In this document: piece by piece, positions 1 to 64,000 of the stretch
How the letters are laid out: each line of letters begins with the position of its first letter
Position numbering within the stretch: position 1 is the first letter of the stretch
Origin: Robiginitalea myxolifaciens
Lineage (GTDB): Bacteria > Bacteroidota > Bacteroidia > Flavobacteriales > Flavobacteriaceae
Direction: 5' to 3'
Length of the DNA: 64,000 bases
NCBI RefSeq assembly: GCF_900115205.1
Contig: NZ_FOYQ01000001.1
Span: 1,019,240 to 1,083,239, forward strand
Translations under genes and position numbers: made by a program
The notes under the pieces: generated by a model
Told to the model about the DNA's origin: nothing
Databases searched by the model: none
Seen by the model: the letters and a program-made list of their open reading frames with translations, nothing else

Positions 1-196
1 AACCCAGTTCGGCAAAGCTGAAGATTTTATCGACCATGACCTGGGTATTCTTGTGGCGGTTCTGGACTTCTGTCGCCACCGTCTCCTTTTGTTTGCGGAT
101 AGCGGAATTGGAATATTTCTTTTGAGCAGTTAGTGACAGGCCGCTCCCAAGGAAAAGCAGGAGCAGGATGCTGGCGATAATGGTTGGATTTTTCAA
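1..196 (-). CDS. M20-like amidohydrolase, N-terminal fragment
   Basis: This is the first 65 codons of a gene that runs off the left edge. The product starts with a Lys-Asn and a hydrophobic stretch ending in L-T-A-Q, a clear Sec signal peptide, and continues to the phrase F-S-F-A-E-L-G at the window edge. That phrase resembles the opening of AbgB-type M20 amidohydrolases (aminobenzoyl-glutamate or indole-acetyl amino acid hydrolases), where it is usually followed by a substrate-site helix. The start is a TTG at 196; an in-frame TGA lies close upstream and no ATG is available before residue 53. It follows the penicillin-acylase gene on the same strand with a 28-base gap, so the two may be co-transcribed. 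The family call rests on one short motif. Confidence 0.5.
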   Translation of the reverse strand, partial: MKNPTIIASILLLLFLGSGLSLTAQKKYSNSAIRKQKETVATEVQNRHKNTQVMVDKIFSFAELG

Positions 197-224
197 GGTG
201 TATCGGGTTGATTTAGCTCATAAT

Positions 225-2609
225 TTACAAATTCCCGGGAATTAGCAGCTCCTTTTCATAGGCGTATTTCAAGACGGAATCCCGGGAATAAGGCATCGGG
301 AAATACTGGTCCTCGGCCCAGGGCTCAAAGAGGTTGTCGTAAAAGGGGCTTTCGGGATCTCCGGATTGTCCCGGGCTGTTCGTGCCCAGGGTCCGATCCC
401 AGTCGCCCACCGGGACCAGCATCCGAAACGACGCCCCGCTGGTTTGCTGGTAATTATTTCCTGTTGACCCCGGCGTATATCCATTTCCTCCCCTTGGTAG
501 TGGTCCCAGGTCGGTTTTGGTTCTTTCCTCCTGGGAAATCAAACTACTCAGGGGATGTTCCATGAACGTGTGTTTCAGATTTTCCTGACCGTATTGCCAG
601 GAGCCCATATCCGCGCCAAGGCGCTGGGATAAGTCGGCCACCGACCGCTGGAAGCAATCAACGAGGAAAGCGTCTCGGGCAGCAACACTCCCAAATCGCG
701 AACCCGGTTCCCGGATCCATTGTAAAATCCGCTCCAGTTGTATGCTGGAAAGGTAAGGTTTGGCTTTTTCAGGCATGAATGCTTCCCAGGCCGATCTTCT
801 AAGGGTGTTTTCAAAATTGACATAAATGGCTGCAGCCACGGAATTTGGTTCAAGGCGATAATCCCAGGTTTTCAAGACGTCCCGGGCAGCTACCGCCTGG
901 CCTGCTACCTCCAGATCCATTAAATAAGGGGTCAATTCGCGAGCAGGCAAAGAAGTTACATCTACTTGCAAGGCCATCATTTCTTCCATAGAAAATGGAC
1001 CTTCCCCTTCAAGGACTTCTTCGATACGGTCGCCCCGGAACGGATCACTCCATTCAAAGCCTATGGCATCCCAATGCGTATAGTCTTCCGGAGTCACGTT
1101 TTGGTTTGCTGTGGCAATATATCCCGACGCCGGATTCTCGATATGGGGTTTTTGGGGTATGGGCAAATACCCTTCCCATTCAAACCGCCCGTCTCCGGGT
1201 ACAGGTACCAACCCGGAATAATTCCGGCGGATTGGGGCAATTCCTACCGCTTGCCAGCCGATAACCCCTGAAGTATCTGCCCAGATCATGTTTTCCCCCG
1301 GAATATGGCTGTAGGAGCAAGCATCCCTGAATTCCTCCCAGGTTCTCGCCTGATCCATTCTCAGGGAAGCCAGATAGGGCGAACCCCCGGGTTCCATCCA
1401 GGCACATCGCACTGCGTAAGCAAGGTTACGCACGGAATCCTGATAAACTACGGGGCCATGCCGGCTGTATTTCAGGGAAACCGGTACCGGGTCCTTCCCC
1501 TTAACCGGAATCTCCTCTTCAATAACCTCCATAGCGACCCACTGACCTTGATAAAAATATTCATCCGGAGCCTCCGGATTGGTCTTATAAACCATAAGAT
1601 CTTCTCCATCGGTACTGTACACAGTAAGTCCCCAGGCGCCGTGTTGGTTATGTCCAATAGATATTCCGGGGATTTCCGGCTCCCCACCCCCAATGACATC
1701 CCAGCCCGGTGCAACCAGATGCGCCATGTATCGTAAAGAGGGTACGGCTATCCTCCGGTGCGGGTCATTGGCCATAAAAGGAAGGCCATTAGCCATGCGG
1801 GAAGCCTCGACTACCCAGTTATTGCTTCCCAGGGAAAGGCTGTCGGCCAGGGAGGGGCCGTTATAAACCGCCAGGTCAGCTTCCTCAAATTTTACGGATT
1901 GCCGGTAGGCATTATAAAGCTCGAGGATATCGGCTTCCAGAGCATCCGAATCAATTTTCCCGTGCAGGGTAAGGTCGGGGCTTTTGGGATGAAACCAGAG
2001 CACCTCCCGGACAGCTTCTTCGCCGATCGCAGCCACTGCCCGGCCTATGGCCAGTTCATCTTCGATGTTGCCGAGCAGGCCCTGATGGCGGGAAATCACG
2101 ACTTCCGGAGTCCAGAGTTCGGGCAGGATACCCAGAACACCGAACTCGAAAGGCAGCAAGTCCGGATGCTCACGAACTTCCTGTATGTATGCATTGACCC
2201 CATCCGTATAGGCCGTAATAATTTCATAGCCATTTTCGTGGTAGTAATCGAACTCTTCCCGAAGGTCTCCCCGGTATTTGAAAAGGCGGGTTCCTATATC
2301 CCGCTTCAATTCCTTTTCCCCCAAAATTTCGGCTACCGTACCCGTAGCTTGCCGCCTCCAGATCTCGAATTGAAAAAGCCGGTCACGGGCGGCGAGATAA
2401 CCCTGTGCAAAAAACAGGTCGTGTTCGCTCTGAGCGTAAATATGGTTTAACCCAAAGGAATCCCGTACCACTTCGACGGAACTTTCCAGGCCGGAGACAG
2501 CCTTTTCCATAGGTTCAGGGGATTGTTTGCATTGGACAAAAGCCAAGAGGACAAAGGCATGGGCCCCTGCTATGAATAATCGACGGGAGTACTTCCTGGG
2601 TGGGTTCAT
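225..2609 (-). CDS. Penicillin acylase family Ntn-hydrolase lipoprotein
   Basis: A 794-residue member of the penicillin/cephalosporin/acyl-homoserine-lactone acylase family. These enzymes are made as one chain and cleave themselves before a serine that becomes the N-terminal nucleophile. Here that serine is S262 in the motif L-G-S-N-N-W, leaving an alpha chain of about 235 residues and a beta chain of about 530, which is the usual arrangement. Residues 10-27 form a signal peptide ending in the lipobox F-V-Q-C (C27), so the enzyme is probably anchored in the cell envelope facing the periplasm. The substrate cannot be read from the sequence; amide bonds of N-acylated compounds are the family's targets. 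It is divergent from the oligopeptidase gene at 2760, with a 150-base shared promoter region. Confidence 0.9.
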   Translation of the reverse strand: MNPPRKYSRRLFIAGAHAFVLLAFVQCKQSPEPMEKAVSGLESSVEVVRDSFGLNHIYAQSEHDLFFAQGYLAARDRLFQFEIWRRQATGTVAEILGEKELKRDIGTRLFKYRGDLREEFDYYHENGYEIITAYTDGVNAYIQEVREHPDLLPFEFGVLGILPELWTPEVVISRHQGLLGNIEDELAIGRAVAAIGEEAVREVLWFHPKSPDLTLHGKIDSDALEADILELYNAYRQSVKFEEADLAVYNGPSLADSLSLGSNNWVVEASRMANGLPFMANDPHRRIAVPSLRYMAHLVAPGWDVIGGGEPEIPGISIGHNQHGAWGLTVYSTDGEDLMVYKTNPEAPDEYFYQGQWVAMEVIEEEIPVKGKDPVPVSLKYSRHGPVVYQDSVRNLAYAVRCAWMEPGGSPYLASLRMDQARTWEEFRDACSYSHIPGENMIWADTSGVIGWQAVGIAPIRRNYSGLVPVPGDGRFEWEGYLPIPQKPHIENPASGYIATANQNVTPEDYTHWDAIGFEWSDPFRGDRIEEVLEGEGPFSMEEMMALQVDVTSLPARELTPYLMDLEVAGQAVAARDVLKTWDYRLEPNSVAAAIYVNFENTLRRSAWEAFMPEKAKPYLSSIQLERILQWIREPGSRFGSVAARDAFLVDCFQRSVADLSQRLGADMGSWQYGQENLKHTFMEHPLSSLISQEERTKTDLGPLPRGGNGYTPGSTGNNYQQTSGASFRMLVPVGDWDRTLGTNSPGQSGDPESPFYDNLFEPWAEDQYFPMPYSRDSVLKYAYEKELLIPGNL

Positions 2610-2759
2610 GATTATGGAAATTTAGAAGGAGTGGGAATTTACTTTTAAGGGATTCCCCGTTAAAAGATAGGGAATAGAATTATTCAGTACCTTGGACAGG
2701 CTTATTAAAAAACAGGGGGAAATCGTCTCCGCCTGCTAACTGAAATCAAACTACGAACA

Positions 2760-4907
2760 ATGAAAAAACTGCTACTTCCTTCTCTGGTACTAAGCTTTTT
2801 GATGGTTTCCTCCTGCAAGCAGGAACCAAAACTTCCCGAGGCTCCGGTAGCCCGAAAAGAAGCTAAGAACATGGAGATTCACGGGGATACCCGAACCGAT
2901 GACTACTTCTGGATGCGCCTTTCGGATGAACAAAAAACGGCTGAGACCCCGGATGCCCAAACACAGGAAGTCCTGGATTATCTGGAAGCCGAAAACGACT
3001 ATCTGGCCGAAGTAATGGCGCCGACCAAAGCGTTACAGGATACGATCTATGAGGAAATCGTAGCGCGCTATGCCCAGGACGATCAATCGGTACCCTACAC
3101 GGTAAATGGCTACAGTTATTACGTTCGCTACGAAGAGGGCGGACAGTACCCGCTTTACTGCCGGAAATCCCTGGAGGAAGGCGCTGAAGAGGAAATCCTT
3201 CTAAATGGTCCGGCCATGGCCGAGGGCAAAGCCTATTTTGCCATCGGAGATTGGTCTGTGAGCGAGGATAATCGCCTCTTGGCCTATACCGTAGATACCG
3301 TTTCCCGCCGGCAGTATACCGCCTACGTTAAAAATCTGGAGACCGGGGAACTACTCCCAGACCGGATCGACAATATTGGAGGCGTAACCTGGGCCAACGA
3401 CAATGAAACGTTCTTCTACGCCAAAAAGGATCCCCAGACCTTAAGGACCTTTCAAATTTACAAGCACGAGTTGGGCGAGTCAGCAACCTCAGATGATCTG
3501 ATTTTTCAGGAGGACGACAATACGTATTCCATCTATGCCTTTAAGAGTAGCTCCCGCGATTACCTGTTTATCGCTTCCTACCACGCCCAGCAAACGGAGT
3601 TCCGCTATCTCAGTGCCGACACCCCGGATGGGGATTGGCAAATTTTCCAGCCACGCGTCAAGGATCATTTTTACTCCGTAGACCACATTGGGGATCAATT
3701 CATGATCCGAACCAATCACGAGGCGGAAAATTACAAACTCGTTTCCTGTAGTGAAGGTGCCACTACCATGGAAAACTGGGAGGAGGTCATTCCCTACAAC
3801 CCCGAAGTGTTCTTTGAGCAAATGGTGCATTTTAAAGACTATTCCGTCCTGGAAGAACGCATCGAAGGGCTTTCACAGTTTCACGTGCTGGACCGTTCAG
3901 GAGATTCGGAATACTATATCGAATTCGACGATCCTACCTATCGGATTGGATTTAGTGCCAACCCGGAATCCGATACCGATACCTTCCGTTTCAGCTATTC
4001 TTCATTTACCACCCCGGGGCGGATCTACGATTACAACCTGAGTACCAAAGAGCGTACTTTGATGAAGGAAGATCCCGTTATGGACCCCTCCTTTGATCCG
4101 GAAAATTACGTTTCCGAGCGGATGATGGCTACAGCGGAGGATGGAACGGAGGTTCCCATTTCCCTGGTGTACCGAAAAGGTTTGGAACTGGGTGCAAGTA
4201 CCCCCTTGTTGCTTTACGCCTACGGATCCTATGGTTCAACAATGGATGCCTCGTTCAGCAACAGCCGCCTGAGCCTGCTGGATCGCGGTTTTGTCTATGC
4301 CCTGGCCCATGTACGCGGCGGACAGGAAATGGGGAGGCAATGGTATGAGCAGGGTCGCCTGCTCAACAAGAAAAACACCTTTACGGATTTTATCGACTGC
4401 GCCAAACACCTGGTTGCCGAAGGCTATACATCCCCGGATCATTTATATGCCATGGGCGGAAGTGCTGGAGGCCTGCTGATGGGCGCCATTATAAATATGG
4501 AGCCGGAACTCTGGAATGGCGTTATTGCCGCAGTTCCCTGGGTAGACGTGGTCACGACCATGCTCGACGAGTCTATCCCCCTAACTACTTTTGAATTTGA
4601 CGAATGGGGAAATCCCAAGAATAAAGAATACTACGATTACATGCTTTCCTATTCGCCCTACGACAATGTGGAGGCCAAGGAGTATCCGAATATGTTGGTG
4701 ACCACAGGATTCTGGGATAGCCAGGTACAGTATTGGGAGCCGGCTAAATGGGTGGCAAAGCTTCGGGACCGCAAAACCGACGACAACCTCCTGCTTCTGG
4801 AAACCAATATGGACACCGGCCACGGTGGTGCTTCAGGTAGGTTTGAACGTTTTCGAAGAGTAGCCCTGATGTACGCTTTCCTCTTAAAACTGGAGGAAGG
4901 AAGCTAA
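2760..4907 (+). CDS. ptrB: S9A prolyl oligopeptidase / oligopeptidase B, lipoprotein
   Basis: A 715-residue serine peptidase of the S9A family, which cuts short peptides. The N-terminus is a lipoprotein signal (S-S-C, C20), followed by a seven-bladed propeller region (about 70-420) and an alpha/beta hydrolase domain. The triad is visible: S568 in G-G-S-A-G-G, D653 in F-W-D-S, and H688 in T-G-H-G-G. Oligopeptidase B, which prefers Lys/Arg, is the closer match by overall layout (D-D-Y-F-W-M-R near residue 50 and the G-Q-E-M-G-R-Q-W-Y-E-Q-G-R phrase), but the exact cleavage preference is inferred. It stands alone and ends at a strong bidirectional terminator. A -7-like TACCTTGG lies about 70 bases before the start. 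Confidence 0.9.
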   Translation: MKKLLLPSLVLSFLMVSSCKQEPKLPEAPVARKEAKNMEIHGDTRTDDYFWMRLSDEQKTAETPDAQTQEVLDYLEAENDYLAEVMAPTKALQDTIYEEIVARYAQDDQSVPYTVNGYSYYVRYEEGGQYPLYCRKSLEEGAEEEILLNGPAMAEGKAYFAIGDWSVSEDNRLLAYTVDTVSRRQYTAYVKNLETGELLPDRIDNIGGVTWANDNETFFYAKKDPQTLRTFQIYKHELGESATSDDLIFQEDDNTYSIYAFKSSSRDYLFIASYHAQQTEFRYLSADTPDGDWQIFQPRVKDHFYSVDHIGDQFMIRTNHEAENYKLVSCSEGATTMENWEEVIPYNPEVFFEQMVHFKDYSVLEERIEGLSQFHVLDRSGDSEYYIEFDDPTYRIGFSANPESDTDTFRFSYSSFTTPGRIYDYNLSTKERTLMKEDPVMDPSFDPENYVSERMMATAEDGTEVPISLVYRKGLELGASTPLLLYAYGSYGSTMDASFSNSRLSLLDRGFVYALAHVRGGQEMGRQWYEQGRLLNKKNTFTDFIDCAKHLVAEGYTSPDHLYAMGGSAGGLLMGAIINMEPELWNGVIAAVPWVDVVTTMLDESIPLTTFEFDEWGNPKNKEYYDYMLSYSPYDNVEAKEYPNMLVTTGFWDSQVQYWEPAKWVAKLRDRKTDDNLLLLETNMDTGHGGASGRFERFRRVALMYAFLLKLEEGS

Positions 4908-4924
4908 ATAACCTAAAGAGCAAC

Positions 4925-4961
4925 AAAAAAAGCCGGCCGCTCAAACGCGCCGGCTTTTTTT
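4925..4961. terminator. Bidirectional rho-independent terminator
   Basis: A-tract, GCCGGC stem, 11-base loop, GCCGGC and T-tract. It sits between the convergent genes ptrB and the PepSY protein and can stop transcription from both sides. Confidence 0.85.
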
Positions 4962-4980
4962 ATATGCGTTGATTAATCCG

Positions 4981-5499
4981 CTAGACCAGAACCAAGACTA
5001 CTGCCAGGGTGAAACCGGCCGCAGCAAAATACAATCCCTTCTTATAAACAGGGGCGCTAAAGCGGAACATAAAGAATGCGGAGAACGAGAAAAACAACAG
5101 GGAAATAGCAAAGAAAATCGCCAGCCAGAACAGGGGATTTCCCGAGTGCATCAAGTGGAGTTTATTCATTTTATCGAGCAACCAGGGATACTTCATTTTG
5201 GTATAATCGGCCACCCCGGTTTCGCTGTTGTAGCTCCCTTGCTCAAAATAAAGCGTAGCGCCTTCCTGCCGATCTACCTTAAAGTTGCGGATGCGTAATT
5301 CCCGCCCCAGGGCTTCTCCTTCCAGTCCTTTCTCCAACTCAACAGTGACCTGTTCCTCCACCTTCATCATGTCGGTATTCCGAAAGGTTAGCACTATTCC
5401 GCTAATGGCATAAACCGCCATAATTCCAGCCAGGAAAAACCCGAGATATCGGTGGAAAATTCGGAAGGTTTCACTAAAGTGCTGTTTTCTGGAGGACAT
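4981..5499 (-). CDS. PepSY-associated transmembrane protein
   Basis: A 172-residue membrane protein. A first membrane segment (about residues 16-36, with H-R-Y-L-G-F at its start) is followed by a soluble domain of about 75 residues rich in acidic residues, then two further membrane segments at the C-terminus. This is the layout of PepSY-TM proteins, which are often linked to siderophore or heme iron handling and to flavin or heme reductases. I start at the ATG at 5499 (M-S-S-R-K), because the next ATG, 48 bases upstream, adds a low-complexity N-terminus before the family's usual beginning. A -7 box (TATATTTG, complement of 5577-5584) and a TTTAGA/TCTAAA palindrome at the -33 position lie upstream, suggesting a metal-responsive repressor. 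Confidence 0.75.
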   Translation of the reverse strand: MSSRKQHFSETFRIFHRYLGFFLAGIMAVYAISGIVLTFRNTDMMKVEEQVTVELEKGLEGEALGRELRIRNFKVDRQEGATLYFEQGSYNSETGVADYTKMKYPWLLDKMNKLHLMHSGNPLFWLAIFFAISLLFFSFSAFFMFRFSAPVYKKGLYFAAAGFTLAVVLVLV

Positions 5500-5576
5500 G
5501 AAAAATATTTTTAGGTTACTACTTAATTTACTGGACAGGGAATTCACTTGTATCCAAGGATTACCCTGTAGGCCGA

Positions 5577-5584
5577 CAAATATA
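5577..5584 (-). promoter_or_regulatory. -7 promoter element TATATTTG before the PepSY gene
   Basis: On the minus strand this reads TATATTTG, a full match to the Bacteroidota TAnnTTTG element. It lies about 78 bases before the ATG at 5499. No TTTG is present at the -33 position; the palindrome at 5599-5615 takes that place. Confidence 0.55.
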
Positions 5585-5598
5585 AGCGCTCCTATTTA

Positions 5599-5615
5599 TT
5601 TAGACTATTTCTAAA
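5599..5615. promoter_or_regulatory. Palindrome TTTAGA-N5-TCTAAA, likely operator
   Basis: Perfect 6-bp arms around a 5-bp centre, placed at the -33 region of the PepSY promoter, with a further TCTAAA half-site near 5628-5633. A nearly identical palindrome with a 4-bp centre precedes the metal-linked TonB receptor at 30.7 kb. The TTAG...CTAA core recalls DtxR/MntR-type operators, and such a regulator is encoded at 27.1-27.8 kb. The assignment to that regulator is inference. Confidence 0.5.
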
Positions 5616-5645
5616 CAAAAATAATTTTCTAAACTATTTACCCTG

Positions 5646-5762
5646 TTAGCTTCCAGCCCAGGGCGAGCCAAAAATCCCTACGGCCAACTCGGCCCAAATC
5701 AGGAAAAGTACGATGAGGATGGCCAGGATCAGCAGGGTTCTTTTATTGAGTAACTTTTTAAT
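5646..5762 (-). CDS. 38-residue membrane protein, probable ATT start
   Basis: A short frame encoding a basic start (K-K-L-L-N-K-R), one hydrophobic helix (T-L-L-I-L-A-I-L-I-V-L-F-L-I-W) and a polar tail E-L-A-V-G-I-F-G-S-P-W-A-G-S. I recall similar small proteins in other Flavobacteria with the same tail, which is why I list it. The frame between the upstream TGA and the stop holds no ATG, GTG or TTG in a usable place. An ATT at 5762 gives the expected M-K-K opening, so either ATT is used, as in infC, or the base here differs from the true genome. It lies between the Rrf2 regulator and the PepSY gene on the same strand. Function unknown. Confidence 0.5.
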   Translation of the reverse strand: MKKLLNKRTLLILAILIVLFLIWAELAVGIFGSPWAGS

Positions 5763-5783
5763 GAGGATGCCTGTACTAGGAAT

Positions 5784-6212
5784 TCAGAAATTCAATTCTT
5801 CTTCGCTGTCCAGATAACCCTGAATATCCCGTATTTTGGTAGATTCAAGGGTTTTTCGAAACTGACTCTTTTGAATTCCTAACAGATCATGCAGCGGACA
5901 TGGATTATTGAGATCACAGCGCTCATAACCCAGTACACAAGACTCAATATCACCTACTCCGTCTACCGCCGAAACAACTTCAAATAGCGAATGCGTTCTA
6001 TTATCTTCTTTTAAAAATAAACCCCCGTTACGACCACGAGTAGATGATATTATTCCCCGTCTTGTCAATTCTTGGACAACCTTGGCCAAATACTGTTCAG
6101 GGGCCTGAATATGATGCGAAAGATCACGCACTAATACCTTTTTGGATTCGCTAGAGTAGGAGGCAAGATATATCACTGCCTTTAAAGCGTACTTCGCTGA
6201 GTTCGAAATCAT
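5784..6212 (-). CDS. Rrf2 family regulator with three cysteines (NsrR/IscR-like)
   Basis: A 142-residue winged-helix regulator: helix-turn-helix in residues 25-55, wing with R-G-R-N-G-G at 60-64, and C92, C99 and C105 in the loop S-C-V-L-G-Y-E-R-C-D-L-N-N-P-C. This spacing matches the [2Fe-2S] cysteines of IscR and NsrR. NsrR senses nitric oxide and controls denitrification genes, and this gene is divergent from the nos operon, so control of N2O reduction is the natural inference. I chose the ATG at 6212 (M-I-S-N-S-A-K-Y-A-L-K-A), the family's usual start; an upstream ATG at 6302 would add 30 residues that look like untranslated leader. Confidence 0.85.
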   Translation of the reverse strand: MISNSAKYALKAVIYLASYSSESKKVLVRDLSHHIQAPEQYLAKVVQELTRRGIISSTRGRNGGLFLKEDNRTHSLFEVVSAVDGVGDIESCVLGYERCDLNNPCPLHDLLGIQKSQFRKTLESTKIRDIQGYLDSEEELNF

Positions 6213-6305
6213 GAGTTGATCGTAATCTGCATTTAATAAAAAGGCTCTATAAAGATTAAAAGACTTTTTTATCCTTTTTATGATAAATGTCATGATTTTC
6301 AAATG

Positions 6306-6333
6306 TTTGTGAAGGTATTTTTGGAGTCACAAA
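6306..6333. promoter_or_regulatory. Inverted repeat around the nos operon -7 box
   Basis: TTTGTGA at 6306-6312 and TCACAAA at 6327-6333 are perfect 7-bp arms around 14 bases that contain TATTTTTG (6316-6323), a full match to the TAnnTTTG promoter element. The repeat ends 11 bases before the first ATG of the nos operon. The -33 region lacks a good TTTG, which suggests an activator, while the repeat over the -7 box suggests repression or a leader hairpin. Confidence 0.5.
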
Positions 6334-6343
6334 TACTATAATC

Positions 6344-6850
6344 ATGATCAGAAATCAATTGCTTTTTTGCCTCATCTTAGGATGTCTTACCTGCATTAGC
6401 TGTGGTGACAAGAAGGAAAAAGATACCCAAGACTTTAAAATAGAACGTAAAGCTACGGAGTCTGCAAAAATTGACACAGCTAAAGAAGAACAAAAACCTT
6501 CAGAGCGCATTGATCTCAACACTTTAGGGGTTGGGCCTATTAAATCCGTTTCACTTGATCCGGAAATTGATTCCGACCTCGCCGCAGCGGGTGAAAAGTT
6601 ATACGGACAACTGTGTATTGCATGTCACAAAGTAGGTAAGCGATTTATTGGTCCCGCACCAAACGGAATCCTGAAGCGTCGATCTCCCGAATGGGTAATG
6701 AATATGATTTTAGCTCCTGAAATAATGGTAAAGGAAGACCCCTTGGCCAAAGAGTTGCTACAGGAATTTAATGGATCACCCATGTCCAATCAAGGGCTAA
6801 CCGAAGACCAGGCACGGGCCATCCTCGAATATTTTCGAACCCTGGAATAG
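6344..6850 (+). CDS. Monoheme cytochrome c lipoprotein of the nos operon
   Basis: 168 residues: lipoprotein signal ending C-I-S-C (C20), a charged linker to about residue 75, then a class I cytochrome c domain with the heme site C91-I-A-C94-H95 and a likely axial methionine at M147 (S-P-M-S-N-Q-G-L-T). It should sit on the outer face of the cytoplasmic membrane or periplasmic side of the outer membrane and carry electrons. In clade II nos clusters such cytochromes are thought to link the quinol pool to NosZ, since NosR is absent. It is the first gene of the operon, with 25 bases before the fasciclin gene. Confidence 0.9.
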   Translation: MIRNQLLFCLILGCLTCISCGDKKEKDTQDFKIERKATESAKIDTAKEEQKPSERIDLNTLGVGPIKSVSLDPEIDSDLAAAGEKLYGQLCIACHKVGKRFIGPAPNGILKRRSPEWVMNMILAPEIMVKEDPLAKELLQEFNGSPMSNQGLTEDQARAILEYFRTLE

Positions 6851-6875
6851 TACGATTAACTAAACCCATCATATT

Positions 6876-7448
6876 ATGAAAACAAGAAATACAGCGGCGC
6901 TGATATTGGCACTATCAGGATTCCTGCTTTTATTAAGTTGTAAGTCGGATGCCAAACAAACCGCTTCAGAATCAACAACTGCTACCGGAATTAGCAAGGA
7001 AGAGGGACAAGCCTTTGTAGAGGACGATATCTCCGCACCCAACATCCTCAATATCGCCATCCAATCCGAAGATCACACTACACTGGTAGCTGCCGTTCAG
7101 GCTGCTGACCTGGAGAATTCATTGGTAAATGCGGGTCCTTTAATGGTGTTTGCACCGACCAATGCCGCCTTTGATGAGCTACCGGCGGGCAGTGTCGAAG
7201 ATCTATTGAAACCCGAAAACAAGGAGGCCCTTGCAAACATCTTAAAGTACCACGTAACCCCTGGGAACTATGATCGGGAATTCCTAAAGAAGTTTAAGAA
7301 GCTAGGCCAAGCCAATGATCAAAACGTCTTGATAGAAGTGCGAGAAGACGAAGTCTATGTAGGAGGGGCCAAAATAGTAGCAAGCATTCCTGCAAGTAAT
7401 GGAATCATCCACGTGGTCGATAAAGTCATGCTCCCGTCAGAAGAGTAG
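6876..7448 (+). CDS. Fasciclin domain lipoprotein
   Basis: 190 residues with a lipobox S-C (C22) and a single fasciclin (FAS1) domain from about residue 55 to 187, recognised by I-A-I-Q-S-E-D-H-T-T-L-V-A-A-V, the V-F-A-P-T-N-A-A-F motif and the closing N-G-I-I-H-V-V-D-K-V-M-L-P. FAS1 domains mediate adhesion or protein contacts. Genes of this type recur in Bacteroidota nos clusters, but their job there is not known; a role in holding the cytochrome or NosZ at the membrane is only a guess. It lies between the cytochrome and nosZ, with 43 bases before nosZ. Confidence 0.88.
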   Translation: MKTRNTAALILALSGFLLLLSCKSDAKQTASESTTATGISKEEGQAFVEDDISAPNILNIAIQSEDHTTLVAAVQAADLENSLVNAGPLMVFAPTNAAFDELPAGSVEDLLKPENKEALANILKYHVTPGNYDREFLKKFKKLGQANDQNVLIEVREDEVYVGGAKIVASIPASNGIIHVVDKVMLPSEE

Positions 7449-7491
7449 TAAAAAATCATAGGTCAAAAAGAAATAAATAAACAATTACACG

Positions 7492-9456
7492 ATGAAAACA
7501 ATACATTTTAACCAAATACGAATAAGCCTGGTTGGGATGGCCTTGATGTTCCTGGGATGTAATCCTCAGGGTAGTGGCGGGTCAGATGGAGCCTTATCCT
7601 CCTCTGCTGCTGAAAAGGTTTATATCGCCCCGGGAGAACAGGATGAGTACTATGCTTTTTTATCCGGAGGATATAGTGGGAACTTAACCGTTTACGGTCT
7701 CCCATCGGGACGAATGTTTAAAGAAATTCCCGTCTTTTCCCAATTTCCAACTTCTGGATATGGGTATTCAGAAGAGACACAACCCATGTTGAATACCTCT
7801 CATGGTTTCGTCCCCTGGGATGATTTACACCACCCTGACATCTCACAGACTAATGGAGAATTAGATGGTCGATGGATTTTTGCCAACGGAAATAACACGC
7901 CAAGGATCGCACGAATAAGTCTGAGCACTTTCGAAACTGAAGAAATTATTGAAATCCCCAATAGTGCAGGAAACCATAGCTCGGCGTTTATTACCGAAAA
8001 TACCGAGTACGTAGTGGCGGGAACCCGCTTTTCTGTCCCTGTTCCTCAGAGAGACATGCCAATTAATGAGTATAAGGGTAACTTTAAAGGTGCCCTGACA
8101 TTCATAAGTGTGGACCCTGAAGAAGGGCATATGGAAATAGCCTTCCAGGTGATCATGCCAGGATTCAATTATGATCTGGCCCGACCTGGACGCGGCGAAT
8201 CCCATGGATGGTTCTTCTTTTCTACTTACAATACAGAAGAAGCCAATACGCTCATGGAAGTAAATTCTTCACAGAACGACAAAGACTTCATCGCTGCGAT
8301 AAACTGGAAAAAAGTTGAGGAATATGTTGCTCAAGGCGGCGGGGAATCTGTTGCCGTGAATTACGCTCACAACCTGTATGATGAAAGTACGCATTCAGCA
8401 ACTTCCACCATGATCAAGAAAGTAGTTACCGTGGATCCAACCCAAATACCCGGAGCGGTGTATTTGTTACCTACTCCGAAATCGCCCCATGGATGCGATG
8501 TTGATCCGTCTGGTAAATACATTATCGGTGCAGGGAAATTATCTGCCGATGTTACTGTGCATTCATTCACTAAAATGACCGAAGCTATTACCAATGAGGA
8601 CTTTGATGGAGAGGCCTATGGTATTCCTATTCTGAACTTCGATAACGTACTGGCTGGGGTAGTCAAAAGTGGCGGACTGGGGCCCTTGCACACGGAATTT
8701 GATAGTCAGGGAAATGCGTATACCACCTTCTTTATCTCCTCAGAGGTCGTTAAGTGGGAATTGGGGAGCTGGGAAGTCGTTGACCGCAAACCTACCTTTT
8801 ATTCTGTAGGGCATTTGATGATTCCAGGAGGAAATTCACGTAAGCCTTACGGGAAGTATTTGGTTGCGATGAATAAAATTACCAAAGATCGTTATTTACC
8901 CACTGGCCCGGAAATGGAACATTCCGCACAGATTTACGATATATCGGGAGAGAAAATGGAATTGCTTTACGATTTCCCAACCCATGGCGAACCACACTAT
9001 GCCGCGGGATGTTCTGCTGATTTATTACGGGATAAGTCTAAAAAGATATACCGCCTTGACGAAAACAACCATCCATTCGCCATTACATCACCAGCTGAGG
9101 CTCGCGTAGAGCGTGACGGTAAGGAGGTTCACATATATATGTCTACGATCCGAAGCCATTTTACCCCCGACAATATTGAGGGAATTAAGGTAGGTGATCG
9201 GGTTTATTTCCATGTCACCAATCATGAACAGGACTTCGATGTTCCACACGGAATTGCCATGATCGGGGCAAACACCTCTGAAATCCTGGTAATGCCCGGC
9301 CAAACCAAAACCATTGTTTGGGAGGCTAAACAAGTAGGTGTATGGCCATTTTATTGTACCGATTTTTGTTCAGCGCTCCACCAGGAAATGCAGGGTTATA
9401 TCCGCGTTTCTCCGGCAAATTCTAACGTAGAATTATCCTGGTCTCTAGGGGATTAA
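7492..9456 (+). CDS. nosZ: Nitrous-oxide reductase, clade II (Sec-type)
   Basis: 654 residues; reduces N2O to N2 in the periplasm with two copper centres. The seven-bladed propeller carrying CuZ fills about residues 50-540 (D-L-H-H-P-D at 111-116, with H113 and H114 as candidate CuZ ligands). The C-terminal cupredoxin domain carries the CuA site C622-x3-C626-x3-H630-x2-M633. The signal has no twin arginine and ends with L-M-F-L-G-C (C23), so this is the Sec-exported clade II form and probably a lipoprotein. Downstream nosL, nosD, nosF and nosY supply copper and sulfur assembly. A strong hairpin follows the stop codon. Confidence 0.97.
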   Translation: MKTIHFNQIRISLVGMALMFLGCNPQGSGGSDGALSSSAAEKVYIAPGEQDEYYAFLSGGYSGNLTVYGLPSGRMFKEIPVFSQFPTSGYGYSEETQPMLNTSHGFVPWDDLHHPDISQTNGELDGRWIFANGNNTPRIARISLSTFETEEIIEIPNSAGNHSSAFITENTEYVVAGTRFSVPVPQRDMPINEYKGNFKGALTFISVDPEEGHMEIAFQVIMPGFNYDLARPGRGESHGWFFFSTYNTEEANTLMEVNSSQNDKDFIAAINWKKVEEYVAQGGGESVAVNYAHNLYDESTHSATSTMIKKVVTVDPTQIPGAVYLLPTPKSPHGCDVDPSGKYIIGAGKLSADVTVHSFTKMTEAITNEDFDGEAYGIPILNFDNVLAGVVKSGGLGPLHTEFDSQGNAYTTFFISSEVVKWELGSWEVVDRKPTFYSVGHLMIPGGNSRKPYGKYLVAMNKITKDRYLPTGPEMEHSAQIYDISGEKMELLYDFPTHGEPHYAAGCSADLLRDKSKKIYRLDENNHPFAITSPAEARVERDGKEVHIYMSTIRSHFTPDNIEGIKVGDRVYFHVTNHEQDFDVPHGIAMIGANTSEILVMPGQTKTIVWEAKQVGVWPFYCTDFCSALHQEMQGYIRVSPANSNVELSWSLGD

Positions 9457-9478
9457 AATTCGCCAATCTTTTGTTTTG

Positions 9479-9513
9479 GGAAACAGGCCGACTGCAAGGC
9501 TTGGCCTGTTTCC
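9479..9513 (+). terminator. Stable hairpin between nosZ and the next gene
   Basis: GGAAACAGGCC (9479-9489) pairs with GGCCTGTTTCC (9503-9513), an 11-bp perfect stem with a 13-base loop. There is no T-run afterwards, and the operon continues in the same direction. It is more likely a partial terminator or mRNA 3'-end stabiliser that keeps nosZ expression higher than its maturation genes. Confidence 0.65.
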
Positions 9514-9549
9514 TTATCAACAACATTTGTTTTCCAAATTCTAAAATTC

Positions 9550-10191
9550 ATGAAAAAGGCTGGTTATCTGATGATGCTAGGTTCGACCCTCTTGCTCGGA
9601 CTCTACTTCTTGCCCTTATGGAATATCATGCTGGGAGCTCCGCAATATCCCGAACCCCTTGGAATGAATATTCATATTGATGGCATTCGTGGGGTCAATG
9701 AGTTCGACATACAAAACATCGATGGCTTGAACCACTATATCGGTATGCGGACGCTTCCGAAAGACGAGGACATGTGGGAGTTTAGCGTCTTTCCAATAAT
9801 TGTTGGTTTTATGAGCATTCTAGGGATCCTATTTGGATTACTGGGGGCTTATGGTAAACTCACTTTTCATTGGTTCTTTATCTGGTTCGTATTAATGTCT
9901 GTTCTGGGAGTTTTGGGTATCTATGATTTCAATGCCTGGATGATCGATTACGGAACCAACCTTGACCCCAAGGCAATCATGAAATTGACAAACCCGGACG
10001 GTACCCCGATCAATTATAAACCGCCTCTTTTCGGACATGTTAAAATGTTGAATTTCGATGTAACCTCATTTCCAGCTAAGGGTGCCTGGTTAATGTTTTT
10101 GGGGATGTCACTAAACCTTATAGCAGGATTTCTGGGATATCGTTCCGCCAGCAAATCTCCTGTAACAACTCAATTGAACCTGGCCAAATAA
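9550..10191 (+). CDS. Four-helix membrane protein of the nos cluster
   Basis: 213 residues with hydrophobic segments at about 5-27, 80-102, 107-126 and 178-197, and an extracytoplasmic loop between the first two containing several Asp, Glu and His. A membrane protein in this position, directly after nosZ, is typical of clade II nos clusters and has been called NosB in some; I leave the symbol open because the family is defined mainly by context. A role in electron transfer or NosZ maturation is inferred. It starts with M-K-K-A-G-Y and is followed by nosL after 9 bases. Confidence 0.75.
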   Translation: MKKAGYLMMLGSTLLLGLYFLPLWNIMLGAPQYPEPLGMNIHIDGIRGVNEFDIQNIDGLNHYIGMRTLPKDEDMWEFSVFPIIVGFMSILGILFGLLGAYGKLTFHWFFIWFVLMSVLGVLGIYDFNAWMIDYGTNLDPKAIMKLTNPDGTPINYKPPLFGHVKMLNFDVTSFPAKGAWLMFLGMSLNLIAGFLGYRSASKSPVTTQLNLAK

Positions 10192-10199
10192 TTTATACT

Positions 10200-10643
10200 A
10201 TGCGACTTCATGGTTTCTATACTTTACTGGCGGGTTTGGGTACCCTACTTCTTTTTTCTTGTAACGCTGGCCCGGAACCCATCAATTACGCCACTGATGC
10301 TTGTAAGTTTTGTCGTATGGTCATTATAGACAAGCAACACGGTGCGGAAATTGTGACTGCAAAAGGAAGAATCTACAAGTTCGACGCTGTGGAGTGCATG
10401 CTTAATTTCAGTGCAGACATCAAGGATACCACAGGGATAGAATTTCTAGTGAACGAATACATCGTTCCTGGAGTGCTTCGAGATGCGCCTTTGGCTACCT
10501 ATTTAATAAGCGAGGGTATACCGAGTCCAATGGGCGAAAATCTCACTGCCTTTACTTCTCGTGCCGATGCGGAAAATGCTCGCAGGAAATTTGGAGGACA
10601 ACTGTATACATGGACAGAAATCCAAGCACATTTTAAACGGTGA
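10200..10643 (+). CDS. nosL: NosL copper chaperone lipoprotein
   Basis: 147 residues. Lipobox L-F-S-C (C21), then the NosL signature C35-K-F-C38-R-M40, whose Cys and Met residues bind Cu(I). The rest matches the NosL fold, with F-D-A-V-E-C-M and the P-M-G-E-N-L-T-A-F ending. NosL is anchored outside the cytoplasmic membrane and delivers copper for the CuZ centre together with NosDFY. The stop codon overlaps the GTG start of nosD (GTGA), so the two are translationally coupled. Confidence 0.95.
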   Translation: MRLHGFYTLLAGLGTLLLFSCNAGPEPINYATDACKFCRMVIIDKQHGAEIVTAKGRIYKFDAVECMLNFSADIKDTTGIEFLVNEYIVPGVLRDAPLATYLISEGIPSPMGENLTAFTSRADAENARRKFGGQLYTWTEIQAHFKR

Positions 10644-11896
10644 TCAGAAGACTTCATACTAGACCGTTTCAACTATGCGCCTTAATGGCAATGGTAATGA
10701 TGGCCCAAAATGTAACTGGGAAAACACTTACCATATGTCAGAATTGCGCTATTAACACCATCGAAGAAGGAATAGCGCTTGCCCAAAGCGGTGACACCTT
10801 GCGTGTTGAAAGGGGCACCTATAGGGAATACAATCTATTCGTCGACAAACCCCTAACTATAGTCGGTATTGACACTCCGGTGATCGACGGTCAGAAGAGA
10901 GGGGAAATATTCAGAATAACAGCAGATAACGTAAGCATTATTGGCTTAAAAATCATCAATGTTGGTGTTAGCTATACCTCAGATCATGCAGCCATTCGGA
11001 TCGTAAAAAGCGAAGGTTTTAATGTCTCCAATAATGAATTGGAGCAATTATTCTTTGGGATTTTCCTTGAAAAATCTAGCCGCGGAAGAATAGCCAACAA
11101 CAGGATATCAGGTGTGGCCAAAGACGAATACAATTCCGGGAACGGCATTCACATTTGGTACTCGAAAAATGTGGATGTACAGGATAATACCGTCGAGGGC
11201 GTTAGAGATGGTATCTATCTTGAATTTTCAGATTCCGTGCATATTCGTTCTAATAAAAGCAGAAAAAACTTGAGATATGGACTGCATTTTATGTTTTCCA
11301 ATCACAATTTTTACGGGGACAACACCTTTGAAAACAATGGTGCCGGAGTTGCAGTAATGTTCTCAAAATTTATAGAAATGCGAGGAAACCATTTCTCGAA
11401 AAACTGGGGACCGGCTTCGTACGGCATGCTACTTAAAGAAATCACAGACGCTACTATTAGTGACAACATTTTTGAAGAGAACACCGTGGGAATCAATATT
11501 GAAGGCTCAAATCGTATTGTTTACGAAAGGAATCAATTCATTCAAAATGGTTGGGCCATTAAAGTACTCGGCGCTTGCTACTCCAATACCTTCCGCAGCA
11601 ATAATTTTTTGTACAATTCCTTTGACCTTTCCTACAATAGTCGCATGAACGATAACCTGTTCGAGGGTAATTACTGGAGCAATTACTCTGGCTATGATCT
11701 GGACAAAGACGGGATTGGAGACATTCCTCATCGGCCGGTTAAACTCTTTTCGTACGTAGTAAACAGAACCCCGGAGACCTTAATCCTTCTCCGGAGCCTG
11801 TTCATGGATATCATTGATTTCTCAGAGCGCGTATCTCCAGTTTTTACGCCGGATAATCTTGCCGATACTAAACCCCTAATGCGTAAAGTAGAATGA
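10640..11896 (+). CDS. nosD: NosD, periplasmic beta-helix maturation protein
   Basis: 418 residues. A signal peptide of about 27 residues (ending N-V-T-G-K) is followed by a right-handed parallel beta-helix of CASH/PbH1 repeats, visible as many short turns such as N-N-x-I/F and I-S-x-N-x-I/F between residues 90 and 330. NosD works with the NosF-NosY ABC transporter in building the copper-sulfide CuZ cluster. The start is GTG at 10640, overlapping the nosL stop by four bases; no better ATG lies near. The stop overlaps the ATG of nosF. Confidence 0.93.
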   Translation: MIRRLHTRPFQLCALMAMVMMAQNVTGKTLTICQNCAINTIEEGIALAQSGDTLRVERGTYREYNLFVDKPLTIVGIDTPVIDGQKRGEIFRITADNVSIIGLKIINVGVSYTSDHAAIRIVKSEGFNVSNNELEQLFFGIFLEKSSRGRIANNRISGVAKDEYNSGNGIHIWYSKNVDVQDNTVEGVRDGIYLEFSDSVHIRSNKSRKNLRYGLHFMFSNHNFYGDNTFENNGAGVAVMFSKFIEMRGNHFSKNWGPASYGMLLKEITDATISDNIFEENTVGINIEGSNRIVYERNQFIQNGWAIKVLGACYSNTFRSNNFLYNSFDLSYNSRMNDNLFEGNYWSNYSGYDLDKDGIGDIPHRPVKLFSYVVNRTPETLILLRSLFMDIIDFSERVSPVFTPDNLADTKPLMRKVE

Positions 11897-12603
11897 TCAG
11901 AGTTTCAGGTTTGGAAAAGAAATTTGGCAGGCAAACAGTCCTTAACGGGATTGAATTGGATATTGCCGAAGGAGGAATTTACGCCATACTTGGCCCAAAT
12001 GGATCTGGAAAGACAACGCTGATAAAGTGCATCCTGGGCCTAACCCACCCCAATGAGGGTGAAATATTCATTCACGACAAAGCAGTAAGGGGTAAGTGGA
12101 AATATCGCAATGCAATAAACTACCTGCCGCAGATTGCGAACTTTCCTGAAAATCTGCGGGTAAAGGAGTTATTCTCGATGATCAAAGATATACGCCAGAG
12201 CCCCGGTCGGGATGAAAGACTTATCGAAATATTCAACCTGGAGCCCTATTTAAATAAAAAGTTGAGTACGCTATCAGGCGGTACGGTACAAAAGGTCAAT
12301 CTGGTACTTACGTTTATGTTCGACAGTCCTATTGTGATCCTGGACGAACCGACTTCTGGCCTTGATCCCCTCGCAATGCTCAAATTAAAGGAACTGATTC
12401 GACAGGAAAGAGCCGCTGGTAAAACACTGATTATTACTACACATATCATGCAATTCGTCGAAGAAGTTTCAGATCGGATCGTTTACTTGCTCGAAGGGAA
12501 AATCTATTACTCAGGTTCAGTCCAAGGATTATTGGAAAAAACCCAGCAACAGGACCTGGAGCATGCTATCGCTCACATAACAAAGCAAGAGCTTTATGCT
12601 TAA
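11893..12603 (+). CDS. nosF: NosF, ABC transporter ATPase
   Basis: 236 residues, a complete ABC ATPase: Walker A G34-P-N-G-S-G-K-T41, signature L-S-G-G at 127-130, and Walker B V-I-L-D-E-P-T-S-G-L-D ending near 158 with catalytic E152. The switch histidine is in T-T-H-I. It powers NosY and passes sulfur species and conformational energy to NosD for CuZ assembly. It starts on the ATGA overlap with nosD and overlaps nosY by eight bases, indicating tight coupling. Confidence 0.94.
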   Translation: MIRVSGLEKKFGRQTVLNGIELDIAEGGIYAILGPNGSGKTTLIKCILGLTHPNEGEIFIHDKAVRGKWKYRNAINYLPQIANFPENLRVKELFSMIKDIRQSPGRDERLIEIFNLEPYLNKKLSTLSGGTVQKVNLVLTFMFDSPIVILDEPTSGLDPLAMLKLKELIRQERAAGKTLIITTHIMQFVEEVSDRIVYLLEGKIYYSGSVQGLLEKTQQQDLEHAIAHITKQELYA

Positions 12604-13378
12604 GATACTCAAATACAGTTTTTACGATTTACTCCGAAGTAGGTGGGCGTACGCGTACTTTCTCTTCTATCTTATTTTGGGATTTGTCTTGCTATTTCTC
12701 AACGGCGATCTGTCCAAGGCCGTAATTACCCTAATGAATTTAATTATTATCCTCGTTCCCCTGATCTCGACGATTTTTGGGGTCATGTATTTTTATAGTT
12801 CCAGAGAATTTACAGAACTACTTTTAGCACAACCCGTAAGGCGAGATGCAATATTCTTAGGGCAGTACCTGGGAATTACAGGGACACTCGCATCAGGTCT
12901 GTTATTGGGGTTGGGTATTCCTTTTGTTGCTTACGGGCTTTTTCAAAGCAATGAAATTTATGACTTTATAACGTTAATCGTTTCAGGATTAGCCCTCACA
13001 TTTATTTTCACAGGTCTGGCTTTCAATATTGCAGTGCGAAACGAAAACCGGATTAGAGGTTTCGGCTATGCCGTGCTACTGTGGCTGTTCATGGCCGTAG
13101 TATACGACGGGCTTTTTTTATTGACCCTGATTATTTTTGAGGAGTATCCCCTGGATCATTTTTCGTTATCCGCAACTGTTTTTAATCCCATCGATCTCTC
13201 CAGAATTTTGATCCTTCTTAAGCTTGACATTTCGGCTTTGCTGGGCTATACCGGAGCTGTTTTTAAGAACTTTCTCGGAACAAAAAGCGGTATTTTTATT
13301 TCATGCCTCGCACTTCTTTCGTGGATTGTTATCCCGCTCTGGACTTTTATGCGTAAATCCCGGAAGAAGGATTTCTAA
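12596..13378 (+). CDS. nosY: NosY, ABC transporter permease
   Basis: 260 residues with six predicted membrane helices (about 18-38, 48-70, 92-118, 130-150, 157-182, 230-250), typical of the NosY/ABC-2 permease family. Its gene begins inside the end of nosF and is the last of the nos operon. It ends 20 bases before the stop of the convergent methyltransferase gene, without an obvious terminator between them. Confidence 0.9.
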   Translation: MLKILKYSFYDLLRSRWAYAYFLFYLILGFVLLFLNGDLSKAVITLMNLIIILVPLISTIFGVMYFYSSREFTELLLAQPVRRDAIFLGQYLGITGTLASGLLLGLGIPFVAYGLFQSNEIYDFITLIVSGLALTFIFTGLAFNIAVRNENRIRGFGYAVLLWLFMAVVYDGLFLLTLIIFEEYPLDHFSLSATVFNPIDLSRILILLKLDISALLGYTGAVFKNFLGTKSGIFISCLALLSWIVIPLWTFMRKSRKKDF

Positions 13379-13398
13379 TCCCTTGGATAAGAATAGGG

Positions 13399-14289
13399 TT
13401 AAATGAGAAATTCTGTGACTATAGCAACTTTTTCCGCAGGTATCATAAACACATTACGCACCCCGTTATCGGTCTCGCGGACCAGGGTTTCTATCGGGCT
13501 TAGCCCTTTATCCTGATGTGCGTATAATTGATACCCCAGGGGTTTGATAAGCGCTTCAATTTCCGTCTCATTCCGGTTGAATAGCAGTTCGCAGATAATT
13601 ATCGGACGTTCGGTGCGAATGCGCTCCATGCCCCCGCGAAGTACCATGGGTTCTGCCCCTTCGACGTCTATTTTAACCAGATCCATAGGAGCCTTACCCT
13701 CCTGAAAACTGTCGAGCGTTTTGGCTTCAACCCGAATACGTTGAGCATTCAACCCTTCCTTGGTCCCGAGGTTATGCTCTCCGGATAGGTTGGGCAGCCC
13801 TGGAAATTTGGGATTGAACACTTCCTGAAAATCAAGGGTGCCGGACTGGTCGGACAAGGCAATGGCATGCACTACCACCTGTTCCTGCAATCCGTTCAGG
13901 GCGATATTCTCTTTTAAATAACCCAAAGGTCCCGGGGAAGGTTCAAAGACTTCCACCTGTATATCCGGATTGGCTGCTCCAGCCAAAATCGTATAATAGC
14001 CGATATTTCCTCCGATATCCCAGAAGCCCCTGACCTTGCGAATCAAGGGTTCGAAGATGTCGGAATACTCAAAATTTTCAGGGCCCTCCCAGTAAAGTTG
14101 CCTGCTGATGTAACTGGTCTGGTTCGTAACGAGTTTAAAACGTACATCCGATCCGAACTTCAACCGGATCTGATGCGAAGGATGTAGCTTTAACCCCTCC
14201 GGCCACAGCTTGCCAAAACCCTTGCCCACCGAACGTAAAAGGCTATTGATCGATCTGGTGTATATAAACTTGCGAAACAAGCGCAGCAT
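13399..14289 (-). CDS. FkbM family methyltransferase
   Basis: A 296-residue SAM-dependent methyltransferase. The cofactor loop is F-W-D-I-G-G-N-I-G-Y-Y near residue 90, followed by V-E-V-F-E-P-S-P and, later, L-V-K-I-D-V-E-G-A-E, all hallmarks of the FkbM family. Members methylate hydroxyls of sugars or natural products; the substrate here is unknown. I start at the ATG at 14289 (M-L-R-L-F-R-K) because a longer version from 14403 would add 38 residues without family character and run into the photolyase promoter region. Confidence 0.85.
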   Translation of the reverse strand: MLRLFRKFIYTRSINSLLRSVGKGFGKLWPEGLKLHPSHQIRLKFGSDVRFKLVTNQTSYISRQLYWEGPENFEYSDIFEPLIRKVRGFWDIGGNIGYYTILAGAANPDIQVEVFEPSPGPLGYLKENIALNGLQEQVVVHAIALSDQSGTLDFQEVFNPKFPGLPNLSGEHNLGTKEGLNAQRIRVEAKTLDSFQEGKAPMDLVKIDVEGAEPMVLRGGMERIRTERPIIICELLFNRNETEIEALIKPLGYQLYAHQDKGLSPIETLVRETDNGVRNVFMIPAEKVAIVTEFLI

Positions 14290-14415
14290 GGGATATTGGT
14301 TTATGTGGAATGTAAATGTATTGAATTCGCGCAGATGGCTCTCGCCTCTTGCTGTTTTGGCGAAACTGCTTCGTATCTTTGAAATTCCACAACCTTTCCG
14401 CAAAGCCTATATTCC

Positions 14416-15879
14416 TTGGCGGGAATCACCATTTTCTGGTTTAAGAGAGACCTGCGTTTGCAGGACAATGAAGCCCTGAGCGCAGCTATTGCCTATGGGA
14501 AGCCTTTGCTCCTTGTATACCTGATGGAACCTTCCATCTGGGCCGACCCACATTACGACGAACGCCATCTCCGATTTGTAAAGGAAAGCCTTCGGGATTT
14601 ACAAGAGGAATTGGGGCCTTACGATCTGCACTTATCGGCAGTGCAAATAGAGGCCCTTCCCTTTTTTGAATCCATCTTTCAGGAATTTCAGGTGGAAAAG
14701 GTTTTCAGTACCCGGGAAACGGGTTTGGAAATAACCTTTGCGCGTGACATCGAAATCGCAGATTTCCTGAAGCAATCAGGAGTAGTTTGGGAAGAGTTTC
14801 AGGCCAATGGGGTCCTGCGCGGAAAGCAAGACCGAAGCGACTGGCGCAAAAGTTGGTATGCCTACATGAACGCCCCAATAGCAGATCCCAACCTACAGAA
14901 CGCCACCAGCCTTCCTCTTGAGAAATTACCGGAAATCATCCAGTCGGATATTCTCGATTTAGACACCCCGGAAACCGAATTCCAGCGCGGCGGAACCCAA
15001 GAGGGGAGGAAATGGATGGAATCCTTCTTTGATCATCGAATCGCCAATTATGCAGCCTATATTTCAAAGCCGGAATTATCCCGTTCAGGCTGCAGCCGGC
15101 TTTCCCCCTATTTTGCCTGGGGAAACCTCTCGATACGGGAAGTCTTCCAACGGGCTAAGGAATTCAAAAAGAGTTCCCGTTACAAACGGGAAGCCAATGC
15201 CTTTATGTCCCGATTGCGCTGGCAAAGCCATTTTATCCAGAAATTTGAAATGGAGCCACGAATGGAGTTCGAGGCCATTAACCGGGCGTTCCTCTCGCTG
15301 GAACAACCGCTGAATCCAGTCTATATCAAGGCCTGGCAGGAAGGCAAAACCGGTTACCCCCTTGTCGATGCTTCTGTCCGCTGTGTGGTACAAACCGGGT
15401 ATATCAACTTCCGGATGCGTGCTATGATCACGTCATTCCTCACACACCACCTCTTCCAGCATTTCAAGACCATAGGCCCTTGGCTCGCCCGGCAATTCCT
15501 GGATTTTGAGCCGGGCATCCATTACGGGCAGCTACAAATGCAAGCCGGATTTACCGGGACCAATACCGTACGCGTGTACAACCCTACCCGGAATGCCCAA
15601 GCCCATGACCCCGATGCCGACTTCATCAAAAAATATGTCCCCGAGCTCCGGAATTTACCTTCACACCTGGCGATTACCCCATGGGAAATTACGCCCCTGG
15701 AGGAAGGCTATTACGAATTTCAATACGGACACGACTATCCAAAGCGCATTGTTCTGACCGAAAACACCAGAAAAGAAGCCTTGCAAAAACTCTACGGGAC
15801 ACGAAAGCAAACCCTGGCCAAGGCAGAAAAGCAACGCATCCTAAAGAAACATACGTTGCCTGGTCCGAGGAATGCATAA
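14416..15879 (+). CDS. Deoxyribodipyrimidine photolyase / cryptochrome
   Basis: 487 residues. The N-terminal Rossmann domain opens with I-F-W-F-K-R-D-L-R-L-Q-D-N, the photolyase hallmark, and the C-terminal FAD-binding domain holds G-C-S-R-L-S-P-Y-F-A-W-G-N, M-S-R-L-R-W-Q-S-H-F and the G-F-T-G-T-N-T-V-R-V-Y-N-P region. It repairs UV pyrimidine dimers with blue light, or acts as a related photoreceptor; sequence alone does not settle which. The start is a TTG at 14416, as no ATG lies before the conserved motif. A -7-like TATCTTTG is at 14374-14381. A light-related role fits the nearby rhodopsin. Confidence 0.88.
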   Translation: MAGITIFWFKRDLRLQDNEALSAAIAYGKPLLLVYLMEPSIWADPHYDERHLRFVKESLRDLQEELGPYDLHLSAVQIEALPFFESIFQEFQVEKVFSTRETGLEITFARDIEIADFLKQSGVVWEEFQANGVLRGKQDRSDWRKSWYAYMNAPIADPNLQNATSLPLEKLPEIIQSDILDLDTPETEFQRGGTQEGRKWMESFFDHRIANYAAYISKPELSRSGCSRLSPYFAWGNLSIREVFQRAKEFKKSSRYKREANAFMSRLRWQSHFIQKFEMEPRMEFEAINRAFLSLEQPLNPVYIKAWQEGKTGYPLVDASVRCVVQTGYINFRMRAMITSFLTHHLFQHFKTIGPWLARQFLDFEPGIHYGQLQMQAGFTGTNTVRVYNPTRNAQAHDPDADFIKKYVPELRNLPSHLAITPWEITPLEEGYYEFQYGHDYPKRIVLTENTRKEALQKLYGTRKQTLAKAEKQRILKKHTLPGPRNA

Positions 15880-15961
15880 TCTCATATTTACTAGTTAAGG
15901 AGCTTGCACAGGCCATTTCTAGCGTAATAAAAAGGGAAGTTCTATTTGCTTATTTTTAAGC

Positions 15962-16525
15962 ATGACCAATCGCCTCAAACAACTTCTCTTTATCGGAGTA
16001 TTTATTGAACTCCTCCTCTTCGCTATTCTCCTTTTATCCAGCGATACTTTGCCCGACGCTTTTCGCCTTACCGCTCGCTATACCGGGCGAATTTCTTTTG
16101 GCTTATACGTAGTCATGTTTTATCACTTCATTAATGAAAAATTCAGTGGCCAGGCCTTAGAGAAAACCTATACATGGGGAATGCTTTTTTGTGTGCTGCA
16201 CCTCATCCACTTTGGGTTTTTGTCCGCCTCGGTATACAGCAACGAACTCCCGATAATTCCTCATAAACTAATTGGAGGTGCTGTGGCCTATTTAGCAATT
16301 GTGAGCTATCCCTTTTACATGAAAAGGATAAAGAGGCTCGGCATTCACCTCGCTTACTTTTACTACGTCGGAATTGTAATGGGCGTGACCTTTTTGGCCA
16401 GGATACGAGGGGAATTCGAGGGAGCCCCTGAATCGCCTTTTCACTATTTCGGAATCGCGACTCTAGCGGTACTTTTTATATATAGCTTTAAAGTGTTCCT
16501 TAATAAGAATAATCCGGAAAAATGA
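15962..16525 (+). CDS. Six-helix membrane protein, ferric-reductase-like
   Basis: 187 residues with about six hydrophobic segments (10-28, 38-58, 70-92, 98-118, 126-146, 160-180). Histidines fall inside or at the ends of helices (Y-H-F-I-N, L-H-L-I-H, P-H-K-L, G-I-H-L-A), a pattern seen in heme-binding ferric reductase-like or MsrQ-like domains. I do not recognise a specific family and the heme proposal is only from this pattern. Its stop overlaps the start of a tiny membrane protein (ATGA), so the two are likely made together. Confidence 0.6.
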   Translation: MTNRLKQLLFIGVFIELLLFAILLLSSDTLPDAFRLTARYTGRISFGLYVVMFYHFINEKFSGQALEKTYTWGMLFCVLHLIHFGFLSASVYSNELPIIPHKLIGGAVAYLAIVSYPFYMKRIKRLGIHLAYFYYVGIVMGVTFLARIRGEFEGAPESPFHYFGIATLAVLFIYSFKVFLNKNNPEK

Positions 16526-16683
16526 AGGTAACGAACGAACAACTTATCGTAGGAGCATTAGTTATCCTGGGCATATTTCTTATCTCATTCCTGGTAACCC
16601 GTTATACCAAATATGGAGGGGGAAGCAATTACGGCATGGGCGATCCGAAAGAAGATGACGATGATGACATCTGGCTTCCTTAG
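16522..16683 (+). CDS. 53-residue membrane protein with acidic tail
   Basis: Begins on the ATGA overlap with the six-helix protein. It has one membrane helix (about residues 8-27), a Gly-rich stretch (Y-G-G-G-S-N-Y-G-M-G) and a tail of E plus five consecutive Asp ending I-W-L-P. The overlap, the clean hydrophobic profile and the ordinary codon use support a real gene. It may be a small partner subunit of the upstream protein. No family recognised. Confidence 0.65.
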   Translation: MKVTNEQLIVGALVILGIFLISFLVTRYTKYGGGSNYGMGDPKEDDDDDIWLP

Positions 16684-16760
16684 GCGTAATAATTGAACCA
16701 CATGACGTAATATGTTGAAAAAAGGGAACTCCTTTTAGGCCCAAGCCCTAGATAGATATT

Positions 16761-16790
16761 AAAAAAAGCCAGCGCAATGCTGACTTTTTT
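16761..16790 (-). terminator. Terminator of the rhodopsin gene
   Basis: On the minus strand AGTCAGC pairs with GCTGGCT (one G-U pair) around five bases, followed by seven T. On the plus strand the same position would be a C-A mismatch, so it is built to stop transcription coming from the rhodopsin. Confidence 0.7.
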
Positions 16791-16837
16791 ACACCTCGGT
16801 TTCAGGTTTTATCTAAAACGCTTTCTAGCGCTAATGA

Positions 16838-17680
16838 CTAAATAAGTTTTTTGTAATCATATCCTTCATTGCGGCTCAAAATCATGGCCACATTCCCCAG
16901 AAGTACGCCGTAAATGACTTTGGAGGATACATCGGCAATGGTATAGGTGATTTGTCGGGCAACTACACCAGTTTCATTGAAGAATCCTCCTTCCAGGCCT
17001 AATAAATGCGGCATCAGATAGGCTCCCGGGTACAGAAACCAGGAAACGAGAAACAAGGTCCAGATAGATCCGAGAACTTTCTGAGCTTCTTTAGGTATGC
17101 CTTCTTTTCCTTCCTGAATCACTTTACGCATTAGCCAGAGAATATGAAAGAAGAAAACCGTAGAAATCGCTCCCCAAACAAAAAAGGCAGTAGGATTGGA
17201 AACCTCGTAAAACTGACCCACATAACCTGTCAGGATCATCAGCGTACCAGAGAACCAGAATTGATTCCGTACCGATTTGAAGTTCGATTTGGTAAGGGAT
17301 ACAACAAAAAGTATCTGGAACAGGAGCATCGGGACATCGATCAACCAGTTCAGGTAGCGATACCCATTGTTGAACAGATCCCCTTTCGTATTCAAGAAAT
17401 AGCGTCCCGCTTCTGCGTTAAATTGAAATGATGATGTCCAATTGCCCGCTTGTGCAAATAGCAACAAAAATGCGGAGACCATGACTACACCTGAAAGGAT
17501 GTTAGACATCCTGTATTTGGGCGATACAGTTCGGAGGGTAAGGACAAAATAGAGTAAGCCTGCCAGCATTACTGCATATCCGAGAGTCAATACATGAGAT
17601 ACCATTTGATAGGCCATCTCCGAGTATCCCTCAGTCAACCCAATGAAATTCTCAAAGTTGGCGTTAATCGTTTCGTTCAT
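16838..17680 (-). CDS. Sodium-pumping NQ rhodopsin
   Basis: A 280-residue seven-helix microbial rhodopsin that, from memory, aligns along its whole length with KR2. It holds the NDQ triad N111, D115 and Q122 (in L-N-W-L-I-D-V-P-M-L-L-F-Q), which marks light-driven Na+ export, with D115 as acceptor of the retinal Schiff-base proton. Retinal attaches at K254 (A-D-V-S-S-K-V-I-Y-G), with counterion-region D250. N60 and G262 correspond to the ion-uptake pair N61 and G263 of KR2. It is alone on its strand except for a small membrane protein 70 bases upstream. Retinal would come from beta-carotene; a lycopene cyclase lies at 30.8 kb. Confidence 0.97.
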   Translation of the reverse strand: MNETINANFENFIGLTEGYSEMAYQMVSHVLTLGYAVMLAGLLYFVLTLRTVSPKYRMSNILSGVVMVSAFLLLFAQAGNWTSSFQFNAEAGRYFLNTKGDLFNNGYRYLNWLIDVPMLLFQILFVVSLTKSNFKSVRNQFWFSGTLMILTGYVGQFYEVSNPTAFFVWGAISTVFFFHILWLMRKVIQEGKEGIPKEAQKVLGSIWTLFLVSWFLYPGAYLMPHLLGLEGGFFNETGVVARQITYTIADVSSKVIYGVLLGNVAMILSRNEGYDYKKLI

Positions 17681-17750
17681 TGCTGTTTTTTTCTTTTTAA
17701 ACTAAATCAGACAAGCCAATTTCCTTATCGCATTTGAATAAAACTATACC

Positions 17751-17918
17751 TCAATTGACAAGTCGGATATTTATCCCTATAGCTATTCCTATAAGTACAA
17801 ATCCGATCAGCATTAATCCAGGGGAATCATCCAACTCGCCGTAAACAATAGCCAGGACACCCAGAACAGCCAATAATATGGGCAGAACAGCCTTTAGTAT
17901 GTCCTTTAATTTTTCCAT
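17751..17918 (-). CDS. 55-residue two-helix membrane protein
   Basis: From the ATG at 17918 the product reads M-E-K-L-K-D-I-L-K, then two hydrophobic segments (about 9-27 and 33-52) joined by a turn with G-E-L-D-D-S-P-G. A longer frame from 17996 would add a Cys- and Leu-rich start that looks non-coding. It lies upstream of the rhodopsin on the same strand with a gap of 70 bases. Function unknown; a role with the rhodopsin is possible but not shown. Confidence 0.6.
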   Translation of the reverse strand: MEKLKDILKAVLPILLAVLGVLAIVYGELDDSPGLMLIGFVLIGIAIGINIRLVN

Positions 17919-18089
17919 GAGTAGCTTTTTCCTTCTCAAGGTACAAAAAAACAAAAGGTAAAACAGGCAACAACTTGAATAACAGGTAATTGACACAGGG
18001 ATGAAAAGGTTAGCCGGCCGAACGTCCGACCAAAAGTCAAGTGGCCTGATTTAGCGAAGGGGCCAGCTGGCGCGTTGGCTATAGGTCAT

Positions 18090-18117
18090 AAAAAAAGGCC
18101 GGTTAAAAACCGGCCTG
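18090..18117 (-). terminator. Terminator after tRNA-Asn
   Basis: On the minus strand AGGCCGG pairs with CCGGCCT around a short T/A loop and is followed by a run of seven T. It lies directly after the tRNA gene. Confidence 0.8.
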
Positions 18118-18123
18118 TGAATG

Positions 18124-18197
18124 CTCCCCCTCTTGGGCTCGAACCAAGGACCCTCTGATTAACAGTCAGATGCTCTAACCAACTGAGCTAAGGAGGA
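18124..18197 (-). tRNA. tRNA-Asn (anticodon GTT)
   Basis: A 74-base cloverleaf on the minus strand. Acceptor arms TCCTCCT and AGGGGGA pair with one G-U, the D-loop holds AGTTGGTTAGA, the anticodon stem is CTGAC/ATCAG-like with GTT in the loop, and the T-arm carries GGTTCGAGCC. The CCA end is not encoded. Confidence 0.95.
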
Positions 18198-18284
18198 AGG
18201 TGCTTTTGACAGCCATTTGGCAATCAAAGCGGGTGCAAATATAATTTATTTTTAAATATCCGCAATTGAGAAATGATCATAAAA

Positions 18285-18324
18285 TTAAAAATCGGAACCC
18301 CTGTGTTTGCAGGAGCTCCGATCT
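18285..18324 (-). terminator. Terminator of the DUF4382 gene
   Basis: On the minus strand ATCGGAGCTCCTG folds onto CAGG-like AGGGGTTCCGAT with two G-U pairs, followed by T-rich sequence. The plus strand would carry two mismatches at those places, so it serves the minus-strand gene. Confidence 0.65.
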
Positions 18325-18350
18325 TATCAGGCAGAATTTCGGTTCCGGAA

Positions 18351-19241
18351 TTATTCAGGCATCAGGACAAAATCCCGGGTAACTTCGCTGCCCTGATCAA
18401 TTTGTAGTTTAATGGTTTCTGATGCTGAGAATCCATCGGCGGAAGCTTGAATGGTATAGGCCCCTGCTTCGATTCCCATTATTTTATAGCCTCCGGAGTC
18501 GTCCGTGAAGGTTGTCGTATAAACTGTATCGGCGGCCATAAGGCTTACTTGGGCTCCTGCAATCGGTGCAGCTTCTTCCATATCATTGGTTACCATACCG
18601 CTTACGGATCCGGCATATCCCAGGTTTACCACCCGAATGACTGGCTTAAAAATGAAGCCGTTAATACCTTCCATACGCTGCGTATTGCCGCGAAGCACGA
18701 AGGATTTGCTTATGTCCATGTCAAAAAGGACTTCATTGGTTTCTTCCCCGGTAACCTCCAGCGATGGTTTTACGAAGATCTTGACCCCGCTTTGACTTCC
18801 ACTTGGCACCTTAACATCAAAGGTTCTGCCGTCAGTTAGCGTGAGGGAGGCATCAGTCACATACACCCGGAATAAATCATAAGTTCCAGCCGGAACGGCA
18901 CTTACTCCCATAGATCGGGTCATGCCATTCGTCAGTTCAGAAATATTGATAACCTCTGAACCTTCAAAAAGTACCTGATACGGGCTCCCTTGATTCTCTT
19001 CTGTCGTGGATGAACCTTCAGATTCCGAAGATTCCGCGTCCTCGGTTTTTAAACGAGCTTCAATTTTGGTCACCGTAAACTCAGCCGACTCAATCCAGTT
19101 GGTGGGATAAGGGGCATCGGTAAAAAGCACATGAATGCTGCCTTCTTTTACATATTGAAGGTCATTACCGTAATCGGAACAAGAGAAGGGGAGCGCTGCA
19201 GCCAACAATAGGCCCAGCAGCACGGATTTGGTCCGTTTCAT
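18351..19241 (-). CDS. DUF4382 lipoprotein with carboxypeptidase-like domain
   Basis: 296 residues. Signal ending L-P-F-S-C (C21), then a DUF4382 domain (about 30-205; opening G-S-I-H-V-L-F-T-D-A-P) with an acidic Ser/Glu insert near 72-90, and a C-terminal carboxypeptidase regulatory-like beta-sandwich (about 213-296, with G-S-V-S-G-M-V-T-N and the S-D-G-F-S-A-S-E turn). Such proteins sit on the cell surface and have no known enzymatic activity; the C-terminal fold is often used for binding or display. It is a single gene with its own terminator. Confidence 0.85.
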   Translation of the reverse strand: MKRTKSVLLGLLLAAALPFSCSDYGNDLQYVKEGSIHVLFTDAPYPTNWIESAEFTVTKIEARLKTEDAESSESEGSSTTEENQGSPYQVLFEGSEVINISELTNGMTRSMGVSAVPAGTYDLFRVYVTDASLTLTDGRTFDVKVPSGSQSGVKIFVKPSLEVTGEETNEVLFDMDISKSFVLRGNTQRMEGINGFIFKPVIRVVNLGYAGSVSGMVTNDMEEAAPIAGAQVSLMAADTVYTTTFTDDSGGYKIMGIEAGAYTIQASADGFSASETIKLQIDQGSEVTRDFVLMPE

Positions 19242-19371
19242 AGGTCTTAGATTAAGTTCGTTGCGCTTGCACTTGGGGATGCAAACCAGACCTAAAGAAA
19301 AGCCAAAGTGCTGAAAACCTGAAATTTATTCGATAAACTACCGAATCGAGAACCGGTAGGAAAACCTCAAT

Positions 19372-20715
19372 TTACCTAAAAAGCCACTTGTAAATATCGT
19401 TCCCATTGGCGAATAGCACCAGGGCAATCAAGAGGAAGAAGCCTACCATTTGGGCATATTCCATAAACTTATCGCTGGGTTTACGCCCGGTGATCATCTC
19501 ATAGAGCAGGAACATGACATGGCCACCGTCTAAGGCCGGAATAGGCAGTAAGTTAAGTACGGCGAGCATGATGGATAGGAAGGCCGTAATGCTCCAGAAT
19601 CCTTGCCAACTCCAGAAATCCGGGAAAATATCGAAGATTGCCTTGAATCCGCCGACACCCTTATAAGCGCCTGTACTGGGGGTAAAGATCTTCTTCAGCT
19701 GCAACCAATATCCGGAAAGCTGGTTGGTAAACTTGTTCATCCCAACACCAAAGCTCTCCCAGAACCCGTATTCCCGGATAACGGTGTCGAAATAGCCAAG
19801 CTCTGCAAACCGGTTGTAACTTCCTCCGGGATAAATGCCCAATTTACCTTCGGCATCGATCTCGAGGGGAATGTCCAGGGACTGCCCATCGCGCTGTACA
19901 GTTACCGGCACCTTCTTATTCTTAAGCGTATCCAGAATAGGGGCTACCTGGTCAAAAAAGCGGACCGGTGTGCCTCCTATTGCCTGAATTACATCGCCTT
20001 TGAGAATATCGGCCCCCTTATTCAGGGAACTGTCAGAGACTTCGCGAACGATAAATGGGAAACGAAGCTCAAAAAGGCTAATGTCTTCCCCCGTACTCAG
20101 TTGGCCCAAAAAGTCCTCGGGTAGCGTAACGGTACGCTGCTGCCCGTCGCGCTCCACGGTGATTTGTTCGGCCGTGATCAGGTTTCGACGAAGCTCCTGA
20201 AAACTGTCATATGTTTGCCCGTCAATGGCTACCAGGTTATCCCCGGTTTGAATCCCGAGGTCCAATAAGACCGGATTAGTGACTTCATAACCATCCTTTA
20301 TGCTTTTGGTTGAGATGTAGGCATCCCCAAAGGCATAGGAGGCAAAAATGTAAATAACCAGCGCTACCAGGAAATTCACGGTTACCCCTCCGAGCATTAT
20401 TATCAAACGTTGCCAGGCCGGCTTGGACCGAAACTCCCAGGGCTGGGGCGGACCCGACATCTGATCCGTGTCCATGCTTTCGTCGATCATCCCTGCAATT
20501 TTCACATAACCGCCCAAAGGCAGCCAGCCAATACCATATACCGTATCCCCGATTTTCTTTTTGAAAAGGGAGAAGTTGATATCAAAAAAGAGGTAGAATT
20601 TTTCTACACGGGTCTTGAAGGCCTTAGCAGGAATAAAGTGCCCCAATTCGTGCAACACAATTAACAGGGAAAGACTCAGCAGGAACTGAAGGGCTTGGAT
20701 AAGAATGGGCGACAT
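19372..20715 (-). CDS. rseP: RseP site-2 intramembrane metalloprotease
   Basis: 447 residues. Zinc site H22-E-L-G-H26 in the first membrane helix, an inserted periplasmic region with PDZ domains (about 120-330, for example A-D-I-L-K-G-D-V-I-Q-A-I-G-G), and the closing motif N-L-L-P-I-P-A-L-D-G-G-H with the third zinc ligand region. The enzyme cuts single-pass membrane proteins such as anti-sigma factors inside the membrane. The neighbour genes do not show its substrate. It is divergent from the SCO gene. Confidence 0.95.
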   Translation of the reverse strand: MSPILIQALQFLLSLSLLIVLHELGHFIPAKAFKTRVEKFYLFFDINFSLFKKKIGDTVYGIGWLPLGGYVKIAGMIDESMDTDQMSGPPQPWEFRSKPAWQRLIIMLGGVTVNFLVALVIYIFASYAFGDAYISTKSIKDGYEVTNPVLLDLGIQTGDNLVAIDGQTYDSFQELRRNLITAEQITVERDGQQRTVTLPEDFLGQLSTGEDISLFELRFPFIVREVSDSSLNKGADILKGDVIQAIGGTPVRFFDQVAPILDTLKNKKVPVTVQRDGQSLDIPLEIDAEGKLGIYPGGSYNRFAELGYFDTVIREYGFWESFGVGMNKFTNQLSGYWLQLKKIFTPSTGAYKGVGGFKAIFDIFPDFWSWQGFWSITAFLSIMLAVLNLLPIPALDGGHVMFLLYEMITGRKPSDKFMEYAQMVGFFLLIALVLFANGNDIYKWLFR

Positions 20716-20830
20716 AAATGGCTCCGGTTTTTAAAACGCACAAAATTACACTTTTACCCCCGGCTATAAAAGCAGTTTTGCAGAATGCTCCGACTTTATG
20801 AAAGATTTAGCAGGAGGAATCGTGAGCGTA

Positions 20831-20862
20831 TTTGAGCCGATGCTTTCCCTTGCTTACCTTTG
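20831..20862 (+). promoter_or_regulatory. Bacteroidota promoter of the SCO gene
   Basis: TTTG at 20831-20834, a 20-base spacer, then TACCTTTG at 20855-20862, a complete -33/-7 pair. A TTG codon at 20860 that could start a longer SCO protein lies inside the -7 element, so the real start is the ATG at 20878. Confidence 0.8.
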
Positions 20863-20877
20863 CAAAAAGTGCGATTT

Positions 20878-21558
20878 ATGCGGGCCTTTTTCTCCCGATT
20901 CAAATTACTCGGTATTGTGCTGTTGGTGCTCTCGGCCATCATCATAACGTTATTTTACAATGCCCTGAAACCCGAGAAACGCCTTCCGGTTTACCAGCCT
21001 GCAGATTTTGACCCTTCCCTAGTAGATCCGGCGGTTAGCCACGTCCGGAACTACCACACCGTAGCCGATTTTTCCCTGATCAACCAAAATGGGGATACCA
21101 TTACCCAGGCCAATTACGACGATAAAATTTATATCGCCGATTTCTTCTTTACCACCTGCCCGAGTATATGCCCGATCATGACCGAAAACATGGTTTATCT
21201 ACAGGAGGAATTGGCTGGGGATAAAGATATTTTACTGTTGTCCCATTCGGTTACCCCGGAAATTGATTCCGTTGCACAGCTCAGGCGATATGCCGACGAT
21301 AAAGGGGTTTTGGACGAAAAGTGGAATTTGGTTACCGGCGATAAAAAGCAGATTTACCGGTTGGCACGTAAATCTTACATGGCGGTGAAGACCGATGGAG
21401 ATGGTGGACCCTTTGACATGATCCACACCGAAAACTTTATTCTGGTCGATCGCAAAAAGCGCATTCGTGGTACCTATGACGGCACCAAACGCGAAGAGAT
21501 GGATCGCTTGCTGGAGGATATTGAAATCCTCAAAGCTGCCGAAGACGATTCTCAGTAA
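20878..21558 (+). CDS. SCO1/SenC family copper protein
   Basis: 226 residues. One N-terminal membrane anchor (about 8-28), then a thioredoxin-like domain with C94-P-S-I-C98 and a histidine in D-M-I-H-T-E-N-F, the three copper ligands of SCO proteins. SCO inserts copper into the CuA site of cytochrome oxidase, or acts as a thiol reductase. The start was set by the promoter just upstream. It is followed by feoA after 76 bases. Whether it also helps the CuA site of NosZ in this window is an open possibility. Confidence 0.92.
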   Translation: MRAFFSRFKLLGIVLLVLSAIIITLFYNALKPEKRLPVYQPADFDPSLVDPAVSHVRNYHTVADFSLINQNGDTITQANYDDKIYIADFFFTTCPSICPIMTENMVYLQEELAGDKDILLLSHSVTPEIDSVAQLRRYADDKGVLDEKWNLVTGDKKQIYRLARKSYMAVKTDGDGGPFDMIHTENFILVDRKKRIRGTYDGTKREEMDRLLEDIEILKAAEDDSQ

Positions 21559-21634
21559 CAACTAAATGCGGTTCCCCTCGTCTTTTTCCCTTATTTTTGA
21601 CACTGCTTATAATGAATCTAAATAAGGATTAAGG

Positions 21635-21862
21635 GTGACCATAGCCGATCTCAAACGTGGCGATAAAGGAATTATTCAGGAATTCGATACCGATATCCTT
21701 CCTATAAAATTGTTGGAACTGGGGTGTTTACCCGGGAACGAAGTAGAACTTTTGCAGGTTGCGCCGCTACGAGACCCCTTATACATCAATGTCAGTGGAA
21801 CCCATATCGCCATTCGAAGGGAAATGGCCGAGAAAATTGAATTGGAACTCCTTTCGAGCTAA
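21635..21862 (+). CDS. feoA: FeoA, ferrous iron transport accessory protein
   Basis: A 75-residue SH3-like FeoA domain (T-I-A-D-L-K-R-G-D-K-G-I-I near the start, I-A-I-R-R-E-M-A near the end). It assists FeoB in ferrous iron import. The start is GTG at 21635; the stop TAA overlaps the ATG of feoB by one base (TAATG), showing translational coupling. Confidence 0.93.
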   Translation: MTIADLKRGDKGIIQEFDTDILPIKLLELGCLPGNEVELLQVAPLRDPLYINVSGTHIAIRREMAEKIELELLSS

Positions 21863-24096
21863 TGGTTAAGGATATTAAAGTTGCATTGATCGGGAATCCC
21901 AATACGGGTAAAACCTCTGTGTTTAACAGGCTTACCGGCCTGAACCAAAAGGTTGGGAATTATCCCGGGATTACTGTCGAAAAGAAACAGGGCATCTGTA
22001 AATTATCCCGAGGTGTTAAAGCGCACATAACAGACCTGCCCGGCACCTACAGCCTCAATACTACCTCCCTCGACGAGAGTGTCGCCGTAGAATTACTCCT
22101 GAATCGCAATGCTCCAGACCATCCGGATCTGGCCATCGTGGTTACAGACGTCGAAAACCTCAAGCGCAACCTGCTGCTCTACACTCAGATCCGCGATTTG
22201 AAGATCCCGGCCCTTTTGGTCATTAATATGGCCGACCGAATGTCCCGTAAAGGGATTAGCCTGGATGTGGAAGCGCTGGAAAAGAAATTGAATACCCGTA
22301 TTGCATTGGTAAGTACCCGGAAAAATACCGGGATCGATGCCTTGAAAAAGCTGATCGAGAACTACCGCGCGATTCCCGCTTCCCCCTGCGTGGATATTTC
22401 GAAAATTGATCCTCCTTATTTTGATCGGCTGGCCAAAGCGTTTCCCAAAGAAGATCAGTACAAACTGTGGGTGGTCATTACCCAGGATGTGAATTTTACC
22501 CGGTTGCAAAAAGAGTTGCCGGAAATCGATCCCAGTTTTCGCATCAAGTCCAAAAACGACCTGAAACGCCTGCAGCACAAGGAAACCATCCTGCGCTACC
22601 AGTTCATCAATGCAGTGCTGAAAGACACCTACACAGTAGATTGGCTGGCGGCAAAAGGGCTGCGGGGAACCCTGGACCGAATTCTGACGCATAAGGTATA
22701 CGGCTATCTGATCTTTTTGCTTATCCTGCTGGCCATTTTCCAGGCCATTTATGATTGGAGTGAAGTACCCATGGATTTTATCGATGCGCATTTTGCCCTG
22801 GCCAGTGAATGGATCAAGGACAGTTTCCCCCCGGGTATGTTTACGGACCTACTGGCCGAAGGGGTAATTGCCGGTATCGGGGGCATCGTCATCTTTATTC
22901 CGCAAATCGCTTTCCTTTTCTTCTTCATTGCCCTGCTTGAGGAATCGGGATATATGAGCCGGGTGGTCTTTCTGATGGATCGCCTGATGCGACCTTTCGG
23001 ACTCAGTGGAAAAAGTGTAGTTCCGTTAATGTCGGGAACCGCCTGCGCCATCCCGGCGGTCATGGCAACACGGAATATCGAAAGTTGGAAAGAGCGGCTG
23101 ATCACTATTCTGGTAACCCCTTTTATGACCTGCTCAGCCCGGCTTCCGGTATATCTGATAATAATTTCCCTGGTCATTCCTCAGGGAAGATTTATGGGAC
23201 TGGGGTATCAGGCGCTAACCCTAATGTCGTTGTACCTAATCGGCGTTTTGGCAGCACTGATTTCCGCAGCGATTCTAAATCGAATCCTCAAGATTCCCAC
23301 ACGTAATTTCTTTGTGGTGGAGATGCCTACCTATAAACTGCCCCTTTGGAAAAATGTCGTATTTACCGTCATCGAGAAGACTAAGAGCTTCGTATTTGGT
23401 GCTGGTAAAATTATCCTGGCCATATCCATCGTCCTTTGGTTTTTAGGATCCCATGGGTTCTCAGAGGAATTTTTGAATGCCGATTCCATCGTTACCGAGC
23501 GCATTGCCGAGGAGGGTCTTTCGGAAAATAGCAAGGCCTTTATCGCGGACAAGATTCAGGAATATCAAAGCACCCTGCGTGTAGGTTTGCGTAAGTCCGA
23601 AGGTACCGTAGCGCTTACCGATGTTCAGGATAGTCTGGATCTGCTTCAACGGGAATTAGAAGTACGGGCCATCAATCAGGAAATAGCCAGCTTCCGCCTG
23701 GAACACTCCCTTATTGGTCAAATGGGAAGAGGTATCGAACCCCTGGTCCGACCGCTGGGCTATGACTGGAAGCTCGGAATTGCCCTGATAACCTCCTTTG
23801 CCGCGCGGGAAGTTTTTGTAGGAACCCTGGCTACCATCTATAGTGTTGGGAGCGATGAGGAAGAAACGATTAAAAATCGCATGGCGGCGGAAAGACGAGC
23901 CGACGATACGCCACTCTTTAATCTGGCTTCGGGTATTTCCCTCTTACTTTTTTACGCCTTCGCCATGCAATGTATGAGTACACTGGCCATCGTTAAAAGG
24001 GAGACCAATAGCTGGCGTTGGCCCATGCTGCAATTAGTATTTATGACGGGAATCGCGTATCTTTTTGCTTTGGGCGCCTATCAAATATTGTCCTGA
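21862..24096 (+). CDS. feoB: FeoB, ferrous iron transporter
   Basis: 744 residues. N-terminal GTPase domain with G1 G11-N-P-N-T-G-K-T-S19, G3 D-L-P-G-T-Y-S-L and G4 N-M-A-D, a helical linker, then a membrane part with two Gate repeats (G-K-S-V-V-P-L-M-S-G and the A-A-R-E-V-F-V-G region). It imports Fe(II) across the cytoplasmic membrane. It is the centre of a feoA-feoB-Cys-rich-protein operon, with one-base overlaps on both sides. Residues about 535-625 form a long soluble insert common in Bacteroidota FeoB. Confidence 0.97.
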   Translation: MVKDIKVALIGNPNTGKTSVFNRLTGLNQKVGNYPGITVEKKQGICKLSRGVKAHITDLPGTYSLNTTSLDESVAVELLLNRNAPDHPDLAIVVTDVENLKRNLLLYTQIRDLKIPALLVINMADRMSRKGISLDVEALEKKLNTRIALVSTRKNTGIDALKKLIENYRAIPASPCVDISKIDPPYFDRLAKAFPKEDQYKLWVVITQDVNFTRLQKELPEIDPSFRIKSKNDLKRLQHKETILRYQFINAVLKDTYTVDWLAAKGLRGTLDRILTHKVYGYLIFLLILLAIFQAIYDWSEVPMDFIDAHFALASEWIKDSFPPGMFTDLLAEGVIAGIGGIVIFIPQIAFLFFFIALLEESGYMSRVVFLMDRLMRPFGLSGKSVVPLMSGTACAIPAVMATRNIESWKERLITILVTPFMTCSARLPVYLIIISLVIPQGRFMGLGYQALTLMSLYLIGVLAALISAAILNRILKIPTRNFFVVEMPTYKLPLWKNVVFTVIEKTKSFVFGAGKIILAISIVLWFLGSHGFSEEFLNADSIVTERIAEEGLSENSKAFIADKIQEYQSTLRVGLRKSEGTVALTDVQDSLDLLQRELEVRAINQEIASFRLEHSLIGQMGRGIEPLVRPLGYDWKLGIALITSFAAREVFVGTLATIYSVGSDEEETIKNRMAAERRADDTPLFNLASGISLLLFYAFAMQCMSTLAIVKRETNSWRWPMLQLVFMTGIAYLFALGAYQILS

Positions 24097-24236
24097 TGAT
24101 CGATTACTGGCAAGAAATTTTAGCATTTGGAATTCTCAGCGGGGCCGTGTATTTCCTGGTTCGGAAATTCATCGCTAAACCCCTGGCAAGTAGTTCCAAA
24201 TCGGGCTGCGCTGACGACGACTGTGGGTGCCATTAA
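24096..24236 (+). CDS. FeoB-associated Cys-rich membrane protein
   Basis: 46 residues: one membrane helix (about 7-25), a basic patch, and a Cys tail S-G-C-A-D-D-D-C-G-C-H. Small proteins of this type follow feoB in many Bacteroidota and Firmicutes and may take the place of FeoC. The ATG overlaps the feoB stop by one base (TGATG). The Cys/Asp/His tail could bind iron on the cytoplasmic side; this is inference. Confidence 0.88.
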   Translation: MIDYWQEILAFGILSGAVYFLVRKFIAKPLASSSKSGCADDDCGCH

Positions 24237-24266
24237 ATATCTTTGAACTCACTTAATTCGATGACG

Positions 24267-24680
24267 ATGAAAAAACTCCTTTTTTTGCTTCTCGGGGTAG
24301 TACTCACCCTGCCGGCCGTAGGTTGTGGCAGTTCCAGCAGTGCCAACGGGGGAAACGCCAACCTCCAGGAGACCATGGACGACCGCAATAGTGCTGTAAT
24401 TCCTTTGATTACGCGAATCCGAAGGCTTCCCGGGATGACGGTCGAAAATGGAGTTCCCGTCTTTATCAAGACCCAGAATACGGCGCAGGCTGGTCAGTCC
24501 AACGAACCGCTATATGTCCTGGATGGACAAGTTATTGGAAACAGCTATCGTCGGATTCGCGATGTGGTGAACGCAGTAGATGTAAAGTCCATCAAAACGC
24601 TTTCCGGGGCGGAAGCATCATTTTATGGGAGTCAGGGTGCTAATGGCGTAATCCTGATTACTACAAAGCAAGGGGGATAG
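24267..24680 (+). CDS. Lipoprotein consisting of a lone TonB plug-like domain
   Basis: 137 residues. Signal ending A-V-G-C (C20), a Ser/Asn-rich linker, then about 70 residues that match the end of a TonB receptor plug: P-L-Y-V-L-D-G-Q-V-I, a helix, V-K-S-I-K-T-L-S-G-A-E-A-S-F-Y-G, and N-G-V-I-L-I-T-T-K. No barrel follows; the frame closes after G-G. Short plug-only lipoproteins do occur in Bacteroidota but their role is not known. It lies 30 bases after the Feo operon. I start at the ATG at 24267, which gives the best signal peptide; an ATG six bases upstream is also possible. Confidence 0.75.
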   Translation: MKKLLFLLLGVVLTLPAVGCGSSSSANGGNANLQETMDDRNSAVIPLITRIRRLPGMTVENGVPVFIKTQNTAQAGQSNEPLYVLDGQVIGNSYRRIRDVVNAVDVKSIKTLSGAEASFYGSQGANGVILITTKQGG

Positions 24681-24684
24681 TCGG

Positions 24685-25110
24685 TTAGTTCATTTGAATG
24701 ACCACGCTGGCATCCGTTTGCAGGCGGATTCGGCAATCTTCAAAACTGGGAGGACCAAACGCTTTCATCCGGGAATTGGAAAAGCCCAGGGGTTCTTTGG
24801 GGATTCCAACCCAATTCGTATCGAGTTCCTCATTGTCATTCTCATCGTGAAAAACGGCTACTGCATAATCTCCTGGGGGTAATCCTTCCAGAACCAATTC
24901 ATTACTGCCCGATTTTGCCTTTACGCTATCCCGACGATATACTCCCTGAACCTTAAGAAAATTTTCTTCCTCGGTATATACTGCAACCTGCAGGGTGCCC
25001 TGGGAGGAAGCTACCCCGTCTACCCGGATAGATAATCGATGTTGGGAAGACCCTAAAAAAGGAAGTAGAAAAACGATACTTAGAACGAGCCAGTTCAGAT
25101 TTCGATTCAT
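24685..25110 (-). CDS. DUF2141 secreted protein
   Basis: 141 residues. Sec signal ending F-L-G-S-S-Q, then a DUF2141 beta-sandwich (G-T-L-Q-V-A-V-Y near 35, L-P-P-G-D-Y-A-V-A-V-F-H-D-E-N-D-N near 85, E-P-L-G-F-S-N near 113). The D-E-N-D-N-E-E-L-D-T loop looks able to bind calcium. Function of the family is unknown. I use the ATG at 25110; upstream in-frame codons overlap the neighbouring gene. Convergent with the plug lipoprotein, four bases apart. Confidence 0.85.
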   Translation of the reverse strand: MNRNLNWLVLSIVFLLPFLGSSQHRLSIRVDGVASSQGTLQVAVYTEEENFLKVQGVYRRDSVKAKSGSNELVLEGLPPGDYAVAVFHDENDNEELDTNWVGIPKEPLGFSNSRMKAFGPPSFEDCRIRLQTDASVVIQMN

Positions 25111-25174
25111 CGTATGGTTGCCGTGTTTAGAATAAAACAAATTTACGGTTTTGGGCAATACCCTGTGCCCGGAT

Positions 25175-25600
25175 TTATTCATTAGATTGGAGGCTGATTT
25201 TCTGCTGTAGTTCTTCATAGAATGCCCGGGTTTCCAGAGAATCCCGAAAATTCAAAAAGAGCTGAAGCGAATCCCCCCAGCTCAGGTGAATTTTGCCCTG
25301 GTTCCAATCGTCGACCAGCACATAGGATTTTACGTCGGGCCTCAGGGAATCGCGATAGACCCCCTTTTCCCAATCTCCTGCCGAAAATCCGTGACTGCGG
25401 TGCAGGTAGGGGACTTTCTCCTGCCAGCCTAATTCATACACCTCCGTTAGGGGCACATCGAGATAGTAAAAGCCGCTTAGGACTTGCAGTTTACCATCTT
25501 CTACTTTTTTCCAATTCCGGGAATGGGCGGCGAAGGCCAGAATACACAGCGCAACACTGAGTAGCAGTATAAAATTCCAGAAGGCATGTCTTTTCTTCAT
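25175..25600 (-). CDS. Membrane-anchored hypothetical protein
   Basis: 141 residues: K-K-R followed by one membrane helix (about 8-26), then a soluble domain of about 110 residues rich in Trp, Tyr and acidic residues (D-D-W-N-Q-G-K-I-H-L-S-W-G-D-S). I do not recognise a family. The start is the ATG at 25600; the longer alternative uses TTG and adds five residues. It lies 64 bases upstream of the DUF2141 gene on the same strand and may share its transcript. Confidence 0.65.
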   Translation of the reverse strand: MKKRHAFWNFILLLSVALCILAFAAHSRNWKKVEDGKLQVLSGFYYLDVPLTEVYELGWQEKVPYLHRSHGFSAGDWEKGVYRDSLRPDVKSYVLVDDWNQGKIHLSWGDSLQLFLNFRDSLETRAFYEELQQKISLQSNE

Positions 25601-25702
25601 CTCCGATATGAACAACGCAGCAAGAGCCTAAAAAATTATCCTTAACTTGTTAGGCCTCACGAGGAAAATAACAAAGAACGTACCAATTAAAAACAATCGA
25701 AG

Positions 25703-26224
25703 ATGAAAAAACTACTTGTAGCCATCCTGAGTCTGGCCGCTTTTAGCGCTAGCGCCCAGGACGACGTGGTTATTCCCGGGATCTCGGGAATGCTGGGTCA
25801 GGCACAGGGCAACATTGTAGCCCTGGCCGGAGCTTTTGACGAAGAACAAATGAATTGGAGACCAGCCGAGGGCATTCGCTCCGTAGGAGAAACAATCCTG
25901 CACACGGCAGCAGCCAATTATTACATCGCCATGAAATTGGGATATCCACCACCAGAGGGCGTAGACATTATGACCATGGAACAGATTACTGGTAAGGACG
26001 CCATTATTGAAACCTTCCAGAAATCCGCCGACTTTGTCCAGGAAAAATTAAAAGGTGTAGATCCGGCATCCTTCGGGGAGGAAGTAGACCTCGGATTTGC
26101 ACAAATGAATCAACTTTCCTCCTGGTTGATTATTCTGGAACATACCGGGGAACACAAAGGACAACTGATTGCTTATGCCCGTTCTAATGGGGTAGCGCCA
26201 CCCTGGAGTCAGCCCGCAGAATAA
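25703..26224 (+). CDS. DinB-like secreted protein
   Basis: 173 residues with a Sec signal (M-K-K-L-L-V-A-I-L to A-S-A-Q) and a DinB-type four-helix bundle: M-N-W-R-P-A-E-G-I-R-S-V-G-E-T-I-L-H-T-A near 48-70 and E-H-T-G-E-H-K-G-Q-L-I-A-Y-A-R near 148-162. The histidines H66, H150 and H154 are the expected metal triad. DinB proteins are often thiol transferases or metal-dependent hydrolases; the substrate is unknown, and export to the periplasm is a common Bacteroidota variant. Confidence 0.88.
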   Translation: MKKLLVAILSLAAFSASAQDDVVIPGISGMLGQAQGNIVALAGAFDEEQMNWRPAEGIRSVGETILHTAAANYYIAMKLGYPPPEGVDIMTMEQITGKDAIIETFQKSADFVQEKLKGVDPASFGEEVDLGFAQMNQLSSWLIILEHTGEHKGQLIAYARSNGVAPPWSQPAE

Positions 26225-26249
26225 TGTGGTATCAACTTCAGTACAAAAT

Positions 26250-26280
26250 AGAAAACCGGCCTTAGTGCCGGTTTTTTTAT
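26250..26280 (+). terminator. Terminator after the DinB gene
   Basis: AAAACCGGC, five-base loop CTTAG-T, GCCGGTTTTTTT. It also offers an A-tract for the minus strand, so it may serve the convergent ZIP gene as well. Confidence 0.8.
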
Positions 26281-26311
26281 TCTCCAAGTGGAAGTTCACT
26301 GGCTGTATTGC

Positions 26312-27133
26312 CTACCCCAGACCCACATCCAGGGTCATCATGATAATAAATCCGCCAATAAAACCCATGGTAGCGATATCGGTGTATTTGTCTTGTTGGG
26401 TTTCCGGGATCACTTCTTCCACTACAACGAAGATCATGGCCCCTGCCGCAAAGGCGAGGGCATAAGGTAGAATCGGCTGAAAGGTCAGGACCGCCCATGC
26501 ACCGAGTACCCCGGCGATGGGTTCCACAATAGCAGAAGCCTGTCCATACATAAAACTTTTACGCCGGCTCAGGCCATAGCGCCTCAAGGGTACGGCGACG
26601 GCAAATCCCTCTGGAAAGTTTTGCAGCCCGATTCCCAGGGCAAGGGCTACCGCCCCGCCGATTGATGCCCCATCAAAGCCCGCTGCTACCCCTCCGAAGA
26701 GTACGCCCACTGCAAGTCCCTCCGGGATATTGTGCAGGGTAATGGCCAGGGTGAGCAAGGTGGTACGGCGCCATCCGGTTTCAATTCCTTCGGCCTCACT
26801 CTTATCAAAATTCAAATGCAGGTGGGGCAAAACCTTGTCCAACCCAAAAATGAATAGGGCTCCAAGCAGAAAGCCTACTGCGGCGGGAATAACTTTTTCG
26901 AATCCCTCACCCGGGCTCATTTCAATTCCCGGGGCTAACAAGCTCCAGAAGCTGGCGGCAACCATAACACCGCCGGTAAAGCCCAGCATACCGTCCATCA
27001 GTGCCCGGCTCGTCCCCTTGACAAAGAAAACCAGACCAGCTCCAAGGGCTGTTAACCCCCAGGTAAATAAGGTGGCATACAGTGCTGCCAATACCGGGTC
27101 AATTTGTTGAAAGTAATCGATTATAGCTTCCAT
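26312..27133 (-). CDS. ZIP family metal transporter
   Basis: 273 residues with eight predicted membrane helices. The metal path is marked by H-N-I-P-E-G-L-A-V-G (about 155-164) and Q-N-F-P-E-G-F-A-V-A (about 190-199), as in ZupT/GufA-type ZIP proteins. A His/Glu-bearing loop precedes the first motif. It imports a divalent metal such as Zn, Mn or Fe. Its ATG overlaps the stop of the MntR-like regulator gene (TGATG), so the regulator and transporter are one unit, which points to Mn or Fe. Confidence 0.9.
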   Translation of the reverse strand: MEAIIDYFQQIDPVLAALYATLFTWGLTALGAGLVFFVKGTSRALMDGMLGFTGGVMVAASFWSLLAPGIEMSPGEGFEKVIPAAVGFLLGALFIFGLDKVLPHLHLNFDKSEAEGIETGWRRTTLLTLAITLHNIPEGLAVGVLFGGVAAGFDGASIGGAVALALGIGLQNFPEGFAVAVPLRRYGLSRRKSFMYGQASAIVEPIAGVLGAWAVLTFQPILPYALAFAAGAMIFVVVEEVIPETQQDKYTDIATMGFIGGFIIMMTLDVGLG

Positions 27134-27792
27134 CAGTTTTCAATTGGTTTTACATAGAGGTTGGAGGCGATACGCTGCGATACGGAAAAGTTGCGGGTAC
27201 CGATACGGATCTTCAGGGACTGATCAAATTCCTCCCGCTCCAGTACGGTTATGGAATCTCCGAGCGCAATGCCGTGTTTATCCAGAAACTTCAGGTAGGC
27301 TGCCGAGGAATCCACTACCCCAACACACTGCCCGCTCTTACCCGGACCCAGGTTCGCAAGCAATTTCTTGTCCCGGGTTTTGAAGGCGCCGTCTTTATCT
27401 GGTATAGGGTCGCCGTGAGGATCGTAATCGGGATAATCCAACAGCGCATCCAGGCGGTCTACCAGCATGTCGCTCTTTATATGCTCCAGTTGCTCTGCAA
27501 CCTCATGGACCTCGTCCCAGTTAAAATCGAGTTTTTCGACCAGGAAGGTCTCCCACAATCTGTGCTTGCGGATTATCTGAAGCGCCTTGAGCTGCCCCTG
27601 CTCGGTAAGTCGAACCCCCTGATACTTTTTATAATTCACCAATTCCTTACCCGCCAGGCGCTTGATCATATCAGTGACTGAGGAAGGTTTGGTCTCCATA
27701 TGGGTTGCAAGCGTTGTAGTGCTCACCGACCCAGCCCCGGCTTCGCTCAGGTGGTAAATCCCCTTGATATAGTTTTCCTCCGAATGGGTCAT
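27133..27792 (-). CDS. MntR/DtxR family metal-dependent regulator
   Basis: 219 residues. Winged helix (residues 1-65, M-T-H-S-E-E-N-Y-I-K-G-I-Y-H-L-S), dimerisation helices with the metal-ligand pattern W-E-T-F-L-V-E-K-L and H-E-V-A-E-Q-L-E-H (about 90-115), and a C-terminal FeoA/SH3-like domain (about 150-219). It represses metal uptake genes when loaded with Mn or Fe. I start at the ATG at 27792: the TTG nine bases upstream lies inside TAATTTTG (complement of 27799-27806), a good -7 box, so the transcript is probably nearly leaderless. Confidence 0.9.
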   Translation of the reverse strand: MTHSEENYIKGIYHLSEAGAGSVSTTTLATHMETKPSSVTDMIKRLAGKELVNYKKYQGVRLTEQGQLKALQIIRKHRLWETFLVEKLDFNWDEVHEVAEQLEHIKSDMLVDRLDALLDYPDYDPHGDPIPDKDGAFKTRDKKLLANLGPGKSGQCVGVVDSSAAYLKFLDKHGIALGDSITVLEREEFDQSLKIRIGTRNFSVSQRIASNLYVKPIEN

Positions 27793-27811
27793 GGTCTTCA
27801 AAATTACATTT

Positions 27812-28288
27812 TTAGGGGGTTTTCAGGATATTTTTCATTTGCTCCGGCGAGAGGTATTCGAAATGCCTTGAAGTGATCATAAACTGCTCATCGAGGAGTA
27901 CAATAGCTGGCAGGGAGAACGGGTAATTCTCCCGGGAAGCGAGCAACAAGGGAATCTCATGGGTTGAATTCCGTTTCTTGCCCAACTGCTTGTTGCTATA
28001 GCTAACGCCATCGAAAACAATCGTATCCCTGCTTTCAGCGTTCATCCTAACCGCATAATATTGCTCGGTGAGGGTCTCGACTACCTCAGGATCCCGAAAA
28101 GCGGCACGGTCCATCTTTTTACAATAGACGCACCAATCCGCATAAAAGCTGATCATGACTTTCCTGGGTTTGACCGCCAGGGAATCTTCTAATTGCTCAA
28201 AGGACAACCAGGTAATCCCTGGTTCTTGGGCACCTACAGGTATGGCGAACAGGATCAAAAAAATACCGATAATGCAGCCCTTCCTCAT
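27812..28288 (-). CDS. Secreted thioredoxin-like protein
   Basis: 158 residues with a Sec signal ending P-V-G-A-Q and a thioredoxin fold with the active site W-C-V-Y-C-K-K near residue 55 and a cis-Pro-like L-P-A-I-V-L-L-D further on. The N-extension and M-D-R-A-A-F-R-D-P-E-V match the DUF255/Thioredoxin_7 group. I start at the ATG at 28288, which gives a clean signal; an ATG at 28327 is also in frame. It follows the TonB receptor gene at once and is likely made with it, so it may keep the receptor's plug cysteines reduced. Confidence 0.85.
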   Translation of the reverse strand: MRKGCIIGIFLILFAIPVGAQEPGITWLSFEQLEDSLAVKPRKVMISFYADWCVYCKKMDRAAFRDPEVVETLTEQYYAVRMNAESRDTIVFDGVSYSNKQLGKKRNSTHEIPLLLASRENYPFSLPAIVLLDEQFMITSRHFEYLSPEQMKNILKTP

Positions 28289-28333
28289 CGGGTAACCTGT
28301 ACTTTTTTTAAAGTGCTTAGTAAGCATTTCTTC

Positions 28334-30685
28334 CTAGTGTAATTTGCCAAACTTAATACCCAGAAAAACTGTTCTGGGTGCATCGGGTCCATATATATAG
28401 TCCGAGTCGCGGGTCGGACCAATATCAAAGTCGTCCTGATAACTATTAAACAGATTAGTCACCCCTCCGGTGACGGTAACCATGAAGGAATCGCTGAAAT
28501 CAAAATGCGTTTCCAATTTAATATTTACATCAAAAAAAGGATCTACTTCATTGAGTTGCAGGAAGCCCGTATCACTGATCACCAGTGGGACAGTCATCTC
28601 GCCGGTATAGGTCCCGGTTATGTCGAGGTTAAATTTCTTACTCGGAATCCAGGCCGTATTGACGTAGCCATAAAAATCAGGGACCCGGAGGAACTCATCG
28701 ATCACGATGTCGGTCTCCCCTGGAGTACCATCGCTTTCAAATAGTATCTGAGGTTCGTCATATTTAGTGCGTTGTAGTGTTCCCCCTAACTGAAATCTCC
28801 ATTTCGGGTCGGGTGAAACCCCGAACTCAAAGTTCGATCCAAATACTTTTGCTCCTTCCCCATTGCGAACCTCTTCCAGGATAGAGCCATTTTCGAGTAC
28901 GGCACCAGTACTGACCAGGGTAAATGGATCTCTCAGGGTAGTGTAAAATCCTTCCACCAGAAAGTCCATTTGCAGCAGGTTGACATTTTTTGAAAAATTC
29001 AGGGAACCCGTGAAGGCATTGGAATATTCAGTATCCAGATCGTCCGATAGGATTACGAATTGCGGTTCTCCACCCACACTGGAAATATGCAGGTCTTCAT
29101 TGAAGGCCTGAGGCGCCCGGAATCCACGCGCGTACCCTCCCCGAAGTCGGATATCATCCGTTACCTGGTAAGAAAGGGTTAGCCTGGGGGAAAGCGCCGT
29201 TTGACTCAAGTCCACTTCCCTGGAAATTCCCCCGATGGAATAATCCCCGTCTACGCTAACATTGTCGAGTCGGGTCCCGAGTAAGGCAGAAAATGCATCG
29301 GTGGGTTTCCATTCGTATTGAAAATACCCCCCGATCGAATTTACGCGTTGGTCTATCAAGCGTTCGTATCCGGGAATCTCATCTTCAGTAGTATTGAAAT
29401 TGAATTCTGCCCCTGCGGTGAGTACGTCCTCATTTTCAAATCTTTTGGTATACTGCAGCCCATTGACCCAAGCCAGGTCCTTGGTTGTCCCAAAGGCATT
29501 ATTGGCCAGGAGGCTGTCCTGAGGCGTTCGCGCTCCCCCTAATCCTCCATAATAACTATCGCGGTTTGTGTAGGAAGCCGATGTATACAATTGGAATTTG
29601 CGGGTATTGTCCCTGCTGTCCACTTCGTATTCAGCACCCCCTATGAACGTGTCGTGATCCAACTCCTCGGCGATATCGGTAAACTGGGGGGACAAATTTA
29701 AACGATCCCCTCCGCGGCGATATTCCCGAATCGCGTTGAGGTTAAGCGATACGCGACTGAGGTCATTGGGCCTGTAAAACGCTTTGGCCCCAACCGTTGT
29801 ATTCCTCAATTCAACGATCTCCGTAAATCCATCGCCATTCGCGTCGTAGTCTTCCCTGTTGCGGTAGGTCCCATAAAGGGTAATGCCGCTTTTGAGATCA
29901 TCGGATACGTTGGCTGCATTAAAGGTGATAAACCGGTCCAGTGCTTCCCCGTCGATCAGGGCCAGGTTACTCCCTATTTCCCAGGTATTCAAAACAGGGT
30001 CTTTGGTTATGACGTTCACGGTACCGGCAATGGCATTGGATCCATATAGGGCGGAACCGCCACTGCGCACCACTTCTACGCGTTCAATGATATTGGTGGG
30101 GATTTGTTCCAGACCGTAAACCCCGAGCAGGGAGGTGAAAATTGGTCGGCTATTGAGGAGAATCTGTGTATAGCCACCGTCAAGTCCATTGAGGCGAACC
30201 TGGGTAAATCCGCAGTTTTGACAATTCGTTTCTACCCGTACTCCGGGGGCAAAATTCAGCCCTTCGGCCAACGATAACGATTGGGTGGCCGTTAGCAGCC
30301 TTGGTTTTATTGAAGAGACCACCACCGGGGCGCTTCTTCTTTCCACGCGGTTCCGGGTAGCACTAATTACCACTTCATCTAGTCCCAGGGCATCTTCAAT
30401 TAGCTCAAAATTTACCTCCAGCGGCTTCCCTTCCAGAATCAGGTTTCGCTTTTCATTCCGATACCCCTGGGCGCTTGCAATAAGCAGGGCTTCTCCATTG
30501 GGAAGAACCAGTTCAAAGCGACCATTTTCATCGGCACTGGTGGCTACAGATGTCCCCTGCAGGAAGACTGTGGCAAAGGCCAGCGGTTCCCCATCAGCGG
30601 TTACCTGCCCGTTAAGCGATGTGGTACCGGTTTGCGCTGTCAGTATCGAAGTCCAGCATAGCAAAAAGAAACACAATTGTTTCAT
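28334..30685 (-). CDS. TonB-dependent receptor with CxxC plug, metal type
   Basis: 783 residues. Sec signal (to about 17), carboxypeptidase-like domain (22-105), plug (about 110-230) and a 22-strand barrel ending G-I-K-F-G-K-L-H. The plug holds N-C-Q-N-C-G-F-T-Q-V-R-L-N-G-L near residue 160, a CxxC pair not seen in most receptors. Together with the thioredoxin gene downstream, the MntR-ZIP pair beyond it and the TTTAGA palindrome before the start, this suggests metal or metal-chelate uptake through the outer membrane. The ligand is not determined. Confidence 0.9.
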   Translation of the reverse strand: MKQLCFFLLCWTSILTAQTGTTSLNGQVTADGEPLAFATVFLQGTSVATSADENGRFELVLPNGEALLIASAQGYRNEKRNLILEGKPLEVNFELIEDALGLDEVVISATRNRVERRSAPVVVSSIKPRLLTATQSLSLAEGLNFAPGVRVETNCQNCGFTQVRLNGLDGGYTQILLNSRPIFTSLLGVYGLEQIPTNIIERVEVVRSGGSALYGSNAIAGTVNVITKDPVLNTWEIGSNLALIDGEALDRFITFNAANVSDDLKSGITLYGTYRNREDYDANGDGFTEIVELRNTTVGAKAFYRPNDLSRVSLNLNAIREYRRGGDRLNLSPQFTDIAEELDHDTFIGGAEYEVDSRDNTRKFQLYTSASYTNRDSYYGGLGGARTPQDSLLANNAFGTTKDLAWVNGLQYTKRFENEDVLTAGAEFNFNTTEDEIPGYERLIDQRVNSIGGYFQYEWKPTDAFSALLGTRLDNVSVDGDYSIGGISREVDLSQTALSPRLTLSYQVTDDIRLRGGYARGFRAPQAFNEDLHISSVGGEPQFVILSDDLDTEYSNAFTGSLNFSKNVNLLQMDFLVEGFYTTLRDPFTLVSTGAVLENGSILEEVRNGEGAKVFGSNFEFGVSPDPKWRFQLGGTLQRTKYDEPQILFESDGTPGETDIVIDEFLRVPDFYGYVNTAWIPSKKFNLDITGTYTGEMTVPLVISDTGFLQLNEVDPFFDVNIKLETHFDFSDSFMVTVTGGVTNLFNSYQDDFDIGPTRDSDYIYGPDAPRTVFLGIKFGKLH

Positions 30686-30722
30686 TAGGCGAACAGCATT
30701 TTTAGATTATTGCTATTTTATT

Positions 30723-30738
30723 TTTAGACAAATCTAAA
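30723..30738. promoter_or_regulatory. Palindrome TTTAGACAAATCTAAA, likely operator
   Basis: Perfect 6-bp arms with a 4-bp centre, 38 bases before the ATG of the TonB receptor, with extra half-sites near 30701-30706 and 30754-30759. The same arms occur before the PepSY gene at 5.6 kb. Probably an MntR/DtxR-type operator; it lies between the divergent receptor and lycopene cyclase genes. Confidence 0.55.
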
Positions 30739-30814
30739 TATTTATTCCCTAACTCTAAAATCGGGGGCCTTTTATCCGTTCTGGAATTTGTACTTTTAGA
30801 CCATCCGACCTACT

Positions 30815-31978
30815 ATGGATTCCTACGATATTGTTATTATCGGCGCTGGTGCCTCCGGATTGCAACTCGCCGTTGCCCTGGGGGAAGACCCCTACTTCCA
30901 AAACCACACCATCGCCCTTCTGGAAAAAAACGGTAATAAGTCAAACGACCGAACCTGGTGTTTTTGGGAAAAAGGAGCAGGGGCATTCGACAACTTCACC
31001 TATCGCCAATGGGATACGATCCGCCTGGCCGGACCGGGCCTCGATCGTAGTGAGTCGCTGGGGGATTACCGCTATAAAATGATTCGTGCCATCGATTTCT
31101 ACCGGGCCATGGACACCCGGTTGGAACATTGCACAAACATCCACAGGATTGAGTGCGCTGTAGAAAAAGTCGAGGAATTCGATGCCGAAGTGCGAATAAC
31201 TACCGATGGTCGAATCCTGCAGGCCAAAAAAGTCTTTACCAGCGTGTTCTTTGATCCTGATTCCGCTGCGATTCTACCCTACGCCGGAGAAGGGCATCGC
31301 CACCCACTATTACTTCAGCATTTTCTGGGTTGGGTAATCCGAACTGAGGATGCTGTTTTCGATCCCACCGTACCCACTTTTATGGATTTTGACCTGCCCC
31401 AGCTCGGCAATACCCGATTCATGTATGTCCTCCCATTCTCCGAAAACGAAGCCCTGGTTGAGTATACGCTCTTTTCGGCGGAATTACTCAAAAGGGACGC
31501 CTACGAGGCGGGGCTCAAGGATTATCTAAAAGAAAAAATGGGGATCGCGGATTACGAAATCCTCGAAGAGGAAACCGGTTGTATACCTATGACGGTATCG
31601 GATTTCTCAGCACACAATTCCCCGCGCATTTATCATATCGGGGTTGCCGGGGGATGGGCGAAACCGAGTACCGGTTACACCTTTTACAGGATTTCCCAAT
31701 GGGTTCCCAGAATTGTAGAGGCCCTCAAGGCTAACAAGCCCCTGCCCACTCCACCAAAAAATCGATTCTGGTATTACGACCGTCTGCTGCTCGATGTGCT
31801 GCATCGCGACAACCATATGGGTGCCGAACTCTTTACCGGAATGTTTAAAAAGCTATCGGCAGAACTCATTATGAAATTCCTGGGGGAAGAATCTAACCTG
31901 GGGGAAGAATGGCGGGTGATAAATTCCTGCCCCTATGGCCCGTTCATACGAGCCCTCCTCAAGAGTATGGTAAACTGA
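30815..31978 (+). CDS. crtY: Lycopene cyclase (CrtY type)
   Basis: 387 residues. N-terminal FAD/NAD-binding fold with I-I-G-A-G-A-S-G-L-Q-L-A near residue 8, then D-R-T-W-C-F-W-E, G-W-V-I-R-T-E-D, and G-V-A-G-G-W-A-K-P-S-T-G-Y-T-F, all typical of beta-cyclases. It closes both ends of lycopene to make beta-carotene, the base for zeaxanthin and for retinal. It runs into the convergent prenyl synthase gene with one base between their stops. Confidence 0.93.
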   Translation: MDSYDIVIIGAGASGLQLAVALGEDPYFQNHTIALLEKNGNKSNDRTWCFWEKGAGAFDNFTYRQWDTIRLAGPGLDRSESLGDYRYKMIRAIDFYRAMDTRLEHCTNIHRIECAVEKVEEFDAEVRITTDGRILQAKKVFTSVFFDPDSAAILPYAGEGHRHPLLLQHFLGWVIRTEDAVFDPTVPTFMDFDLPQLGNTRFMYVLPFSENEALVEYTLFSAELLKRDAYEAGLKDYLKEKMGIADYEILEEETGCIPMTVSDFSAHNSPRIYHIGVAGGWAKPSTGYTFYRISQWVPRIVEALKANKPLPTPPKNRFWYYDRLLLDVLHRDNHMGAELFTGMFKKLSAELIMKFLGEESNLGEEWRVINSCPYGPFIRALLKSMVN

Positions 31979-31979
31979 G

Positions 31980-32957
31980 TTAGAATTCCCTTTTCAGGAG
32001 CCAATTCCCGAATTCACGCAATGCTTCAGCCGCAGGACTGTCCTTTCCGAGGTATTCCAACTGACGAAATGCCTCCTCGGTATAACCGACTATCTGCGCG
32101 CGGGTTTGGGTATCGGCCCCGGTTTGCTTAAATAGTTTCTTTACGCGGACAACCTTGGATTCCGGGTTTTTGGGACGGATGGAATACAAGTCGCGAAGCT
32201 CCTGCTGCACAGTAGAACTCCCCAACTCCATCGCCTTCAGATACAGAAAGGTCTTTTTGTTCTCAATGATATCCCCTCCTACCTGCTTTCCAAAGGATTT
32301 AGGGTCCCCAAAAGCATCCAGGTAATCGTCCTGCAACTGGAAGGCCATCCCCAAATAGATTCCAAAGGCGTAAAGCGCCTGCTGCTCCTCCACAGGTGCC
32401 TTTGCGGCCATAGCTCCCAATTGAAGGGCGCACCCTAAAAGCACGGCAGTCTTGTATTCGATCATTTTGAGATAATCGGGGATAGTAGTCCCTTCCTGAT
32501 TCTCAAAATCCATATCGTACTGCTGTCCTTCACAAACCTGACGGGCCGTTCGGGAAAACAACGCCATCATGGGTTTGAATAGTTCCGGTTCATATGCCTC
32601 CAGACACTGATAGGCATAGATCAGCATGGCGTCACCGGAAAGGATTCCGGTATTGAGATCCCATTTTTGATGTACCGTAGGTTTGCTCCTTCTCAAAGGC
32701 GCCTGGTCCATAATGTCGTCGTGGATCAGGGAAAAGTTATGGAAGATTTCCACGGCACGGGCGGCGGGTAATGCCTGCTCTAACGGAGCGCCATATAGAT
32801 CTGCACTCATCAGGGCAAGAATGGGTCTCATGCGCTTTCCACCTAGATTCATGATGTATTCAATGGGCTCGTACAGGCCGTTGGGCTGACCCAGGGCCGG
32901 GCTGGCAGCGAGATCTTTTTCAAAAACCTCGCGATAGCGGGCAATCGCTTCTGTCAT
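31980..32957 (-). CDS. Polyprenyl diphosphate synthase (FPP/GGPP type)
   Basis: 325 residues. First Asp-rich motif D80-D-I-M-D84 followed by R-R, second motif D-D-Y-L-D near residue 210, and G-G-K-R-M-R-P at 39-45. It joins isopentenyl units to make farnesyl or geranylgeranyl diphosphate for carotenoids and quinones. The residues before the first motif (F-S-L-I-H) do not settle chain length. Its neighbour is lycopene cyclase, so GGPP for carotenoids is the likely product. Confidence 0.92.
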   Translation of the reverse strand: MTEAIARYREVFEKDLAASPALGQPNGLYEPIEYIMNLGGKRMRPILALMSADLYGAPLEQALPAARAVEIFHNFSLIHDDIMDQAPLRRSKPTVHQKWDLNTGILSGDAMLIYAYQCLEAYEPELFKPMMALFSRTARQVCEGQQYDMDFENQEGTTIPDYLKMIEYKTAVLLGCALQLGAMAAKAPVEEQQALYAFGIYLGMAFQLQDDYLDAFGDPKSFGKQVGGDIIENKKTFLYLKAMELGSSTVQQELRDLYSIRPKNPESKVVRVKKLFKQTGADTQTRAQIVGYTEEAFRQLEYLGKDSPAAEALREFGNWLLKREF

Positions 32958-33071
32958 GGCTCAAAAGTACATCAAAGAGCAGCCTTTCACCAAGACCCGG
33001 ATGGCGCTATTCAAAAAAAAATGCAATAGAATTTGAGATCTTCGTCTATAGTAGTGTACGACCAACAACCA

Positions 33072-33602
33072 ATGTCCGCCAAAGAAGACAATTATTCAAA
33101 CCTCAGCAGGTTTTTCCAGGAGGAATACCAGGCCCTTAATGGGTTTGTGCGTTCCCGCATTGGAAATACCACGGAGGAACAGGCAGAAGATGTTGTTCAG
33201 GACGTGGCCTTGAGGTTATTCTCCAGATCAGACGATTTGGGTCGTATAAATAATATTGCCGGCTATGTATATCACGCCATTCGCAACCGGATCGTAGACA
33301 TACGCCGCGGAAAGGACCCGGATGCCAATCCTGAGGAAGAATTTTGGGAACGACTGGCAGATTTAGCCCAACAGGTGCACCCGGAGTATACGGAAGAGTA
33401 TCCGGATAAATTGATTCGGGAAATGCGAAAGGCTATTGGCGCGTTACGACCGGAATACCGGGATATTATTCTCGCGATAGACTTTGAGGGCTATACCTAC
33501 AGGGAAATAGCCGCAGAATGGGGGGTTTCCCCGGGGACTTTAATGTCCCGAAGACATAGAGCGCTGCACATTTTAAATCGAAAACTAAGTCGGCAGCATT
33601 AA
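33072..33602 (+). CDS. ECF-type RNA polymerase sigma factor
   Basis: 176 residues. Sigma region 2 (about 12-85, with E-D-V-V-Q-D-V-A-L-R-L-F and the Y-V-Y-H-A-I-R-N-R-I-V-D promoter-melting helix) and region 4 (about 120-172, with Y-R-E-I-A-A-E-W-G-V-S-P-G-T-L-M-S-R-R-H-R-A). I use the ATG at 33072; a TTG at 33033 adds 13 residues of no family character. Followed after 31 bases by a membrane protein that may sense the signal or hold the factor. Confidence 0.9.
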   Translation: MSAKEDNYSNLSRFFQEEYQALNGFVRSRIGNTTEEQAEDVVQDVALRLFSRSDDLGRINNIAGYVYHAIRNRIVDIRRGKDPDANPEEEFWERLADLAQQVHPEYTEEYPDKLIREMRKAIGALRPEYRDIILAIDFEGYTYREIAAEWGVSPGTLMSRRHRALHILNRKLSRQH

Positions 33603-33633
33603 AAAACAAATACAAATTTAAAACTGAATAATC

Positions 33634-34068
33634 ATGGCATACGAAAGACATGTTGAACGAAAGGTGGAAGGGGTAGTTCGATCCGTTTTCAAAGGGATTT
33701 TTATAGGTATTCTCATCGTTGCAGTACTATTCCTGGTGGCCTATCTCTTTATGCTTCTCTGGAATTGGCTCATGCCGGACCTCTTTGGACTGGGCACCCT
33801 GACCTATTGGAAGGCCTTTGGACTGCTGATCCTCGCCAAAATAGTCTTTGGCTTTGGCGGTGGAGGACACGATAAGAAAGGTGGAAAACACCGAAGCCGG
33901 AAAAAGCAATGGAAAGAAAGAGGGGCTCGGTTTTCCCGTTGGAATTGCGATGAAGCGGGTAAAGACAGTTGGGAACACTACGACCGATTCTGGTCGGAAG
34001 AAGGCGAAAAAGCCTTTGAGGCCTATGTTGAAAAGATAAAAGCGCAGGAATCCAATGAAGACAATTGA
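33634..34068 (+). CDS. Two-helix membrane protein next to the sigma factor
   Basis: 144 residues: a charged N-terminus (H-V-E-R-K-V-E-G-V-V), two membrane helices (about 20-46 and 56-74), a Gly-rich turn, a very basic stretch (K-K-G-G-K-H-R-S-R-K-K-Q-W) and an acidic, aromatic tail (W-E-H-Y-D-R-F-W-S-E-E-G). Genes like this often follow ECF sigma genes in Flavobacteria. It could act as an anti-sigma factor, but it lacks the known zinc or RskA motifs, so this is inference. Confidence 0.7.
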   Translation: MAYERHVERKVEGVVRSVFKGIFIGILIVAVLFLVAYLFMLLWNWLMPDLFGLGTLTYWKAFGLLILAKIVFGFGGGGHDKKGGKHRSRKKQWKERGARFSRWNCDEAGKDSWEHYDRFWSEEGEKAFEAYVEKIKAQESNEDN

Positions 34069-34201
34069 GGAAAGAATTGATCAAATGGGGGCGCTTACCC
34101 GGCTCATTCGATGGACGCCCAAAGGCCTGATCCCGGGGAAACCCGGGGAGGTTTCCCATGAAGATGGTAAGGCCCCGACCGGCCAAATTAAAGGGGGGTA
34201 A
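34055..34201 (+). CDS. 48-residue overlapping hypothetical protein
   Basis: An ATG frame that begins 14 bases inside the end of the membrane-protein gene and runs to TAA at 34201. The product M-K-T-I-E-E-R-I-D-Q-M-G-A-L-T-R-L-I-R-W is amphipathic, and the rest is Gly/Pro-rich. The overlap and the helix-like start support translation; the Gly/Pro tail and short length argue against. No family recognised. Confidence 0.4.
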   Translation: MKTIEERIDQMGALTRLIRWTPKGLIPGKPGEVSHEDGKAPTGQIKGG

Positions 34202-34228
34202 TCGGAAAGTTAAAAAAAGATTAAACTT

Positions 34229-34258
34229 TGGAAACTTTTTTTGTTCTTAAAGTTTCCA
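34229..34258. promoter_or_regulatory. TetR operator: 10-bp inverted repeat
   Basis: TGGAAACTTT (34229-34238) and AAAGTTTCCA (34249-34258) are perfect 10-bp arms around 10 bases. The -33 TTTG (34240-34243) lies in the centre and the -7 TACATTTG (34263-34270) follows, so a bound TetR dimer pair would block RNA polymerase. Confidence 0.75.
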
Positions 34259-34270
34259 CCCCTACATTTG
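34240..34270 (+). promoter_or_regulatory. Promoter of the TetR-efflux operon
   Basis: TTTG at 34240-34243, 19-base spacer, TACATTTG at 34263-34270. The ATG is at 34278, so the mRNA should have only a few bases of leader. Confidence 0.75.
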
Positions 34271-34277
34271 GCCCCCT

Positions 34278-34901
34278 ATGAAAGAAGAAATACGCGATAC
34301 GGCTACCCGGCTTTTCCTGGAACTAGGCTTTAAAAGCGTAACCATGGACGACCTCGCCGATGCCATGGGAATCTCCAAAAAAACAATCTACACGCATTTC
34401 GATAACAAGACAGAACTTATCGAGGCGTGCACCGTGGGCCTTTTCTATAAAATATCACAGGGTATCGACCTGATCTGTGAAAGAAGTAATAACCCGATCG
34501 AGGAACTCTATGAGATTAAGCGTTTTGTAATGCTTCACCTCAATAACGAAAAAGCCTCCCCCGATTTTCAGCTAAAAAAATATTATCCCCAGATATATAC
34601 GAAACTCCACCAGTTGCAATACGACCTAATGAAAGATTGTGTGCTGACCAACCTGAACCGGGGTATAGAGATGGGTATTTTCAGGCCCAACCTCGATGCG
34701 GGCTTTGTCTCACGGATTTATTTCAGCGGGGTAACCAGTATCAAGGATGAGAACCTGTTTCCAAGGACCAAGTTTCCAGCCGCAAAACTCATGGACAGTT
34801 ACCTGGAATACCATCTTAGGGGGATTGTAACCCCTGAGGGAAGGAAGATCCTGAATAACATCATCGAGTCAAACAAAGAATTACAATCAAATTACGAATA
34901 A
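34278..34901 (+). CDS. TetR/AcrR family repressor
   Basis: 207 residues. Helix-turn-helix at about 20-50 (F-K-S-V-T-M-D-D-L-A-D-A-M-G-I-S-K-K-T-I-Y-T-H-F written in short: T-M-D-D-L-A then S-K-K-T-I-Y-T-H-F), with a helical ligand domain to the end. It is the first gene of an efflux operon: TolC, adaptor and RND pump follow with gaps of 3, 19 and 3 bases. It most likely represses its own operon through the inverted repeat just upstream and lets go when a toxic compound binds. Confidence 0.93.
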   Translation: MKEEIRDTATRLFLELGFKSVTMDDLADAMGISKKTIYTHFDNKTELIEACTVGLFYKISQGIDLICERSNNPIEELYEIKRFVMLHLNNEKASPDFQLKKYYPQIYTKLHQLQYDLMKDCVLTNLNRGIEMGIFRPNLDAGFVSRIYFSGVTSIKDENLFPRTKFPAAKLMDSYLEYHLRGIVTPEGRKILNNIIESNKELQSNYE

Positions 34902-34904
34902 CTC

Positions 34905-36242
34905 ATGCGAATAAAACTCACCCTTTTGTTGCTGATCGGCGTAGTTGCCCCGGGCCTGGCTCAGGAAACCCCTACCCGCTTTAGCCTGGAGGAAGCCGTG
35001 GCCTTTGCCTTGGAAAACAATTACAGCGCAATCAATGCCAACCGCGATCTGGTCGATGCACAAAAGCAGAAATGGGAAACCATTGCCAGCGGTTTGCCTC
35101 AGATCACCGGTGACATCAGCTACCAGGATCAGATTAAACAGCCCGTTTCCCTGGTTCCCGGAGAATTTTTTCCCGATGGTGAGCCTGGAACCTTTGTGCC
35201 TGTAATTTTCGGGCCACCGCGAACCACCAGTGCAACGGCTACCTTGAGACAGCAAATTTTTGACGGTACCTACATCGTAGGGATCCAGGCTACACAGGCC
35301 TTCCTCCGATACAGTCAAAACAACAAGGAAAAGACCGAGCAGGAAGTGCGAAAGGCGGTTACCGAAGCTTATGGCAATGTGCTGCTGGCTCGTGAAAGTG
35401 TCGCTATCCTGGAGCGCAACATCGCTGCAGTTGATAAAAACCTTTACGAGACGGAGAAGTTGCTCGAAAACGGTTTGGCAGAGGAGGAAAGTGCTGAACA
35501 GTTGCGCATCACTTCCGCAACATTGTACAATAACCTCAGCAGCAGCCAGCGCATGACAAAGATTACGCTGCAGATGCTCAATGTCCTGATGGGGCTGCCC
35601 CTGGACCATCCCACCGAACTCACACAGGATCTGGATGTATTGGTACAGGAACAAACCCGGCCTGAACTTCTGGATGCGGAATTCACAATGGAAAACAACG
35701 TAGACTTCAAGCTCATTCAAAACCTGAACGAACAGCGGTATTACGAACTCAAACTGGCTAAAAGCCGGGCATTGCCTACGCTAAACGCCTTCATTAATTA
35801 TGGGCGCACCGGATTCAGCGATCCGTTCAGCTATTTTGACGATGAAACCCAGAGTTTCGAATCCTCGATTCTCGGATTTGACCTGTCCATTCCGATTTTC
35901 AGTTCCCTCCGCCGCAGTGCCGGAACCCAACGCGCGAAAATCGCCCTGGAAAAAGCAAAAACCCAATTGCAGGAAACCGAACAACAGATCGAATTGCAGC
36001 TCGCCCGTTCGCGAAGTGATTACACATTGGCCATAGAGACCTATCAAACCTTGAAAAGCAACCTCGCCCTGGCCGAACGCATCGAGAACAAAAACCAGGT
36101 AAAATATTCGGAAGGAATTGCAACGAGTTTCGAACTCCGACAGGCGCAGACACAATTGTACACCGCGCAACAAGAATTCCTCCAGGCTATGGTCAATGTA
36201 ATTAACAAAAAGACCGAGCTCGAAAACATAATAAACCCCTAA
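34905..36242 (+). CDS. TolC family outer membrane efflux protein
   Basis: 445 residues with a Sec signal ending G-L-A-Q and two OEP repeats (about 28-215 and 245-435), each a long coiled-coil hairpin plus strands. It forms the outer membrane exit duct of the tripartite pump encoded with it. A 277-codon frame on the other strand is only a shadow of its codon use. Confidence 0.93.
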   Translation: MRIKLTLLLLIGVVAPGLAQETPTRFSLEEAVAFALENNYSAINANRDLVDAQKQKWETIASGLPQITGDISYQDQIKQPVSLVPGEFFPDGEPGTFVPVIFGPPRTTSATATLRQQIFDGTYIVGIQATQAFLRYSQNNKEKTEQEVRKAVTEAYGNVLLARESVAILERNIAAVDKNLYETEKLLENGLAEEESAEQLRITSATLYNNLSSSQRMTKITLQMLNVLMGLPLDHPTELTQDLDVLVQEQTRPELLDAEFTMENNVDFKLIQNLNEQRYYELKLAKSRALPTLNAFINYGRTGFSDPFSYFDDETQSFESSILGFDLSIPIFSSLRRSAGTQRAKIALEKAKTQLQETEQQIELQLARSRSDYTLAIETYQTLKSNLALAERIENKNQVKYSEGIATSFELRQAQTQLYTAQQEFLQAMVNVINKKTELENIINP

Positions 36243-36261
36243 TACCATCAATCACCATCCT

Positions 36262-37473
36262 ATGAAAACATTAAAAAGCTTCGGATTACTCACTTTGCTG
36301 CTCGTTATGGCCTGCGGTGATGGTGCCAACGTTTCCGTACAGGATCTGATCGCCGAGGGCGATTTGGAGGCGATCAAAGAACGAAGAAAGCAGCTCGGCG
36401 AACAAGAGCGGGAGCTCAACAATTCCCTGAAATTGCTGGATTCTACGATTGCGGTAAAAGAAAACAATGCCAGCCGACCCCTGGTGACCACTCAGGAGGT
36501 TCAAACCCAATTATTCCGTCACTACCTGGAACTTCAGGGAGGGGTGCAAACCCGACAGAACATCCTGCTTTTCCCGGAGATGGCAGGAACCCTGGAACGC
36601 GTACTGGTCAAGGAAGGCCAGGCGGTTCGCAAAGGGCAGGTTTTGGCCCGAATCGACGATGGTGGCATGGCCAGTGGCCTGGCCCAGCTCCGCACGCAAA
36701 CCGAACTGGCCAAGACTACTTTTGAACGACAAAAGCGGCTATGGGATCAAAATATCGGTTCGGAGATTCAGTACCTCCAGGCCAAAACACAATACGAATC
36801 ACTGCAAAGCCAGGTAGCTCAAGCCGAATCCCAGTTGGCCAAGTCCATCATCCGGGCACCCTTCAGCGGTATCGTAGACGAAGTGCTGCAGGACCAGGGA
36901 AGTACGGTTAATCCGGCGGCCGGCGTTGCTGTTTTCCGGTTGGTTAACCTCTCCGATATGTATGTAGAGGTCGATGTTCCGGAAACGCATTTGCAAACGG
37001 TCCGCCCCGGTAAAGAGGTAATTATTTACCTGCCGGTCCTTGGAGACAGCATCATGAGCCAGGTGCGGCAGACCGGGAATTTCATCAAGCCCGGAAACCG
37101 ATCTTTCAGCGTTGAAATTCCGGTTCCCAACGAAGATGGTGCAGTGAAACCCAACCTCACCGCCATTGCCAAAATCAACGATTATACCCAGGAAAATGCC
37201 ATCCTGATTCCACAAAGCGTTGTTTCCGAAAATGCAGCAGGGGAGCAGTATGTGTACACCACTATTTCCGATGGATCAACCCTTGCAGAAGGATCCGAGG
37301 ATATCGTGGTTGCCAAAAAAACGATCATTGCCCTGGGCAGGACTACGGGCGATAATGTAGAAGTGCTTTCCGGCCTGAATCCAGGAGATAAAATTGTAGT
37401 GGAAGGTGCCCGAAGCGTGCGCGACAACCAGGAGGTTAAAGTTCTCGCCAGTAACGGTACAGCTAAAAAATAG
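36262..37473 (+). CDS. RND efflux adaptor (membrane fusion) lipoprotein
   Basis: 403 residues. Lipobox V-M-A-C (C18), then a charged coiled coil (about 25-75) as in many Bacteroidota adaptors, a lipoyl/barrel-sandwich domain (about 95-240, with the hairpin Q-L-R-T-Q-T-E-L-A), a beta-barrel and a C-terminal domain (G-D-N-V-E-V-L-S-G-L-N-P-G-D-K-I-V near 370). It bridges the RND pump and TolC in the periplasm. Confidence 0.93.
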   Translation: MKTLKSFGLLTLLLVMACGDGANVSVQDLIAEGDLEAIKERRKQLGEQERELNNSLKLLDSTIAVKENNASRPLVTTQEVQTQLFRHYLELQGGVQTRQNILLFPEMAGTLERVLVKEGQAVRKGQVLARIDDGGMASGLAQLRTQTELAKTTFERQKRLWDQNIGSEIQYLQAKTQYESLQSQVAQAESQLAKSIIRAPFSGIVDEVLQDQGSTVNPAAGVAVFRLVNLSDMYVEVDVPETHLQTVRPGKEVIIYLPVLGDSIMSQVRQTGNFIKPGNRSFSVEIPVPNEDGAVKPNLTAIAKINDYTQENAILIPQSVVSENAAGEQYVYTTISDGSTLAEGSEDIVVAKKTIIALGRTTGDNVEVLSGLNPGDKIVVEGARSVRDNQEVKVLASNGTAKK

Positions 37474-37476
37474 AGC

Positions 37477-40400
37477 ATGGAAAGAGCCAAGAAAAACGCC
37501 AACAAGGAGTTCAGACTGTCCTCATGGGCCATAGATAACCCATCGGTAATCTATGTGATGATCGGCATCTTCCTGTTCATCGGGATCTCCTCTTACTTCT
37601 CGATGCCGCGGGAGGAATTCCCCGAGGCTGTTGAAACCAAGATCTATATCAGTACGGTTTATCCGGGGAACACCGCCGAGGACATGGAGCGGCTCATCAC
37701 CGATCCGATGGAAGAGCGCCTCAAGAACGTCAGCAATGCCGTTGAGATGACCTCAACTTCCCAGGAGGATTACGCCATGATCGTTGTTGAATTCGACGAG
37801 AATATCACGGTTGAAGCCGCCAAACAGAAAGTCAAAGACGAGGTCGATGCCGAAAAGGCCGGGGAAGATTGGCCCGTATTCAACGGGGCCAAGGTCGAAC
37901 CCAATGTTTTTGACCTGAACCTGGCCGAGTCCTTTCCGATCCTGAACGTCAACCTCAAAGGAGACTATCCGGTTGAAAAACTCAAGGAGTTTGCGGAATA
38001 TCTGCAGGATGAAATCGAAAACCTTGAGGAAATCAAGCAAGTGGATATCCGCGGGGCCCAGGAAAAAGAAGTCGAGGTAGCCGTCGATATCAATAAAATG
38101 ATGGCCGCCAAAGTAAACTTTGACAATGTAATCCAGGCTATTGCCAATGGCAACATGACCATGTCGGCGGGGAACCTGATTACCAGTGGCCAGCGGCGTA
38201 CCATCCGTATTACCGGGGAAATTGAAAATCCGTCAGAGCTCAACGATTTTGTAGTCAAATCCGAAAATGGGACGGTCTACTTAAAAGATATCGCTCAGGT
38301 TACCTTTACTGAAGAAGACAAAACCACCTATGCCCGGGAAATGGGTCAGAGCGTGGTGATGCTGGATATCAAAAAGCGCTCGGGTAAAAACGAAGTTCAG
38401 GCAACTAGCAAAATCCGGGAAATCGTCGCTGAAGCGCAGGAGAGTTACCTGCCGGAGGACCTGGAAGTAACTTTCGCCAATGACAGTAGCAGCAGTACCC
38501 TCAATCAGGTCGACGACCTCGTGAACAACATCATCTTCGGGATAATCCTCGTGGTAACGGTATTGATGTTCTTCCTCGGGTTCCGCAATGCGCTCTTTGT
38601 CGGATTTGCGATTCCCATGTCTATGTTCATGTCCTTTATGATTCTGTCTTCCCTGGGATACACCCTGAATACCATGATCCTATTCGGGCTCATTATGGGG
38701 CTGGGGATGCTGGTAGATAACGGGGTTGTGGTCGTGGAAAACGTTTATCGACTCATGGAGCAAGAGGGAATGTCCCGGAAAGAAGCTGCCAAAAAAGGTA
38801 TTGGGGAAATAGCCATCCCTATTATCATCTCCACCGCCACTACGGTAGCTGCTTTTGTCCCTCTGGGGCTTTGGCCGGGAATTATGGGAGAGTTCATGAT
38901 TTACTTCCCGATTACCCTCTCTGTAGTATTGGGTTCTTCTTTGTTTGTTGCCATCTTCATGAACTCCATGCTGGTATCCCAGTTTATGGAGATCGGGGAG
39001 AAAACGCTAACTCGCAAACAACTCATCCGTATTTCGGCGATCCTCGGAGGCTTCGGCCTCTTTATCGTGGTTGTCGGCGGACCTGTACGCGGTTTGGGCA
39101 CCCTGATGATTGTGGTTGCCGCCATGTTCTGGGCCTATAAGTATTTCCTCAAGCCCTGGGCTACCCGTTTCCAGAAGAACAGCCTGGTACGCCTGGAAAA
39201 CTGGTATGAAAAACGTCTGAAGGCAGCCCTGCGCGGTCGCAATGTATACTGGTACTTCGGAGGCACCATGCTCCTACTGGTAGCCGCCTTTATGGCATTC
39301 GGGGTTTCCGTAGACAGCCAGCGGACCAAGCTCGAGTTCTTCCCGGATAATACGCCCAAGGAAATCTACGTCTATATCGAATACCCGCAAGGAACCGATA
39401 TCGATAAAACAAACGCCCTGACGCGGGATATCGAAGAGCGGGTATATGCCCTGATCGACGACGAGCGCTACCAGGACTCAGCAGGGGAAAATCTGCTGGT
39501 CGACACCGGGGTAAGCCAGGTGGGGAAAGGAGCCGAAAACCCGTTTACCGAGGCGGGTCAGGTTGCCGATATGCCGCACCGCGGAAAGATTACCCTTTCC
39601 ATGGAAGAATTCAAATACCGAGATGGCCTGGATACCGAGCAGCTTCGACTGCGGATCCAGAATGCCCTGGCAGAAGTGTATCCCGGGGTAACCATTTCTG
39701 TTGAGAAAGATGCCGTTGGGCCTCCTGCCGGTTATCCGGTCAATATCGAATTGATAGGCCAGAATTACGATACCCTTATCAATGTGGCCGAACGCATGCG
39801 GAACTTCATCAATACCAAGAACATCGAAGGTATGGAAGGCCTCAAGGTGGATGTGAACAAGAGCAGCCCGGGGATGCAGGTTATCGTCGATCGCCAGAAA
39901 GCCGGTGAGCTTGGGGTTTCCGTAGGACAGGTGGGCCAGCAATTACGCCGCTCCCTCTTCGGGGATAAGGCCGGGGTTTTCAAAAAAGACGGGGAGGATT
40001 ATGACATCAATGTCCGTTTCAATGAAGACCTGCGCTACAACACCAGTGCCTTGTTCAACCAGAATATTATTTTCCGGGACCAGGCAACCGGGCAGATCAA
40101 GGAAATCCCGATCTCTGCCGTCGCCAGCCGCAAGAACACCTCTTCCTTTAATGCGATCAAGCATATCAATGGACAGCGTGTGGTAACGGTGTATTCCGGG
40201 CTTAAACCTGGAGGGAATGCCAATATCATCGTAGACCAGATCAAGAAGGAAATGGAAAGTTTCGAAGACCTGCCTGCCGGAGTTAAGATTGACTATACCG
40301 GGGAATTGGAGGAGCAGGCCAAACAACAGGCCTTCCTCATGGGCGCTTTCTTTTCCGGATTGGGACTGATCATGCTGATCCTCGTATTTCAATTCGGGGG

Positions 40401-40980
40401 TATCTCCAAACCAGCGATCATTATGATGGCCATTTTCCTGAGTTTTATCGGGGTATTTGGCGGCCTTGTTGCCACGGGCTGGCCCTTTGTGATCATGATG
40501 ACCATGATGGGAATTATTGCCCTGGCCGGAATTGTGGTCAATAACGGGGTGGTCCTGCTAGACTATACCCAAATCCTGATCGACAGGCGCAAGGTAGCCC
40601 TCAATATCCCCGACGACGAATTGTTGTCGCTGGAAGATGTTACCAAATCGATTATCAATGGTGGAAAGGCCAGGTTGCGACCTGTAATCCTAACTGCGAT
40701 CACAACCGTACTTGGTTTGATCCCGCTGGCCACTGGTCTCAATATTAACTTCATTACACTATTCGGCCGATTCGACCCTCAGGTCTACGTCGGAGGGGAC
40801 AATGTGATTTTCTGGGGGCCTCTGGCCTGGACAGTGATCTTCGGACTTATCGTGGCCACCTTCCTTACCCTGATAATTGTTCCGGTGCTGTTTAACATTA
40901 CGTACCGCATTAAGCTGGCCATCCGCAAGCGCAGGCCTCAGAGCCAGGAGGAAGCGGTACGCCTCAAACAAGCGGCTTAA
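37477..40980 (+). CDS. RND family efflux pump, AcrB/MexB type
   Basis: 1167 residues, longer than the usual 1030-1060. First helix at about 24-42, the pore and docking loops, a first helix set around 345-560 with V-V-V-E-N-V and G-L-G-M-L-V-D-N-G on TM4 (the proton-relay Asp), a soluble second half, and a second set ending near 1140. A stretch at 535-610 with two additional hydrophobic segments explains most of the extra length. It exports drugs or lipids by proton exchange. The gene ends the operon before a strong hairpin. Confidence 0.94.
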   Translation: MERAKKNANKEFRLSSWAIDNPSVIYVMIGIFLFIGISSYFSMPREEFPEAVETKIYISTVYPGNTAEDMERLITDPMEERLKNVSNAVEMTSTSQEDYAMIVVEFDENITVEAAKQKVKDEVDAEKAGEDWPVFNGAKVEPNVFDLNLAESFPILNVNLKGDYPVEKLKEFAEYLQDEIENLEEIKQVDIRGAQEKEVEVAVDINKMMAAKVNFDNVIQAIANGNMTMSAGNLITSGQRRTIRITGEIENPSELNDFVVKSENGTVYLKDIAQVTFTEEDKTTYAREMGQSVVMLDIKKRSGKNEVQATSKIREIVAEAQESYLPEDLEVTFANDSSSSTLNQVDDLVNNIIFGIILVVTVLMFFLGFRNALFVGFAIPMSMFMSFMILSSLGYTLNTMILFGLIMGLGMLVDNGVVVVENVYRLMEQEGMSRKEAAKKGIGEIAIPIIISTATTVAAFVPLGLWPGIMGEFMIYFPITLSVVLGSSLFVAIFMNSMLVSQFMEIGEKTLTRKQLIRISAILGGFGLFIVVVGGPVRGLGTLMIVVAAMFWAYKYFLKPWATRFQKNSLVRLENWYEKRLKAALRGRNVYWYFGGTMLLLVAAFMAFGVSVDSQRTKLEFFPDNTPKEIYVYIEYPQGTDIDKTNALTRDIEERVYALIDDERYQDSAGENLLVDTGVSQVGKGAENPFTEAGQVADMPHRGKITLSMEEFKYRDGLDTEQLRLRIQNALAEVYPGVTISVEKDAVGPPAGYPVNIELIGQNYDTLINVAERMRNFINTKNIEGMEGLKVDVNKSSPGMQVIVDRQKAGELGVSVGQVGQQLRRSLFGDKAGVFKKDGEDYDINVRFNEDLRYNTSALFNQNIIFRDQATGQIKEIPISAVASRKNTSSFNAIKHINGQRVVTVYSGLKPGGNANIIVDQIKKEMESFEDLPAGVKIDYTGELEEQAKQQAFLMGAFFSGLGLIMLILVFQFGGISKPAIIMMAIFLSFIGVFGGLVATGWPFVIMMTMMGIIALAGIVVNNGVVLLDYTQILIDRRKVALNIPDDELLSLEDVTKSIINGGKARLRPVILTAITTVLGLIPLATGLNINFITLFGRFDPQVYVGGDNVIFWGPLAWTVIFGLIVATFLTLIIVPVLFNITYRIKLAIRKRRPQSQEEAVRLKQAA

Positions 40981-41020
40981 GTGGCGTTCGAGATCAATTG
41001 ATTTTACCGAAATAAAGCCT

Positions 41021-41060
41021 GGGGGAAGTTTAAACATAAGTTTTAAGCTTCCCCCTTTCT
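41021..41060 (+). terminator. Terminator of the efflux operon
   Basis: GGGGGAAG pairs with CTTCCCCC, with an inner TAAAC/GTTTTA-like pairing, followed by TTTCT. It separates the RND gene from aspS. Confidence 0.7.
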
Positions 41061-41064
41061 AATG

Positions 41065-41072
41065 TACCTTTG
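41065..41072 (+). promoter_or_regulatory. -7 promoter element of aspS
   Basis: TACCTTTG, an exact TAnnTTTG, 17 bases before the aspS ATG. The -33 region is TTTT rather than TTTG. Confidence 0.6.
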
Positions 41073-41089
41073 CCGCAGATTTTACAGCT

Positions 41090-42841
41090 ATGTATCGATC
41101 GCACACTTGTGGAGCATTACGAGAGAGCCATATCGGCCAGGAAGTAACCCTGGCAGGTTGGGTACAGAAAACCCGGGATAAAGGATTCGTGGTTTGGGTA
41201 GACCTCCGGGACCGCTATGGGATAACCCAGCTGGTCTTTGACCAGGATCGCACTTCCGCCGAACTTTTGGAGCAAGCCCGGGAATTGGGTCGGGAATTTG
41301 TGGTTCAGGCCAAAGGCGAAGTAATTGAGCGTGCTTCCCAAAACCCCAACCTACCCACAGGTGCTATTGAACTCCTGGTTCGCGAACTCAAGGTGCTCAA
41401 CCCTGCGGCCACCCCTCCTTTTACCATTGAGGAGGAGACCGATGGCGGGGAAGAATTGCGCATGAAGTACCGCTATTTGGATATTCGCCGTAACCCGGTA
41501 AAAGAAAAATTATTATTCCGGGCAAAAGTTGCCCTGGAGGTTCGCAACTACCTGAGCCAGCAAGGTTTCGTAGAAGTTGAAACGCCCTATCTGATCAAGT
41601 CTACGCCGGAAGGTGCCCGCGACTTCGTGGTGCCCAGCCGCATGAATGCCGGGCAGTTTTATGCGCTGCCCCAATCCCCCCAGACATTTAAGCAGCTGCT
41701 TATGGTAGGAGGAATGGACAAGTATTTTCAAATCGTAAAATGCTTCCGCGACGAAGACCTGCGCGCCGACCGCCAGCCCGAATTTACCCAGATCGATTGC
41801 GAAATGGCCTTTGTGGAACAGGAAGATGTGCTGCAGGCTTTTGAAGGCCTGACCCGTCACCTGATCAAAACTATCCACGGCACCGATCCGGGAGAGTTTC
41901 CCAGGATGACTTATGATGAAGCCGTAAAACGCTTTGGGTCCGATAAGCCGGATATCCGTTTTGGAATGGAATTCGGGGAACTCAACGACATCGCGCAGCA
42001 CAAAGAATTCAATGTCTTTAACAACGCTGAGCTGGTAGTTGGAATTGCTGTCCCTGGAGCAGCATCCTATACCCGAAAGGAAATTGATGCCCTGGTAGAT
42101 TGGGTAAAGCGACCCCAGGTAGGTGCTGGAGGCATGGTCTATGTAAAATGCAATGAGGACGGGACCTTCAAATCCTCTGTGGATAAGTTCTACGACGCCG
42201 ATGATTTGGCGAATTGGGCCGAACGCACCGGGGCAAAAGCCGGAGATCTCATCTGTATCCTGTCTGGCCCTACCAACCCAACCCGCAACCAGCTCAATAT
42301 GCTGCGCATGGAATTAGCCGGACGCCTGGGCCTGAGAAAATCTGACGAATTCGCCCCGCTGTGGGTGGTAGATTTCCCCTTATTGGAATTCGACGAAGAA
42401 TCCGGTCGCTACCACGCCATGCACCACCCGTTTACCGCCCCGAAACCCGGACAGCTCGAATTGCTGGATTCGGACCCGGGTGCAGTACGCGCCAACGCCT
42501 ATGATTTGGTGCTTAATGGGAATGAAATCGGGGGAGGCTCCATCCGTATTCACGATAAAGACATGCAAGCCACCATGTTCCGCCATCTTGGATTTACCAA
42601 GGAAGAAGCCCGGGAACAATTCGGCTTTTTAATGGATGCTTTCCAATATGGTGCCCCACCTCATGGCGGTATTGCCTTTGGACTGGATCGTCTGGTCGCC
42701 ATCCTCGGTGGGCAGGAATCCATCAGGGATTACATCGCGTTCCCAAAGAACAACAGTGGCCGTGACGTGATGATCGATGCCCCTGCCCGTCTGGATCAGG
42801 ATCAACTTAAAGAACTTAACTTAAAGGTTAATCTCGGTTAA
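41090..42841 (+). CDS. aspS: Aspartyl-tRNA synthetase
   Basis: 583 residues, standard bacterial length. OB-fold anticodon domain (1-105), class II catalytic core with motif 2 [16 protein letters not shown] near 220 and motif 3 G-I-A-F-G-L-D-R-L near 535, and the bacterial GAD insertion (about 290-410). It charges tRNA-Asp. No Asn-tRNA amidotransferase gene is nearby, so discriminating or non-discriminating type cannot be read here. Confidence 0.97.
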
Positions 42842-42965
42842 AGTTCCTAACCTTACTTTACTCAATCTACTTTCAGGTGCGGTGTTGCTCTGGTAAGTAA
42901 CAAGAATCCACTTCTTTAAAGCTAAATAGCGCTGAGCAGACAATTTTCCATAAAAATTTGTTTTA

Positions 42966-42980
42966 GTTAGGATTCCTTAC
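42966..42980. promoter_or_regulatory. MarR-type operator, copy 1
   Basis: GTTAGGATTCCTTAC, a 7-1-7 palindrome with one mismatch, 83 bases before the lipoprotein ATG. A half-site TTCCTAACC is at 42844-42852. Confidence 0.55.
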
Positions 42981-43030
42981 TATAATTGCATTATTATTTG
43001 ACTATCATCTAGAATATTTTAACCCTATTA

Positions 43031-43045
43031 ATTAGGATTCCTAAC
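43031..43045. promoter_or_regulatory. MarR-type operator, copy 2
   Basis: ATTAGGATTCCTAAC, a 6-1-6 perfect core palindrome that ends 17 bases before the lipoprotein ATG, where it would cover the transcription start. Confidence 0.65.
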
Positions 43046-43062
43046 TTTATGAAATTTAAATC

Positions 43063-43788
43063 ATGAAAAACTTACATCAAATTTTCCTGGCCCTGGCCCT
43101 TTCATTTCTGCAAACTTCCTGTGCCCAGGATAATCCTTACAACAACGAGGATTTTGTCATTGAAACCGTAAAAGTAGTTCACCGCACAGATCTTGAGGTA
43201 TTGGTTTGGGAAATCAATGTCCGGGGGAATGCTGGAGAAACCGTTCCCTCGCCCGCAGGTCAATTGGATGGCGCTCCTGTTCTGGGCTATGTCTTCCCAA
43301 CAAGTCTGAGTCCGACAGATGTAGGATTCGGAGCAACAGAAGGTATCGTTGCCCTGGCCCTGACCTCACATCCCGATTTTGACGATACCCCACTCTGGGA
43401 TGAAAACAGTGATCAGAACTATGGGAACGATGGTATAATTTGGCATCCTCATTGGGTGGTTCTCACAGAAGACAAACGAGTGGCCGGGGGACTTTCGGTA
43501 AAGCAGTTTAAAAAAGCAGACCAATCGGTTGTGCTTCCACCCACAAATCCAGGAATGCCCATGTATATGGATTCCCCGGGCTATCCCGTTGCAAGCAAGC
43601 GGCATACTATCCAGGTAGTCGTACCCAAATACCGGATGAACAACAAAACCGCCTTTAATTACGACGGCGTTACCGCCTATATGCAGGTTAATACCTCAAA
43701 CGATCAACTTCCCATGATTGGCGTTTACGCAGTTTTTAGTGTTGCAAGCGGGGATCTTTCGCTTCCCTACGCTGTGAATGAGAAATAA
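43063..43788 (+). CDS. Unknown lipoprotein under MarR control
   Basis: 241 residues. Signal peptide ending Q-T-S-C (C20), then a soluble domain of about 220 residues with no repeats. Notable stretches are N-D-G-I-I-W-H-P-H-W-V-V-L near 125-137 and P-T-N-P-G-M-P-M-Y-M-D-S-P-G-Y-P near 165-180; the histidines and tyrosines could form a binding site. I do not recognise the family. Two palindromes before it match one before the MarR gene that follows after 83 bases, so the regulator probably controls both. Confidence 0.75.
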   Translation: MKNLHQIFLALALSFLQTSCAQDNPYNNEDFVIETVKVVHRTDLEVLVWEINVRGNAGETVPSPAGQLDGAPVLGYVFPTSLSPTDVGFGATEGIVALALTSHPDFDDTPLWDENSDQNYGNDGIIWHPHWVVLTEDKRVAGGLSVKQFKKADQSVVLPPTNPGMPMYMDSPGYPVASKRHTIQVVVPKYRMNNKTAFNYDGVTAYMQVNTSNDQLPMIGVYAVFSVASGDLSLPYAVNEK

Positions 43789-43826
43789 GAAAGTTAAAGA
43801 TGGGCTACCCGATCCCGGCACATTTA

Positions 43827-43841
43827 ATTAGGATTGCTAAC
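43827..43841. promoter_or_regulatory. MarR-type operator, copy 3
   Basis: ATTAGGATTGCTAAC differs from copy 2 in one base. It lies 30 bases before the ATG at 43872 and so supports that start rather than the one at 43800. Confidence 0.6.
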
Positions 43842-43871
43842 TTAGTCCCGTTCAATGAACGGGACTTTGTT

Positions 43872-44477
43872 ATGAAAAGCAGCGCCTTTAATCCCAACAT
43901 GCAAGAAGAAGATCTGGCCAGTAAAATCACCTTTGGCCTGGAGCGGATTTCCGAGGTATTCAAAACCTTACTATGGGCAAAAGCCAAAGTCGTTGGGCTG
44001 AGTCCCATTCAAATACAGATCGGTTTATTCGTAGCCTATCATCGGGCAGAACTTTGCAATGTGAGCCATTTGGCCAAGGAGTTCAATGTCACCAAGCCTA
44101 CAATCAGCGATGCTGTCAAGATCTTGAATAAAAAAGGCCTTATTGATAAAGATTATTCTGCCTCAGACCAGAGGAGCTACACGCTCCAATTGACAGATTC
44201 CGGCAGAAAATTGGTTCGGGAAGTCGGAGATTTTGCCGATCCATTAAGGGATTTAATTGGCCACAAAGATGAGGCGGAGTTAAGCCGTTTCTTCACGACC
44301 CTGAGTGAACTGATCTATAGTCTGAATCGCACAGGCGTATTGACCGTCCAGCGGACTTGTTTCGGATGTAAATTCTATGACAAAGAAAGTGAAGAAGATT
44401 ATTGCAAACTGCTGCAAAAAAAATTGAGCAATTCGGATATTCGCCTGGATTGCCCGGAATTTGAAAACAGGAACTAA
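43872..44477 (+). CDS. MarR family regulator with C-terminal Cys4 motif
   Basis: 201 residues. Winged helix-turn-helix at about 60-115 (N-V-S-H-L-A-K-E-F-N-V-T-K-P-T-I-S and the wing D-Q-R-S-Y-T-L-Q-L-T). After the last dimer helix come C163-x2-C166-x11-C178-x15-C194, enough to hold a zinc ion or an iron-sulfur cluster, so it may sense metal or oxidants. Three near-identical palindromes lie before it and before its neighbour. A longer frame from 43800 would place the operator inside the coding part, so I take the ATG at 43872. Confidence 0.85.
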   Translation: MKSSAFNPNMQEEDLASKITFGLERISEVFKTLLWAKAKVVGLSPIQIQIGLFVAYHRAELCNVSHLAKEFNVTKPTISDAVKILNKKGLIDKDYSASDQRSYTLQLTDSGRKLVREVGDFADPLRDLIGHKDEAELSRFFTTLSELIYSLNRTGVLTVQRTCFGCKFYDKESEEDYCKLLQKKLSNSDIRLDCPEFENRN

Positions 44478-44575
44478 TATTCCAGCCAAGCTGCATTGCA
44501 TTTACATTCTGGTATCCTATTCAAAATTCGCCCGAACGACAATTTTACTTAGCTTTAAGCTAGTTAACCGATCTC

Positions 44576-46360
44576 ATGGCCAAGCCAACCTCCAAAGCCC
44601 TAACCAGGTTTCTAAAATGGCGCTATAAACATATCAGCCACAAGACGTTCATTCAATTAATGAGCGCTGTGATCGGGTTGCTTGCCGGGCTTGCCTCGGT
44701 TACCCTGAAGAATTCCACTTATTTTATTCAATCCCTGCTCGATCGCGGCGTGCTTTTCCTGAGCAAGGAACTCTATTTTATCCTCCCGGTAGTCGGGCTT
44801 ACCCTGGTGTACCTCTATGTAAAATATGTGCACAAGGAGAAGCTGGAACACGCGGTTTCTTCCATCCTGTTTTCCCTATCACGTAAAAAAGGAATCATCG
44901 CTTCAAAACGCATCCTCACCCCTCTGGTTACCGCCCCGCTTACCGTCGGATTCGGGGGTTCCGTGGGGCTTTTAGGACCTGCCGTTGCCAGTGGTGCCGC
45001 AATCAGTTCCAACGTCAGCCGCCTGCTGCATATCGGGGCGCGTGACCGCAACCTGCTCATAGCCTGTGCCTCGGCCGGAGCCATCGCCTCCATATTCCAG
45101 GCACCTATTGCTGCCATTATTTTTGCGGTGGAGGTCTTCAGCCTGGACCTGACGATGCTCTCCATGCTTCCCTTGCTCCTGGCCTCCATTTCCGGGGTCC
45201 TGACTTCTTACTTTTTCCTTGGGGATGAAACCCTTTTCAATTTTGCCCTGAAGGATACCTTTCAGGTAAAAGATAGTTTGTATTACATCCTCCTGGGGGT
45301 GGGAACTGCCTTTGCCTCCGTGTATTTTACGCGGATGTACTTTGGGATCCTCAAACTCTTTAAACCACTCAAAAGTCCCAAATACAGGCTCCTGGTAGGC
45401 GGGCTGGCCATCGGCGGAATGCTATACCTGATACCTCCCTTATACGGGGAAGGTTTTGGTTTTATCAATCACTTGCTCGAGGGAGATCACCGGCAGGCGT
45501 TGGGCGTTACCCCTTTTGACGCCTACGTCGACAATATCTGGGTAGTCATTGCCTTGCTCTCAGGCATCACGCTTTTCAAGGCCATTGCGATGACGACAAC
45601 CTTCGCCGCGGGGGGTGCAGGTGGGATTTTTATCCCCACCATGGTCATGGGTAGTGCCCTGGGCAATGTCTTTGCCAAAGTGTTGAATAACCTGGGCCTG
45701 GGTATTGAAGTCAGTGAATCGAACTTTACCCTGATCGGGATGGCGGGACTGATCTCCGGGGTTATCCATGCCCCGCTCACCGCTATATTCCTGATTGCAG
45801 AGATTACCGGGGGTTATGAGTTGTTTGTGCCCTTGATGATTACGGCGGCCATTTCCTTCCTGATTACTCGGAATACCATGGCCCATACTATATATACCCG
45901 AGAACTCGCCCGAATCGGAGCCCTGATCACCCACAATAAAGATCAGGCGGTACTCACCATGATGGATCTGGACGAGGTAATCGAAACCAATTTCAAAGCG
46001 GTTACCCCGGAGATGACCTTAGGGGACATGTTGCATCAGAGTGTGGCCAAATCGAGCCGAAACCTATTTCCAGTGATCGACAAGGAAGACCGGCTATTGG
46101 GCATTGTGTTGCTGGACGACATACGCGAATTCATGTTCGACATCAATATCTATGACAAAATCCGGGTTGAATCCTTTATGATCCGCCCTCCGGAACAGAT
46201 ATTCTACGGTAGGGATTCGATAAAATCGGTCATGAAAAAATTTCAGGACAGCGGAGCCTGGAACCTCCCTGTAGTCAGGGACGGCCGGTATCACGGCTTT
46301 GTTTCTAAATCCAAACTCCTTACGGCCTACCGTCGGAAGTTGATTACCTTTACCCGCTGA
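44576..46360 (+). CDS. ClC chloride channel/transporter with CBS domains
   Basis: 594 residues: about 440 of ClC membrane core and a C-terminal pair of CBS domains (about 455-510 and 530-590) that may bind adenine nucleotides. Core motifs are G-G-S-V-G-L-L-G-P (127-135) and A-P-I-A-A-I-I-F-A-V-E-V (176-187). At the position of the gating glutamate (E148 of E. coli ClC) stands L133, and at the internal proton glutamate (E203) stands V187. Loss of both suggests a passive anion channel rather than a Cl-/H+ exchanger. It is followed after 19 bases by a small membrane protein. Confidence 0.92.
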   Translation: MAKPTSKALTRFLKWRYKHISHKTFIQLMSAVIGLLAGLASVTLKNSTYFIQSLLDRGVLFLSKELYFILPVVGLTLVYLYVKYVHKEKLEHAVSSILFSLSRKKGIIASKRILTPLVTAPLTVGFGGSVGLLGPAVASGAAISSNVSRLLHIGARDRNLLIACASAGAIASIFQAPIAAIIFAVEVFSLDLTMLSMLPLLLASISGVLTSYFFLGDETLFNFALKDTFQVKDSLYYILLGVGTAFASVYFTRMYFGILKLFKPLKSPKYRLLVGGLAIGGMLYLIPPLYGEGFGFINHLLEGDHRQALGVTPFDAYVDNIWVVIALLSGITLFKAIAMTTTFAAGGAGGIFIPTMVMGSALGNVFAKVLNNLGLGIEVSESNFTLIGMAGLISGVIHAPLTAIFLIAEITGGYELFVPLMITAAISFLITRNTMAHTIYTRELARIGALITHNKDQAVLTMMDLDEVIETNFKAVTPEMTLGDMLHQSVAKSSRNLFPVIDKEDRLLGIVLLDDIREFMFDINIYDKIRVESFMIRPPEQIFYGRDSIKSVMKKFQDSGAWNLPVVRDGRYHGFVSKSKLLTAYRRKLITFTR

Positions 46361-46379
46361 TTCTAGTTACCTCTCCATA

Positions 46380-46652
46380 ATGAACGCCTCAAAAAAGAAA
46401 CTTCGCTGGCTGGTCCTATTCCTGGTTATTGGATCCCTGGCTTCTATAGCATATGGCTATCAATTGCTCGATACCGAAAAAGAGCTGGCCCACCGCTTTA
46501 TCGGTGTCGGGGTAATCGGGCTGTTCCTGGTAGCTATGCCCGTATTCCTATTCTCGGAAAGCAGGGGGAAACAGATGAAAGACTATATGCTTACCGACGA
46601 AAATCTGAAGAAGATGCGGGAAAAAGAACGCGATTCTGCTGATAATCAATAA
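46380..46652 (+). CDS. 90-residue two-helix membrane protein
   Basis: Two membrane helices (about 8-27 and 38-58) and a charged C-terminal tail (L-K-K-M-R-E-K-E-R-D-S-A-D-N-Q). It lies 19 bases after the ClC gene and is probably made from the same mRNA. No family recognised; it could be an accessory of the channel. Confidence 0.65.
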   Translation: MNASKKKLRWLVLFLVIGSLASIAYGYQLLDTEKELAHRFIGVGVIGLFLVAMPVFLFSESRGKQMKDYMLTDENLKKMREKERDSADNQ

Positions 46653-46738
46653 TTTTTACCGATTTGTTAGCGTTATTCCAAGAGGGGGGAAGAAATTCCC
46701 TACCTTCGCAACTCTTATTTATTTATAATTTTTTTTAA

Positions 46739-46933
46739 ATGACTGGTACAGTTAAATTTTTCAATGAGTCCAAAGGTTATGGATTCATTACCAACGATGA
46801 CACCGGAAGGGACATCTTCGTTCATGCAACCGCACTCGACGGGTTGCAACTCAATCAAGGAGACAAAGTAGAATATCAGGAAACTGAAGGACGTAAAGGA
46901 ATGGTTGCGGCCGACGTGCACGTAATCGGTTAA
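46739..46933 (+). CDS. Cold-shock protein, CspA family
   Basis: 64 residues, a single cold-shock domain with RNP1 K-G-Y-G-F-I and RNP2 D-I-F-V-H-A. It binds single-stranded RNA and DNA and melts RNA structure. It has a leader of at least 30-40 bases after a TACCTTCG -7-like element near 46701-46708, and its own terminator. Confidence 0.95.
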   Translation: MTGTVKFFNESKGYGFITNDDTGRDIFVHATALDGLQLNQGDKVEYQETEGRKGMVAADVHVIG

Positions 46934-46955
46934 GATATATTTTATTTTGAGTACA

Positions 46956-46986
46956 GGCGCCGGGTAAATCCCGGCGTTTTCTGTTT
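46956..46986 (+). terminator. Terminator of the cold-shock gene
   Basis: CGCCGGG, loop TAAAT, CCCGGCG, then TTTTCTGTTT. Confidence 0.8.
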
Positions 46987-47010
46987 ATAGCGGCAGCTAC
47001 TGTTTGCCTG

Positions 47011-47472
47011 CTAATTCAAGTTCCGTTTGCGTATAAAGAAACGCTTGAGCATCTCCGAGGCCTCTGCCTCCATAACACCAGCGGTGAGCGCTGTCTTCGG
47101 ATGCAACCTCCCCCCCATAGCAGAGAACCCACGTTGCGGATCCGATGCGGCATAGACAATTCGGGAAAGCTGACTCCAGTACAAGGCTCCGGCGCACATC
47201 TGGCAGGGCTCCAGGGTTACGTACAAGGTGCAATCCGTTAAATACTTGCCTCCCAAATAATTTGATGCGGCCGTAATGGCCTGCATTTCTGCATGTGCCG
47301 TAACATCCCGAAGCTGCTCGGTAAGGTTGTGGGCCCGGGCAATTATCCGGTCGCGGACCACTACTACCGCCCCTACCGGAACTTCATCTTTTTCGTATGC
47401 CGCCTCAGCTTCCTGCAGAGCGCGCTGCATAAAATAACGATCGTCGAGAACCAAATCCATCAGGACAAACAT
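47011..47472 (-). CDS. tadA: tRNA adenosine deaminase
   Basis: 153 residues. Zinc and active site H-A-E-M-Q near residue 65 and P-C-Q-M-C-A-G-A-L near 95-103, plus E-V-P-V-G-A-V-V-V near 30. TadA converts A34 of tRNA-Arg to inosine. The ATG at 47472 or the one at 47460 are both possible. Divergent from dxs with about 50 bases between starts. Confidence 0.93.
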   Translation of the reverse strand: MFVLMDLVLDDRYFMQRALQEAEAAYEKDEVPVGAVVVVRDRIIARAHNLTEQLRDVTAHAEMQAITAASNYLGGKYLTDCTLYVTLEPCQMCAGALYWSQLSRIVYAASDPQRGFSAMGGRLHPKTALTAGVMEAEASEMLKRFFIRKRNLN

Positions 47473-47522
47473 ACAATATTCCCTTACCTTTACCGCTGGA
47501 ATCCGCTTGTCGCCCTGTGCAG

Positions 47523-49289
47523 ATGAAACTTTTAGATCGCATCGAAAATCCCTCGGACCTTCGGAAACTTCCCGCTGAATCGCTCGTGGATCTTTCCCGG
47601 GAACTTCGTGAATTCATTATCGATGTGGTGGCAGCCAAGGAGGGGCACCTAGGGGCCAGCCTGGGTGTTGTTGAACTTACCCTGGCCCTGCACTATGTCT
47701 TCAATACCCCGGAAGATCGCCTGATCTGGGATGTAGGGCATCAGGCCTATGGCCACAAAATCCTTACCGGCAGACGCAAAGATTTTCATACCAATCGCCA
47801 ACTGGGTGGAATCAGTGGCTTTCCCAAACGCTCGGAGAGTCCTTACGATGCTTTTGGGACCGGGCACGCTTCCACCTCGATTTCGGCCATTTTAGGAATG
47901 GCCCTGGCCGCCCGTTTACAGGGAAAAACAGCACGCCAGCACATTGCCGTGATCGGCGATGCCTCCATTGCCGGAGGAATGGCTTTTGAAGCCCTCAACC
48001 ACCTTGGGGTGAGTGACACCAATGTCCTGATCATCCTCAATGATAATACCATTGGAATTGATCCCAGCGTAGGAGCCCTGAAAGAATACCTCAGCGGTTC
48101 TAAAGATATTGGCAACGGGCAGGGCAATCTGTTCGAAGACCTCAATCTATACTACGAGGGACCTCAGGATGGTCACGATTTACCGGGACTCATCAATACC
48201 CTTCAAAAACTCAGCGAACGCAAAGGCCCCAAACTCCTGCATATAACTACGACCAAAGGAAAAGGACTTAGACAAGCCGAAGAGAATCAGGTCGTTTACC
48301 ATGCCCCTGGAAAGTTCGATAAGCACACAGGCGAATTACTTCCCAAACATGCCGAACCCGGTATGGGCCCAAAATATCAGGATGTGTTCGGGCATACCTT
48401 AGTGACGCTGGCAGCATTAAATCCCGACATTGTTGGGATAACCCCGGCCATGCCTACAGGCAGTTCCCTCAAGTACCTGATGGAGGCTTTCCCGGATCGC
48501 GCTTTTGACGTGGGGATTGCCGAGCAACATGCAGTGACCCTTGCTGCCGGGCTAGCTGCTGAGGGCCTGATTCCTTACTGCGCCATCTATTCCACTTTTC
48601 TGCAACGCGCTTACGACCAGCTTATCCACGACGTGGCCCTGCAGGAATTACGGGTGGTGTTCTGCCTGGATCGGGCAGGACTGGTTGGACGCGATGGTCC
48701 AACCCACCATGGGATTTTTGACATCGCCTACCTCCGATGTATCCCCAACATGACCTTGATGGCCCCGATGGACAATCGGGAATTGCGGAATATGCTCTAT
48801 AGTGTACAGGCCGAAGATTTTGGAACAGTGGCCATCCGCTACCCGCGGGGCGCCAGTCAAAATCCGGATTGGGAACAACCCTTTGAGGCAATCCCGAAAG
48901 GACGGGGACGTAAGCTCAAAGCGGGCAACCGCATTGCCGTATTGAGCCTTGGCCCCTGGGGCCAGGACATCGCCAAAATCCTTCCGGATACTAAAGATCC
49001 GGATGCCTTTGGGCACTACGACATGCGCTTCGTCAAACCCCTGGATGCAGATTTACTCCGGGAAATTGCTGCCGATTACGAGCAAATCGTTACCCTGGAG
49101 GATGGTTGCAAGGCTGGTGGTTTCGGATCCGCCGTTCTGGAATTTCTCAATAGCATCGGCTATAAAGGAAATACTACGATCTTGGGCCTTGAGGACTCCT
49201 TCCCACCTCACGGGGCTACCTCGGAATTACGACACTTACAAAACCTCACACCCGATAATATTCAAACGACCTTAAACCAACTAATTTGA
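47523..49289 (+). CDS. dxs: 1-deoxy-D-xylulose-5-phosphate synthase
   Basis: 588 residues. Thiamine diphosphate site with G-D-A-S-I-A-G-G-M-A-F-E-A-L-N near 148 (other phyla usually have G-D-G there; the Ala form is common in Bacteroidota) and N-D-N, then the transketolase domain with I-A-E-Q-H-A-V and D-R-A-G-L-V-G-x-D-G-P-T-H-H-G. It makes the first committed C5 unit of the non-mevalonate isoprenoid pathway, which feeds the carotenoid genes in this window. I take the ATG at 47523 over a GTG two codons upstream. It overlaps the next gene by one base. Confidence 0.96.
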   Translation: MKLLDRIENPSDLRKLPAESLVDLSRELREFIIDVVAAKEGHLGASLGVVELTLALHYVFNTPEDRLIWDVGHQAYGHKILTGRRKDFHTNRQLGGISGFPKRSESPYDAFGTGHASTSISAILGMALAARLQGKTARQHIAVIGDASIAGGMAFEALNHLGVSDTNVLIILNDNTIGIDPSVGALKEYLSGSKDIGNGQGNLFEDLNLYYEGPQDGHDLPGLINTLQKLSERKGPKLLHITTTKGKGLRQAEENQVVYHAPGKFDKHTGELLPKHAEPGMGPKYQDVFGHTLVTLAALNPDIVGITPAMPTGSSLKYLMEAFPDRAFDVGIAEQHAVTLAAGLAAEGLIPYCAIYSTFLQRAYDQLIHDVALQELRVVFCLDRAGLVGRDGPTHHGIFDIAYLRCIPNMTLMAPMDNRELRNMLYSVQAEDFGTVAIRYPRGASQNPDWEQPFEAIPKGRGRKLKAGNRIAVLSLGPWGQDIAKILPDTKDPDAFGHYDMRFVKPLDADLLREIAADYEQIVTLEDGCKAGGFGSAVLEFLNSIGYKGNTTILGLEDSFPPHGATSELRHLQNLTPDNIQTTLNQLI

Positions 49290-50410
49290 TGCACAAAACC
49301 GGAATCTGGCCGGCTAACAAGCTCCTTTACGCGCTCCTGGGCGTACTACTGCTTAGCCTGAGCAATGTCCGCGCTCAGGATAGTCTGCGAATAGATATAG
49401 ACAGTCTTCCAATTTCAGAAACAACCATTATCCGGTCTACCCAATATCCGGTCAAGATTATTCCAAGGGGGGTAACGCTGCGTGTGCCGAAGATCAGTTT
49501 TAATGAAACCAAACCCTTGCTCAAGCGAATCAAACGCTTCCGAATCCCTTCTTTCTGGGAACGGGAAAACGAACTGGACATCCAGATGAGCGAGGTAGCT
49601 TTCGTAAACTGGAACGCGGGGGGTGATAACGCCATCTCGGCCATCGGCAAGCTATACTTTGCCCGGAATTATAAGTTTCGCTACTTCCAATGGGACAACG
49701 ATCTGGAACTGCGCTTTGGATGGAATGCCCAGGAGGGCAGGCAATGGCGTAAAACCGATGACGCCATCCGGTTCAGCAGTACCATCGGGTACCGCAGGGA
49801 CACTATTAGCAACTGGTTCTATTCTGTAAAAATGAAGTTTAATACCCAGTTTGCCGATGGTTTCAAATACCCCGACCGCAGCGAACCTATTTCACGTTTT
49901 ATGGCTCCCGGTTACCTATTCCTGGGTGCGGGTACCTCCTATATCCCGGAAGGGAAAAAATTCAACCTCTACCTTTCCCCTTTTACCTTCAAGGGCACCT
50001 TTGTGCTGGATCAGGAACTCGCCAACCGCGGGGCATTCGGGGTCCGCAGGGCCGAAACAGATGCCATGGGGAATATCATAAGTCCAGGGGAAAATCTCTT
50101 TGCGGAACTCGGGTTCCTCCTGACCCATAAATGGAACCTGGAGGTAGCCAAAAATATAGCCCTTGAACATAATATTACCCTATATGCAGATTATCTGCGG
50201 GTTATCGGAAATGTGGATGTAGACTGGGTACTCAAGTGGAATTTTCAGGTCAATGAATACATCAATGCGACCTTGCTCACCCACCTGATCTACGACGACG
50301 ATATCCTGTTTGACCGGGTGATTGCCGACGATGGAACCGTCATAAACCCGGGGGCACCCCGCACGCAATTCCGGCAGCAGCTCGGTATCGGGATCAATTA
50401 CAAGTTTTAA
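49289..50410 (+). CDS. DUF3078 outer membrane-like protein
   Basis: 373 residues with a Sec signal ending V-R-A-Q, a region rich in basic residues (about 50-95), and a DUF3078 domain (about 100-373) rich in alternating strands, beginning F-V-N-W-N-A-G-G-D-N and ending G-I-G-I-N-Y-K-F with the terminal aromatic of outer membrane barrels. Role unknown. The ATG overlaps the dxs stop (TGATG), so it is coupled to dxs. Confidence 0.88.
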   Translation: MHKTGIWPANKLLYALLGVLLLSLSNVRAQDSLRIDIDSLPISETTIIRSTQYPVKIIPRGVTLRVPKISFNETKPLLKRIKRFRIPSFWERENELDIQMSEVAFVNWNAGGDNAISAIGKLYFARNYKFRYFQWDNDLELRFGWNAQEGRQWRKTDDAIRFSSTIGYRRDTISNWFYSVKMKFNTQFADGFKYPDRSEPISRFMAPGYLFLGAGTSYIPEGKKFNLYLSPFTFKGTFVLDQELANRGAFGVRRAETDAMGNIISPGENLFAELGFLLTHKWNLEVAKNIALEHNITLYADYLRVIGNVDVDWVLKWNFQVNEYINATLLTHLIYDDDILFDRVIADDGTVINPGAPRTQFRQQLGIGINYKF

Positions 50411-50448
50411 GTCAACAGGCTGGCAAAACACCCGGAATTCAAGGCTCC

Positions 50449-51801
50449 TTAGAGCTGTTTCCCTAAAATTTTGTTGTGTAAATGCACGGCCGCTCCATCG
50501 GACAGGGAGGCAGTAAAACTACAGGCTTGCATGAGGGCCTCATAAAGGGATTCCGGGACTGCCGTATCCATGGGTTCCGGGAGGATTTGCAGGATCAGCC
50601 GATCGTAGGCGGTGTTTTTTCCTTCGAGGCGGCGGGTAAGGGCGCCCGTTACTACATCGAGAATATCCGAGAGAATGCGATAGCCCGAAATTTCCTTTTC
50701 GACGACTTCTGGCGCCTGGTAGATTCGCTCCACACTTAAGTCCAGAATATCGCGGAGTTGCGCTTTGTAGGCACTGCGGTCCAGGAGGGAATCTGAAAAT
50801 TTTCCTGCGAGGATGGCTTCTTCCTCTTCCATAAAAATGCGCACTGCATCCTGCACCAGGGAATTGATGGCAATGGCCCTCAGGTAACCCAGGCGATCCC
50901 GTTTACCCCCTATGCTGCGATATTTCTCCGAATTGATTTTACCGGAGACTAACTTAATCAGGAATTCCAGGGCGTAATCCTCCGAGATGAGCCCAAGGTT
51001 TATACCATCCTCAAAATCGATTATGGAGTAACAGATATCATCGGCAGCTTCCACCAGATAGGTAAGCGGATGACGATGCCAGGCCCGGGCTGCGCCCGAA
51101 AAATTACGCTCCAATAACCCCAGTTCCGTGGCCACCGACTCAAAATCACCAGCTTCCGACTGGAAAAATCCAAACTTTTTTGAAGCGATGTGTTTATCGG
51201 GTTTATGAGGGAGGGACTGCTTGGGATATTTCATAAAAGCACCCAGGGTAGCATAACTCAGGCGCAGGCCTCCGGGCACCCCTTCGCGGGAAGCGGTAAG
51301 TAAGTGATAGCCGTGGGCATTCCCCTCAAAACGTACCAGGTCCTCATATTCCGGAGGTGTTAGTTGCCCTTCGAAACGTCTCCCGGGACCGTGGTCAAAG
51401 AAGGAACCGATAGCTTTTTCCCCACTATGTCCGAATGGTGGGTTCCCAATATCGTGGGCCAAAGCAGCCGCAGCCACTATTGCCCCGAAATCATTAAAGG
51501 TATACCCATGCGTCTGGGCCAAAGCCGGATATTTTTTAAGGAGTTCTGTCCCGGCCAGCCTCCCCAGGCTGCGCCCAACAACACTGACTTCCAGGCTATG
51601 GGTTAAGCGCGTATGGACAAAATCGGTTTTCGATAGCGGAATTACCTGAGTTTTATCCTGCAAGCTCCGGAAATAATGGGAAAAGATGATGCGGTCGTAA
51701 TCCACTTCAAAACCCAGGCGGGTCGGATCCTGTTCAACCCTGAGTCGCTTGTTCTTATCGCCCTGCCGTCTTAGCGACAGCAGCTGCTCCCATTCCATCA
51801 T
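50449..51801 (-). CDS. dgt: Deoxyguanosinetriphosphate triphosphohydrolase
   Basis: 450 residues of the HD superfamily. Metal-binding residues are seen in R-L-T-H-S-L-E-V near 64 and A-H-D-I-G-N-P-P-F-G-H-S-G-E near 110. It splits dGTP to deoxyguanosine and triphosphate, and related proteins protect against phage by draining dNTPs; nothing nearby suggests a defence locus. I start at the ATG at 51801, which is followed at once by a second ATG; the longer frame opens with TTG. Confidence 0.93.
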   Translation of the reverse strand: MMEWEQLLSLRRQGDKNKRLRVEQDPTRLGFEVDYDRIIFSHYFRSLQDKTQVIPLSKTDFVHTRLTHSLEVSVVGRSLGRLAGTELLKKYPALAQTHGYTFNDFGAIVAAAALAHDIGNPPFGHSGEKAIGSFFDHGPGRRFEGQLTPPEYEDLVRFEGNAHGYHLLTASREGVPGGLRLSYATLGAFMKYPKQSLPHKPDKHIASKKFGFFQSEAGDFESVATELGLLERNFSGAARAWHRHPLTYLVEAADDICYSIIDFEDGINLGLISEDYALEFLIKLVSGKINSEKYRSIGGKRDRLGYLRAIAINSLVQDAVRIFMEEEEAILAGKFSDSLLDRSAYKAQLRDILDLSVERIYQAPEVVEKEISGYRILSDILDVVTGALTRRLEGKNTAYDRLILQILPEPMDTAVPESLYEALMQACSFTASLSDGAAVHLHNKILGKQL

Positions 51802-51866
51802 TTTCACTCGAATTTGCCGCAAGATAGCCCTTTTGTAAGGCTTGACCTACCGGATGCTGCCTGCAG

Positions 51867-51903
51867 TTAACATTGTCTTAATCCCGTAACATTTTTCTAA
51901 CAC
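51867..51903 (+). promoter_or_regulatory. Direct heptamer repeats before the TonB receptor, Pho-box-like
   Basis: TTAACAT (51867), TTAATCC (51878), GTAACAT (51886) and CTAACAC (51897) form two pairs, each with an 11-base period (7 bases plus 4). Response regulators of the PhoB/OmpR class bind such arrays. The array is about 92 bases before the ATG of the TonB receptor in a cluster with a phosphate transporter. Confidence 0.35.
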
Positions 51904-51994
51904 AAAGGCAAAGAAGGTTTAAAAGACAGCTAACCCGAACCTTACAACACCTTGCGTTCTTTGCGCCGGTACTAAGTATAGCTAAACTAATTCA

Positions 51995-54805
51995 ATGAGA
52001 ACCCTAATTTTTGGCTTTATAGCCTTGACGTGTTTATCCCTAAGTGGGCAGAGCACAGGAAGCATTGCGGGGACAATTACAGATCGTGAATATAATGACG
52101 ATCCCCTGCCCTTTGCAAACATCCTTATTAAAGGAACGACTACAGGAACTACTTCCGATTTTGATGGCCTTTATGAGATTGACGGTCTTGATCCCGGATC
52201 ATATACTGTTGTCTTTAGTTATTTGGGCTACGAAACTGTTGAAATTCCCGAGGTAGTCGTAGAAGCGGGTAAGGTTACCCAAATTAATGTCCCTATGAGC
52301 GCCAGCGAAGGCGTTGCCCTCGACGAGGTTGTGGTTACAACGGTAGCCCGTAAGGACTCAGAAGTTGCCCTGTTGCTCGATCAGAAATCGGCGGTACTAA
52401 TCCGCGAAAGTATTGGAGCCCAGCAGTTGGGGCGTATTGGTGTTTCCGATGTTGCGACTGCAACAACCAAAATTTCGGGAGTATCCGCCAGTGAAGCTTC
52501 TGGTGACATTTACATCCGCGGTTTAGGAGATCGTTACCTGTCGACAACGCTGAATGGTTTACCCGTTCCTTCCGATGATGTAGAGCGAAAGAATATCGAT
52601 TTGGGACTTTTCCCCACGCGGGTTATCCAGAACGTAAGTGTTGGAAAAACCTATTCTGTTCAAAATACTGCCGATCAGTCGTCCGGTACAGTGAATATCG
52701 CTACCCGGGAACTCGTGGGTTCTACAGAACTCGCTGTAGGTGTTCAGGGAGGGGTCAATACTAACGTAGCCGCTGGTGGTGTTTATGACGATTTCCGCAC
52801 TTCCCCGGCCAGCGCTAATGCGCCTGGTGGCTTTTACGACAATAATGGACGCACCGTACAGCAGTTGGTAACCCAACAGGGTTGGAATACCCGGACTGAA
52901 GAAAATCCAATGGATTACCGGGTCAACCTGGTAGCTGGTAAAAAGTTCGCAGATCGCCTTTCCGTATTGTTTACCGGTTCCCAGAGTCGCTCCTACGACT
53001 ACGGACAGGGTATCTTTTATCAATACCGTTCCAACTTTGTAGACGATACAATTACCGATGCCACCAACTGGAGAAAACGAGAAGTTACCTCCGGGTTACT
53101 GGACCTTGTATACTTCGCCAACGAAAACAACAAGATTAAGTCTTCCACCATTTTCCTGAACACCTTCACCGAAGAAATATATGAAGGGGGTCGCAATGGA
53201 GAAGGATTCATTTTTGAAGAAACCGACCTTGACGAAGGATTGGCGCAGTTTGTACGCGACCAAAACATTAAGCAGACTCAAATCCTTATCACCCAATTAC
53301 TGGGATCACATAAGATTACACAGAAAAACACCATTCAATGGGCGCTCGGTTACAACCGGGTGAATGCCGACGAACCTAACCGTATCCGGAATGAGGTAAA
53401 CTTTGACCCCCAAAACCCTTCTTTCGTACAATTGGGTAGAACTGGTGGTTTTCAGCAGCGAAAGTCCAGCCAGCTTATTGAGGACAACGAATACAATGGA
53501 TACATCAAAGATATTATTGATATCATCCAGGAGGAAGACAAGTCGTTTCGCGTTGAACTCGGGCTGAATTACCGAAATAAAGAGCGGGACTTCGAGTCTA
53601 TCTTTGTAGGGGTCGAAGAGCGCACGACGAACGCGATTAATCCACCTTCCATCGACAATCTCGGCTCCATCTTTCAGCAGTCGAATTTTGATTCGGGTGT
53701 GTTGGAGTTCAACCTGCTTCAACCCGACTTGTATACGGGTGAATTGGAATCCAAAGCGGCCTTCGCAGACATAAATCTGCGTATCAAAAAGTGGAATTTC
53801 AATGCAGGAATGCGCTTCCAGCAAGACAACATCGACGTTGGCTTCGACGTTGGAAACTTCCCAGGAAGGGTTGGTGAGACGAACAAGGAGTACAGCAACC
53901 TCTACCCCAGCGCGAACATCCGCTATGCCTTAGACGATAAAAACACGCTTCGCCTTGCGGTGAGCAGTACCATTACCCTTCCCGAATTCAAGGAAATTGC
54001 TCCTTTCGAATACGTGAGCCAGGTTGGGCAGGTTACCCGTGGAAATCCGGATCTGGAGGCTTCCCGAAACCTGAACTACGACCTGAAATGGGAATATTTT
54101 CCATCTGCAGGAGAAGTTATTTCATTCGCTGCCTTTTACAAGGATATTAGTGACCCGATCAACCGGGTTCAGGATCGTGGATCCGCCGGGGTATTCTCTT
54201 ACTTCAACTCCGGAGATAAGGCAGAGGTATTTGGACTGGAAGCCGAGGCTAAAGTAGATCTGATCACTCCCCCAGAAAACAGCGAAGGACTTCGCGAAGG
54301 TGGTGGCCTTGGTCTGGTATTCAATGCCTCCCGCATGTGGCATAAGCAGGACCTTAAAGAGGTGCGCGATGCCGATGGGAACTTTATCAGAACATTCCAA
54401 TACAAAGGTTTGACCGAGGAAGGCTTGCAAGGAGCTTCCGATTGGATCTTCAACGCCAGCCTCACCTACACCTACGAAAGCGAAAATCCTTTTACGGCAA
54501 CCTTAACCGGAAATTATGCCTCCGATAAGATCTTCTCGTTGGGAGCTCCGGAAATCCAGAGTCAGGCCGATACTTTTTACAACGATGCCATTGTTGAAAA
54601 TGGCTTTGTAGTCCTGGATGCAGTTCTGACCAAGGAACTTGGGGAGCATTGGCGCTTCCGACTGATAGGACGTAACCTTTTAACACCGACAATTGAAAGG
54701 ACCCAGCTGGTCCGCCCTAGTACCACAAACATCGAGACAAATGAAGTTGTCCGAAGCTATACCTCGGGAGCACAGATCAGCTTGGGTCTCAATTATAGAT
54801 TTTAA
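51995..54805 (+). CDS. TonB-dependent receptor, large carboxypeptidase-type
   Basis: 936 residues. Sec signal, carboxypeptidase-like domain (about 22-108), plug (about 118-235 with D-I-Y-I-R-G-L-G-D-R-Y-L and T-L-N-G-L-P-V-P) and a barrel ending L-G-L-N-Y-R-F. It brings a large ligand through the outer membrane. The following gene codes for a duplicated lipoprotein after 53 bases and then a PiT phosphate transporter, so phosphate or a phosphorylated compound is a reasonable guess for its ligand. Confidence 0.9.
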   Translation: MRTLIFGFIALTCLSLSGQSTGSIAGTITDREYNDDPLPFANILIKGTTTGTTSDFDGLYEIDGLDPGSYTVVFSYLGYETVEIPEVVVEAGKVTQINVPMSASEGVALDEVVVTTVARKDSEVALLLDQKSAVLIRESIGAQQLGRIGVSDVATATTKISGVSASEASGDIYIRGLGDRYLSTTLNGLPVPSDDVERKNIDLGLFPTRVIQNVSVGKTYSVQNTADQSSGTVNIATRELVGSTELAVGVQGGVNTNVAAGGVYDDFRTSPASANAPGGFYDNNGRTVQQLVTQQGWNTRTEENPMDYRVNLVAGKKFADRLSVLFTGSQSRSYDYGQGIFYQYRSNFVDDTITDATNWRKREVTSGLLDLVYFANENNKIKSSTIFLNTFTEEIYEGGRNGEGFIFEETDLDEGLAQFVRDQNIKQTQILITQLLGSHKITQKNTIQWALGYNRVNADEPNRIRNEVNFDPQNPSFVQLGRTGGFQQRKSSQLIEDNEYNGYIKDIIDIIQEEDKSFRVELGLNYRNKERDFESIFVGVEERTTNAINPPSIDNLGSIFQQSNFDSGVLEFNLLQPDLYTGELESKAAFADINLRIKKWNFNAGMRFQQDNIDVGFDVGNFPGRVGETNKEYSNLYPSANIRYALDDKNTLRLAVSSTITLPEFKEIAPFEYVSQVGQVTRGNPDLEASRNLNYDLKWEYFPSAGEVISFAAFYKDISDPINRVQDRGSAGVFSYFNSGDKAEVFGLEAEAKVDLITPPENSEGLREGGGLGLVFNASRMWHKQDLKEVRDADGNFIRTFQYKGLTEEGLQGASDWIFNASLTYTYESENPFTATLTGNYASDKIFSLGAPEIQSQADTFYNDAIVENGFVVLDAVLTKELGEHWRFRLIGRNLLTPTIERTQLVRPSTTNIETNEVVRSYTSGAQISLGLNYRF

Positions 54806-54858
54806 CTGGAACCTTGAAAATTAAATTGATTACAAACCATTCATTTAAACCCCTTATT

Positions 54859-56877
54859 ATGAAGACAAACATTCTGAAATTTGCATTTTTTGCTACGTTC
54901 TTCGCCTTATTCCTGGCTAGCTGTAGCAATGACGACGACGGGCCCGATCCGGAGCCACAGGCTACCTGTACTGATGGTATCCAGAACGGTGATGAAACTG
55001 GTGTTGACTGTGGCGGATCTTGTTCTGCTTGTGTTGAGCCTGAGAACACGGACCTCAACGGAAGCCTCTCTGAAGATCGCACCCTCGATCCTACGCTTAC
55101 GTATCGCCTGAGGGGTACCTACAGCATCGAGTCTGGGGCAACCCTGACCATTCCTGCTGGAACTACTATCATTGCCGACACCGGCACTGACGTATACTTT
55201 GTTGTGCAAAAAGGAGGAGACATTGCTATCAATGGAACTGCAGCTGCTCCTGTCCTTATGACCTCTGCCAGCGAAGCTCCTGGTGACTGGGGTGGACTGG
55301 TAATTGCTGGTAACGCTACTACTACTGAAGGTGTAGACGCTATTGCTGAAGTAGGTGGAATCATCTACGGTGGCACGGATGACGCTGACAGCTCAGGTTC
55401 TATCTCTTACCTGATCATCAACTACGCCGGTGCCCAGATCAACTCTGAGTCCCAGTACAATGGACTTTCCCTCTACGCTGTAGGATCCGGAACTTCCATC
55501 AGCAACGTAGCTATCCTAAACGGAACTGACGACGGTGTTGAATTCTTCGGTGGAACCGTTAGTGCTTCTAACTTCTACCTGGAAAACAACGAAGACGATG
55601 CCGTTGACTGGACAGAAGGATGGAATGGAGAGCTGAGCAACACCTATGTGCTGCACACTATTGACGGTTTCTCTACTGCTGTCGAAGCCGACGGAGTTAA
55701 CGCCAATCCAACCCTGACCAACTTTACTGCCGTATCTACGGAAGGTGGTACTGCTTTGCAATTCAAAAAGGAATCAGGAGCTACCATCACTGGACTTTCC
55801 CTGACCGGATACGAGACTTCTGTAGAAATGCGTGACGGAGGTCCTTTGGCTAACGTACAAATCGACGGAATGGCTGCTGATCCTGCTAACACCTACCTGG
55901 CTGCGGCTACTGTAGATATCGCCATCTTTGCCTGGGTAGATACTGATGTTTCTGTTGAGTCTCAGGATATCGACGGAGCTATCACTGCAGACATGATGCT
56001 GGATGCCAACGTTATCTACAGATTAACCGGTACCCTCAGTGTTGAAAATGGAGCTACCCTTACCATCCCTGCAGGAACCACTATCATTTCTGATACCGGA
56101 ACTGATAAATATATTGTAGTTCAAAAAGGGTCTATGATCGATGTTCAGGGTACTATGGACGATCCTGTTATCATGACCTCTTCTGATCAGACTCCTGGAG
56201 ACTGGGGTGGACTGGTAATCGCCGGTAATGCTTCTACCACTGAAGGAATTGACGCTATCGCTGAAGTAGGTGGAATCATCTACGGAGGTACTGACGATGC
56301 TGATAACTCCGGATCTATCAACTACCTGGTTATCAACTACGCTGGTGCGCAAATCAACTCAGAGTCTCAGTACAATGGACTTTCCCTCTACGCTGTAGGA
56401 TCCGGAACTTCTATCACCAATGTTGCCATCCTCAACGGAACGGACGATGGTGTTGAGTTCTTTGGAGGAACTGTTAGTGCTTCTAACTTCTACCTGGAGA
56501 ACAACGAAGACGACGCTGTTGACTGGACAGAAGGATGGAACGGTACCTTAACTAAAACTTACGTGCTGCATACTATTGACGGATTCTCAACTGCTGTTGA
56601 GGCAGATGGTGTAGATGCTGCCGTAGCTGTTCCTACCCTTGCAGACTTTACCGCGGTTTCAACGACCGGAGGTACTGCATTGCAGTTCAAAAAGACTACC
56701 GGTGCTGTTATTACCAATATTGTACTCGACGGATACGCTACCAACGTAGAAATGCGTGATGGAGGACCCGTAAGCAATGTTGAAGTAGACGGTACTGCTA
56801 TGACCACTGTAGACGATGACGTCTTCAACGGCACTGCTGTTGATCCTGCCGACTTCGGCTGGGCAACCGGAAACTAA
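54859..56877 (+). CDS. Lipoprotein with two tandem beta-helix-like repeats
   Basis: 672 residues. Lipobox L-A-S-C (C22), then a Cys-rich motif C37-T-D-G-I-Q-N-G-D-E-T-G-V-D-C51-G-G-S-C55-S-A-C58 known from other Bacteroidota surface proteins, where it probably binds a metal or forms disulfides. Two copies of a domain of about 300 residues follow (residues 79-375 and 384-672), each beginning Y-R-L-x-G-T and G-A-T-L-T-I-P-A-G-T-T-I-I. Such repeats are typical of right-handed beta-helices on the cell surface. It is likely the surface partner of the TonB receptor upstream. Confidence 0.8.
   Translation: MKTNILKFAFFATFFALFLASCSNDDDGPDPEPQATCTDGIQNGDETGVDCGGSCSACVEPENTDLNGSLSEDRTLDPTLTYRLRGTYSIESGATLTIPAGTTIIADTGTDVYFVVQKGGDIAINGTAAAPVLMTSASEAPGDWGGLVIAGNATTTEGVDAIAEVGGIIYGGTDDADSSGSISYLIINYAGAQINSESQYNGLSLYAVGSGTSISNVAILNGTDDGVEFFGGTVSASNFYLENNEDDAVDWTEGWNGELSNTYVLHTIDGFSTAVEADGVNANPTLTNFTAVSTEGGTALQFKKESGATITGLSLTGYETSVEMRDGGPLANVQIDGMAADPANTYLAAATVDIAIFAWVDTDVSVESQDIDGAITADMMLDANVIYRLTGTLSVENGATLTIPAGTTIISDTGTDKYIVVQKGSMIDVQGTMDDPVIMTSSDQTPGDWGGLVIAGNASTTEGIDAIAEVGGIIYGGTDDADNSGSINYLVINYAGAQINSESQYNGLSLYAVGSGTSITNVAILNGTDDGVEFFGGTVSASNFYLENNEDDAVDWTEGWNGTLTKTYVLHTIDGFSTAVEADGVDAAVAVPTLADFTAVSTTGGTALQFKKTTGAVITNIVLDGYATNVEMRDGGPVSNVEVDGTAMTTVDDDVFNGTAVDPADFGWATGN
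55094..56795 (+). repeat. Long internal DNA duplication within the lipoprotein gene
   Basis: Two copies with an offset of 915 bases (305 codons), from about 55094-55880 and 56009-56795. Some segments are identical: 43 bases beginning at 55453 recur at 56368. A 9-base in-frame insertion near 56625 shifts the later part to an offset of 924. High DNA identity suggests a recent duplication or gene conversion. Confidence 0.8.
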
Positions 56878-56915
56878 ACACTGACCTGAGGTTCTTAATC
56901 GAACCTATGCTATTT

Positions 56916-56954
56916 AAAGGTTCCGTCTGGTATACAGGCGGAACCTTTTTTTTA
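56916..56954 (+). terminator. Terminator of the lipoprotein gene
   Basis: AAGGTTCCG with TCTG, loop GTATA, CAGG with CGGAACCTT and a run of eight T. One of the strongest in the window. Confidence 0.85.
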
Positions 56955-57045
56955 TATTCGCCCGGGCAGGGGATAAGAGCATTCATAACCTTAGGTTAAC
57001 ACCCAGCGCCTGTAGAAGTGTAACTTTTGTGATTATTTGTGGATT

Positions 57046-59307
57046 ATGGGGGAAAACCTCTATTTCTTTATGATTATCGCCCTGGCTGTTCTGGCCATTA
57101 CCGATTTGGTCGTCGGGGTAAGTAATGATGCGGTTAATTTCCTGAATTCAGCAATAGGTTCGAAGGCCATTTCCTTCCGGACCATTATGATTGTGGCGAG
57201 TATAGGGATTGCCTTTGGGGCCATGTCTTCCAGTGGAATGATGGAGGTTGCCCGAAAAGGGATTTTTAACCCCAGTGAATTCGTTTTCGCCGAGATTATG
57301 ATCGTCTTTATGGCGGTGATGATAACCGATATTTTGCTCCTGGATTTCTTCAATACCATGGGGCTACCCACCTCTACTACCGTATCCATTGTCTTTGAGC
57401 TTCTCGGAGCCTCAGTAGCCATTTCCCTGGTCAAAATATATTCCAGCGGGGGAGGGTTCACGGAATTGGGATCTTATATCAATACGGACAAAGCCACGGA
57501 GATTATACTTGGGATTTTACTTTCGGTGGCTATTGCCTTTTCCATAGGCGCCATCGTGCAGTTTTTCTCCAGAGCCTTACTTACTTTCCGATTCGAAAAA
57601 AAACCTTCCTGGATGGGCGCCCTGTTTGGAGGGTTTGCCATTACCGGGATCATCTACTTTATCCTGATCAAAGGCCTTAAGGGTACTGAATTCCTGGGGA
57701 CAATCCTGGATTGGGTAGCCCAGCACACCAATTTATTCCTGCTGGGCAATTTTGCCTTCTGGACCCTGGTTTCCTGGTTTACGATGAAAGTATTTAAATG
57801 GAACATTTACCGACTTATAATTATCCTGGGAACCTTTGCATTAGCTATGGCCTTTGCCGGGAACGACCTGGTAAATTTCGTAGGGGTTCCGATTGCAGCC
57901 TATCAGTCATTTCTCGATTGGCAAGGAGCCGGAGTCCTGGCCGAAAATTACACCATGGAGAACCTGGCTACAGCAGTGCGTACGCCCACCCTCTTATTGC
58001 TGATTTCGGGCCTCATCATGGTTCTTACTTTGTGGTTTTCCTCAAAGGCCAGAAGTGTCGTTAAAACGAGTGTAGACCTGTCGCGACAAGACGAAGGCGA
58101 AGAGCGCTTTGAACCGAATTACTTAAGTCGGCGCATTGTAAAGTACAGCATTCAGGCAGCCGACAATGTGGGTAACCTGCTGCCGCGAAGTCTCCAAAAA
58201 CGCTTGAATAAGCGATTTGAGAAACCTTATGTATATATTCCCAAAAGTCGGGCACAGGATCTTCCTGCTTTTGATATGGTTCGCGCTTCGGTGAACCTCA
58301 TGGTGGCCAGCGTCCTGATATCCATCGCAACCTCCATGAAATTGCCGCTGTCCACAACCTACGTAACCTTTATGGTAGCCATGGGCTCTTCCCTTGCCGA
58401 TCGTGCATGGGGACCTGAAAGTGCGGTATATCGAGTAGCCGGGGTACTCAATGTCATTGGAGGATGGTTCTTTACTGCCTTCAGTGCTTTTGTAGCCGCT
58501 GCGGCTATTGCCTATCTCATTCATCTTGGAGGAATCTGGGCTATTGGCATTCTGCTGTTAATGGCGATACTTCTTATCGGAAGAAATTACCTGAGTCATA
58601 ATCGCAAAATCCAGGAAACCAAGCGAGAGGAACGCCTGCAAAAAGCGGAAAGTGGTACTATCCGTGAACTTATTGATGAAAGCTCCGAAAACGTTGCCCT
58701 GGCCATGCGGCGTGCCAATAAGATTTATACCTCCTGTATCGATGGTTTGGCCCGTCATGACATCGAGCGCCTGAAGAAGAGTAAAAAAGGTATCGATAAA
58801 CTTGAAACGGAGATCGAAGAGCTCAAAGGAAATATCTTTTATTTCATTAAAAATCTCGACGATTCAAGTAGCCTGGGCATTACTAACTTTTACATTGCCG
58901 TACTCAATTCCCTGGAGGATATAGCCCAGTCTTTGGAATACATCTCAAAGGCAGGATATAAGCATGTGATTAACAATCACAAAAAACTACGCTTCAATCA
59001 GATCAAGGATTTGAAGGAAGTTGACATTCGGGTAGAAGAATTGTTGAGCCGGATTCAGAAGATTTTTGAAACAAATGCCTATGCCGAAATAGTGACAATT
59101 ATTGTCAATAAAGAAGAATATATCAACGAGGTAAACCTGAAAATTGAGAAGCAGGTTACCCGAACCCGTATGGACGAATCCAGCCCAAAAAATACAGCCC
59201 TCTATTTTAGCTTACTTTCTGAAACCAAAGATTTGCTGGACGCATTGATGGACTTGCTCGAGCTCTACGACGGCCATGCCAATGCAAAGACCGGCACTAC
59301 TTTATAA
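57046..59307 (+). CDS. PiT family phosphate transporter with PhoU-like tail
   Basis: 753 residues. Two PiT repeats: G-V-S-N-D-A-V-N-F-L-N-S-A-I-G-S-K near 25-41 and G-N-D-L-V-N-F-V-G-V-P near 270-280, each in a set of helices. After about residue 545 there is a soluble, heptad-rich region of about 200 residues that resembles PhoU/DUF47, which in other bacteria is a separate gene next to the transporter. It imports phosphate with a proton or metal ion. I start at the ATG at 57046; a TTG three codons earlier is less likely. A TAACTTTTG lies at 57021-57029. Confidence 0.92.
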   Translation: MGENLYFFMIIALAVLAITDLVVGVSNDAVNFLNSAIGSKAISFRTIMIVASIGIAFGAMSSSGMMEVARKGIFNPSEFVFAEIMIVFMAVMITDILLLDFFNTMGLPTSTTVSIVFELLGASVAISLVKIYSSGGGFTELGSYINTDKATEIILGILLSVAIAFSIGAIVQFFSRALLTFRFEKKPSWMGALFGGFAITGIIYFILIKGLKGTEFLGTILDWVAQHTNLFLLGNFAFWTLVSWFTMKVFKWNIYRLIIILGTFALAMAFAGNDLVNFVGVPIAAYQSFLDWQGAGVLAENYTMENLATAVRTPTLLLLISGLIMVLTLWFSSKARSVVKTSVDLSRQDEGEERFEPNYLSRRIVKYSIQAADNVGNLLPRSLQKRLNKRFEKPYVYIPKSRAQDLPAFDMVRASVNLMVASVLISIATSMKLPLSTTYVTFMVAMGSSLADRAWGPESAVYRVAGVLNVIGGWFFTAFSAFVAAAAIAYLIHLGGIWAIGILLLMAILLIGRNYLSHNRKIQETKREERLQKAESGTIRELIDESSENVALAMRRANKIYTSCIDGLARHDIERLKKSKKGIDKLETEIEELKGNIFYFIKNLDDSSSLGITNFYIAVLNSLEDIAQSLEYISKAGYKHVINNHKKLRFNQIKDLKEVDIRVEELLSRIQKIFETNAYAEIVTIIVNKEEYINEVNLKIEKQVTRTRMDESSPKNTALYFSLLSETKDLLDALMDLLELYDGHANAKTGTTL

Positions 59308-59317
59308 ATTACCCCCA

Positions 59318-59354
59318 ACAAAAAAGCCCCTGCTCTCTCAAGCAGGGGCTTTTC
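59318..59354. terminator. Bidirectional terminator
   Basis: AAAAAGCCCCTGCT, six-base loop, AGCAGGGGCTTTT. It lies between the convergent phosphate transporter and MORN-like genes. Confidence 0.85.
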
Positions 59355-59369
59355 CGGGAAAATCTTGCC

Positions 59370-59720
59370 TCATTCATTCACTACAACGGCTTCTCCCTGA
59401 TTCCATTTGACTACGCGCGAAATCTTGTTTTGCTCGTAATCTACTTCTTTAAGCCCGTCCGCTTCCCAGAAAAACCATTTCCCGGTGCGAACTCCTTCAA
59501 TATATTGTCCCATGGCCAGCTTCTTACCTTCATTATCGTACATCTTCCACTCTCCATGTAATTTACCATCCTGATAGAAACCCACTTGCGCAATTTCCCC
59601 ATTATCATGGTAATAGGTAGCCTTAACCTGTTCACCTACGCGTTCCATTCTTGGTTCCGGTTGCTGGGCGCTTAACATACACGTCAGCAAAAGGGCTCCT
59701 AAACTCATTACAATCTTCAT
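59370..59720 (-). CDS. Secreted MORN-repeat-like protein
   Basis: 116 residues with a Sec signal ending L-S-A-Q and three to four MORN/YwqK-type repeats: Y-Y-H-D-N-G-E-I-A-Q-V-G-F-Y, D-G-K-L-H-G-E-W-K-M-Y-D, Y-I-E-G-V-R-T-G-K-W-F-F-W and a degenerate fourth. Such repeats form a beta-sheet meander; function unknown. Its promoter has an exact -7 box but no -33 TTTG; an array of 11-base-phased heptamers replaces it, so expression is likely switched by a response regulator. Confidence 0.85.
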   Translation of the reverse strand: MKIVMSLGALLLTCMLSAQQPEPRMERVGEQVKATYYHDNGEIAQVGFYQDGKLHGEWKMYDNEGKKLAMGQYIEGVRTGKWFFWEADGLKEVDYEQNKISRVVKWNQGEAVVVNE

Positions 59721-59761
59721 AACATTCCTTTTAAAGTGGATTTTCCTTTACATAAACGTAA

Positions 59762-59769
59762 CAAAGATA
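59762..59769 (-). promoter_or_regulatory. -7 promoter element TATCTTTG of the MORN-like gene
   Basis: On the minus strand TATCTTTG is an exact TAnnTTTG, 42 bases before the ATG at 59720. No TTTG occurs 19-20 bases further upstream. Confidence 0.7.
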
Positions 59770-59839
59770 CATTTATTTTACATTTATTACACTTTTAATT
59801 TACTTTTAGTTTACATTAAATTTACATTGTTTATGTAAA
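59766..59839. promoter_or_regulatory. Array of heptamers with 11-base period
   Basis: Plus-strand heptamers: GATACAT (59766), TTTACAT (59777), a shifted TTACACT (59787), TTTACTT (59799), TTTACAT (59810), TTTACAT (59821), then the inverted ATGTAAA (59833-59839). Another TTTACAT is at 59747. The 7-plus-4 spacing is that of OmpR/PhoB-class response regulator sites, and TTTACTTTTAG recalls the E. coli OmpR F1 site. The array fills the region from about -10 to -80 of the MORN-like promoter. Confidence 0.6.
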
Positions 59840-59975
59840 TGCCTGTTTATCTGATATTTATATTGTTAACTTTCTTGCCTCTGGTTAAAGCGTATAGTCA
59901 TATAAATCCCCGAATATTCGTTAAAGTGCTATCGCCTTTCGCTATCTTGAGGTAGCAACTTCTAAAATTGTGTCC

Positions 59976-60716
59976 ATGAAACTCCTCAGCACCAGATTTC
60001 AGATCCCCTTCCTTTGTTTTATCCTGTTTTCGGGACAAGGAGTCTTTGGGCAGCAGCCTAAAATCAGCAGTGACGAATTGCTGAAGCGCTCCATTGCCTA
60101 TCACGACCCACAGGGGACCTGGGGATCCTACGCCGGCGCCTTTACCGTAGTTTCTACCCGACCGGGCAAAAGCGATCGCACCAGCCGCATTTCGATGAAT
60201 CAGAAAAACTCCCTTTTCCGGATTGCCATGGAACTAGACGGAGTCCGGACTGCACTTCAAATGCAAGGGGAAAGCTGTAGCCTGGAATATCAGGGGAGTT
60301 CTGAATTTTCTGAAGCTATAGCCGAGCAACACAATCTCAACTGCGAGCGGGCGGTTATGTGGCGGGACTACTATTCCTATCTGTACGGGCTCCCGATGAA
60401 ACTTCAGGATCCGGGCACCGAGATAGATCCCAATGTCAGTTTACGGGAATTTAAGGGGTCCGAATATTTGGTGCTGCGGGTTACATACGAGCCGGAAACG
60501 GGGAAAGACACCTGGTATTTCTATTTCGATCCCATTACCTACGCCTTAAGCGTATATCAATTCTACCACGACGAATCCCAAAACGATGGGGAGTATATCT
60601 TATTGGAAGGGGAGTCAGAGATCAAGGGAATGCGACTGCCGGAAAAGCGAAGCTGGTATACCAACAAAGATGAAAAATTCCTCGGCGCCGATACCATTAC
60701 CGACGGCGGCCTTTAA
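59976..60716 (+). CDS. DUF6503-like secreted protein
   Basis: 246 residues with a Sec signal (to about G-V-F-G-Q-Q) and a beta-rich domain with R-S-I-A-Y-H-D-P-Q-G-T-W-G near 35-47, M-W-R-D-Y-Y-S-Y-L-Y-G-L-P-M-K-L near 130-145 and D-T-W-Y-F-Y-F-D-P near 180. Two Cys (about C108 and C124) may form a disulfide. The layout recalls outer membrane lipoprotein-sorting folds (LolA/B-like), and DUF6503 proteins belong to that type. I start at the ATG at 59976; a GTG two codons before is the alternative. Confidence 0.75.
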   Translation: MKLLSTRFQIPFLCFILFSGQGVFGQQPKISSDELLKRSIAYHDPQGTWGSYAGAFTVVSTRPGKSDRTSRISMNQKNSLFRIAMELDGVRTALQMQGESCSLEYQGSSEFSEAIAEQHNLNCERAVMWRDYYSYLYGLPMKLQDPGTEIDPNVSLREFKGSEYLVLRVTYEPETGKDTWYFYFDPITYALSVYQFYHDESQNDGEYILLEGESEIKGMRLPEKRSWYTNKDEKFLGADTITDGGL

Positions 60717-60827
60717 ACAGCCGCTATTTGCCTTTGTCCGATGAAAAGGACCCGTTAGTCGAAATAAAAGGGATTCCTGCTTTAAGGCGCCCTTATTGCG
60801 TAACTTAAAGACACTTATCGGGGGCAT

Positions 60828-61250
60828 ATGGGGCATTTAAAACTACTTCAGGATCATCTGACTACCCTGGATCTCGATTTCGGGACATTCAAACTGTATC
60901 GAAATTTGGTGATTGGGGAAGTCCATGAGGGAGTAGTCATCAATGCGGACCATGCCCTGGAGTTGATCTCCTTCAGCATCTCACATTATCCGTCCATGGC
61001 TTCCGTAGTATACCTCAGCCACCGCCGGAATTCGTATTCGGTAGACCCGACCATGTACCTGGAAACCGGAAGAGCCTTTCCTGCTCTGGCGGGCTACGGA
61101 ATTATATACCATAATGAATTGAATCGAAAAGTGGCTTTACTGGAACAAAAGTTCCTCCCCTATCCCAGTAAATTATTTACCTCCCTGGGTGAAGCCATTG
61201 AGTGGGCCGGGACCTGCGTGTCCAAAACCCCCGGAATTCCGCAGCCTTAG
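60828..61250 (+). CDS. STAS/SEC14-like cytoplasmic protein
   Basis: 140 residues, no signal, no membrane helix. Alternating strands and helices (L-D-F-G-T-F-K-L-Y-R-N-L-V-I-G-E-V-H-E-G and Y-P-S-M-A-S-V-V-Y-L-S-H-R) resemble the SpoIIAA/STAS-like proteins common in Flavobacteria. The role is unknown. It overlaps the end of the convergent nadD by four bases. Confidence 0.6.
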   Translation: MGHLKLLQDHLTTLDLDFGTFKLYRNLVIGEVHEGVVINADHALELISFSISHYPSMASVVYLSHRRNSYSVDPTMYLETGRAFPALAGYGIIYHNELNRKVALLEQKFLPYPSKLFTSLGEAIEWAGTCVSKTPGIPQP

Positions 61251-61831
61251 CGATAAAAATTCATTTCATCCATATACTTCCACACTGCAGCCGGAAGTAA
61301 GGGTCGAATATTCTTTCCAGCCTTATGCTGCTTGCGGATAAAGGTGGCCGATATTTCCATGATCGGGGCATCGACCCGGTGAATCCGCGGATGGTCCACC
61401 AGATTATCGGGAATTGTCCCGGGACCCAATCTGGGATACACGTACAGCTCATAATACTCCAAAATGGCTTCATAATTCTTCCACTTATGGAAACTTCGAA
61501 GATTATCCTCCCCCATGATCAGCGCAAAGGTACGCTCCCCTTCGTGCCGCTCGTGCAGCGCCGTTAAGGTATCGATGGTATAGTTGGGTTGCGGGAGTTT
61601 AAATTCGATGTCGGAAACCCCCAACTTCGGATAATCCGCCACGGCTTCGTATACCATCTGGAAGCGGTGATGGTCCTCGAGCAAACTGTCTTTGACTTTG
61701 AAAGGGCTGCGTGGGGTAACCACAAACCAAACCTCCTCCAGCTCTGAAAATTCCACCATATGGTTCGCGATGACCAGATGCCCGATATGCAGTGGGTTAA
61801 AGGTCCCGAAAAAAAGGCCTGTGCGTTTCAT
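61247..61831 (-). CDS. nadD: Nicotinate-nucleotide adenylyltransferase
   Basis: 194 residues. Nucleotidyltransferase motif G-T-F-N-P-L-H-I-G-H near residue 9-18 and the closing I-S-A-T-F-I-R motif (about 160-166), both typical of NadD. It makes nicotinate adenine dinucleotide for NAD synthesis. It begins within the gmk stop (TGATG), so nadD is translated with gmk. Confidence 0.95.
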   Translation of the reverse strand: MKRTGLFFGTFNPLHIGHLVIANHMVEFSELEEVWFVVTPRSPFKVKDSLLEDHHRFQMVYEAVADYPKLGVSDIEFKLPQPNYTIDTLTALHERHEGERTFALIMGEDNLRSFHKWKNYEAILEYYELYVYPRLGPGTIPDNLVDHPRIHRVDAPIMEISATFIRKQHKAGKNIRPLLPAAVWKYMDEMNFYR

Positions 61832-62409
61832 CAGCTCTTATCAGCGATATACGCAGCAACGAGTTCAGTAGCCTCCTTTAAGGCGGTGTCCAGGTCGTAA
61901 TTCTTAATAATCTTATCGAACTGGGGAGCGGTGGCCAATTCCACAGAGGCCTTGGCAATACGCATATTGATTTTGTCGTCGTCTTCCGTACTGCGCTTCT
62001 TTAAACGTATTTTTAATTCGTCCACACTTGGGGGCTTCACAAATACGGCCAGGGTTTGGTCTGGGAATTTCTTCTTGATCCGCAAACCTCCCGCGACATC
62101 GATATCGAATATCACGTTCTTCCCTTCGGCCCAGAGTCGCTCGACCTCACTCTTTAAGGTGCCGTAGAAATTGTCCCGGTATACTTCCTCCCATTCCAGG
62201 AAATCTCCGTTTTTGATATGCTTCTTAAACTCCGAAACACTCATAAAATAATAATGCTCGCCCTGATGCTCGCGAGGCCTGCGGGGTCGGGATGTTGCCG
62301 AAACCGAAAATGCGAGGTTTAACTCGGGCTGGCCGAGCAAGTGCCGGACGATTGTGGTTTTACCACTCCCGGAAGGAGCCGAAAATACTATGAGCTTTCC
62401 TCCCTTCAT
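61831..62409 (-). CDS. gmk: Guanylate kinase
   Basis: 192 residues. P-loop S-A-P-S-G-S-G-K-T-T near 10-19, the GMP site S-x-T-S-R-P-R-R-P-R-E and G-E-H-Y-Y-F-M, and D-I-D-V-A-G-G. It converts GMP to GDP. Its ATG overlaps the yicC stop; the yicC-gmk-nadD order is common in Bacteroidota. Confidence 0.96.
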   Translation of the reverse strand: MKGGKLIVFSAPSGSGKTTIVRHLLGQPELNLAFSVSATSRPRRPREHQGEHYYFMSVSEFKKHIKNGDFLEWEEVYRDNFYGTLKSEVERLWAEGKNVIFDIDVAGGLRIKKKFPDQTLAVFVKPPSVDELKIRLKKRSTEDDDKINMRIAKASVELATAPQFDKIIKNYDLDTALKEATELVAAYIADKS

Positions 62410-63266
62410 TACAAGACATTGAGCATTTGTTCCTTGATCTTTTCGAGCTCATCCTTCATTTGGACTACGATCCGTTGCATGGAAGCGTCATTGGCCTTAG
62501 AGCCGATAGTGTTGATTTCGCGACCGATCTCCTGAGAGATAAAGCCCAGTTTTTTTCCATTGGAATCCTCAGAATCAAGTGACTCCCCAAAATACTCCAG
62601 GTGTTTGGCCAAACGGACTTTTTCTTCCGTGATATCGTATTTTTCGAGGTAGTAGATCAATTCCTGTTCAAAGCGATTACTATCCACGGACTCCTTAAGT
62701 TCTGCTACCGCCCGCTCCAGGCGTTCCCGTACCGCTTCTATACGCCTGGCGTCCTGCCGTCCCACTTCCTCCAATTGTTCCATTAGGGTTTTAATGCGGT
62801 TGCGGAAGTCCTGCTCCAGGGCTCGACCCTCTTCCAGGCGGAAATGCTGTAATTGTTCAATGGCCTGATCCAGTGCGCCTTCAATAGCCTGGAATTCCTC
62901 CGGGTCAATTTCTTCCCGTGCCGTCTTCAGGGCATCGGGTAGTCGGAGCGCCATCTCCAGAAATTGCACCTGTTCCCCGTGGGCAAGTTCTGCCAGCTGC
63001 TCCATATAGGCACCTACAACGGCCTGGTTGATTTCACTATTCGCGGAAGCTCCGTTAGACTCAACATAGAGCGAGAAGTCTACTTTGCCACGCACCAGGG
63101 CTCTTGCGATCCGGTCGCGAAAAGCTAGTTCCTTCTCCCGATAAGCCTGGGGTACGCGCGCATTGACATCCAGGTTTTTACTATTCAGGGATTTGATTTC
63201 AACGGTAATCTTCTTTCCCGGTCGCTGGAGTATTTGCTTTCCAAAACCGGTCATGGAATGAATCAT
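62409..63266 (-). CDS. YicC family endoribonuclease-like protein
   Basis: 285 residues. Family start M-I-H-S-M-T-G-F-G-K and the C-terminal L-G-F-I-S-Q-E-I-G-R-E-I-N-T-I-G-S-K-A, with a long coiled-coil middle. E. coli YicC/RlxA is an RNase that trims small RNAs. The gene heads the yicC-gmk-nadD operon and overlaps gmk by one base. Confidence 0.93.
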   Translation of the reverse strand: MIHSMTGFGKQILQRPGKKITVEIKSLNSKNLDVNARVPQAYREKELAFRDRIARALVRGKVDFSLYVESNGASANSEINQAVVGAYMEQLAELAHGEQVQFLEMALRLPDALKTAREEIDPEEFQAIEGALDQAIEQLQHFRLEEGRALEQDFRNRIKTLMEQLEEVGRQDARRIEAVRERLERAVAELKESVDSNRFEQELIYYLEKYDITEEKVRLAKHLEYFGESLDSEDSNGKKLGFISQEIGREINTIGSKANDASMQRIVVQMKDELEKIKEQMLNVL

Positions 63267-63297
63267 AGTAATGCGGATTTAAATCCGGGCAGTAACC

Positions 63298-64000
63298 CTA
63301 AAGTTCCCGTACCCAGATATTGCGATAGCTCACCCGGCTATTGTCCTGGTGGTCCTGCAATCGCAATGGCCCTTTCCCGTGAGCCGGGTTCTTTGGCCAG
63401 CCAATATACGGCGTTGTTCCCTTGATTTCGACATGATCCTGAATCAGGACGCCATTGTGAATTACGGTGAGGGTTCCCGACTTGATCTTCTCCCCTGCCT
63501 CGTTAAACTCAGGCATGTGATAGATAATGTCGTAGGTATTCCACTCGCCGGAAGGAACGGAGGCCATTGCCAAAGGGATATGCTGCTTGTAAATAGATCC
63601 CACCTGACCATTCGTATACGTTGGGTTATCATTGTTGTCCAATACCTGTACCTCATAGAGATTATTCAGGAACACCCCGCTATTGGCCCGATTCTGATTG
63701 TCTCGCTGTACGTCGGCCGGGGATTGCCACTCAATGTGAAGCTGGATATCCCCAAACTCTTGTTTGGTCTGGATATCTCCGGTTTTGTCTGCAACGGTCA
63801 TACTCCCGTCATCGTTCAGGTGCCAAACCACTTCACTGCTGTCACGGGTCATAACCCATTGGTCAAAATTGGTGCCGTCGAAAAGTACAATAGCGTCCGC
63901 CGGTGCTCCACCCTGGCTGTAGGGAGAAACTTCCGGTGGCACGGGTTCATAAAGTTCGGTTTCCTCTGGTTTTGTAGGCTCTTCGCCCTGGTATTCCTCG
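63298..64000 (-). CDS. DUF1080 (3-keto-disaccharide hydrolase-like) protein, partial
   Basis: The last 234 residues of a gene that starts beyond the right edge; the frame is open to base 64000, so the N-terminus and any signal peptide are missing. A Pro/Glu-rich linker (E-E-P-T-K-P-E-E-T-E) is followed by the DUF1080 jelly-roll: I-V-L-F-D-G-T-N-F-D-Q-W, I-E-W-Q-S-P, N-S-G-V-F-L, Y-E-V-Q-V-L-D and the end P-L-R-L-Q-D-H-Q-D-N-S-R-V-S-Y-R-N-I-W. Many such proteins act on glycans. A GTG at 63942 is in frame but is not a likely start. Confidence 0.9.
   Translation of the reverse strand, partial: EEYQGEEPTKPEETELYEPVPPEVSPYSQGGAPADAIVLFDGTNFDQWVMTRDSSEVVWHLNDDGSMTVADKTGDIQTKQEFGDIQLHIEWQSPADVQRDNQNRANSGVFLNNLYEVQVLDNNDNPTYTNGQVGSIYKQHIPLAMASVPSGEWNTYDIIYHMPEFNEAGEKIKSGTLTVIHNGVLIQDHVEIKGTTPYIGWPKNPAHGKGPLRLQDHQDNSRVSYRNIWVREL

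Follow-up and report, generated by a model that had tools for sequence, protein, structure and literature searches.

A MarR-family regulator with four cysteines in its C-terminal tail (Cys4-MarR) and a palindromic operator of the TTAGGA-N-TCCTAA type go together across genomes, as judged from their distribution. The regulator is probably an undescribed kind of nitric oxide (NO) or redox sensor, because the gene set that accompanies it in some lineages includes proteins that handle NO or hydroxylamine. We put at about even the chances of a more specific reading, in which Cys4-MarR would be an autoregulated repressor that releases a protective operon in response to NO or other reactive nitrogen species. 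In the window, as we call the whole 64,000-nucleotide stretch of Robiginitalea myxolifaciens DNA analyzed here, three such palindromes lie around marR and the gene for a secreted protein:

42837 to 42851, + strand: degenerate half-site GTTAAAGTTCCTAAC, three mismatches, directly 3' of aspS; may be a chance match
42957 to 42960, + strand: TTTG, possible -33 box, from sequence and a promoter type that we take to be that of Bacteroidetes
42966 to 42980, + strand: operator 1, GTTAGGATTCCTTAC, from motif and genome scans, with equivalents in relatives
42981 to 42988, + strand: -7 promoter box, TATAATTG, directly adjoining operator 1 and differing from TAnnTTTG at one position
43031 to 43045, + strand: operator 2, ATTAGGATTCCTAAC, from the motif scan, with equivalents in relatives
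43063 to 43788, + strand: secreted or lipid-anchored protein of 241 residues from a family without a name, with invariant His103, His128, and His130 and an acidic DEN-x-D loop
43827 to 43841, + strand: operator 3, ATTAGGATTGCTAAC, from the motif scan, with equivalents in relatives
43844 to 43871, + strand: terminator-like hairpin with a 10-bp stem, AGTCCCGTTC-AAT-GAACGGGACT, and a T-rich tail, directly 5' of the marR start codon
43872 to 44477, + strand: Cys4-MarR, putative repressor of 201 residues; its frame opens at 43800, and the ATG at 43872 was picked by alignment
44358 to 44453, + strand: C-terminal tail C-x2-C-x11-C-x15-C, from alignment and cysteine conservation

Operators, promoter box, and hairpin

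An earlier note on this DNA had placed two palindromes before the gene of a presumed lipoprotein and one before the MarR gene, and all three are where it put them. They account for three of the five places at which TTAGGATTCCTAA occurs with ≤1 mismatch in the whole 3.2-Mb genome, all within a span of ≤0.9 kb, and for three of the four places of the 15-mer RTTAGGANTCCTWAY; the remaining two TTAGGATTCCTAA places (L017 and L018) both lie within open reading frames. Eight operator-like places besides the loci were inspected. Five of these are within open reading frames (L017, L018, L152, L165, and L170), two are outside any listed frame (L162 and L174), and one (L163) is upstream of a cytochrome P460 gene. 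The additional half-site of the earlier note is dropped, since at its level of three mismatches the window holds 11 motif matches, with 9.3 expected, which is about chance.

Operator 1 abuts the -7 box. An exact TAnnTTTG, presumably the Bacteroidetes -7 consensus, lies ≤3 nt from operator 1 in 68 of 71 loci (shuffle mean, 0.19), an arrangement that fits repression: a repressor bound at operator 1 would sit against the -7 box and block transcription. The TTTG at 42957 to 42960 may be the -33 box of a Bacteroidetes-type promoter; TTTG is found 2 to 9 nt upstream of the operator in only 17/71 relatives. Sigma-70-type promoters showed no excess over shuffles. Contact with a -7 box occurs at 1/74 and 0/58 of operators 2 and 3, respectively, and no recognizable promoter adjoins them. 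These two operators, inside the transcription unit, could be road blocks or cooperative sites; the road-block role is speculation.

Directly before marR, the window hairpin has a computed energy of -16.1 kcal/mol. A hairpin with a T-run follows operator 3 in 50 of the 59 sequences tested, and in 45 of these 50 the marR start codon comes ≤14 nt past it. The stems vary (GCCTGTC/GACAGGC, GTCCCG/CGGGAC, and GCTAATGAGAAA/TTTCTCATTAGC), so it is the structure and not the letters that is kept; two of the 50 hairpins (L073 and L080) have weak stems. A looser test requiring six pairs was passed by 109/1,180 shuffles. A generic terminator scan detected the window hairpin, the one terminator it found vs 2.1 expected, thus without excess over shuffles, and an Rfam scan of 42700 to 44700 gave no match. 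Read-through into marR may be low at this hairpin, which would keep the level of the regulator low.

The gene cluster in relatives

Among 60 genomes, the R. myxolifaciens genome and 59 relatives, a close homolog of the regulator (E < 1e-40) is found in eight others, with none in nine congeners; the next matches are at 8.6e-7 or weaker. The secreted protein is present in five of the 60 genomes, and all five have the regulator. This patchy distribution makes gain or loss within the genus likely. Operators are present in seven of the eight relatives' loci; L028, from a close relative, has the genes and no operator with ≤2 mismatches.

A scan of named genomes kept the best 80 of at least 582 relatives of the secreted protein, nearly all titled Bacteroidota. 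Having been chosen by similarity to the secreted protein, these 80 loci favor close relatives, and some are cut by contig ends. They contain the secreted protein in 79 cases, Cys4-MarR in 76, a thioredoxin-like CPVC protein (trx) in 72, and DUF2024 in 62. Genes and operators are usually arranged as operator 1, trx, operator 2, secreted protein, DUF2024, operator 3, marR. DUF2024 is a firm Pfam match (5e-28); the CPVC protein, of 77 residues, matches the thioredoxin model below threshold (17.6 vs 24.8 bits).

Operators with ≤2 mismatches lie at the starts of 71/72 trx, 74/80 secreted-protein, and 58/77 marR frames in these loci, vs 7/360, 10/400, and 9/385 shuffled stretches, respectively. The palindromes are thus conserved in relatives, and palindrome and gene pair recur together in most of the 80 loci, as the earlier note had proposed to check. 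Two of its other claims need revision. That the secreted protein is the only obvious target is not supported, given the thioredoxin-like gene and DUF2024 in the same cluster, and the pair is not a complete compact module: most relatives hold these two more genes, and elsewhere P460, globins, or a CPGC redoxin join. The window is a reduced form that lacks trx and DUF2024 and retains the operators, of which operators 1 and 2, with trx between them in relatives, are just 65 bp apart. A search of the rest of the genome for trx and DUF2024 found nothing at E ≤ 0.001, an empty result that alone proves little.

A MarR fold with a four-cysteine tail

The start of MarR had been placed at 43800; the ATG at 43872 is most likely the true one because the alignment of relatives begins there, and the stretch from 43800 to 43872 in the longer frame runs through operator 3 and the hairpin. 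MarR winged-helix models match above their curated cutoffs (PF01047, 33.7 vs 24.6 bits; MarR_2, 32.6 vs 27). The structure model (pLDDT, 87.9) places the tail as short strands past the last long helix, and Foldseek matched 109 PDB chains at E ≤ 0.001, the best 50 listed being MarR-like regulators. On sequence grounds, the palindromic operator at its own locus also suits a MarR-family member. MepR, ST1710, FabT, and other MarR structures share the fold (Foldseek E, 2e-5 to 3e-4); along the 205-residue query, the sequence matches stop at or before residue 158, and none reaches the Cys4 tail. A PDB sequence search with the Cys4 profile returned nothing at E ≤ 10, and Pfam searches of the tail in 12 members gave six families, each in 1/12 (best E, 0.017) and none consistent.

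The C-x2-C-x11-C-x15-C pattern reported for the window protein is indeed present, and its cysteines are conserved. Of 77 MarR frames in the named loci, which were fetched through the secreted protein, 76 keep all four, the exception being a split frame. The total is 103 of 104 frames, with CxxC first, although the 27 frames fetched by the Cys4 profile (27/27 with four Cys) are no independent evidence on the cysteines, having been selected by that profile. Alignment shows the four Cys also in eight relatives and three plasmid members. Spacing across the family is C-x2-C-x10-17-C-x15-C, with one outlier between the third and fourth Cys. This near invariance makes a metal- or Fe-S-sensing tail plausible, in agreement with the earlier reading.

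How the tail might work is suggested by known regulators. SufR is a winged-helix protein with a [4Fe-4S] site that regulates suf genes; compared by description, Cys4-MarR is like it in the winged helix and in the [4Fe-4S] site proposed here and differs in that SufR controls suf genes, none of which caught the eye beside the Cys4-MarR loci. SufR is also mentioned as a winged helix with an Fe-S site in the passages of PMC12343034 consulted. In the same passages, ArnR of Corynebacterium glutamicum is described as a winged-helix repressor of narKGHJI and hmp that responds to NO through a [4Fe-4S] cluster, whose nitrosylation abolishes DNA binding; it is nearly confined to Actinobacteria, and its conserved cysteines (179, 193, and 223) have spacers of 13 and 29 residues, with no CxxC (PMC12343034). 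By that description, the likeness lies in a MarR/ArsR-like winged helix, a dimer helix, a small C-terminal Cys tail, and the repression, putative here, of a gene for an NO-handling hemoprotein. The differences are three Cys vs four, the operon, and the host range, which here covers Bacteroidota and Proteobacteria. Since the three-Cys pattern given for ArnR in these passages differs, we do not file Cys4-MarR as ArnR; as described there, ArnR is rather a working precedent for a winged-helix protein whose C-terminal [4Fe-4S] site reads NO and represses hmp, and it bears on Cys4-MarR by analogy. NsrR, an Fe-S NO repressor of the Rrf2 family as given in PMC12343034, would be similar in signal and target class (hmp and globins) and differs in fold: the Rrf2 domain (PF02082) scores 14 bits here, vs a cutoff of 30. 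By analogy, we infer a repressor responding to NO or reactive nitrogen in the manner of ArnR or NsrR, yet in a MarR subfamily of its own.

Operator and regulator across the phylum

Co-occurrence was examined in 395 genomes of the phylum, the window's own included. The Cys4 profile matches 29 of them (including the fragment L144, which is doubtful), the secreted protein is present in 14, cytochrome P460 in 32 (29 over cutoff), and HTHP in 6. The secreted protein co-occurs with Cys4 in 8/14 genomes (P = 7e-7, own genome counted) and P460 in 12/32 (P = 2e-7); all P values ignore kinship. HTHP does so in 2/6 (P = 0.065, not significant).

The operator follows the regulator. At secreted-protein loci (∼3.7 kb), an operator with ≤1 mismatch is present in 8/8 genomes with Cys4 vs 0/6 others. 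At P460 loci (up to ∼3.4 kb; 30 fetched of the 32 genomes with a match), it is present in 6/11 genomes with Cys4 vs 0/19 others (P = 8e-4). Two of the six operator-bearing P460 genes are on contigs other than that of marR (L195, from a 220-contig assembly, and L197, from a 20-contig assembly). HTHP was considered as a general regulon member and rejected: the operator, at ≤1 mismatch, is found in 0/6 fetched HTHP loci of six phylum genomes, and the co-occurrence is not significant. The window's own genome has no P460 or HTHP match.

Hemoprotein neighbors and the signal

Of the 29 Cys4 loci other than that of the window (L117 to L145, including the doubtful L144), 13 carry a gene for a hemoprotein in the ∼1.5 kb on either side: P460 in L136, L138, L140, L142, and L143; protoglobin in L127, L131, L132, L133, and L145; and truncated globin in L122, L126, and L128. 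Ten of the 13 are above the Pfam cutoff. Those in L128 and L133 are assigned by resemblance only, and in L126 a fusion with DUF2024 has a globin-like part just below cutoff (20.3 vs 21 bits). Protoglobin in L131 and L132 is preceded by operator sites at a distance of ∼30 to 55 bp. The Hymenobacter operon contains HTHP and protoglobin. Close to it are catalase, hmpA, and an Rrf2 regulator that adjoins hmpA and is additional to Cys4-MarR.

The four Cys are also conserved in six proteobacterial pairs, those of Phaeobacter, Sinorhizobium, Shinella, Defluviimonas, Pararhizobium, and Vibrio. Three of the six, on alphaproteobacterial plasmids, have ATAGGA-N-TCCTAT before marR, and the Phaeobacter pair has TAGCGA-C-TCGCTA instead; an exact-palindrome scan listed none for the Defluviimonas and Vibrio pairs. 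In Shinella, Defluviimonas, and Vibrio, the secreted protein has a CPGC redoxin next to it, and NnrS, hemerythrin, and a group III globin lie within ∼5 kb of the Defluviimonas pair. With the patterns used, relatives of the regulator and secreted protein were not found in viral contigs.

As far as gene neighborhoods can tell, the hemoprotein and NnrS partners are best explained by NO or hydroxylamine. Of the signals named in the earlier note, "metal, redox or NO," the neighbors thus favor NO or reactive nitrogen. The close four-gene operons hold no known NO enzyme and by themselves name no signal. The NO link derives mostly from distant members.

The same neighborhoods supply the main alternative. 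Cys4 tails of such size can be zinc sites. Four zinc-bound Cys could form a thiol redox sensor for peroxide, HOCl, or reactive electrophiles, in which oxidized zinc thiolates free the operators and the operon repairs thiols and destroys peroxide. Such a sensor would suit the thioredoxin-like CPVC protein in 72/80 loci, the occurrence of a CPGC redoxin in several lineages, the catalase next to the Hymenobacter and Pararhizobium loci, and HTHP in L001 and L065. Peroxide remains compatible because catalase and HTHP sit in some loci. However, the extras that recur in distant genomes are P460, protoglobin, and truncated globin, catalase was seen in two loci only, and HTHP lacks significant co-occurrence, so we regard the zinc-thiol sensor as unlikely, if a serious contender.

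For a sensor of NO or reactive nitrogen, the steps would be as follows. Cys4-MarR would act as an autoregulated dimeric repressor on TTAGGA-N-TCCTAA, and its four C-terminal Cys would bind a cofactor, for which an Fe-S cluster is the most likely candidate. Reaction of the cofactor with NO or related species (hydroxylamine or nitroxyl) would free the operators and turn on the protective operon. In relatives, the genes turned on would be marR itself, DUF2024, and those for the thioredoxin-like CPVC protein and the His-rich secreted protein; cytochrome P460, globins, or the CPGC redoxin would be included in other lineages. In the window genome, only the secreted protein and the regulator would be left of the operon.

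A wider proposal is tentative, and we lean somewhat against it: that this is a new cross-phylum class of NO (or hydroxylamine) sensors with an Fe-S cluster in the Cys4 tail, its own operator, and an operator-plus-terminator cassette before the regulator, whose regulon would comprise P460, globins, CPVC/CPGC redoxin, DUF2024, and an undescribed secreted three-His metalloprotein dealing with extracytoplasmic reactive nitrogen. Within the literature searched, we did not meet the Cys4-MarR module in print or find a described NO sensor of such type in Bacteroidota. A sensor of this kind would supply Bacteroidota with a specific regulator and a readable operator, and it would tie the secreted protein, DUF2024, and the CPVC thioredoxin-like protein, which have no known function, to nitrogen-oxide or redox stress. 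With three such families tied to one stress, all could be tested by a single inducer screen.

The secreted protein and a possible metal signal

The secreted protein had been called a lipoprotein without a known family. The absence of a family holds, as nothing in Pfam or NCBIfam matches above cutoff. The length of 241 residues also stands; the lipid anchor is uncertain, with Cys in the lipobox column of 35/54 aligned homologs and a lipobox-like motif in 25/54. Family members annotated "hypothetical protein" in Hymenobacter, Spirosoma, and Phaeobacter are 41 to 57% identical to the window protein. Among 54 aligned Bacteroidota-type members, H103, H128, and H130 are invariant, as are M165, M167, and M169 (54/54 each), and the acidic loop is kept, with two positions in 53/54 and 52/54. 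The three His recur in members from Phaeobacter and Vibrio; the Phaeobacter member does not conserve the Met residues. We guess from this pattern that the three His may form a metal site.

Searches for a known counterpart gave little. No noteworthy PDB sequence match was found: the profile returned nothing at E ≤ 10, and the single sequence returned only a sialidase (E, 1.2). The structure model is confident (pLDDT, 88) and predicts an Ig-like sandwich, for which Foldseek found nothing at E ≤ 0.001 and listed mostly antibody domains. Also listed was 2ivf_C, the heme-binding subunit of ethylbenzene dehydrogenase, with a Foldseek E of 0.065 and a Z of 6.4 (rmsd, 4.9; 145 aligned), not above unrelated antibody rows, and a Z of <8 may reflect a common arrangement only. 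We did not adopt a relation to this heme subunit: the VIA-align rows, with Z up to 6.6, are background like the antibody domains.

One reading of these features is that Cys4-MarR senses a metal (e.g., copper, zinc, or iron limitation), with the secreted protein serving as a carrier of metal or heme. The six invariant His and Met residues and the weak likeness to 2ivf_C would agree with it. Against this, no metal transporter was recognized by eye among the listed neighbor families common to at least four loci, the Met residues are not conserved in Phaeobacter, and the structural likeness may reflect a common arrangement only. We consider a metal sensor improbable.

That the palindromes serve another regulator, with Cys4-MarR a passenger, is very improbable: 19/77 MarR frames have no operator 3 directly upstream and one lineage has the secreted-protein gene divergent from a LysR-like gene, but the operator is missing from the secreted-protein and P460 loci of genomes without a Cys4 match (0/6 and 0/19), and it precedes marR itself, with a near-identical one before marR on the three alphaproteobacterial plasmids. 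The LysR-like neighbor, identified by reading, is found in five of the six Cys4-less genomes that have the secreted protein (L182 to L186), suggesting that the regulator has been exchanged there. In one further genome, G038, the cluster of trx, secreted-protein, and DUF2024 genes carries operators and lies far from its marR.

Gene content next to the Cys4-MarR gene

The gene for the predicted Cys4-MarR repressor (marR) has different neighbors in the window and in the loci of related genomes (L numbers; positions after the colon are within the locus):

44576-46360 of the window, CLC chloride channel with CBS domains, the next gene after marR
L126:404-1036, fusion of DUF2024 with a globin-like part, immediately upstream of marR
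L001:6508-6795, L002:6871-7137, and L106:8924-9193, small protein before marR

No CLC chloride channel was seen in the loci of eight relatives. The globin-like part of the fusion scored 20.3 bits, below the cutoff of 21. The small protein had no Pfam match; it may resemble Rof, the Rho-binding antiterminator, and such an identity, if true, would be noteworthy given the terminator-like hairpin alongside, directly before the marR start codon.

A CPGC redoxin-like protein is encoded upstream of marR within the cluster in L057, L065, L088, L095, L096, L111, and L113; the L057 copy has a subthreshold match to Redoxin/AhpC. The L057 cluster additionally contains an AAA ATPase gene, and a look-alike of this gene is found in the L065 cluster. 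The marR gene of Flavobacterium covae (L107:9646-10247) is divided between two frames that overlap, the second of which contains the Cys4 part; this reflects either a broken gene or a sequencing error.

Operator 2 and the secreted-protein gene

In L041, L044, L048, L055, and others, operator 2, the palindrome that usually precedes the secreted-protein gene, is followed ∼17 to 20 bp downstream by another operator, degenerate or reduced to a half-site, and this extra element also gives the transcript an inverted repeat. One family includes five genomes (L182 to L186) in which the secreted-protein gene is divergent from a gene that, by its look, may encode a LysR-like regulator; these genomes gave no Cys4 match, and no operator was present at the five loci. 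The secreted-protein gene is present twice in L115, the second copy (L115:4848-5512) being broken, and in L123/L179 an internal stop interrupts a copy of this gene.
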